Positions 1 to 32,331 of a stretch of 32,331 nt of DNA are shown piece by piece. Under the pieces are notes generated by a model, which was given only the letters and a program-made list of their open reading frames with translations, was not told the origin of the DNA and made no database searches. Both the position numbers and the translations under genes were made by a program. The stretch is from assembly GCA_015057875.1 (NCBI GenBank), contig SVDG01000004.1:1-32331 (forward strand). The letters are read 5' to 3'. The number at the start of each line of letters is the position of its first letter. Position 1 is the stretch's first letter. The DNA is from Lachnospiraceae bacterium. GTDB lineage: Bacteria; Bacillota; Clostridia; Lachnospirales; Anaerotignaceae.

Positions 1-1
1 T

Positions 2-514
2 TTCTCCTATATAGTAAGAGTTGCTGTTATAACAGCAAGTGACAGCGGCTATAAAGGAGAAAGAGCCACAGATATATCAGGAGATGTTATATGCGAAATG
101 TGCAAGGAAGCAGGAATGGAGATAACCCATAGAGTAATGCTTCCAGACGACAGAAAAATGCTTGCAGATGAAATGGCAAGGATATGCGATGAAGGATTGG
201 CAGACCTTTGCCTTACAACAGGCGGAACAGGCTTTTCACCCCGCGACTGGACACCGGAGGCAACAACAGACATAGCAGAAAGGATGGTAAACGGTATCCC
301 TGCCGCTATGGTTTATAATTCCCTTAAAATAACACCAAGGGCAATGCTTACAAGGGCAGTTGCGGCTATACGCAAAAAGACCCTTATCGTAAACCTTCCC
401 GGAAGTCCCAAAGCAGTAAGGGAAAATCTTGAATTTATACTTCCTTCTTTAGGCCATGGCCTTGAGATGCTTTTAGACCTTTCTCACGACTGTGCAAATA
501 CAGCTGATAAATAA
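2..514 (+). CDS. MogA/MoaB-like molybdopterin-binding protein, 5' end missing
   Basis: The reading frame is open to the left edge, so the gene starts outside the window; the ATG at 98 in the ORF track is internal. The visible part begins with a beta strand RVAVITASDSG and continues through TTGGTGFSPRDWTPEAT, the glycine/aspartate motif of MoCF-biosynthesis domains that bind molybdopterin. Proteins of this family (MogA, MoaB) adenylylate molybdopterin before metal insertion in molybdenum cofactor synthesis and act as cytosolic trimers. The C-terminal NLPGSPKAVRENLEFILP stretch also fits. About 170 residues are visible, close to the full length of a single-domain protein, so only a few residues should be missing. 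No other Mo-cofactor gene is in view. A fusion to a MoaC domain upstream cannot be excluded. Confidence 0.85.
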   Translation, partial: FSYIVRVAVITASDSGYKGERATDISGDVICEMCKEAGMEITHRVMLPDDRKMLADEMARICDEGLADLCLTTGGTGFSPRDWTPEATTDIAERMVNGIPAAMVYNSLKITPRAMLTRAVAAIRKKTLIVNLPGSPKAVRENLEFILPSLGHGLEMLLDLSHDCANTADK

Positions 515-540
515 AAAATCCCCGTTTGGGGATTTTTTTA
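513..540. terminator. Bidirectional intrinsic terminator
   Basis: The stem AAAAAATCCCC / GGGGATTTTTT with loop GTTT lies directly at the stop codon of the mog-like gene. A-runs and T-runs flank it on both sides, so it can end both that gene and the convergent ATPase gene, whose stop is at 538. Confidence 0.85.
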
Positions 541-3128
541 TTTTCTGAAGGATTTGAAAATCTGTATGACCAGTGTAGGCATAAAGGCTAAAAGATAGAC
601 TGTACCCAGCTGGCTTAAACTGAGTGGAGTTACCTCAAAAAGCTTCTGCAGGAAGGGTATAAACATAACAAGGCTTATAAGCACCAAACCTGAGCCGAAA
701 GCGAGTAAGCTTGCGGGGTTTTTGGATAAACCGCTTTTAAAGATATTGTATCTGCTGCGGCAGTTAAAGCCGTGGAAGAGCCTTGCAATCGTAAGGGTCG
801 CAAAAGCCATTGTGCTTGCAAGGACACTTCCGCCTATATCAAGACCGATGTAGAAGGCACAAAGTGTTGCAGCCGCTATAAGGGCACCCTGACTTAATAC
901 AGAGAATAAAAAGTCCTTTGTAAGTATGCCTGTTTTGGGGTCTCTTGGTCTGTCATTTAAAAGGTCTTTTTCAGCAGGCTCCATACCTATTGCAATAGCA
1001 GGCAGAGAGTCTGTTAAAAGGTTTATAAATAACAGATGCACAGGTGCAAAGGGAACGGGCAGGGCAAGGAGAGAGCAGTAAAGCACGCTTATTATACCCG
1101 CCATATTACCTGAAAGAAGGAACTTGATGGCATTTTTAATGTTTTTATAAACATTCCTTCCGTTTGCAACGGCTTTTATTATTGTGGCAAAGTTGTCATC
1201 TGTAAGTATCATAGCGGCGGCATCTTTTGAAACTGCTGTTCCTGTTATGCCCATTGCAACGCCTATGTCGGCCTTTTTAAGGGCAGGGGCATCATTTACT
1301 CCGTCACCTGTCATTGATACTATAAAGCCTTTTTTCTGCCATGCATCAACTATACGTATTTTGTTTTCGGGAGAAACACGTGCATAAACTGATATTTTTG
1401 TTATCACGCTGTCAAGCTCATCGTCTGTCATAGCGTCAAGCTCAGGGCCTGTTACAGCAATGTCACCGTCTTCAAAAATGCCTATCTGACGGGCTATTGC
1501 TGTTGCTGTGACCTTGTGGTCACCTGTTATCATAACAGGGCGTATACCGGCACGTTTTGCATCCTCAACAGCCTCCTTGGACTCTTCTCTTGGAGGATCT
1601 ATCATGGATATAAGGCCGAGGAAGGTGAAACCGTCCTCTTCCTCAAGGGTAAGTTCGTGTTCATCATGAACTTCTTTGTAAGCAAAGGCAAGTACTCTTA
1701 AGCCTTCGTTTGAAAATTCCGTATTTTTATCGAGGATAGTCTTTTTATCTTCTTCTGTTAGGGGGCGTATGTCATCGTTTATCCTTATATTTTCAACTCT
1801 GTCAAGCAGAACATCAACAGCACCCTTTGTAAGCACCGTAGGTACTCCGTGAAGATGGTATTTTGTGCTCATAAGCTTTCGGTCAGAGTCAAAGGGAAGT
1901 TCCTCAAGGCGGGGCATAAGCTCCCTTATAAACACATCGTCAAGACCGATCTTTCTCGCCATTTCAACAAGGGCAAATTCTGTAGGGTCTCCGATACCTT
2001 TACCATCAACGATAGTGGAATCATTACTTAATATGGCATCATATAAAAGATAGCGGTGAAGCTGGCTTGAAAGGTCTATATGCTCTATGTTGAGGGTCTT
2101 GCCGCCTATATATACCTGCTGAACTGTCATCTTGTTCTGTGTCAGTGTACCTGTTTTATCAGAGCAGATAACAGATACCGAGCCAAGACTTTCAACAGCC
2201 TTAAGCTCTTTTATTATGGCATTTCCTTTGCCATTTTCTGTGTGCCGAGAGCCTGAACTATTGTTACGATAGAGCTTAAAGCCTCCGGTATTGCCGCAAC
2301 AGCAAGGGCCACGGCAAACATAAGGGAATCAAGTACGGGCATATCCCGATAAAGACTTAATACAAAAACAAGGGCACAAACAGCCATTATGGCTATAGCA
2401 AGCTTTTTGCTGAATTCATCAAGGCTTATCTGCAAGGGGGTTCGCTTTTCCTTTGTTTCATTCATAAGGCCTGCAATTTTTCCAATCTCGGTATCCATTC
2501 CCGTGCCTGTTACAACAACGGCCGCACGGCCATAGGTAACGAGGGATCCTGAAAACACCATATTTATTCTGTCCCCCAAGGGCACATCTTCGGTTATATC
2601 GCTTGCGTATTTATCTACGTTTGTAGATTCACCTGTAAGCGAGCTTTCATTTACCTGAAGGGAGAAGTTATCTATGATCCTTCCGTCTGCAACAACAAGG
2701 TCACCTGCTTCAAGCATTATTATGTCGCCGGGAACAACTTCTTTTGATGGTATCTCCGTTTTTTGTCCGTTTCGCATGACCTTTGCAACAGGGGCTGATA
2801 ATGACTTTAAGCTGTCAAGGCTCTTTTCAGCCTTTATGTGCTGAATAGTGCCTAATACAGCGTTAAGTATTATAACGGCAAGTATAACTATCGTACTTTC
2901 GGTGTTGCCCGAAAAAAAAGATATTATAGCGGCTATGATAAGTATGATAACAAGTAGGTCCTTAAACTGTTCAAAAAATACCTGAACAGTACTTTTCTTT
3001 TTGCCTTCCGAAAGGGCATTTTCACCGTGCTTTTCAAGCCTTATTTTTGCCTCTTCGTCCGTAAGACCATTTTTTGTTGTATTTTTTTCTTTAAGCACTT
3101 CCTGTGCGGATAAACGATAATATTCCAT
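538..3128 (-). pseudogene. P-type cation (Ca2+/Mn2+) ATPase, frameshifted into two ORFs
   Basis: This is a PMR1/PacL-like P2-type ATPase, a membrane pump for Ca2+ or Mn2+. The first ORF (3128 to 2214) holds the N-terminal cation-ATPase domain, the TGES actuator motif (residues 165-168) and the PEAL ion-site helix (281-284). The second ORF (2130 to 538) holds DPTEFAL, KGAVD, MITGD, TGDGVNDAPALKKADIG and the C-terminal membrane helices. Between them the frame is open but shifted: after KMAKE the annotated frame reads MP-stop, while the other frame reads AIIKELKAVESLG and then DKTGT, the phosphorylation site. One A is missing in GGAAATGCC at 2221-2224; restoring it gives a product of about 863 residues, normal for the family. 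A GGAGGAG ribosome site precedes the ATG at 3128. The Mn riboswitch upstream points to manganese export. Either a true null allele or a sequencing error. Confidence 0.85.
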
Positions 3129-3153
3129 TTTTCTCCTCCTGATAAATTGACCT

Positions 3154-3325
3154 ATAAAAAAAGACTTTCAGCATATCTCATACAAGGCACAGCTTAAGTA
3201 TTGCCTTATATCAGATATGTTAAAAGTCTTGTAACCAAATTTATGGCACACATCACCAGACCATGCGGCCGCGTTTGTTGACGATGCGTTTAAACTACTC
3301 CCCTTTAACGAAGCATTTAGTTGTT
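3154..3325 (-). ncRNA. yybP-ykoY manganese riboswitch with terminator
   Basis: On the minus strand the ATPase leader has the conserved yybP-ykoY blocks: AAAGGGGAGUAG (plus-strand 3295-3306) and UCGUCAACA (around 3275-3284), followed by GCAUGGUCUGG. These loops form the Mn2+ site in this family. A P1 helix can form between GUUAAAGG (3302-3309) and CUUUUAAC (3219-3226). The same 3' strand is part of the 5' arm of a long hairpin, AAGACUUUUAACAUAUCU pairing with AGAUAUGCUGAAAGUCUU (3161-3230), followed by seven U residues (3154-3160). P1 and terminator are therefore mutually exclusive. I infer that bound Mn2+ favours read-through, the usual ON logic for Mn-exporting ATPases. The motif match is seen directly; the ligand is known for the family. 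Confidence 0.88.
3161..3230 (-). terminator. Riboswitch-controlled terminator of the ATPase leader
   Basis: A long, nearly continuous hairpin (AAGACUUU at one end, AAAGUCUU at the other, with CAUAUCU/AGAUAUG and AAGGCA/UGCCUU inside) is followed by a run of U. It shares the strand CUUUUAAC with the P1 helix of the manganese aptamer, so it is the expression platform. Confidence 0.8.
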
Positions 3326-3331
3326 ATTGGT

Positions 3332-3360
3332 ATTATATGATAATAATTATCATTTGTCAA
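3332..3360 (-). promoter_or_regulatory. Consensus sigma-A promoter of the ATPase leader
   Basis: Read on the minus strand, TTGACA (3355-3360) and TATAAT (3332-3337) are separated by exactly 17 bases. Both hexamers match the consensus perfectly. Transcription would start near 3325, just ahead of the riboswitch. Such a strong promoter normally needs tight control, consistent with the palindrome in its spacer. Confidence 0.88.
3338..3352. promoter_or_regulatory. Fur-type 7-1-7 operator
   Basis: The 15-mer TGATAATAATTATCA is a perfect inverted repeat around a central A and equals the 7-1-7 Fur box TGATAATNATTATCA described in Bacillus. It fills the spacer between the -35 and -10 of the ATPase promoter, where a bound repressor would block RNA polymerase. 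A half-site with the same TGATAAT block recurs at 3384-3390. PerR and Zur boxes share this architecture but differ in bases; the G/C at the second and fourteenth positions favours Fur. The protein itself is not in the window. Confidence 0.65.
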
Positions 3361-3418
3361 ATGTATTTTTTAGCTTGATTTAATGATAATAATATGATAT
3401 TTTTATAATAATATTTAT

Positions 3419-3636
3419 AAAGGCTATGAAAAAGAAGCAGTAGTTTATTGCGGTTACAGCGAAAGAGAGCAGGGCGGTCGGTGAAAGGCCTGCAGCACGC
3501 AGATAAACGAATTACACCTTTGGAGCTTCCCCAAAAAGGGACGGAGGGCGCACGTTAAGCGTAAAGAGGCATATTTTTATGCGAATTAAGGTGGTACCAC
3601 GGCTTGCTCGTCCTTTGGATATGGCAAGCCTTTTTT
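3419..3636 (+). ncRNA. T-box leader, tyrosine-specific
   Basis: The leader has Stem I elements (AGAGAG near 3464, GGTCGGTGAAAGG around 3475-3489), a specifier region GAATTACACCTTTGGAGC with the tyrosine codon TAC at 3513-3515, and the T-box sequence AAGGTGGTACCACGG at 3588-3602 that pairs with the tRNA acceptor end. The terminator GGCTTGC/GCAAGCC (3601-3630) followed by TTTTTT overlaps the T-box, so antiterminator and terminator are alternatives. Uncharged tRNA-Tyr should switch on tyrS. The specifier fits the downstream gene exactly. The 5' boundary is approximate, and I find no convincing -35 for its promoter; TATAAT at 3404-3409 is a possible -10. Confidence 0.93.
3601..3636 (+). terminator. 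T-box terminator before tyrS
   Basis: GGCTTGC (3601-3607) pairs with GCAAGCC (3624-3630) and is followed by six T. Its 5' arm overlaps the T-box, as expected for a leader that ends transcription when tRNA-Tyr is charged. Confidence 0.85.
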
Positions 3637-3658
3637 ATTTTTAACGGAGGGACAAAAA

Positions 3659-4882
3659 ATGCAGATTTATGAAGAACTTGTTGAACGTGGGCTTATAGCT
3701 CAGGTTACAGATGAAAAAGAGATAAGAGAGCTTGTAAATGCGGGAAAAGCAACATTCTATATCGGCTTTGACCCCACAGCGGACAGTTTACACGTTGGCC
3801 ACTTTATGGCTCTTTGCCTTATGAAGAGATTACAGATGGCAGGGAACAAACCCGTTGTACTTATAGGCGGCGGAACAGGACATATCGGCGACCCTTCAGG
3901 CCGTACAGATATGAGAAGTATGATGACAGCAGAAACTATCCAGCATAACTGCGACTGCTTCAAAAAACAGATGGAGCGTTTCATTGAGTTCGGCGAGGAT
4001 AAGGCTATAATGGTAAACAATGCTGACTGGCTTTTAAAGCTCAATTATATCGATATGTTAAGAGAGGTAGGAGCTCATTTCTCAGTTAATAACATGCTCC
4101 GTGCAGAATGTTACAAACAGAGAATGGAAAAAGGTCTTTCATTCCTTGAGTTCAACTATATGATAATGCAGTCTTATGACTTCTATTATCTCTTCCAGAA
4201 ATACGGCTGCAATATGCAGTTTGGCGGAGATGACCAGTGGAGCAATATGCTCGGCGGTACAGAGCTTATCCGCCGTAAGCTTGGCAAGGACGCTTACGCT
4301 ATGACAATAACACTTCTTCTTAACTCAGAGGGTAAAAAGATGGGCAAAACTGCATCAGGTGCAGTTTGGTTAGACCCTGAAAAAACAAGCCCTTACGAGT
4401 TCTATCAGTACTGGAGAAACGTAGGCGATAATGATGTACTTAAATGTATCCGTATGCTTACATTCCTTCCTCTTGAGCAGATAAACGAGATGGACAAATG
4501 GGAAGGTGCAGAGCTTAACAAGGCTAAAGAAATACTTGCCTTTGAACTTACACAGCTTGTTCACGGCACAGAGGAGGCTGAAAAAGCACAGGCTGCTGCA
4601 AAAGCGCTTTTCGGCGGCGGAGCACAGATGGGCTCTATCCCCACAACAGAGCTTGGTACAGACTACTTTGCTCAGGGCAAGGATGCGATTTCTCTCCTCG
4701 TTGATACAAAGCTTGTTCCTTCAAGAGGCGAGGGCAGACGTCTTATCCAGCAGGGCGGACTTAAGCTTAACGGAAACAAGATCGATGATGTGGCTTACAG
4801 CGTAACAACAGCAGACTTTGACGGCGATGAGCTTATGATCCAGAAGGGTAAAAAGACATTCCATAAGGTTAAATTAGTATAA
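3659..4882 (+). CDS. tyrS: Tyrosyl-tRNA synthetase
   Basis: This class I aminoacyl-tRNA synthetase charges tRNA-Tyr with tyrosine in the cytosol. The nucleotide-binding signature HVGH (HIGH motif) is at residues 45-48, and the KMSKS-like loop reads KMGKT at about 227-231. The tyrosine pocket stretch [26 protein letters not shown] is typical of bacterial TyrRS. The C-terminal part ([22 protein letters not shown]) is an S4 RNA-binding domain. At 407 residues it has normal length. GGAGGG at 3646-3651 precedes the ATG by seven bases. The gene stands alone behind a tyrosine T-box and ahead of a strong terminator, so its expression should follow tRNA-Tyr charging. Confidence 0.97.
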
Positions 4883-4890
4883 TGATCAAA

Positions 4891-4925
4891 AAAAGGCTTA
4901 CTCGGTCAAGAGTAAGCCTTTTTGT
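4891..4925. terminator. Bidirectional terminator between tyrS and pepT
   Basis: AAAAGGCTTACTC pairs with GAGTAAGCCTTTT around the loop GGTCAA. It is flanked by A and T runs and can serve both convergent genes. Confidence 0.88.
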
Positions 4926-4931
4926 ATATGT

Positions 4932-6143
4932 TTATTTTTCTGCACTTAAAGCAATGCCGATGATAACATCCTTTGCCTTTTCCATAGCACTTACGGGAAC
5001 GAACTCATAAAAACCGTGGAAGTTATGGCCGCCTGCAAAAATATTGGGGCAGGGAAGGCCCATAAATGAAAGCCTTGCACCGTCTGTACCTCCGCGGATA
5101 AGCTTTATCTCAGGGGTAACGCCTGCTTTTTCAAAGCCTTTTTTGGCAATATCGAGGATATACATTTTTCCATCAAAGGTATCAAGCATATTAAGATACT
5201 GCTCGCTTATTAAAACCTCCGCCACATCGCCGTAAATGGTATTTATGGCATCCACACATTTTTTAATGTATGTGCATCTTTCCATAAAAGTATCCTTGTC
5301 AAAGTCACGGATTATAAGGGAAACGACAGCCTTTGAAACGGTGGAAGAAATATCTGTAACGTGGAAGAAGCCCTCATGGCCTTCTGTTGTTTCGGGTGTT
5401 TCGTCCTCAGGAAGAAGTGTGAGAAAATCGTTTACGATAAGGTTTGCATTTATCATTATCCCCTTTGCGTAGCCGGGGTGAACGTTTTTGCCTGTTATTG
5501 TAACAACAGCCTTTGCAGCGTTGAAGTTTTCATATTCAAGCTCGCCCATATCTCCGCCGTCCATGGTAAAGGCAAAATCGGCACCAAATTTTTCAACATC
5601 AAACCTGTCTGCACCACAGCCTATCTCTTCATCGGGAGTAAAGCCTATTTTGATTTCGCCGTGAGGCTCATCTGTTTTTAAAAGATACTCTGCCGCTGTA
5701 ACTATCTCTGCAACTCCCGCTTTATCGTCAGCACCGAGAAGTGTTGTGCCGTCAGAAGTGATCAAAGTGTCGCCAATATATTTTTTAAGGGCGGGGAATT
5801 CGTTTACGGATATTACCACATTGTTTTTAAGCACAATATCCTCTCCGCCATAGTTTTCGTGAAGGATGGGACATACGTCTTTTCCGGGTGCATCGGGGGC
5901 TGTATCCATGTGGGCAATAAAGCCTACAGTATGGAAGGGCTTATCGGTGTTTGCGGGAATAGTTGCAAAAACATATCCGTTTTCATCAACTTTCACGTCT
6001 TTAAGACCTATTACATTAAGTTCGTTAGCAAGTTTTTTAGCAAAAGCTATCTGAGTATTGGTGCTTGGAAAAGTGTCAGAGCCTTCAACGGAGGCTGTAT
6101 CTTCTCTTACATATCTTAAAAATCTTTCAACTAAATCACTCAT
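4932..6143 (-). CDS. pepT: Peptidase T (tripeptide aminopeptidase)
   Basis: This is an M20-family di-zinc aminopeptidase that removes N-terminal residues from tripeptides in the cytosol. The metal ligands and catalytic residues fall where they do in known PepT: H78 and D80 in HMDTAPD, D140 in GADDKAG, E172/E173 in TPDEEIG, D195 in TMDGG, and the late histidines in GGHNFHGFYEF. I chose the ATG at 6143 (MSDLVERF, 403 aa), because GAAAGG lies about nine bases upstream; the longer ORF-track start (6167, GTG) has no spaced ribosome site. The start overlaps the stop of the radical SAM gene upstream (ATGAGTGA), so the two are translationally coupled. Confident family assignment. Confidence 0.95.
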   Translation of the reverse strand: MSDLVERFLRYVREDTASVEGSDTFPSTNTQIAFAKKLANELNVIGLKDVKVDENGYVFATIPANTDKPFHTVGFIAHMDTAPDAPGKDVCPILHENYGGEDIVLKNNVVISVNEFPALKKYIGDTLITSDGTTLLGADDKAGVAEIVTAAEYLLKTDEPHGEIKIGFTPDEEIGCGADRFDVEKFGADFAFTMDGGDMGELEYENFNAAKAVVTITGKNVHPGYAKGIMINANLIVNDFLTLLPEDETPETTEGHEGFFHVTDISSTVSKAVVSLIIRDFDKDTFMERCTYIKKCVDAINTIYGDVAEVLISEQYLNMLDTFDGKMYILDIAKKGFEKAGVTPEIKLIRGGTDGARLSFMGLPCPNIFAGGHNFHGFYEFVPVSAMEKAKDVIIGIALSAEK

Positions 6144-7053
6144 TTTTATCATCCTTTCTTTCAACACCGCTTAAGTCAAATGATGGGGTATAATCACTTG
6201 TTGCAGAGCTTCTTTTTTGCATATATCCGTTTGTAAGGCCAATATCAAGAAAATGCTCTGTTACCTTTTCGTATTCAAAGGTAGTGATGCGGCGGTTTAT
6301 CTCTTTATATTCCTTTGCTTTAAAAACGGGTGTGTACTGGCTCATAATTGATACATATACATTATCGCCGAAATTTTCTTTTATGGCATCAATGACATTT
6401 AAGGAGTCATTTTTTAACGAAGGCAGTACAAGGTGGCGGATAATAACGCCCTTTGTCATCATTCCGCTTTCGTCAAAGGTGTTTTTGCCCGTTTGTCTGA
6501 ACATTTCCTTAATGGCAGAAAGGGCAGTTTCAAAATATCCGGGTGCTGATGAATATTTAATTGCATATTCATCGCTTACATATTTAAGGTCGGGTATATA
6601 TATATCTATAAGCCCGTCTAATTTTTTTAGTGTATCAACGCTTTCGTAACCGTTGGAGTTATAAACAACGGGTATTTTTAAGCCCGCTTGTCTGGCTTTT
6701 TTTAATGCGTTTATTATATTTGGAACGAAATGTCCGCCTGAAACAAGGTTTATGTTGTGTACGCCTCTTTCCTGCTGTTCGATGAATATTTCCGCAAGGC
6801 GTGTGTCACTTATTTCTATCCCTTTATTGGCGTGGCTTATATCGTGATTCTGACAGAACACACAGCGCATATTGCAGCCTGAGAAGAAAACTGTGCCTGA
6901 GCCGTTTTTTCCGCTTATGGATGGCTCCTCCCAGTTGTGTATGCTTACAAGGGCAACCCTTGCATTTGTTCCACCGCGGCAGTACCCCTTAAAGAGTGAA
7001 CGGTCGATATTGCATTTTCTCGGACATATATTACAGTAATCCTTATTTTCCAT
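6136..7053 (-). CDS. Radical SAM protein, pyruvate-formate-lyase-activase-like
   Basis: The protein carries the radical SAM cluster motif CNMRCVFC (C60, C64, C67), which holds a 4Fe-4S cluster for S-adenosylmethionine cleavage. Ahead of it is a second cysteine set, CNICPRKC plus C25, typical of the COG1313 / PflX group of activase-like proteins, whose substrates are mostly unknown. The ATG at 7053 (MENKDYCNIC) has AAGGTG six bases upstream; the ORF-track start three codons earlier is a GTG inside that ribosome site and is less likely. The length is 305 residues. The 3' end overlaps pepT by eight bases. No glycyl radical enzyme is in the window, so I do not call it PflA. Confidence 0.85.
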   Translation of the reverse strand: MENKDYCNICPRKCNIDRSLFKGYCRGGTNARVALVSIHNWEEPSISGKNGSGTVFFSGCNMRCVFCQNHDISHANKGIEISDTRLAEIFIEQQERGVHNINLVSGGHFVPNIINALKKARQAGLKIPVVYNSNGYESVDTLKKLDGLIDIYIPDLKYVSDEYAIKYSSAPGYFETALSAIKEMFRQTGKNTFDESGMMTKGVIIRHLVLPSLKNDSLNVIDAIKENFGDNVYVSIMSQYTPVFKAKEYKEINRRITTFEYEKVTEHFLDIGLTNGYMQKRSSATSDYTPSFDLSGVERKDDKNE

Positions 7054-7165
7054 TTTAATCACCTTAAATATTATTTTACCACATTTTTTAAGGGGACTAA
7101 AGCCTGTAATTACCTGTTTATTTTAGTCGTATTATAGTATATAATCGCCTAAAGAGGTGATGGAT

Positions 7166-7375
7166 ATGAGAATATTTAAAGAAAAGCAGATAAACGAAAA
7201 GGAAGTTGATAAAATTTTCTGTGATGTATGTAAAAAAGAAATTGAAAAAGATAAGTTCGGGTACTTTTTTGACCATATCCACATTGAAAAGACATGGGGA
7301 TACAATTCGGGCAAAGACGGTGAATACACAGAGCTTGATATTTGTGAAGCCTGTTTTGACAAGATAAAAAAATGA
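7166..7375 (+). CDS. Small CxxC-CxxC protein, probable zinc ribbon
   Basis: A 69-residue protein with two CxxC pairs (CDVC and CEAC) about 38 residues apart, as in a zinc ribbon, with a charged linker between. I do not recognise a specific function. The ORF-track start is a GTG at 7157; I prefer the ATG at 7166 because GAGGTG at 7155-7160 is then five bases upstream. TATAAT at 7140-7145 is a likely -10, which would leave a leader of only about 15 bases; the -35 is poor. It is divergent from the radical SAM gene and has its own terminator, so it is a single-gene unit. Confidence 0.75.
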   Translation: MRIFKEKQINEKEVDKIFCDVCKKEIEKDKFGYFFDHIHIEKTWGYNSGKDGEYTELDICEACFDKIKK

Positions 7376-7384
7376 ATTTTTATA

Positions 7385-7407
7385 TACCCCGTAAGGGGTA
7401 TTTTTTT
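7385..7407 (+). terminator. Terminator after the CxxC protein
   Basis: TACCCC pairs with GGGGTA around GTAA and is followed by seven T. Confidence 0.88.
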
Positions 7408-7432
7408 ATTGCTTTTTAAAACGCGAAAAGGC

Positions 7433-7461
7433 TTTACTTTAAAGTGATAAAATGTTAAAAT
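7433..7461 (+). promoter_or_regulatory. Likely promoter of the yerC-pcrA-ligA group
   Basis: TTTACT (7433-7438) and TAAAAT (7456-7461) are separated by 17 bases, just upstream of the yerC-like gene. The hexamers are imperfect, but the position after a terminator is right. Confidence 0.45.
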
Positions 7462-7510
7462 GCATCTATCAGGTAATTTTCCCAAAACTATGCAGGCGAA
7501 GGAGATAGTT

Positions 7511-7810
7511 ATGGCAAGCAAAATTAAAAATGAACTTACAGATAAACTTTTTGAATGTATTTTAAGTATGAAAGATAAGGACGAGTGCTATAGACTCTTT
7601 GAAGACCTTTGCACTGTGCATGAGATACAGTCAATAGCCCAGAGGCTTGAGGTAGCCCGTATGCTTGATAAAAAATGTACTTATATAGAGATCGCTGAAA
7701 AAACAGGTGCTTCAACAGCAACCATCAGCCGCGTTAACCGTGCCCTTGTTTACGGAAGTGACGGCTACAGATTAGCGATAGACAGACTTAAGGAAACTGA
7801 AGAAGAGTAA
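7511..7810 (+). CDS. YerC/YecD-type TrpR-like DNA-binding protein
   Basis: A 99-residue protein with the TrpR-superfamily layout: helical N-terminus, then a helix-turn-helix (CTYIEIAEKTGASTATISRVNRAL). It matches the YerC/YecD group of Firmicutes, whose members sit next to pcrA and ligA; the regulatory targets are unclear. The ORF track starts at 7460, but AAGGAG at 7499-7504 is placed for the ATG at 7511 (MASKIKNEL). It is followed closely by pcrA, with only a weak hairpin between, so partial read-through is likely. The name TrpR would be misleading, since tryptophan binding is not shown. Confidence 0.88.
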   Translation: MASKIKNELTDKLFECILSMKDKDECYRLFEDLCTVHEIQSIAQRLEVARMLDKKCTYIEIAEKTGASTATISRVNRALVYGSDGYRLAIDRLKETEEE

Positions 7811-7826
7811 AAATAAAAATAAAACA

Positions 7827-7860
7827 GGAGGCAACTTAAAAGGTGCTTCCTATTTATTTG
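7827..7860 (+). terminator. Weak hairpin between yerC-like gene and pcrA
   Basis: GGAGGCA can pair with TGCTTCC (one G-U pair) and is followed by TATTTATTTG. The tail is not a clean T-run, so this is at best an attenuating terminator. Confidence 0.35.
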
Positions 7861-7880
7861 CTTAATTAAGAGGTAATATT

Positions 7881-10121
7881 ATGATAGATTTTTCAACACT
7901 TAACCCTATGCAGCAGAAGGCTGTTTTAACAAAGGAGGGTCCTGTGCTTGTGCTTGCGGGTGCGGGCAGCGGCAAAACAGGTGCCCTTACCGTAAGGATC
8001 GCAGAGCTTTTAAAAAGCGGTGTGAGACCGTGGAATATTATGGCCATAACCTTTACAAACAAGGCGGCCAAGGAAATGAAAGAAAGGGTAACAGCCCTTG
8101 TCGGCGAGGATGCCGAAAGGATATGGATAAGCACATTCCATTCCTCATGTGTAAGGATATTAAGAAGAGATATCGAGCATATAGGCTACGATAAAAGCTT
8201 TTCAATTTATGACGAAAGCGATAAGGAAAAGGTAATAAAGGAATGTTATAAAGAGCTTGGTATAAGCATTACCGATAAATATCTTCCTGTTAAAGGCATT
8301 ATGGCGGAGATAAGCAGGCAGAAAGATGAGCTTATCGGCTGGGAGGATTACAGAAAGGGGATCTCCGGCGATTTAAGAAAAGAAAAAATAGCCGATATAT
8401 ATAAGCTTTATCAGCAGAGGATGCATACAAACAATGCCCTCGATTTTGATGACCTTATTTATAAAACAGTTCAGCTTTTTAAAACCAACCCTGATGTACT
8501 TGATCAGTACAGCGAAAAATTCAGATACATAATGGTGGATGAGTATCAGGATACCAACACAGCCCAGTATACTCTTGTAAGGCTCCTTGCCAAAAAATAC
8601 GGAAATATCTGCGTTGTTGGTGATGATGACCAGTCTATCTATGGCTGGAGAGGTGCAAACATAAGGAACATACTTGACTTTGAAAAGGACTTCCCCGGTG
8701 CAGAGGTCATTAAGCTTGAACAGAACTACCGTTCAACAAAGAAGATACTTGATGCCGCAAACGCAGTTATTAAAAACAACGAAAGCAGGAAAGCCAAAGC
8801 CCTCTGGACAACAAATGAGGCTGGCGAGAAAATAACTGTTTACAGGACGGATAACGAATACGAAGAGGCAAGATATATTTCAACAAAAATAGAAAGCCTT
8901 ATAATGAAGGGACAGGACTACAGGGATTTTGCCGTGCTTTACCGTACCAATGCCCAGTCAAGAACGGTTGAGGAGTCATTCATCAAAAACAGCATACCCT
9001 ACCGTTTATACGGCGGTATAAAATTCTATGACAGAAAAGAAATAAAGGATATTATATCTTACCTTAAGGCTATAAATAACCCTAACGATGATGTGGCTGT
9101 TAAAAGGATAATAAACGTGCCTAAAAGAGGCATAGGCGATACTTCCGTGGATAAGGTAGCGACCTTTGCCGCAGGGGAGGGCATAAGCTTTTACTTAGCC
9201 CTTTCACGCCTTGGTATGATAGAAGGACTCGGCACAAGAAGCGGAAAGCTTTCCGCCTTCTATTCGGTCATGGAGACCATGAGAAAGGCTGCAGCAGAAG
9301 GAAGCCTTACAGAACTACTGGATACAGTGCTTGATAAAAGCGGCTATATTGATGCCCTTAAGGCTGAAGGAACTGAAGAAGCCAACATGAGGATTGAAAA
9401 CATAGACGAGTTTGTTTCAAAGGCGGCGGAATATGAAAGAGCAAACCCCGAGGGTGGTCTTGCAGGCTTCCTTGAGGATGTTGCACTTATTGCCGATATA
9501 GATGAGGCATCAAAGGATGACGGGGATAATACCGTTGCGCTTATGACACTTCATTCCGCAAAGGGCCTTGAATTCCCTTATGTTTTTATTGCTGGTATGG
9601 AGGAGGGTATATTCCCCAGTCAGAGGAGCATAATGACAGAAGAGGAGAAGGGTGTTGAGGAGGAAAGACGCCTTTGCTACGTTGGTATAACAAGGGCAAG
9701 GGAGAAGCTTTTCCTTACTATGGCAAAAAGCCGTATGCAGCACGGAATGACAAACTATAACTTACCCTCCAGGTTTATAAAAGAGATCCCTGTGGAGCTT
9801 CTTGATATGCCTGCGGGTGGATACGGTACTGCAAGAAGGCCCGATTATACGGTTTCAAAAACAGTTGTAACTATGGGCAGAAGAAATGATTACGAAAGAC
9901 CTGACCCTTATGGTATGTCAGGCAGAAACGCGGATATATTAAAGCCTAAGAACGTAACGCTGGACTTCGGTGTTGGCGATAAGGTAAGGGCACCTAAATA
10001 TGGTGTTGGTACGGTCAAGGCCGTAAACAATGCAGGCGCCGATTATGAGATAGAGGTAGACTTCGGCGAGAAGGGATCAAAGAAATTTATGTATACCTTC
10101 TCCAAGCTTAAAAAGGTCTGA
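7881..10121 (+). CDS. pcrA: ATP-dependent DNA helicase PcrA (UvrD/Rep family)
   Basis: This superfamily 1A 3'-to-5' helicase unwinds DNA in repair and rolling-circle replication and removes RecA and stalled polymerase. Walker A reads AGAGSGKT (residues 26-33), the Walker B/motif II is DEYQDTN, motif III is GDDDQSIYGWRGA, and motifs V and VI appear as TLHSAKGLEFPYVF and RLCYVGITRARE. The C-terminal GDKVRAPKYGVGTV segment is the Tudor-like end that PcrA uses to contact RNA polymerase. Length is 746 residues, usual for Gram-positive PcrA. GAGGT precedes the ATG. ligA follows after 14 bases, the common pcrA-ligA operon of Firmicutes. Confidence 0.96.
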   Translation: MIDFSTLNPMQQKAVLTKEGPVLVLAGAGSGKTGALTVRIAELLKSGVRPWNIMAITFTNKAAKEMKERVTALVGEDAERIWISTFHSSCVRILRRDIEHIGYDKSFSIYDESDKEKVIKECYKELGISITDKYLPVKGIMAEISRQKDELIGWEDYRKGISGDLRKEKIADIYKLYQQRMHTNNALDFDDLIYKTVQLFKTNPDVLDQYSEKFRYIMVDEYQDTNTAQYTLVRLLAKKYGNICVVGDDDQSIYGWRGANIRNILDFEKDFPGAEVIKLEQNYRSTKKILDAANAVIKNNESRKAKALWTTNEAGEKITVYRTDNEYEEARYISTKIESLIMKGQDYRDFAVLYRTNAQSRTVEESFIKNSIPYRLYGGIKFYDRKEIKDIISYLKAINNPNDDVAVKRIINVPKRGIGDTSVDKVATFAAGEGISFYLALSRLGMIEGLGTRSGKLSAFYSVMETMRKAAAEGSLTELLDTVLDKSGYIDALKAEGTEEANMRIENIDEFVSKAAEYERANPEGGLAGFLEDVALIADIDEASKDDGDNTVALMTLHSAKGLEFPYVFIAGMEEGIFPSQRSIMTEEEKGVEEERRLCYVGITRAREKLFLTMAKSRMQHGMTNYNLPSRFIKEIPVELLDMPAGGYGTARRPDYTVSKTVVTMGRRNDYERPDPYGMSGRNADILKPKNVTLDFGVGDKVRAPKYGVGTVKAVNNAGADYEIEVDFGEKGSKKFMYTFSKLKKV

Positions 10122-10135
10122 TAAGGAGAAAAACT

Positions 10136-12070
10136 ATGGACAGGATGAGAGAGCTTATCGATATTCTTAATAAAGCGGCAAAAAGCTATTATCAGCTCAG
10201 CCGTGAAATAATGACAGACAGGGAGTATGATACCCTTTATGATGAGCTTGTTGCCCTTGAGGAGAAAACGGGTATTGTTTTATCCGACAGCCCGACACAG
10301 AAGGTGGGCTTTGAGGTTTTAAGCTCCTTAACAAAGGTACGCCATGAAAAAAGGATGCTTTCACTTGATAAGACCAAGGATACCCAAAAGCTTAAAAGCT
10401 TCCTTGGGGATAAGGAGGGCGTGCTTTCATGGAAAATGGACGGACTTACTATCGTCCTTAAATATGAAGACGGGATACTTAAGCAGGCCATAACAAGAGG
10501 TAGCGGCGAGATAGGCGAGGATATTACCCATAACGCAAGGGTATTTAAAAACGTGCCCCTTATGATAAAGGAAAAAGCCCCTGTTACAGTAAGGGGCGAG
10601 GGTATAATCACCTTCCGTGATTTTGAAAAAATAAATGAGACCCTTGCAGATGAGGATAAATATAAAAATCCCCGCAACCTCTGCAGCGGCTCTGTACGTC
10701 AGCTTAACAGTGAAATAGCGGCAAAGAGGAATATACATTTTTATGCCTTTGCACTGGTTGAAGGCGGAGAGCATAAGTTAAGAACGGAGCAGCTTGATTT
10801 TCTTAAAGGGCTTGGTTTCAAGGTTGTGGAGCACGATATAGTTACGGCAGAAAATATAGAAAAAACCGTAAGGGAATATGAGGCAAGGATAGAAAAAAAC
10901 GAGTTTGCATCGGACGGACTTGTTTTATCCTTAAACGATATAGAATACGGAAAAAGCCTTGGCGAAACATCAAAATTCCCCAGGGACTCCATCGCTTTTA
11001 AATGGGCGGACGAGATGGCGGAAACTACCCTTACCGAGATCATATGGAACACATCACGTACGGGACTTATAAATCCCATTGCCGTGTTTGAAAGCGTTGA
11101 ACTTGAGGGAACAACGGTAAATCGTGCAAGTGTGCATAACGTGAGCATACTTAAAGAGCTTGCCCTTGGCATAGGTGACAGGATAAAGGTTTATAAAGCC
11201 AATATGATAATACCGCAGATCGCTGAAAACCTTACAAAAAGCGGCAATGCACCTATACCGGATAAATGTGCCGTATGCGGCGGAGAGACCGAGATACGCT
11301 CTTTAAGAGAGGGCGAGGCGCTTTATTGCACAAACCCCAACTGCAAGGCACAGCTTGTGCGTAGCATAAGTCATTTCTGTTCAAGGGATGCTATGAATAT
11401 AGAGGGTGTTTCCGAGGAGACCATAAGAAAGTTCGTTGACGAGGGCTTCATTGAAAACTATACGGATATGTTTACACTTGAAAGCCATGGCGAAAAAATA
11501 ATGGCTATGGAAGGTTTCGGTGAAAAGTCATTTGGTAACCTTGTAGCTTCTGTTAAAAGATCTTCAGACGTGCATATGTATAACTTTATATATGCCCTTG
11601 GCATAAACCACGTTGGCCTTTCCAATGCAAAGCTTCTTTGTAAGAATTTTGATTTTGACTTTGAAAGGATAACAAAAGCAACAGAGGAAGAACTCCTTGA
11701 GATAGACGGCTTTGGCGCAGTTATCGCCCATAGCCTTAACAGCTATTTTGCAAACGCAGAAAATATGAATCTGCTTGAAAAGGCTCTTGGCTTTATAAGC
11801 TTTGCGGCAGAAGAGGTAAATACAGATGCCGAAAGCTTAAGTGGAAAAACCTTTGTTGTAACAGGTGATGTTTTTGAGTATAAAAACAGAAAAGAGCTGC
11901 AGAAGGATATCGAGCTTCGTGGTGGTAAGGTGACGGGCTCCGTAAGTAAAAATACCGATTACCTTATAAATAACGATGCCCATTCTGCTTCCTCAAAAAA
12001 CAAAAAAGCCAAAGAGCTTGGCATACCCGTTATAACTGAAAAAGAATTTATAGAGATGTTTATAAAATAA
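10136..12070 (+). CDS. ligA: NAD-dependent DNA ligase
   Basis: It seals nicks in DNA using NAD+, joining Okazaki fragments and repair patches. The domain order is complete: an Ia domain with the YYxL...YD pattern (YYQLSREIMTDREYD), the adenylation lysine K100 in KMDG, an OB fold, a four-cysteine zinc finger (CAVCGG and CTNPNCKAQ), helix-hairpin-helix repeats (MEGFGEKSFGNL, IDGFGAVIAHSL), and a C-terminal BRCT domain (GKTFVVTGDVFEYKNRKELQ). It has 644 residues, slightly below the usual 660-680. AAGGAG precedes the ATG. It is co-transcribed with pcrA and ends at a strong terminator. Confidence 0.96.
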   Translation: MDRMRELIDILNKAAKSYYQLSREIMTDREYDTLYDELVALEEKTGIVLSDSPTQKVGFEVLSSLTKVRHEKRMLSLDKTKDTQKLKSFLGDKEGVLSWKMDGLTIVLKYEDGILKQAITRGSGEIGEDITHNARVFKNVPLMIKEKAPVTVRGEGIITFRDFEKINETLADEDKYKNPRNLCSGSVRQLNSEIAAKRNIHFYAFALVEGGEHKLRTEQLDFLKGLGFKVVEHDIVTAENIEKTVREYEARIEKNEFASDGLVLSLNDIEYGKSLGETSKFPRDSIAFKWADEMAETTLTEIIWNTSRTGLINPIAVFESVELEGTTVNRASVHNVSILKELALGIGDRIKVYKANMIIPQIAENLTKSGNAPIPDKCAVCGGETEIRSLREGEALYCTNPNCKAQLVRSISHFCSRDAMNIEGVSEETIRKFVDEGFIENYTDMFTLESHGEKIMAMEGFGEKSFGNLVASVKRSSDVHMYNFIYALGINHVGLSNAKLLCKNFDFDFERITKATEEELLEIDGFGAVIAHSLNSYFANAENMNLLEKALGFISFAAEEVNTDAESLSGKTFVVTGDVFEYKNRKELQKDIELRGGKVTGSVSKNTDYLINNDAHSASSKNKKAKELGIPVITEKEFIEMFIK

Positions 12071-12072
12071 AG

Positions 12073-12106
12073 AAAAAACCGCGGATTTCCGTGGTTTTTT
12101 TATTTA
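12073..12106 (+). terminator. Terminator after ligA
   Basis: AAAAAACCGCG pairs with CGTGGTTTTTT (one G-T pair) around GATTTC, followed by more T. Confidence 0.88.
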
Positions 12107-12123
12107 AAAATAATAATTGTCTA

Positions 12124-12152
12124 TTGTAGTATTTTTTATAAAATTATATAAT
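12124..12152 (+). promoter_or_regulatory. Promoter of the folC group
   Basis: TTGTAG (12124-12129), 17 bases, then a perfect TATAAT (12147-12152). It lies between the ligA terminator and folC. Confidence 0.65.
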
Positions 12153-12187
12153 AATTGTTTAGAAGATCATAAGAAACGGTGACAAGA

Positions 12188-13471
12188 ATGAACTATGCAG
12201 AAGCTTTAAAATATATAGAACAGATAGAATACTTTGGCTCAAAGCCGGGACTTGAACGTATAAGTGCCCTTATGGAGGTACTTGGAAATCCTCAGGACGC
12301 GCTTAAGGTCATCCACGTTGCAGGAACAAACGGCAAGGGCTCAACAACGGCTATGCTTACCTATATCCTTAAGGAAAACGGATACAGAGTAGGAACATAT
12401 ACATCACCACACCTTGAAAGCTATAACGAGCGTTTTATGATAAACGGAGAAAACATCTCAGACGAAAAGCTTGCGCGCTATGTAACTCTTATCAAAGAAG
12501 CGTGTGAGGGCCTTGAGGATAAGCCTACGGTTTTTGAGGTTTTAACAGCTGTGGCCTTTAAGTATTTTTTTGACGAAAAGGTCGATTATGTGGTGCTTGA
12601 GGTTGGCCTTGGCGGAAGGTTTGATGCAACAAACCTTATAAATAAGCCGGTTTTAAGCGTTATAACCTCCATAAGCTTTGATCACGTTGAATTTTTAGGT
12701 GACACATTGGAAAAAATAGCCTTTGAAAAGGCGGGGATAATAAAGGAAGGCTGTCCCTGTGTTTTATATCGCCAGAGCGATGAAGTAAGGTCGGTAATAG
12801 AAGCTGTCTGCAAAGAAAAGAACAGTGCTTTTTATTATACAGATGAGCAAGAGGTAACTGTTTTAAAACAGGATATTACAGGAACAGTATTTTCCGTTAA
12901 AAACAGATATGTGGATATAAAAAATGTTTCAATAAAGCTTATAGGCGATTATCAGATAAAAAATGCCTGCCTTGTTCTTCTTGCGGCCGAGGCACTTCGT
13001 TTAAACGGAGTTGAGCTTAAGGATAGCCTTATTTTAAGCGGCGTAGAAAGATCAAAATGGCACGGCAGGATGGAGATCGTAGGCGAAGATCCTACGGTGC
13101 TTCTTGACGGAGCACATAACTTAGACGGGATAGCAATGCTTTCAGATTCCCTTAAAAAGTATTTTGCCGACAGAAAAATAACTCTTCTTGTAGGTATACT
13201 CGGGGATAAGGAATACGGAAAAATGGTTGAAACCATTGCGCCCCTTGCATCAAACATTGTTTTAACCGAGCCCAGAAGTGAGAGGAAATGGCACCTTGAA
13301 AGCCTTGAGGAGTTTGAAAATATGGGCGGGATAAAGGTTTATAAGGAAAGCGATATTAAAAAAGCTCTTGACCTTGCCTTTTCTGTGACTGAAAAAGAAG
13401 ATGTGATATGCTGTGCAGGGTCATTTTATCTTATAGGAGAAATATATAAATTAGTAGGCTATAAATTATAA
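12188..13471 (+). CDS. folC: Folylpolyglutamate synthase / dihydrofolate synthase
   Basis: A Mur-ligase-type enzyme that adds glutamate to folates, and in many bacteria also joins dihydropteroate to glutamate. The ATP loop is HVAGTNGKGSTTAM near residues 43-56, followed by GTYTSPHLESYNERFMING, the folate-binding signature, and VLEVGLGGRFDATN. The C-terminal ligase domain contains LLDGAHNLDGI. Length is 427 residues from the ATG at 12188. The ORF track uses a GTG three codons earlier, but GGTGA at 12178-12182 fits as the ribosome site of the ATG. It opens a three-gene run with a 59-aa ORF and a TPR protein. No folP or folB is nearby. Confidence 0.93.
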   Translation: MNYAEALKYIEQIEYFGSKPGLERISALMEVLGNPQDALKVIHVAGTNGKGSTTAMLTYILKENGYRVGTYTSPHLESYNERFMINGENISDEKLARYVTLIKEACEGLEDKPTVFEVLTAVAFKYFFDEKVDYVVLEVGLGGRFDATNLINKPVLSVITSISFDHVEFLGDTLEKIAFEKAGIIKEGCPCVLYRQSDEVRSVIEAVCKEKNSAFYYTDEQEVTVLKQDITGTVFSVKNRYVDIKNVSIKLIGDYQIKNACLVLLAAEALRLNGVELKDSLILSGVERSKWHGRMEIVGEDPTVLLDGAHNLDGIAMLSDSLKKYFADRKITLLVGILGDKEYGKMVETIAPLASNIVLTEPRSERKWHLESLEEFENMGGIKVYKESDIKKALDLAFSVTEKEDVICCAGSFYLIGEIYKLVGYKL

Positions 13472-13483
13472 AGGGGTATAAAA

Positions 13484-13663
13484 ATGATAAATTTCAAAGA
13501 GGAATTACTTAAATTTGAGCCTGTGCTTGAAATAGAGAATATAGAAAAATCCATCTATGAAAACGAGCTTGTAGATATACTTGATATGCTTAACTATATA
13601 TCGGGAAGAGATAAGAAGCATAAGGAAGAAGTATTTGATAAACAGATGAGAATAGACCGATAA
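13484..13663 (+). CDS. 59-aa conserved-looking small protein of unknown function
   Basis: This ORF is too short for the supplied track. It starts with ATG 12 bases after the folC stop, with AAGGGG upstream, and ends in TAA 19 bases before the next gene. The product begins MINFKEELLKFEPVLEIENI and ends DKQMRIDR; it is highly charged, mainly acidic in the first part, and predicted to be helical, with no cysteines or membrane segment. Tight spacing, a good ribosome site and normal codon use for this genome argue that it is translated. I do not know its function. Confidence 0.75.
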   Translation: MINFKEELLKFEPVLEIENIEKSIYENELVDILDMLNYISGRDKKHKEEVFDKQMRIDR

Positions 13664-13682
13664 AGGAAAGGGGCAGAAAATA

Positions 13683-15053
13683 ATGATATGTCCTAATTGC
13701 TCAACCATTTTTGCAGACGGCAAAATATGCCCTAAATGCAATATGGATGCAGTTTTATTCAAAAAAACAAAACGTGCTTCTTTAAACCTTTACAACTCGG
13801 GTCTTGCAAAAGCAAAGGATGGCAATATAACGGGTGCTATAGAGGACCTTAAAAGATGCCTTATGTTCGATAAAACAAATAATGTGGCAAGGGATCTCCT
13901 TGGTCTTTGCTATTTCCGTGTGGGAGAGGTAAGCGATGCCCTTAAGCATTGGATAATAAGCGCATCTTATGATTCGGAGGATAAAATGGCCAAGGGCTAC
14001 ATAGATGTGCTTAACCGTAATACCCGTGTGCTTGATAAATATAACGATGCCATAAGGCAGTATAACAGGGCTATGGAATATATGAGCCAGGGAAGTACAG
14101 ATCTTGCCATAATACAGCTTAAAAAGGCGCTGGACTATAATCCCGATTTTGTTAAAGCCCTCTGCCTCTATGCCCTTTGCTGTATTGATGAAAAGAACTA
14201 TGCCGTTGCTATGGACTGCATAGATAAGGCCCTTGAGATTGATAGCGGATGTAGTCTTGCACTCCGTTACAGAAGCGAGATAACAGCACTTCCCGCTTTT
14301 AAAAAGGGAAGGATAAGAGAAGCTGAATATGAAAAGGAAAAGAAAACCGACTACCCCGCAAGGGCAAAAAGCAAAAAGCGCTATGCTCCCGGTGGTCTTG
14401 ATATGCTTATTTTCCTTTCCGGTGCGGTCGTTATGGCAGTTATACTTATGACGCTTATTTTTCCCGGCTGGGTGGAAAGCAAGGACGAAAGGATCAAGGG
14501 GCTATCTGAACAGGTTAAAATGCTTGAGGCTGAAAATGAAAACGGAACAAGCGTTTTTGCGGTCAAATATGCAGAGCTTGAGGCTGAAAACGAAAAGCTC
14601 AAGGCAGAAAACGACAGATATAAATTTGAAGAGCTTAACCGCGAGGCTATCCTTGTTTTTAAGGAAGCAGACCTTCTTGCCGAGCAGGGAAAATACCTTG
14701 AGGCAGGCGAGCTTATAGCGGCACTTGACTATGAAAACCTTAACGATGATATGAAGGCACAATTTGATATTTCAAGTGGCGAGATATATCCTCGGGCGGC
14801 AGATGAAGCGGCCGATCTAGCACATAATGCTTTTAACATAGGCAATAGGGCTGATGCCAAAAAATATTTTGAGTTCTCCTATATGGCAGATGCAGACGGT
14901 GACAGGGCAGACGATTGCCTCTATTACCTCGGACGCATAGCTGAAAATGAGGGAGATAACACAAAAGCCAAGGACTATTATGAAACACTTATAAATGCTT
15001 TCCCTAATTCAGGCTTTGTGGGAGAGGTAAAGAACTTAGTTGTAGGACTTTAA
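13683..15053 (+). CDS. Zinc-ribbon / TPR membrane protein with extracytoplasmic coiled coil and TPRs
   Basis: A 456-residue protein of unusual build. It opens with a zinc ribbon (CPNC...CPKC, residues 3-19), followed by about three TPR-like helical pairs up to residue 200 (for example YNSGLAKAKDGNITGAIEDL and QGSTDLAIIQLKKALDYNP). One membrane helix follows near 241-262 (DMLIFLSGAVVMAVILMTLIF), preceded by KSKKR, which by the positive-inside rule puts the N-terminal half in the cytosol. Outside there would be a coiled coil (about 268-318, repeated AEN/LEAEN units) and a second TPR region with YYLGRIAENEGDNTKAKDYY. GGAAAGGGG precedes the ATG. It follows folC and the 59-aa ORF, probably in one operon. 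The function is unknown; a scaffold linking cytosolic and wall-side partners is only a guess. Confidence 0.8.
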   Translation: MICPNCSTIFADGKICPKCNMDAVLFKKTKRASLNLYNSGLAKAKDGNITGAIEDLKRCLMFDKTNNVARDLLGLCYFRVGEVSDALKHWIISASYDSEDKMAKGYIDVLNRNTRVLDKYNDAIRQYNRAMEYMSQGSTDLAIIQLKKALDYNPDFVKALCLYALCCIDEKNYAVAMDCIDKALEIDSGCSLALRYRSEITALPAFKKGRIREAEYEKEKKTDYPARAKSKKRYAPGGLDMLIFLSGAVVMAVILMTLIFPGWVESKDERIKGLSEQVKMLEAENENGTSVFAVKYAELEAENEKLKAENDRYKFEELNREAILVFKEADLLAEQGKYLEAGELIAALDYENLNDDMKAQFDISSGEIYPRAADEAADLAHNAFNIGNRADAKKYFEFSYMADADGDRADDCLYYLGRIAENEGDNTKAKDYYETLINAFPNSGFVGEVKNLVVGL

Positions 15054-15058
15054 AAAAC

Positions 15059-15089
15059 AACGGTTGGATTTTCCAACCGTTATTTTTTT
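15059..15089 (+). terminator. Terminator after the TPR protein
   Basis: AACGGTTGG pairs with CCAACCGTT around ATTTT, followed by ATTTTTTT. Confidence 0.9.
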
Positions 15090-15126
15090 AATTTTTTGGT
15101 GTATTTAACATAGAAAGCCTTATTTG

Positions 15127-15135
15127 TGTTATACT
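15127..15135 (+). promoter_or_regulatory. Extended -10 promoter of the secreted hydrolase
   Basis: TGTTATACT contains TG-N-TATACT, an extended -10. The best -35 candidate is TTAACA at 15105-15110 with a long 19-base spacer, so activity would depend on the extended element. Confidence 0.5.
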
Positions 15136-15167
15136 GTAACAGATGAAAAATAAAGGAGGACAAGGAT

Positions 15168-16766
15168 TTGAAAAAAAGAATTTTTGCCGTTCTGACGGCT
15201 GTCCTTATGGGTATCTCGGCTGTAAATGTGTATGGTGCCAAGAAGGAGAGTATGTCTGCCGCGTGGATAGCTACAGTATATGGATCGGATTTTCCTAAAA
15301 CAAAAACAGCAAAAGAGCAGAAGGCTGAGTTTGAGGATATGCTCGATATTCTTTCAGATAAAGGTATAAACACAGTGATCGTCCAGGTAAGGCCTAAAGG
15401 GGATGCCCTTTATGAGTCTGATATAAACCCGTGGAGCGATGTGCTTACAGGTGTTCAGGGGAAATACCCGGGCTATGACCCTCTTGAATTTATGATAGAT
15501 GAGGCACACGAAAGGGGGATGGAGCTTCACGCGTGGCTTAACCCTTATCGTGTAACAACGAGCGGAACAGATCTTTTAAAGCTTAGTGATGACCATCCCG
15601 CAAGGCTTAATCCTGACTGGGTCATAGAGCATAACAATGCCCTTTATTATGATCCTGGAATGGATGAGGTCAAAAGGCATATAGCGGATACGGTCGAAGA
15701 AATAATTTATAAGTATGATGTTGACGGGATACATTTTGATGACTATTTCTATCCTAACAATTATCCCTTAGGTAAGGGAGAGGGTAAAGACGGAAAAGAA
15801 GCGGATGAAAGAAGAGAGCACGTAAACGACCTTATACAGGATGTAAGCCGTGTTATAAAAAGAAGCGGCAGGGATGTTGTCTTCGGCATAAGTCCTTCAG
15901 GTATATGTGTCAATGATGAAAGTGGAAAATACGGCTCTGTTATAAGGGGAAGTGAAAGCTATTACAGTGTTTATGCAGACCCTCGCGTATGGATAGAAAA
16001 TGAATGGATAGACTACATAACGCCACAGGTTTACTGGGAAACTACCCATAGCACAGCCGCATTTGAAACGGTGGTAAAATGGTGGGTAAACGAGGTCAAG
16101 GGGACGGATGTTGACCTTTATATAGGTCACGGTCTTTATAAAGACATCGTATCGGAGCAGATAGGTGAACAGCTTGAAATACTTGAAAAATATAGCCTCG
16201 TAGGCGGAAGCTTCTTCTACAGCGCAAGGGATATACTTAATAACCGTATGGGCTGTGCAGATGCTATTGAAAAATATTATGACAAAAAAGCCGATAAAAA
16301 AGAGCCTGTTAATAATACACCGCCTGTTACCGTACCTGAGGTCATATTATTTGAGGCCGAGGCGATCTATTCAGCATCAAGCGTGCTTATAGACGGTAAA
16401 AAGGTAAACTTTGAGGCCTATAACATAGGCGGCTATACATACTTTAAGCTGAGGGATGTGGCTATGGCCCTTAACGGAAGTGCCGCACAGTTTGATACCC
16501 TCTGGGATGCAGATAGGCAGAGGATAGATATTGTAACAGGCATATCCTATACTCCTGCGGGAGGCGAGCTTAAAACCGGAAATAGAACAAATAAACACGC
16601 AGTTTTATCTTCCGCATCAACAGGACTTAACGGAGAGGATATCTATCTCCTTGCCTATAACATAAACGGCAACAACTTCTTTAAATTAAGAGATCTTGGT
16701 GATGCCATAGGCTTTAAGGTGGACTGGGATGCCGCAAGCAGTACCATAGTTATAAAAACAAAATAA
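15168..16766 (+). CDS. Secreted GHL10-type glycoside hydrolase-like protein with stalk domain
   Basis: The protein starts with a signal peptide (MKKRIFAVLTAVLMGISAVNVYG, likely cut after VYG). Residues about 28-370 match the GHL10/DUF187 family: AAWIATVYGSDFP, VIVQVRPKGDALYESDINPWS, HAWLNPYRV, GIHFDDYFYP and WIDYITPQVYW. Family members are predicted TIM-barrel hydrolases, probably acting on cell-wall or surface glycans. The C-terminus is a stalk domain of the copper-amine-oxidase-N type, with a repeated motif (AYNIGGYTYFKLRD at 417 and AYNINGNNFFKLRD at 496). The start is a TTG, eight bases after a strong AGGAGG; no ATG fits as well. The 532-residue gene has its own promoter and terminator. 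The substrate is not known. Confidence 0.9.
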   Translation: MKKRIFAVLTAVLMGISAVNVYGAKKESMSAAWIATVYGSDFPKTKTAKEQKAEFEDMLDILSDKGINTVIVQVRPKGDALYESDINPWSDVLTGVQGKYPGYDPLEFMIDEAHERGMELHAWLNPYRVTTSGTDLLKLSDDHPARLNPDWVIEHNNALYYDPGMDEVKRHIADTVEEIIYKYDVDGIHFDDYFYPNNYPLGKGEGKDGKEADERREHVNDLIQDVSRVIKRSGRDVVFGISPSGICVNDESGKYGSVIRGSESYYSVYADPRVWIENEWIDYITPQVYWETTHSTAAFETVVKWWVNEVKGTDVDLYIGHGLYKDIVSEQIGEQLEILEKYSLVGGSFFYSARDILNNRMGCADAIEKYYDKKADKKEPVNNTPPVTVPEVILFEAEAIYSASSVLIDGKKVNFEAYNIGGYTYFKLRDVAMALNGSAAQFDTLWDADRQRIDIVTGISYTPAGGELKTGNRTNKHAVLSSASTGLNGEDIYLLAYNINGNNFFKLRDLGDAIGFKVDWDAASSTIVIKTK

Positions 16767-16770
16767 AACT

Positions 16771-16803
16771 AAAGCCCTGTTCGTTTGAACAGGGCTTTTT
16801 TAT
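16771..16803. terminator. Bidirectional terminator between hydrolase and MATE genes
   Basis: AAAGCCCTGTTC pairs with GAACAGGGCTTT around GTTT, with T after it and A-rich sequence before it. It separates convergent genes. Confidence 0.9.
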
Positions 16804-16804
16804 G

Positions 16805-18148
16805 TCAGAATGTAAGTTTCTGTTTGAAAATTTTTCTTAAGAAATAGGTTGAAAGTACGACTGCTGATAACTCTGCAAGAGGGAAGGAAAGCCATACAAG
16901 GTTGAGCCTGCCTGTAAGTGAAAGCAGGAATGCGGCGGGAACAAGGAAAAGTATCTGTCTTGTAAAGGATACTATAAGGCTGTAAACACCGTTTCCGAGT
17001 GCCTGGAAGATAGCTCCGCAGGATATACCGTAGGCCGCAAAAACAAAGCAGAGAGATATTATCCTTAAGGCGGGGATACCGATCTCAAGCATCTGGTCGT
17101 TTGCTTCAAAGAGGCTTAACAGCACGTGAGGAACGGAATTGAAAAGTATCGTTCCGCAAAGCATTATCACTATGGCTGTAACAACACCTGTTTTGTAGGC
17201 CTCAACTATACGGGCACGGTTTTTAGCACCGTAGTTATATGCGATTATGGGTATAATACCGTTTGTAAGACCGAATACGGGCATAAATATGAAGCTCTGA
17301 AGTTTCATATATACGCCGAAGACTGTAGTTGCGATATATGTGAACTGGAAAAGTATTTTGTTAAGAAGGAAGGTCATAACAGAACCTATGGACATCATAA
17401 CGATGGAAGGCAGACCTACTATATATATCTTTTTAACTATATCTATATGAGGACGTATCTGCGATAATCGGAGTTTAATGTCCTTATTGAATTTGATGTT
17501 GAAGATAACACCCATAATGAAGCCTACTATCTGGCCTGCTACGGTTGCCCATGCAGCACCGGCAACACCTAAAGCGGGGAAGCCGAACATACCGAAAATA
17601 AGTATGGGGTCAAAGATTATGTTTATTACGGCACCTGTTGTCTGGGTTATCATTGAAAAGATAGTTCTTCCAGTGGACTGTAAAAGTCTTTCACACATTA
17701 TCTGGCCGAATATACCGAATGAAAGGATGGTACAGATGGAAAGATAGTCATATCCGCCCTGAACGATCTCGGGGATATCTGTCTGTGTAACGAAGAATGC
17801 CCTTGAGAAAAACAGGCCGAAAACTATAAATAAAACAGAGCTTACAGCTGCAAGGAAAAGCGCTGTGTTTGCTGTTTTGTTTGCAGTATCAAAATTCTTT
17901 TCACCAAGGCTTTTTGAAAGCAGTGCATTTACACCTACGGCTGTACCGGAGGCTATGGCTATCATAAGGTTCTGTATAGGGAAAGAAAGGGATACTGCCG
18001 TTAAGGCGTAGTCGCTTAAATGAGATACGTAGATACTGTCTACTACATTATATAAGGCCTGCACCAGCATGCTGAGCATCATTGGCACAGACATTGTGAA
18101 AAGAAGTCTCTTGACGGGAAGGACTCCCATTTTATTTTCCTGTTCCAT
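16805..18148 (-). CDS. MATE family multidrug/cation antiporter
   Basis: A 447-residue integral membrane protein with about twelve hydrophobic helices, of the NorM/DinF-like MATE family that exports drugs or metabolites against Na+ or H+. The N-terminus (LPVKRLLFTMSVPMMLSMLVQALYNVVDSIYVSHL) is the family's first-helix signature, and the second half repeats the fold (GLPSIVMMSIGSVMTFLLNKIL). GGAGG precedes the ATG at 18148. A good promoter and a palindromic operator lie directly upstream, so the gene is probably induced by its substrate. No regulator gene is adjacent. The substrate cannot be told from sequence. Confidence 0.93.
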   Translation of the reverse strand: MEQENKMGVLPVKRLLFTMSVPMMLSMLVQALYNVVDSIYVSHLSDYALTAVSLSFPIQNLMIAIASGTAVGVNALLSKSLGEKNFDTANKTANTALFLAAVSSVLFIVFGLFFSRAFFVTQTDIPEIVQGGYDYLSICTILSFGIFGQIMCERLLQSTGRTIFSMITQTTGAVINIIFDPILIFGMFGFPALGVAGAAWATVAGQIVGFIMGVIFNIKFNKDIKLRLSQIRPHIDIVKKIYIVGLPSIVMMSIGSVMTFLLNKILFQFTYIATTVFGVYMKLQSFIFMPVFGLTNGIIPIIAYNYGAKNRARIVEAYKTGVVTAIVIMLCGTILFNSVPHVLLSLFEANDQMLEIGIPALRIISLCFVFAAYGISCGAIFQALGNGVYSLIVSFTRQILFLVPAAFLLSLTGRLNLVWLSFPLAELSAVVLSTYFLRKIFKQKLTF

Positions 18149-18168
18149 TTATATTCCTCCGATAAAGA

Positions 18169-18190
18169 TAGTTAGCTAACTAAATTAGTT
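18169..18190 (-). promoter_or_regulatory. MarR-like palindromic operator of the MATE gene
   Basis: TAGTTAGCTAACTA (18169-18182) is a perfect 14-base palindrome. It overlaps a second one, AACTAAATTAGTT (18178-18190, central A), which covers part of the -10 hexamer. The TTAG-CTAA core resembles sites bound by MarR/SlyA-type repressors. The placement at -10 and +1 fits repression. Confidence 0.6.
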
Positions 18191-18215
18191 TATTACTTAA
18201 TATAAGCCTTGTCAA
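18187..18215 (-). promoter_or_regulatory. Promoter of the MATE gene
   Basis: On the minus strand, TTGACA (18210-18215), 17 bases, then TAAACT (18187-18192). The start point would be near 18180, inside the palindrome, giving a leader of about 30 bases. Confidence 0.75.
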
Positions 18216-18355
18216 TGCTTTGCTTAAGCGGAGGATGGTTTTTTGGTTTTTAACAGGCTTTTTATAGTTTAAGTAATAATAATGACGGATAAACACCTTT
18301 TTTTATGTGCTTTTTTATCAATGTTCCTAAAATTTGACAAATAAGTTTTTTAGGC

Positions 18356-18384
18356 TTGAATGAAAGGGATTAACGTGTTATCAT
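18356..18384 (+). promoter_or_regulatory. Promoter of the pheB-like/hom/thrB/lysC operon
   Basis: TTGAAT (18356-18361), 17 bases, then TATCAT (18379-18384). A nearby TTGACA at 18334-18339 has no usable -10. I see no T-box, attenuator or riboswitch in the leader. The rest of the gap 18216-18355 is AT-rich with no clear signal. Confidence 0.55.
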
Positions 18385-18434
18385 ATTGCTTATCGTAAAC
18401 AAATGTATTTGGAGGAAAAACAAAGGGAGATATT

Positions 18435-18878
18435 ATGAGGCAGGAAAAGGATTTCTTTATAGTAGATAAAAAAGTACTTCCTGAGATCTTTATTAAGGTC
18501 ATGGAGGTCAAAAAGCTTCTTGAAAGCAGAAAAGAAAAGACTGTGCAGGATGCCGTTAACAGAGTAGGCATAAGCAGAAGTGCTTTTTATAAATACAGGG
18601 ATTCGGTTTTCCCGCTTTATGAAAATACCATAGGTAAAACCGTAACTATTGCCATAGTAACAGAGGATACCCCCGGACTTTTATCGGCTATCCTTAACGA
18701 TATAGCTTTTGCGGGTGCAAATGTTCTTACCATAAACCAGAGCGTACCCGTAAACAGTATAGCAAACGTTACCATAACCATTGAGACCAACAATATGAAC
18801 GACAGCCTCGGCGTGCTTATGGACAGACTTGAAGCACATGACAAGGTAAGAGACTTAAGAATAATTGCCAGGGAGTGA
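18435..18878 (+). CDS. PheB-type ACT domain protein (UPF0735)
   Basis: A 147-residue protein with an N-terminal helix-turn-helix-like part (TVQDAVNRVGISRSAFYKYRD) and a C-terminal ACT domain (TVTIAIVTEDTPGLLSAILNDIAFAGANVLTINQS). ACT domains bind amino acids, and the PheB/UPF0735 family commonly sits ahead of hom in Firmicutes. It may sense an aspartate-family or aromatic amino acid and control the operon or its enzymes, but this is not established. AGGGAG precedes the ATG. Its stop TGA (18876-18878) lies inside the ribosome site of hom, so the two are coupled. Confidence 0.9.
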   Translation: MRQEKDFFIVDKKVLPEIFIKVMEVKKLLESRKEKTVQDAVNRVGISRSAFYKYRDSVFPLYENTIGKTVTIAIVTEDTPGLLSAILNDIAFAGANVLTINQSVPVNSIANVTITIETNNMNDSLGVLMDRLEAHDKVRDLRIIARE

Positions 18879-18883
18879 TACTT

Positions 18884-20104
18884 ATGATAGATATAGCTAT
18901 ACTCGGATACGGAACGGTTGGAAGCGGAGTATATGAAGTAATTAAAAATAACCAGGAAATAGTTGACAGGAAAAGCGGAAAGCACATAAACATAAAATAT
19001 GTACTTGATTTAAGAAAATTTTCCGGGGATCCTGTTGAGGATATACTTACAGATGATTTTGAAAAAATACTTAATGATGAGGATGTAAAGATCGTTGCAG
19101 AGGTAATGGGCGGAGTTGAGCCTGCATATACATTTGCTAAAAAAGCTTTGTTAAAAGGCAAAAGCGTTGTAACAAGCAATAAGGAACTTGTTGCAAGCCA
19201 CGGACAGGAGCTTATAGCCATAGCCGCAACTAAAAAGGCAAACTTCCTTTTTGAGGCAAGCGTTGGCGGAGGCATACCTATAATAAGGCCCTTATGCTCA
19301 TCTCTTACAGCAGACTGCATACTTGAGATAAAAGGTATATTAAACGGAACAACAAACTATATCCTTACAAAAATGGCCTATGAGGGCAGTGGCTTTGACG
19401 AGACCCTTAAAGAGGCACAGGCTCTCGGGTATGCCGAAAAAGACCCTACAAACGATATAGAGGGCTTTGATTCCGTAAGAAAACTTGCTATACTTTCTTC
19501 TCTTGCATATAAAAAGACAGTCGATTTCAGGGATATATATACAGAAGGTATAACAAAGATAACAAAGACAGATATAGAATACGCAAAGGCACTTAATAGC
19601 ACCATCAAGCTTATAGGTGAAAGCAGGCTCAAGGGAGATAAGATAGATGCAAAGGTTGCACCTCTTATGATAAAGAACACTCACCCCATAGCTATGGTAA
19701 ACGGTGTATTCAATGCTATCTTTATAAACGGAGATATGTCAGGCGACACTATGTATTACGGAAGCGGAGCAGGAAAGCTCCCTACAGCGAGTGCGGTCGT
19801 TTCTGACATTATAGATGCGGCAAGACACGTTGGCGTAAATATAAGGATAGACTGGGACGATGAAAAAATGCCCATTATACCTTTAGGTGACACTAAGGTA
19901 TGTGCTATGATACGTTTTGCTAAAAAAGACGCAAAAACAGAGGAAAGATGTGTTGCAGCTTTTGACGGAGCTGATATAATAAGGCTTGAAGGTCACGAAG
20001 GAGAGTTTGCCCTTTTAACAAAGGCCCAGAATGAAAGTGACATAAAAGCTATACTTGAAAAACTTGGTGAAGAAGTTTTAAGCTTCATCAGAATGGAAGG
20101 TTAA
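18884..20104 (+). CDS. hom: Homoserine dehydrogenase
   Basis: It reduces aspartate semialdehyde to homoserine with NAD(P)H, the branch point to threonine and methionine. The Rossmann motif is GYGTVGSGVYEVI at the N-terminus. The catalytic region includes VVTSNKELVASHG, FEASVGGGIPIIRPL, LNGTTNYIL and GYAEKDPTNDIEGFD, and the last 60-70 residues are a short ACT-like region for feedback control. I chose the ATG at 18884 (MIDIAILGYG, 406 aa) because GGGAGTGA ends five bases upstream; the ORF-track GTG at 18875 lies inside that site. thrB starts five bases after the stop. Confidence 0.96.
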   Translation: MIDIAILGYGTVGSGVYEVIKNNQEIVDRKSGKHINIKYVLDLRKFSGDPVEDILTDDFEKILNDEDVKIVAEVMGGVEPAYTFAKKALLKGKSVVTSNKELVASHGQELIAIAATKKANFLFEASVGGGIPIIRPLCSSLTADCILEIKGILNGTTNYILTKMAYEGSGFDETLKEAQALGYAEKDPTNDIEGFDSVRKLAILSSLAYKKTVDFRDIYTEGITKITKTDIEYAKALNSTIKLIGESRLKGDKIDAKVAPLMIKNTHPIAMVNGVFNAIFINGDMSGDTMYYGSGAGKLPTASAVVSDIIDAARHVGVNIRIDWDDEKMPIIPLGDTKVCAMIRFAKKDAKTEERCVAAFDGADIIRLEGHEGEFALLTKAQNESDIKAILEKLGEEVLSFIRMEG

Positions 20105-20108
20105 TAAA

Positions 20109-21005
20109 ATGATACACGTAAAAATACCCGCAACAAGTGCCAATGTAGGCTCTGGCTTTGACAGCGTTGGCTTTGCGCTTAAACTTTATAACGAAATATG
20201 GGTAGAAGAGGCCCCCGCGGGAGTGCTTGAGATAGAGTCCCTTGGCGGAGATAAAAATGTGCCTAAGGATGAAAATAACCTTATCTACTCGACTATAGCG
20301 GATTTCTTCAGGAATGAAAGAAAAGAACTTCCCGGCTTAAGGATAAAACAGAAGGATAATATTCCTTTTACAAGAGGGCTTGGAAGCAGTGCGGCCTGTA
20401 TTGCAGGAGGTCTTCTTATTGCAAACGAGCTTGCAGGAACAAATTATACAAAAAAAGAGCTTGCTGTTATGGCGGCAAGAAAAGAGGGACATCCCGATAA
20501 CACCAACCCTGCCATTTTCGGCGGCGTTGTTTCAGGTGCTATGACAGAGGGCGGCATGGTATATGTAAAAATGAGTATGCCACAGAACCTTATATATGCC
20601 GTTATGGTCCCGGATTATTATGTATCTACCCAGAAGGCGAGAGCAGTTCTTCCCAAAGATGTACCTTTAAGGGATGCAGTTTTTAACTGCCAGAGGGCGG
20701 CTCTTCTTACGGCATCCATTGCCACAGGCAGGTTTGATAATTTAAGGGTAGCGGTAGATGACAGGCTTCATCAGCCCTACAGAAAAGAGCTTATACCGGG
20801 ACTTTATTCCATATTTGATGAGTCCTATCATAAGGGAGCCCTTGCAACGTTTTTAAGCGGTGCCGGACCTACTATAATAAGTCTGCTTGAAAAGAAGGAT
20901 ATGGAAAGCTTTGATAAGGGTATGAAATTATTCTTTGAACACGCTTACGGTAACTGGAAGATAGATTATATTGCACCTGATAACGAGGGTGCGCAAGTTT
21001 TATAA
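20109..21005 (+). CDS. thrB: Homoserine kinase
   Basis: A GHMP-family kinase that phosphorylates homoserine with ATP, giving the substrate of threonine synthase. The N-terminal PATSANVGSGFDSVGFAL and the ATP loop TRGLGSSAACIAGGL are diagnostic, and LSGAGPTIISL near the C-terminus is the third GHMP motif. Length is 298 residues, normal. It is packed between hom and lysC. Threonine synthase (thrC) is not in the window. Confidence 0.96.
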   Translation: MIHVKIPATSANVGSGFDSVGFALKLYNEIWVEEAPAGVLEIESLGGDKNVPKDENNLIYSTIADFFRNERKELPGLRIKQKDNIPFTRGLGSSAACIAGGLLIANELAGTNYTKKELAVMAARKEGHPDNTNPAIFGGVVSGAMTEGGMVYVKMSMPQNLIYAVMVPDYYVSTQKARAVLPKDVPLRDAVFNCQRAALLTASIATGRFDNLRVAVDDRLHQPYRKELIPGLYSIFDESYHKGALATFLSGAGPTIISLLEKKDMESFDKGMKLFFEHAYGNWKIDYIAPDNEGAQVL

Positions 21006-21026
21006 GCAAGGATGGAGGAAACAGGT

Positions 21027-22253
21027 TTGTTAATTGTTCAGAAATATGGCGGTAGCTCCGTTGCAAATACCGAAAGGATATTTAATGTAGCTAACCGTAT
21101 TATAGATACAGTTAAAGAGGGTAATGAGGTAGTTGTTGTTTTATCAGCCCAGGGTGACACAACAGATGACCTTATAGCAAAGGCGGCAGAAATTGACCCC
21201 AATGCATCACGAAGAGAAATGGATATGCTCCTTTCAACAGGAGAACAGCAGTCAGTTGCGCTTATGGCGATGGCTATAAATAAGCTCGGCTACAGGGCTA
21301 TATCTCTTAATGCGGCACAGGTAGGCATTTCAACATCATCAGCCTACAGCAATGCAAAAATCAGGTCTATCCGCAAATCAAGGATAGAAAGAGAGCTTTC
21401 AAGGGGATACATCGTTATAGTAACAGGCTTCCAGGGCGTAAATAAATACGATGACGTTACTACCCTTGGAAGAGGCGGTTCGGATACATCAGCAGTTGCC
21501 CTTGCGTCGGCACTTCACGCTGATCTTTGCGAGATATACACAGATGTTGAGGGTATTTACACAGCAGACCCCAGAGTAGTTAAAAACGCAAGAAAGCTTG
21601 ATTACATAAGCCACGATGAAATGGTAGAGCTTGCCACATTAGGTGCAAAGGTTCTTCACAACAGGTCTGTTGAGGTTGCAAAAAAATATAACGTAGAGCT
21701 TGTTGTAAGAAGCAGTCTTACAAAAGCAGAGGGTACATTAGTTAAGGGGGATACAAAAATGGAAAAAGTGCTTGTAAGCGGAGTAGCTTCAGATAAGGAT
21801 ATATCACGAATAACAGTTATGGGTCTTTCTGACCAGCCGGGTGAGGCGTTCAAGCTTTTCTCACTCCTTGATAAGGCTGGTATCTGTGTTGATATCATCA
21901 TCCAGTCATTGGGAAGAAAGAGCAAAAAGGATATTTCATTTACAGTAAGCAAACAGGATCTTCCTATGACCCTTGAAACGCTTGAAAAGAATAAAGACAG
22001 ACTTGGCTTTGCCGAAGTTTCACACGATGACAACGTTGCAAAGCTTTCTATCGTAGGTGCAGGCATGGCTACAAACAGTGGTGTTGCAAGCCTTATGTTC
22101 GAGGCACTTTTCGATGCAGGCGTAAACATCAGCATGATATCAACATCAGAGATCAAGATATCTGTTCTTATTGACGAGAAGGATGTTGAAAGAGGTATGA
22201 TAGCCGTTCACGATAAATTTAACCTTGCAGAGTCAAACTATAGAAGAGACTGA
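21027..22253 (+). CDS. lysC: Aspartate kinase
   Basis: It phosphorylates aspartate in the first step of lysine, threonine and methionine synthesis. The N-terminal KYGGSSVANTERI, the VVVLSAQGDTTDDLI stretch and GRGGSDTSAVALA are the kinase signatures; two ACT domains follow from about residue 260 (ITVMGLSDQPGEAFKL, LSIVGAGMATNSGVA). I place the start at TTG 21027 (reading LIVQKYGG as usual for the family), because GGAGG at 21014-21018 is eight bases upstream; the ORF-track ATG at 21012 overlaps that site. This gives 408 residues, the same as the alpha chain of B. subtilis LysC. An internal start (see the beta-subunit feature) is likely. The 3' end has a strong terminator. Confidence 0.94.
   Translation: MLIVQKYGGSSVANTERIFNVANRIIDTVKEGNEVVVVLSAQGDTTDDLIAKAAEIDPNASRREMDMLLSTGEQQSVALMAMAINKLGYRAISLNAAQVGISTSSAYSNAKIRSIRKSRIERELSRGYIVIVTGFQGVNKYDDVTTLGRGGSDTSAVALASALHADLCEIYTDVEGIYTADPRVVKNARKLDYISHDEMVELATLGAKVLHNRSVEVAKKYNVELVVRSSLTKAEGTLVKGDTKMEKVLVSGVASDKDISRITVMGLSDQPGEAFKLFSLLDKAGICVDIIIQSLGRKSKKDISFTVSKQDLPMTLETLEKNKDRLGFAEVSHDDNVAKLSIVGAGMATNSGVASLMFEALFDAGVNISMISTSEIKISVLIDEKDVERGMIAVHDKFNLAESNYRRD
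21759..22253 (+). CDS. Predicted internal start: aspartate kinase beta (regulatory) subunit
   Basis: Inside lysC and in the same frame, AAGGGGG (21744-21750) lies eight bases ahead of ATG 21759 (MEKVLVSGVASD). The product would be 164 residues, holding only the two ACT domains. In Bacillus subtilis aspartokinase II the beta subunit arises from such an in-frame start at about codon 246; here it is codon 245. The ribosome site is seen in the sequence; its use is inferred. Confidence 0.6.
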   Translation: MEKVLVSGVASDKDISRITVMGLSDQPGEAFKLFSLLDKAGICVDIIIQSLGRKSKKDISFTVSKQDLPMTLETLEKNKDRLGFAEVSHDDNVAKLSIVGAGMATNSGVASLMFEALFDAGVNISMISTSEIKISVLIDEKDVERGMIAVHDKFNLAESNYRRD

Positions 22254-22256
22254 TAA

Positions 22257-22284
22257 AAAAGCCACTCATATGAGTGGCTTTTTG
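22257..22284. terminator. Bidirectional terminator between lysC and htpG
   Basis: GCCACTCA / TGAGTGGC forms a perfect hairpin around TA, with A-run before and T-run after; it serves both convergent genes. Confidence 0.92.
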
Positions 22285-22286
22285 TT

Positions 22287-24224
22287 TTACATATTTTCCA
22301 TAAGGAGCTCAAGTATTTTGTTGCTTCTATCTATGAAGGCAGACATATCATCGGGTTCGAGTGCTTTCTGACTTATCTGTGCAAGGTCAAAAAGCTGACG
22401 GCAGATAAGCTCTGTAACATCTTTCTTTTCCATATTGTCCTTAAGCTTAAGGAAGCCCTTAACAAGAGAGTTGTTTGAGTTAAGCACAAGTGTAACATCG
22501 GGCTTGATATTGCCGAACATATCGGCTATCTGTCCCTGTCCGCGTTCACGGTATATCTTCTGTATCTCGGCCATACGTCTTGCTTCTTCTGAAACAAGGA
22601 GCATACCTGATACTGAAGAAGCCTTAAGGGGCTCGACCTTAACAAAAAGCTCCTGTTTATCGAGGATACCGCGGAAGAGGTTCTGCACTTCGTCGTTTGT
22701 GCGTGCAGCGGCTTCTTTTTCTGCTTCTGAAGCGTTTTCATCGCTTTCTTTCATATTGTCGGAAAGCTCGCTGTCTACTCTTAAAAGAGTTATGTTTCCG
22801 TCTTCTTTCATCTCAAGGATAGTAACGAAGGGACGGTCTATTTCTGAGTTGAGGATAAAGGCGTCCATACCCTGCTCCTTAAAGAGCTTGATATACTGGC
22901 TCTGCTGGCTTACATCGTTTGCGTAGTAGATGGTGTCACCTGTTATATCCTTGTTATCTGCGATAAACTCATCAAGTGTCTGGTATTTATCGGAGAAAGT
23001 TTTGTAAATAAGGGCAGATTTCATCTTATCGTAGAATTTCTCTTCTTTTACGCAGCCGTATTTGATGAACATACTGATGTCATCCCAGATCTTTTCATAA
23101 TGCTCTCTTTCGTTTTTAAAGAGCTTAACAAGCTTATCCGCAACTTTTTTGGAAACGTAATTGCTCATTTTACCTGAATAGCCATCATTCTGAAGAGTGC
23201 TCCTTGATACGTTAAGGGGCATATCGGGGCAGTCCATAACACCTTTAAGAAGGAGAAGGAACTCGGGGACAACTTCCTTGATGTTATCCGCAATATAAAC
23301 CTGATTGCAGTAAAGCTTAACTTCTCCGTCAAGGGTATCTGTCTGGTTGATGATCTTGGGGAAGTAGAGTATACCCTTAAGTCTGAAAGGATAGTCCATA
23401 TTAAGATGTATCCAGAAAAGAGGGTCGTTCATATCAAAAAATACCTTGTGGTAGAATTTGATATAATCTTCGTCTGTAAGCTCATTAGGCTGTCTGAGCC
23501 AGAGAGGAGTTGTTTCGTTTATAAGCACAGGCTCGTCAGGTGTTGTTTCCTCTTCTTTTTCATTACCCTCAGCAACAGGCTGGGGTTTTCTTATATAATC
23601 GTAGTAGATCTCTACGGGCATAAATGAGCAGTATTTATCTATTGCCGCACGCAGAGTGTATTTATCAAGGAATTCCTTGCCATCTTCACCTATATATAAT
23701 GTTATTGTAGTTCCGCGGTCAGTTTTATCGCTTGCATCCATTTCAAACTCAACGCCGCCTTCGCATATCCATTTGGCAGCCTCGGCACCTTCTTTATAAG
23801 AAAGTGAGTTTATCTCTACTTTATCAGCTACCATATATGCTGAATAGAAGCCAAGACCAAAGTGACCGATTATCTGGCTTCCTTCATCCATTTTGTCCTG
23901 ATATTTTGATATAAAATCAGTTGCACCTGAAAAAGCTATCTGATTTATATATTTTTTTATCTCGTCTGCTGTCATACCGATACCGTTATCGGTTATCTCG
24001 ATCGTTGAGTTTTCCTCATCAACAACAACGCTTATGTAGAATTTTTCATCAGCCTTGATGTGGGGTGCTTCTCCCATACCCATAAGCTTCTGTAATTTGT
24101 TTACAGCATCACAGCCGTTTGAAATAAGCTCACGGATAAAGATGTCCTTATCTGTGTAGAGCCATTTTTTTATGATAGGTAAAAAATTGTCGCTGTTGAT
24201 AGAAAGGTTGCCCTGTTCTTTCAT
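22287..24224 (-). CDS. htpG: Hsp90-family chaperone HtpG
   Basis: The ATP-dependent cytosolic chaperone. The GHKL ATPase domain shows FIRELISNGCDAVNKLQKL, ITDNGIGMTADEI and GHFGLGFYSAYMVADKVEI; the middle domain contains PLWLRQPNELTDEDYIKFYHKVFFD and RLKGILYFPK; the C-terminal dimer domain ends LLMENM. Length is 645 residues. AAGGAGG precedes the ATG. The acidic insert GNEKEEETTPDEP lies between the ATPase and middle domains, like the charged linker of eukaryotic Hsp90. Upstream are a promoter, three inverted repeats and a CIRCE element, indicating heat-shock control, probably by HrcA. Confidence 0.96.
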   Translation of the reverse strand: MKEQGNLSINSDNFLPIIKKWLYTDKDIFIRELISNGCDAVNKLQKLMGMGEAPHIKADEKFYISVVVDEENSTIEITDNGIGMTADEIKKYINQIAFSGATDFISKYQDKMDEGSQIIGHFGLGFYSAYMVADKVEINSLSYKEGAEAAKWICEGGVEFEMDASDKTDRGTTITLYIGEDGKEFLDKYTLRAAIDKYCSFMPVEIYYDYIRKPQPVAEGNEKEEETTPDEPVLINETTPLWLRQPNELTDEDYIKFYHKVFFDMNDPLFWIHLNMDYPFRLKGILYFPKIINQTDTLDGEVKLYCNQVYIADNIKEVVPEFLLLLKGVMDCPDMPLNVSRSTLQNDGYSGKMSNYVSKKVADKLVKLFKNEREHYEKIWDDISMFIKYGCVKEEKFYDKMKSALIYKTFSDKYQTLDEFIADNKDITGDTIYYANDVSQQSQYIKLFKEQGMDAFILNSEIDRPFVTILEMKEDGNITLLRVDSELSDNMKESDENASEAEKEAAARTNDEVQNLFRGILDKQELFVKVEPLKASSVSGMLLVSEEARRMAEIQKIYRERGQGQIADMFGNIKPDVTLVLNSNNSLVKGFLKLKDNMEKKDVTELICRQLFDLAQISQKALEPDDMSAFIDRSNKILELLMENM

Positions 24225-24250
24225 TTTGATTCCTCCTTGCCAATTAAAAC

Positions 24251-24299
24251 ATTACTTAAAGTAATGATAATATTTTTATCAATGATACTATTGTATCAT
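24251..24299 (-). repeat. Three adjacent inverted repeats in the htpG leader
   Basis: ATTACTTAAAGTAAT (24251-24265), TGATAATATTTTTATCA (24265-24281) and ATGATACTATTGTATCAT (24282-24299) follow each other without gaps. The last one covers the -10 hexamer. They may be operator sites or leader hairpins; none matches a box I can name. Confidence 0.55.
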
Positions 24300-24317
24300 C
24301 CACAAATAAAAAGTCAA
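24290..24317 (-). promoter_or_regulatory. Promoter of htpG
   Basis: On the minus strand, TTGACT (24312-24317), 16 bases, then TACAAT (24290-24295). It lies just downstream of the CIRCE element. Confidence 0.72.
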
Positions 24318-24324
24318 TAAAAAT

Positions 24325-24351
24325 TTAGCACTCAATAAGCTTGAGTGCTAA
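24325..24351. promoter_or_regulatory. CIRCE element (HrcA operator)
   Basis: TTAGCACTC, nine bases, GAGTGCTAA: a perfect match to the CIRCE consensus bound by the heat-shock repressor HrcA. It sits seven bases upstream of the htpG -35. It also encodes the last residues (VSTQAY-stop) of the upstream gene and, as RNA, forms a hairpin followed by ATTTTTATT on the minus strand, so it could act as a terminator as well. Confidence 0.92.
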
Positions 24352-24775
24352 CAGAGATATTATTATTGCTGAAAAAATCGGCTATGTATGCGTCAAATGT
24401 GTATTCCGCACTGCGGTCCAGTGAAAAGTTTTTCATCGAGATCCCCGTAATACAGTTTATGGAGCCATTCTCATAGGTTATGTTTAAAAACAGTGCCGAT
24501 GCACCGTTTACACCGGGAACGCTTCCGGGATCGAGGGAAAAAACTATTTTTATAAGACGGGGAAGACGATTGCCTTTTATGGCCTCAAAGGCGTAAGGCT
24601 TTATTTCCTCCCAAAGGCAGTATTTCGTTTCTTCATCATCATATTTTTTCCCGTTTATGCTGAAAGAAGCAAAGGTGTTTATGTTGATCTCCCTTAATTC
24701 AAATTTATCGAATACGTCACTTTTTAAAAGTGTGTTCATAAAGGCCTTTATATTGAGTGCTTTATAAATCGTCAT
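24332..24775 (-). CDS. DUF5721-like protein of unknown function
   Basis: A 147-residue protein starting MTIYKALNIKAFMNTLLKSD, with FDKFELREININTFASFSINGK and LWEEIKPYAFEAIKGNRLPRLIKIVF. The pattern resembles DUF5721 proteins of Clostridia as I remember them; this could not be checked. It has no signal peptide, membrane segment or cysteine pairs beyond single cysteines, and seems a soluble alpha/beta protein. GAAGGGAG precedes the ATG. TATAAT (minus strand, 24801-24806) is a likely -10 with a poor -35. The 3' end lies inside the CIRCE element of htpG. The function is unknown. Confidence 0.75.
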   Translation of the reverse strand: MTIYKALNIKAFMNTLLKSDVFDKFELREININTFASFSINGKKYDDEETKYCLWEEIKPYAFEAIKGNRLPRLIKIVFSLDPGSVPGVNGASALFLNITYENGSINCITGISMKNFSLDRSAEYTFDAYIADFFSNNNISVSTQAY

Positions 24776-24838
24776 TGTAACAAACTCCCTTCAGATAAAA
24801 ATTATAATATAAATTAAGGCTTGTTGGAAGTATTTTTA

Positions 24839-24867
24839 TTGTTTGAAGGGCGATTTTATAGTATTAT
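24839..24867 (+). promoter_or_regulatory. Promoter of the MBOAT/SGNH pair
   Basis: TTGTTT (24839-24844), 17 bases, then TATTAT (24862-24867), about 35 bases before the ATG. It is divergent from the DUF5721-like gene. Confidence 0.55.
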
Positions 24868-24902
24868 CAAAATAGTATGTTCAAGTTTGGGAATGGTGTA
24901 AA

Positions 24903-26354
24903 ATGATATTCAATTCTTACGAGTTTATCGAATTTTTTATAATTTCATCATTGATATATTTCGTTGTGCCACAAAGGGTAAAATGGCTCGTTCTGCTTGT
25001 TGCAAGCTATATTTTTTATATGGCGTGGAGAACAGAGCTTATTGTGCTTATTGTTTTTTCAACGTTTATAAACTACTTCTTTGCGGGGCGTATATATAAG
25101 CAAAAGGACAGGACAAAAAAGAAAAGGAGCCTTATACTTTGCCTTGTTATAAACTTCGGGCTTCTTTTTGTTTTTAAATATCTTACCTTTGCAACAAATA
25201 CCTTTGAGTGGCTTTTCGGCATTTTAGGTATAGGCTATACACACAGGGAGTTTGATATAATCCTTCCTATGGGTATTTCCTTCTATACCTTCCAGGCATC
25301 GGCTTATACCATAGATGTTTACAGGGGAGATATAAAGCCGGAGAGGAACTATCTTAAATTTTCGTTATTTATAAGCTTCTTCCCACAGCTTGTGGCGGGG
25401 CCTATCGAGAGAACAAAAAATCTGCTTCCTCAGTTTTATGAAAAGCATAAGTTTAGTCTGCAGAGGGTCTATTACGGTGTGCAGATAATGCTTTACGGCT
25501 TCTTTAAAAAGGTCGTTATTGCAGACAGGTTGGCAGTTGCTGTAAATACGGTTTATAACAACGCGGGAAGCTATGGCGGACTTTCTTTTGTTGTGGCTAC
25601 TGTGCTTTTTGCTTTCCAGATCTATTGTGACTTTTCGGGCTATTCCGATATAGCAAAGGGTGCGGCTAAGGTGCTTGGTTTTGATCTTATGGATAACTTT
25701 AAAAGCCCTTATCTTTCAACAGGCATCAAGGAATTCTGGAGAAGATGGCACATATCCCTTTCAACATGGTTTATGGATTATGTATATATTCCCTTGGGTG
25801 GAAACAGATGCGGTAAAATAAGGAGCCTTTTTAATCTTTTTGTTACCTTCCTTGTAAGCGGACTGTGGCACGGTGCAAACTGGACATTTGTTTGCTGGGG
25901 CGCTCTGCACGGGATCTATATGGTTATAGGAAGACTTATAGGCGGAAACAGGAAAAATGCAGAAAAGAGAAATTTCGTTTTAAATATTGTAAAATGTGCT
26001 TTCACATTTGCCCTTGTTACCTTTGGCTGGATATTCTTCAGGGCAAATACCGTAAGCGATGCCTTCTATATAATAGCCCATCTTTTTGATGATGTATCGG
26101 GCTGGTCAAGTGTGCAGTATCTTTATGATGTGGCTACAGGAATGGGCCTTAACGTAGCAGAGCTTTTTGTTGTGGCTTTTTCAATAATGCTTCTTATCTT
26201 TATGGAGCTTATAAGCGGCAGGAAGCAGGTTTTTGATTATTTCAGGCAGAAGCCTTATATCATAAATGTAGGTTTTATGGCGGCACTTGCCATAATAATA
26301 CTTACGACAGGAGTGTTCTATAATGCGGGAGAGTTCATCTACTTCCAGTTTTAA
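24903..26354 (+). CDS. MBOAT family O-acyltransferase (AlgI/DltB-like)
   Basis: A 483-residue polytopic membrane enzyme with roughly ten or more helices. The signatures are PMGISFYTFQASAYTIDVYRG, PQLVAGPIERTKNLLPQF, FQIYCDFSGYSDIAKG, EFWRRWHISLSTW and SGLWHGANWTF, the last holding the conserved histidine of the family. Such enzymes move acetyl or other acyl groups across the membrane onto wall polymers or exopolysaccharide. It starts with ATG at 24903 after a modest ribosome site (GGAATGG). The next gene, an SGNH-type protein, overlaps its end by 32 bases, as in AlgI/AlgJ-type pairs. The acyl acceptor cannot be told. It is not dltB by context, since dltA, dltC and dltX are absent. Confidence 0.92.
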   Translation: MIFNSYEFIEFFIISSLIYFVVPQRVKWLVLLVASYIFYMAWRTELIVLIVFSTFINYFFAGRIYKQKDRTKKKRSLILCLVINFGLLFVFKYLTFATNTFEWLFGILGIGYTHREFDIILPMGISFYTFQASAYTIDVYRGDIKPERNYLKFSLFISFFPQLVAGPIERTKNLLPQFYEKHKFSLQRVYYGVQIMLYGFFKKVVIADRLAVAVNTVYNNAGSYGGLSFVVATVLFAFQIYCDFSGYSDIAKGAAKVLGFDLMDNFKSPYLSTGIKEFWRRWHISLSTWFMDYVYIPLGGNRCGKIRSLFNLFVTFLVSGLWHGANWTFVCWGALHGIYMVIGRLIGGNRKNAEKRNFVLNIVKCAFTFALVTFGWIFFRANTVSDAFYIIAHLFDDVSGWSSVQYLYDVATGMGLNVAELFVVAFSIMLLIFMELISGRKQVFDYFRQKPYIINVGFMAALAIIILTTGVFYNAGEFIYFQF

Positions 26355-27351
26355 AATAATATTGGCGATAGTCTTCGTTCTTGTTGTAACGGGAGCGGTA
26401 GGCAGATTTGTCGGTAGAAAGTATGAATATGCCGCAAGCCTTAACACGATAAATGCCTTTACGGCCCAAAGATTTGAGGATTTTTATGCTCTTGATGAAG
26501 ATAGCCTTGATATGGTGTTTATAGGCTCAAGCCATTCATACTGCAGCTTTGATCCGGCTAATTTTGATGTGCCTTCTTTCCAGATGGGTACACCCTTACA
26601 GCATCCGGACACAAGCTATTATTCGCTTTTAGAGGTGCTTGATAATCAGGACCCGGAAACAGTAGTTGTTGAGGTCTACTGGGATATGCTCGATGATGAT
26701 TTTGAGCTTAAGCAGGCAACCTCGCTTTTTGAAGTTATGCGTAACGAAAAAAGGATAGAGGACTATATTGAAAACGTGTTCCCCGAGGGAGACAGGGTGA
26801 AGTATGAAACGCCTGTTATACGCTTTCAGCAGGATTTCTTTGCATACGCTTCCTCAAGGCTCGTAAATAAGGCTAAAGCTATGTTTGGTGTAGCAGATGA
26901 GGCAGTTCCTTCATCAGCGGGCGAGGGTGTAGAGTACTATCTTGCTGACGGATATGTTTACTGCGATATAGTTATACCCGAGGCGGAATTTGATGAAACC
27001 AACCAGTTTAAAAACCTTGACGGAAAGGACTGGGAGTTTTCAAAAACGCAGAAAAAATGGCTTGAAAAAATAGTTGAGCTTTGTGATAAAAAGGATAAAA
27101 CCCTTATTTTTGTAACGGCGCCTGTTGCCAATGTGTCTATGGGCTATATAAAAAATTATGAGCTTATCCATAACAAGATAGCAGCCTTTGCACAAAGCAG
27201 AGGCGTGCCTTATATTGATTACAATATTATCAATATGGAGGAGAAAATGTTCAGCCACGAAAACTTCCGTGATGATGCACACCTTAATGACAGCGGAGTT
27301 AAGATACTTGATGCACATTTTAAGGAGTGGTTAAGTGATGTTTGTGGGTAA
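26323..27351 (+). CDS. SGNH-type membrane-anchored protein, partner of the MBOAT enzyme
   Basis: A 342-residue protein with one N-terminal helix (FKIILAIVFVLVVTGAVGRFVG), probably a membrane anchor with the rest outside. The SGNH nucleophile block is FIGSSHSYCSFDP (serine near residue 68) and the D-x-x-H block is DDAHLNDSG near the C-terminus; the middle DPETVVVEVYWDML also fits DltD/AlgJ-like proteins. It likely completes acyl transfer from the MBOAT protein to an extracellular polymer. AGGAG at 26309-26313 lies nine bases ahead of ATG 26323, inside the MBOAT coding region, so the overlap is real and translation is coupled. Confidence 0.85.
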   Translation: MRESSSTSSFKIILAIVFVLVVTGAVGRFVGRKYEYAASLNTINAFTAQRFEDFYALDEDSLDMVFIGSSHSYCSFDPANFDVPSFQMGTPLQHPDTSYYSLLEVLDNQDPETVVVEVYWDMLDDDFELKQATSLFEVMRNEKRIEDYIENVFPEGDRVKYETPVIRFQQDFFAYASSRLVNKAKAMFGVADEAVPSSAGEGVEYYLADGYVYCDIVIPEAEFDETNQFKNLDGKDWEFSKTQKKWLEKIVELCDKKDKTLIFVTAPVANVSMGYIKNYELIHNKIAAFAQSRGVPYIDYNIINMEEKMFSHENFRDDAHLNDSGVKILDAHFKEWLSDVCG

Positions 27352-27357
27352 ATATAA

Positions 27358-27386
27358 TTGACGATAAGCGTTGATTATAGTATTAT
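27358..27386 (+). promoter_or_regulatory. Promoter of glnS
   Basis: TTGACG (27358-27363), 17 bases, then TATTAT (27381-27386). The leader is about 35 bases with no T-box, unlike tyrS. Confidence 0.7.
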
Positions 27387-27426
27387 TTATATTGATTTAT
27401 TATTGGAATTTTTAGGGGGCATATAA

Positions 27427-29100
27427 ATGTCAGAAGAGAAAATCAGAGAAAATGATTTAAGTACCACAGGTAATTTTATCCATAGTTATATACAGGAAGA
27501 CCTTGGTGAAAATTTAAGCCATATCAACACAAGGTTCCCTCCCGAACCCAATGGCTATCTTCATATAGGTCATGCAAAATCAATATGCTTAAACTTTGGT
27601 CTTGCCAAGCTTTACGGCGGAAAATGCAACCTCCGTTTTGACGATACCAACCCCACAAAAGAGGATGTTGAGTACGTTGATTCTATTATCGAGGACGTTA
27701 AATGGCTCGGCTTTGACTGGGAGGACAGGCTTTATTTTGCATCAAGCTATTTTGATACCTACTACGATATAGCTGTTAAGCTTATTAAAGAGGGTAAAGC
27801 CTTTGTTTGTGATCTTAACGCAGAGGAAATGCGTGAATACAGAGGTACACTTTCAAAACCCGGCAAAAACAGCCCTTACCGTGACAGAAGCGTTGAGGAA
27901 AACCTTGATTTATTCGAGAGGATGAAAAAAGGCGAATTCCCTGACGGAACAAGAACTTTAAGAGCAAAAATAGATATGGCTTCCCCCAACATCAACATGA
28001 GGGATCCCGTTATTTACAGAATATCACATTCACCTCACCACAAAACAGGAAGCAAATGGTGCATCTATCCTATGTACGACTTTGCTCATCCATTAGAGGA
28101 TACTATCGAGGGTATCACTCATTCAATTTGTACAATGGAGTTTGAGGACCACAGACCTCTTTATGACTGGGTGGTTGAAAACAGCGGTCTTCCCGCAAGA
28201 CCCAGACAGATAGAGTTTGCACGCCTTGGCCTTACAAATACGGTTATGAGCAAAAGAAAGCTCCGTGCCCTTGTTGAGGAGAGCCTTGTTGACGGTTGGG
28301 ATGACCCCAGAATGCCTACTATAAGCGGCCTTCGCCGCAGAGGTGTTACACCCGAGGCTATCAGGGATTTCTGCGAGAGGATCGGTGTTTCAAAGGCAAA
28401 CAGCAAGGTTGATAGTTCACTTCTTGATCACTGTATAAGAGATGACCTTAAGGCTAAAACACCCGTTGTTATGGCTGTTCTTAAACCTCTTAAGCTCGTT
28501 ATAACAAACTATCCTGAGGGACAGATCGAGTTTATGGATATTGAAAACAATCCCGAAACAGAGGAAATGGGCGTAAGAAAAGTTCCTTTCACAAGAGAGC
28601 TTTATATAGAGCAGGATGACTTTATGGAAGAGCCTGTTAAAAAATTCTTCCGTCTTGCTCCCGGTAAAGAGGTACGCTTAAAGGGTGCTTATTATGTTAC
28701 ATGCACAGACTTTGTTAAAGACGAAAACGGCGTTGTGACAGAGGTACACTGTACTTATGACCCTGAAACAAGAAGCGGCTCCGGCTTTGAGGGAAGAAAG
28801 GTAAAAGGAACTCTTCATTGGGTAAGTGCTGATATGGCAGTTAAAGCGGTAGCTAACCTTTATGACAGCATGATGCTTGATAACCCCGATGACCCCAGCG
28901 GAGAGATGATAATGAACCCCAACTCCATAGAGGTTTGCCAGTGCTTTGTTGAGCCCTCCGTTAAGGACGCAAAACCCGGGGACAGATTCCAGTTTATGAG
29001 AAACGGATACTTCTGCGTTGATACAAAAAATACAACAAAGGATAACCTTGTATTCAACAGGATAGTTTCACTTAAAAGCTCATTTAAACCCAAAAACTAA
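27427..29100 (+). CDS. glnS: Glutaminyl-tRNA synthetase
   Basis: A class I synthetase that charges tRNA-Gln directly. HIGH is at residues 46-49 ([15 protein letters not shown]), the KMSKS-like motif is VMSKRK, and [19 protein letters not shown] and [46 protein letters not shown] are typical of GlnRS rather than GluRS. The C-terminal two beta-barrels that read the anticodon are present. Length is 557 residues. GGGGG precedes the ATG. GlnRS is patchy in Firmicutes, most of which use GatCAB, so it was probably acquired by transfer in the lineage; codon use here looks native. Confidence 0.96.
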
Positions 29101-29106
29101 TAATGA

Positions 29107-29140
29107 GGGCGGTGCTGATAAACTTCCGGCACCGCCTTTT
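29107..29140 (+). terminator. Terminator after glnS
   Basis: GGCGGTGC pairs with GCACCGCC around TGATAAACTTCCG, followed by TTTT. The short T-run may allow some read-through into proB. Confidence 0.75.
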
Positions 29141-29161
29141 GAAATATGAAGGTGCATAAAA

Positions 29162-29959
29162 ATGGATAACAGGATCAAAATAAAAGAAAGTAAGAGCATA
29201 GCTATTAAGGTCGGAACAAGTACCATTACATATCCTAACGGAAAGCTTAATATGAGGCGCATTGGTATACTGGCAAGAGTGCTTACTGATATAAAAAACA
29301 GAGGTCTTGATGTTGTGCTTGTAACAAGCGGTGCCATAGGTGTTGGCTCAACACGCCTTGGCTTTGAAGAAAGGCCCACTCTTATGAGAGAGAAGCAGGC
29401 GGCAGCCGCAGTTGGTCAGGCTGTGCTTATGCAGATATATCAGAGCCACTTTACCGATTATAACCAGAAAGTTGCCCAGGTGCTTGTTACTAAAGACGAT
29501 ATGAGCGGAGATGAAAGAACTGAAAACATTATAAACACGTTCCACACCCTCTGGGAGATGGGTGTTATCCCTATCGTTAACGCAAACGATACGATATCTA
29601 CCGTTGAGATCGGCTTCAGCGATAACGATACCCTTGCGGCACATCTGGCATCTATTTTAAAAGTGGATACACTTGTGCTTTTTACCGATATTGACGGTAT
29701 GTATAATAAAGACCCCAAGTCAAATCCCGATGCGGTGAAGATAGATGTTATAGAAGAAATAACAGATGAGATACTTGCCATGGCGGGGGATAAGGGAAGT
29801 ACATTCAGCGTAGGCGGGATGAGTGCAAAGCTTACAGCGGCAACGGAGTGTATGGAAAATGGTATTGATATGGTAATTGCCCTTGGCGAGGACCCTGAGC
29901 TTTTATACAGCATCCTTGACGGAGAGGATGTAGGTACACTTTTTGCAGGTAAAAAATAA
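29162..29959 (+). CDS. proB: Glutamate 5-kinase (no PUA domain)
   Basis: First step of proline synthesis from glutamate, an amino-acid-kinase fold. The visible motifs are SIAIKVGTSTIT, VVLVTSGAIGVGSTRLG, VNANDTISTVEIGFSDNDTLAAHLA, LFTDIDGMYNKDPKSNPDA and GSTFSVGGMSAKLTAA. Length is 265 residues; the C-terminal PUA domain found in E. coli ProB is absent, as in the short form common in Clostridia and Bacilli. AAGGTG precedes the ATG. The gene opens the operon proB - zinc-ribbon protein - cyclo-ligase - proA. Confidence 0.95.
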   Translation: MDNRIKIKESKSIAIKVGTSTITYPNGKLNMRRIGILARVLTDIKNRGLDVVLVTSGAIGVGSTRLGFEERPTLMREKQAAAAVGQAVLMQIYQSHFTDYNQKVAQVLVTKDDMSGDERTENIINTFHTLWEMGVIPIVNANDTISTVEIGFSDNDTLAAHLASILKVDTLVLFTDIDGMYNKDPKSNPDAVKIDVIEEITDEILAMAGDKGSTFSVGGMSAKLTAATECMENGIDMVIALGEDPELLYSILDGEDVGTLFAGKK

Positions 29960-29972
29960 AGGAGGCGTTGAT

Positions 29973-30380
29973 ATGTCATATTGTCCTTTTTGTGGAGAAA
30001 AAGTAAATGATGGAGGAAGATGCACAGGCTGCGGTTACACACCCGACAGCACAAGAAGCAGTGCAGGAAATTCTCCCTTTGGTACAGAAAAATGCAGTTA
30101 TGAAATACCCCTTTGGTTAAAGATAGTTATCATAATAGCTATACTTATGGTGAGCGGAGGCACGATAGTAGGTATTATCGCAGGTGCTGTGCTTTCAACA
30201 AGCAAGGACCCTAAATTTAAGTCTTATGGAAAATGGCTCCTTAAAACAGCGCTTATCGTACTTGTTACTAAAGTCATCCTCACAATAGTTGTGTTCATAT
30301 TTATTACGGTCATTGGTGTAACAGGTGCCGTATTTATGAGCGTGCCTGAATATACAGGTGCTTTAACATGGCTGGCTTAA
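29973..30380 (+). CDS. Zinc-ribbon membrane protein of unknown function
   Basis: A 135-residue protein with an N-terminal zinc ribbon (CPFCGEKVNDGGRCTGCGY), a short polar linker and two hydrophobic helices (LWLKIVIIIAILMVSGGTIVGIIAGAV and LIVLVTKVILTIVVFIFITVIGV). The ORF-track start at 29943 lies in proB; I use the ATG at 29973, because GGAGG at 29961-29965 is seven bases upstream. It sits inside the proline operon and overlaps the next gene by 13 bases. I do not recognise a function; the ribbon-plus-helices layout is common among small uncharacterised Firmicute membrane proteins. Confidence 0.8.
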   Translation: MSYCPFCGEKVNDGGRCTGCGYTPDSTRSSAGNSPFGTEKCSYEIPLWLKIVIIIAILMVSGGTIVGIIAGAVLSTSKDPKFKSYGKWLLKTALIVLVTKVILTIVVFIFITVIGVTGAVFMSVPEYTGALTWLA

Positions 30381-30925
30381 GGGAAAGGATGCTTTCTGAA
30401 AGGGCTAAGATGGAGCAAAGCCTTAGGGAAGAAGCAAACAAAGCCATATTTGAAAACGTAATAAGTCTTAACACTTTTAAAAATGCGGGAAGCATATTTA
30501 CTTATATAAACACATCATCAGAGGCAGTAACAAAAGCTTTGATAAACCATGCCCTTGATGCAGGTAAAAAAGTGTTTGTCCCGGTCACTCTTAAGGAGAG
30601 GATCTATTTTACAGGGATAAAAAACCTTGAAGGGCTTAAAAAGAGCAAAATGGGTATATACGAGCCTGAAAGCACGGACGAAAAAGAACCGTGCGAGGGA
30701 GATGTATTTATAATACCCGGATCTGTTTTTGATAAAGCAGGACACCGCTACGGCTATGGTGCAGGCTATTATGACAGATTTTTAAGTAAATGTGCCCCTG
30801 TTTTAAAAATAGGCCTGTGCTATGATTTTCAGCTTCTTGAAAGTATTGAAACAAAGGAACACGATATAGATATGGATATTATTGTTACCGATAAAAGGAT
30901 CGTTATATGCAAGGAGGGAAGGTAA
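30368..30925 (+). CDS. 5-formyltetrahydrofolate cyclo-ligase
   Basis: It converts 5-formyl-THF to 5,10-methenyl-THF with ATP, recycling a stored folate. The ATP/folate motif GHRYGYGAGYYDRFL is diagnostic, with VFVPVTLKERIYF and MGIYEPE upstream and IPGSVFDKAG before it. Length is 185 residues. The ATG overlaps the end of the zinc-ribbon gene; AGGTG lies seven bases upstream. proA begins two bases after the stop. Its place between proB and proA is unexpected for a folate enzyme and suggests simple co-transcription rather than a shared pathway. Confidence 0.93.
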   Translation: MAGLRERMLSERAKMEQSLREEANKAIFENVISLNTFKNAGSIFTYINTSSEAVTKALINHALDAGKKVFVPVTLKERIYFTGIKNLEGLKKSKMGIYEPESTDEKEPCEGDVFIIPGSVFDKAGHRYGYGAGYYDRFLSKCAPVLKIGLCYDFQLLESIETKEHDIDMDIIVTDKRIVICKEGR

Positions 30926-30927
30926 AA

Positions 30928-32172
30928 ATGTCAGAGCTTAAAAAGATGGGAGAAAGGGCGGCAGAGGCCTCTTATGGCTTAAGTGCTATGCTTGCACCTG
31001 AAAAAAATAAGGCATTAAGGCTTGCGGCAGAGGCTCTTTTAAACAATAAGGAAAGCATAATAGAGGCTAACAGAGCGGATATAGAAAATGCCCTTGCAAA
31101 CGGTATAAAGGGTGCCCTTATCGACAGGCTTACCCTTGATGAAAAACGTATAGAGGGCATGGCGGACGGACTTTTGCAGGTGGCCTCACTTCCTGACCCT
31201 GTAGGAGAAACTGTTGAAGGAAAAACTCTTCCTAATGGCCTTGTTATATATAAAAGAAGGGTGCCTATGGGTGTTATAGGCATAATCTATGAGGCAAGAC
31301 CAAACGTAACGGCAGATGCCTTCGGCCTTTGCTTTAAAAGCGGAAACGCCGTTATTTTAAGAGGCGGAAAGGAAGCCATAAACTCCAACAAAATGATAGT
31401 TGATATAATGAGGAAGGCTCTTAAGGAAAACGGATATAACGAGGATTGTTTACAGCTTGTTGAGAATACGGACAGAAGTTCTGCCGAGGAAATGATGCGC
31501 CTTAACGGATATATTGACGTGCTTATACCAAGAGGCGGAGCCGGGCTTATAAGGACGGTCGTTGAAAACAGCACAGTTCCCGTTATAGAAACGGGCACAG
31601 GCAACTGCCATGTTTATGTTGATAAGTCTGCTGATCTTGAAAGTGCTGTTAAAATAGTTATAAATGCAAAAACACAGCGTCCCGGCGTATGTAACGCCTG
31701 CGAAAGCCTGCTTGTGCATAAGGATATCGCAGATTTATTTATACCTATGGTAAGCGAAGCCCTTAAGGAGAAGGATGTTGAGATAAGGGGAGATGAGAAG
31801 GTATGCTCCCTTGTTTCGGGAAGCGTTAAGGCAGATGAGACGGACTGGGGATGCGAATTCCTTGATTACATCATATCCGCAAGGGTGATTGAAAATACCG
31901 ATGAAGCCATAGCCCATATAAGACGCTACGGCACAAAGCATTCCGAGTGCATAGTTACCGAGGACTATCGCGAGGCGCAGAAGTTCCTTGACAGAGTGGA
32001 TGCGGCGGCAGTATATGTAAATGCATCTACAAGGTTCACAGATGGCGGAGAATTTGGTCTTGGTGCGGAGATCGGGATAAGCACGCAGAAGCTCCACGCA
32101 AGAGGCCCTATGGGGCTTAAAGAGCTTACAACAACAAAATATATGATATACGGAAACGGACAGATAAGATAA
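30928..32172 (+). CDS. proA: Gamma-glutamyl phosphate reductase
   Basis: It reduces glutamyl-5-phosphate to glutamate semialdehyde with NADPH, the second step of proline synthesis. The catalytic cysteine is in QRPGVCNACES at about residue 255, the same place as in E. coli ProA. Other marks are RRVPMGVIGIIYEARPNVTADAFGLC, ILRGGKEAINSN, DVLIPRGGAGLI and DGGEFGLGAEIGISTQKLHARGPMGL. I use the ATG at 30928 (MSELKKMGE, 414 aa), with AGGAGGG about ten bases upstream; the ORF-track start at 30907 overlaps the cyclo-ligase gene and lies before that site. It ends the proline operon. Confidence 0.96.
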   Translation: MSELKKMGERAAEASYGLSAMLAPEKNKALRLAAEALLNNKESIIEANRADIENALANGIKGALIDRLTLDEKRIEGMADGLLQVASLPDPVGETVEGKTLPNGLVIYKRRVPMGVIGIIYEARPNVTADAFGLCFKSGNAVILRGGKEAINSNKMIVDIMRKALKENGYNEDCLQLVENTDRSSAEEMMRLNGYIDVLIPRGGAGLIRTVVENSTVPVIETGTGNCHVYVDKSADLESAVKIVINAKTQRPGVCNACESLLVHKDIADLFIPMVSEALKEKDVEIRGDEKVCSLVSGSVKADETDWGCEFLDYIISARVIENTDEAIAHIRRYGTKHSECIVTEDYREAQKFLDRVDAAAVYVNASTRFTDGGEFGLGAEIGISTQKLHARGPMGLKELTTTKYMIYGNGQIR

Positions 32173-32173
32173 C

Positions 32174-32331
32174 AAAAAAAGCCCTGAGCTCTTAGCTACC
32201 CCCTAACAAGAAAACAAAAATTCTGGAAATGCTGATTTTTGCATCTTCTTCCTCAGTTCCCCTTGACGGCCTAAGTCAAAGGACGCCTGCGGGAAACTTC
32301 ATCGAATATGCATAAAATCATCTATTTCAGT
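32174..32331. other. Unassigned right-edge sequence; possible element boundary
   Basis: After proA, AAAAAAAGCCCTGAGCT (32174-32190) looks like the left arm of a terminator, but no matching right arm follows. The next 140 bases are richer in C and G than other intergenic DNA here, contain an interrupted repeat CCTTGAC...GTCAAAGG (32261-32282), and on the minus strand a frame open for about 40 codons (for example GELRKKMQKSAFPEF). No start or family could be assigned. It may be the end of a repeat or mobile element that continues outside the window. Confidence 0.35.

Follow-up and report, generated by a model that had tools for sequence, protein, structure and literature searches.

A CIRCE operator upstream of a predicted htpG promoter encodes the coding end of the neighbouring DUF5721 gene

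In the Lachnospiraceae genome studied here, a CIRCE element stands before the chaperone gene htpG and runs into the end of the gene upstream of it, which raises the question of how many roles one short element can play: operator for the repressor HrcA, coding end of a neighbour, terminator of that neighbour's transcript, or several of these together. The window considered below is the whole stretch of DNA that was analysed, 32,331 nucleotides in length. The original prediction held that this perfect CIRCE is both an operator and the coding end of the upstream gene, and this part of it holds. The site follows TTAGCACTC-N9-GAGTGCTAA with 0 mismatches, it is followed by htpG, and it spells V-S-T-Q-A-Y-stop of the upstream ORF (Table 1). 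It is also the single site in the window with up to 3 mismatches to CIRCE, where 0.01 would be expected by chance. We consider it very probably the HrcA operator that controls htpG, held across the order at a fixed place directly upstream of the predicted -35 element.

Geometry of the htpG operator and its promoter

On the minus strand, the operator reads (G)TT AGC ACT CAA GCT TAT TGA GTGCTAA. In the frame of the upstream ORF, the whole junction runs ATC TCT GTT AGC ACT CAA GCT TAT TGA GTGCTAA ATTTTTA TTGACT TTTTATTTGTGGATGA TACAAT, with the valine codon of the VSTQAY tail sharing two of its bases with the operator.

Table 1. Features of the DUF5721-htpG junction, in window coordinates.
Feature	Position	Strand	Description
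CIRCE operator for HrcA	24325..24351	minus	perfect, 0 mismatches; 20/27 bases inside the DUF5721 reading frame, including its stop
DUF5721 gene, 147 aa	24332..24775	minus	PF18988, E = 1.7e-32; CIRCE encodes VSTQAY + TGA
TGA stop of the DUF5721 gene, inside CIRCE	24332..24334	minus	ORF translation
ATTTTTA run between CIRCE and -35	24318..24324	minus	with the CIRCE hairpin resembles an intrinsic terminator
Predicted htpG promoter, TTGACT-16 nt-TACAAT	24290..24317	minus	TG before -10 (extended -10); start expected near 24283
htpG (bacterial Hsp90), 645 aa	22287..24224	minus	HSP90 profile, E = 5.8e-53; ATG at 24224

The original prediction had left out a strong, near-consensus promoter just downstream of the CIRCE. 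Because this promoter stands between the CIRCE and htpG, the operator is placed upstream of the predicted -35 element and not in the leader immediately behind the transcription start, a location that is typical of CIRCE although it does not define the element in all bacteria (PMC4245973). To place this layout among others, we compared 96 htpG, 16 groES, and 15 hrcA loci. The median distance from CIRCE to the start was 91 nt for htpG, 32 nt for groES, and 25 nt for hrcA. A TTGAC motif begins exactly 7 nt past the CIRCE in 89/96 htpG loci and 6 or 8 nt past it in 5 more; none of the 31 groES and hrcA loci has TTGAC 6-8 nt past the operator. The htpG -10 elements follow at 16-18 nt after the -35, with TG before the -10 in 40/92. 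At groES and hrcA, clear promoters are located upstream of the CIRCE, leaving the operator in the 5' leader.

Within the order, 23 of the 29 htpG genes carry a CIRCE, and the other 6 loci are without one. The arrangement extends further into the class: outside the order, the operator was found at 13/29 htpG genes, with the same spacing in 11 of these 13. In a phylum sample of 399 genomes, the composite pattern was present in 8, of which six belong to the order and two lie elsewhere. In a search of genome contigs, HtpG itself found matches in Anaerotignum, Chakrabartyella, and other clostridial records.

The genome encodes hrcA (PF01628, E = 3.8e-58), and its assembly (1.46 Mb, 85% complete, 125 contigs) contains exactly three CIRCEs, all perfect, before groES, hrcA, and htpG. 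Among relatives, clpB and hsp20, named by inspection of their translations, also bear CIRCE or CIRCE-like sites. In four loci (L225, L246, L250, and L235, with CIRCE at about 1487-1527), the -35 element of a clpB-like gene, TTTACA, falls within the CIRCE spacer, and TATAAT follows after a further 17 nt. In several relatives (including L228 and L260, with the site near 1487-1514), an Hsp20-like gene is preceded by TTAGCACTCACCTCTTGACAGTGCTAA or a close variant of it, a CIRCE-like site whose right half holds a -35-like TTGACA.

The hrcA promoter of the genome itself has a further peculiarity. An inverted repeat, TAGCACTTGACA-N13-AAGTGCTA, spans it from -35 to -10; the repeat recurs in six other loci, and one of its positions shows a compensatory change (GC, UA, AU). 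The repeat could be a terminator, or else another operator placed within this promoter. The gene upstream of this hrcA is a HemN/HemW-like radical SAM gene.

Two other places in the window were recorded in passing. On the minus strand, a cation-transporting P-type ATPase seems to be divided between two ORFs (538-2130 and 2214-3128) that do not share a frame, which appears to be a frameshift or an assembly error. On the plus strand (24903-27351), an MBOAT O-acyltransferase gene overlaps a gene without a Pfam match, and the two are possibly a polysaccharide acetylation pair.

The operator as coding end of the DUF5721 gene

DUF5721 has, to our knowledge, no known function; the open-access literature yielded no mention of it, and a search with the protein for named relatives among genome contigs gave no match. 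The neighbourhood of DUF5721 and htpG is widely kept. We compared the tails of 163 DUF5721 genes, drawn from both the family and the wider order, the latter sample ranked by family score, and measured the distance from each stop to the next CIRCE. The CIRCE overlaps the stop in 14 of these genes, begins no more than 60 nt past it in 56, and lies farther away in 19; the remainder have no CIRCE nearby.

In 13 of the 14 overlapping genes, the reading frame enters the operator in the same frame, and all 13 tails carry ST followed by Q, R, or L. In the remaining overlap (G297), only a TAG stop is supplied, by the first bases of the CIRCE. The same ending is absent from the other 150 of the 163 proteins, including 68 that do not adjoin a CIRCE or htpG. 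This comparison had been proposed with the original prediction, and VSTQAY-like tails in orthologues away from htpG, which would have contradicted it, were sought among the 163 genes: none was found. Since all 13 such tails run into a CIRCE and none of the 150 other proteins ends in this way, the DUF5721 tail is written by the operator. VSTQ as a conserved feature of DUF5721 was rejected, as it is present only at CIRCE overlaps. The tails of orthologues without the overlap are similar in length but differ in sequence; the tail is thus free to vary, and it is the operator that writes it.

Four family groups of the order contain overlapping genes. In a quick tree, at least 9 changes are needed to account for the coding overlap, which is scattered over weakly supported branches; due to this weakness, the overlap may still have a single origin followed by losses.

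Terminator likeness and competing readings

The original prediction also proposed that the hairpin and the T-run following it could end the upstream transcript, and here the evidence is divided. In its anatomy the element fits: a U-run comes immediately after a stable hairpin with G and C in its stem, and the site matched a terminator pattern. The folded CIRCE RNA forms an 11-bp hairpin (-15.3 kcal/mol, z = -4.7; no shuffle was equally stable) that leads into five Us. The 7 nt after the CIRCE contain on average 5.4 Ts at htpG, 1.3 at groES, and 1.1 at hrcA, and the 7 nt before the hrcA and groES -35 elements are mostly not T-rich, so that the T-run was rejected as a general feature of heat-shock promoters. 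Self-complementarity of the htpG CIRCE spacer, considered as a way of strengthening the hairpin, gave a mixed result, with fewer first pairs and more double pairs.

The orientation of the upstream gene bears on the question. At loci with a divergent upstream gene, a small group from which false automatic calls (antisense ORFs, htpG read backwards) were set aside by hand, the run holds about 5.1 Ts in 7 (TTTTTTC, TTTTTTA, TTTTGTC, TTTCTTC, TTTTTTC, and TTTTTGG), as against a mean of 5.2 at codirectional loci. Pfam assigns the divergent neighbours to CBS, bacterial PH, Cu/Zn SOD, peptidyl-tRNA hydrolase, and Mur ligase, the CBS assignment being a match on one locus, with its close relatives judged by sequence. 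At five loci from two family groups, the divergent CBS-domain gene is inserted between DUF5721 and the htpG CIRCE. Because divergent loci are equally T-rich, the T-run is not tied to a codirectional gene, and a need to stop transcription of the neighbour does not account for it, which weakens it as proof of a terminator. Termination of the DUF5721 transcript at the CIRCE and T-run is thus plausible from its anatomy; the T-run is probably linked mainly to the promoter, with the terminator likeness a by-product of promoter sequence.

A rival reading, which we rate somewhat below even, is that the CIRCE with its T-run is genuinely dual, under selection as intrinsic terminator of the DUF5721 transcript as well as HrcA operator. 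It would explain why the T-run occurs at htpG CIRCEs and not at the leader CIRCEs of groES and hrcA, where termination would do harm, although that difference may equally reflect avoidance in leaders and not selection at htpG. At many loci the CIRCE begins no more than a few tens of nucleotides past the stop, leaving little room for another terminator ahead of it, and where the CIRCE is missing, DUF5721 and htpG can abut closely in an operon-like manner, as in L063 and in two Defluviitaleaceae loci (L302 and L303, near 2400-2500), where a DUF5721-like coding end lies about 13 nt before htpG. Besides the T-rich divergent loci, a few codirectional loci speak against it by having no T-run (AATATTG, AATCTTC, AAAATTA), as does the stem of the CIRCE, in which only 4 of 9 pairs are G-C. 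An extended version, in which about 34 bp would combine the stop codon, the DUF5721 terminator, and the HrcA operator upstream of -35, such that HrcA binding both represses htpG from this atypical position and alters 3'-end formation or read-through of the neighbour, appears unlikely to us.

The coding overlap could also be selectively meaningful, either because an ST(Q/R) tail matters to DUF5721 or because translation through the CIRCE affects htpG. The shared frame of the overlaps favours this, as non-overlapping neighbours use all three frames (20:25:11). However, the relatives are not independent, entry in either of the two alternative frames would lead at once to a TAG (a single case, G297) or to a longer LALxxxEC tail, and non-overlapping orthologues manage with tails of equal length and unrelated sequence; we regard selection on the overlap as quite improbable. 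Even less credit is due to the idea that an unrecognised promoter lies within the DUF5721 gene and that the CIRCE is an operator in its leader, the arrangement found at groES and hrcA. CIRCEs are usually placed in leaders, as in Lactobacillus plantarum (PMC1676014), but a near-consensus promoter lies at a fixed distance past the CIRCE in almost all htpG loci, and both groES and hrcA have a clear promoter upstream of their CIRCE. An operator upstream of the -35 element thus remains our preferred reading.

A model of the locus and its relation to known systems

In the model that we propose, HrcA in unstressed cells would sit at about -68 to -42 of the htpG promoter, centred at about -55, and would keep RNA polymerase (sigma region 4 or the alpha C-terminal domains) off it. 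For repression by simple steric hindrance, a centre at -55 is unusual. Following the established HrcA model, repression would last until misfolded proteins titrate GroE, and upon heat or misfolding stress HrcA would leave the htpG operator, as at groES and hrcA. Only a short gap separates DUF5721 from htpG, and the DUF5721 frame therefore often ends right beside the operator. In this genome and several others it enters the operator, which therefore supplies the last residues and the stop, an end that the variable tail tolerates. The hairpin and T-run may in addition end the DUF5721 transcript. Overall, the locus is a case of ordinary regulation in a compact, conserved arrangement. Its sites, geometry, conservation, and encoded tails are direct observations; from them we infer its functions, namely HrcA binding, the direction of regulation, the start site, and termination.

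The placements at groES and hrcA (leader), at clpB and hsp20 of relatives (across -35), and at htpG (upstream of -35) amount to one operator sequence at three promoter positions within one regulon, and therefore form a ready-made set for studying the mode of repression by HrcA. Furthermore, a protein can owe its last residues to a fixed operator next door, so conserved C-terminal tails should not be read as functional by default.

The claim that HrcA control of htpG is notable stands relative to Bacillus subtilis, for which the dnaK and groE operons are listed as the HrcA regulon (PMC8957991). It does not stand for clostridia. HrcA sites at htpG have been published for Clostridium acetobutylicum, in which htpG counts among the class I genes and is induced together with other HrcA genes under solvent stress (PMC3828012), and for C. 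cellulovorans (PMC8336468). In the cited passages, as here, the CIRCE is upstream of htpG (hsp90), beside sites at groESL and hrcA-dnaK, and htpG is predicted to be class I; in contrast to the present analysis, those passages are silent on where the site lies with respect to the promoter, on the T-run, and on the upstream coding overlap.

Leader-type CIRCEs of groESL and dnaK operons share the operator sequence and the repressor family. In L. plantarum, the CIRCE begins 3-4 nt past the transcription start (PMC1676014), a leader placement common to the groES and hrcA CIRCEs of our genome, whereas its htpG operator, which is followed by a T-run, stands 7 nt ahead of the -35 element and not in the 5' leader. 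The cited passages on Mycoplasma gallisepticum describe a CIRCE upstream of the promoters of clpB, dnaK, lon, and dnaJ_2 (PMC4245973), much as at this htpG; the genes differ, and fixed spacing or overlap with a coding end or terminator is not described there. We found no description in the open-access literature of the fixed 7-nt placement upstream of -35, of the T-run, or of a CIRCE encoding a neighbour's stop, an arrangement that is apparently undescribed. In clostridia, htpG was already known to be under HrcA control, and the conserved layout with its merged coding end is a small new twist on this.
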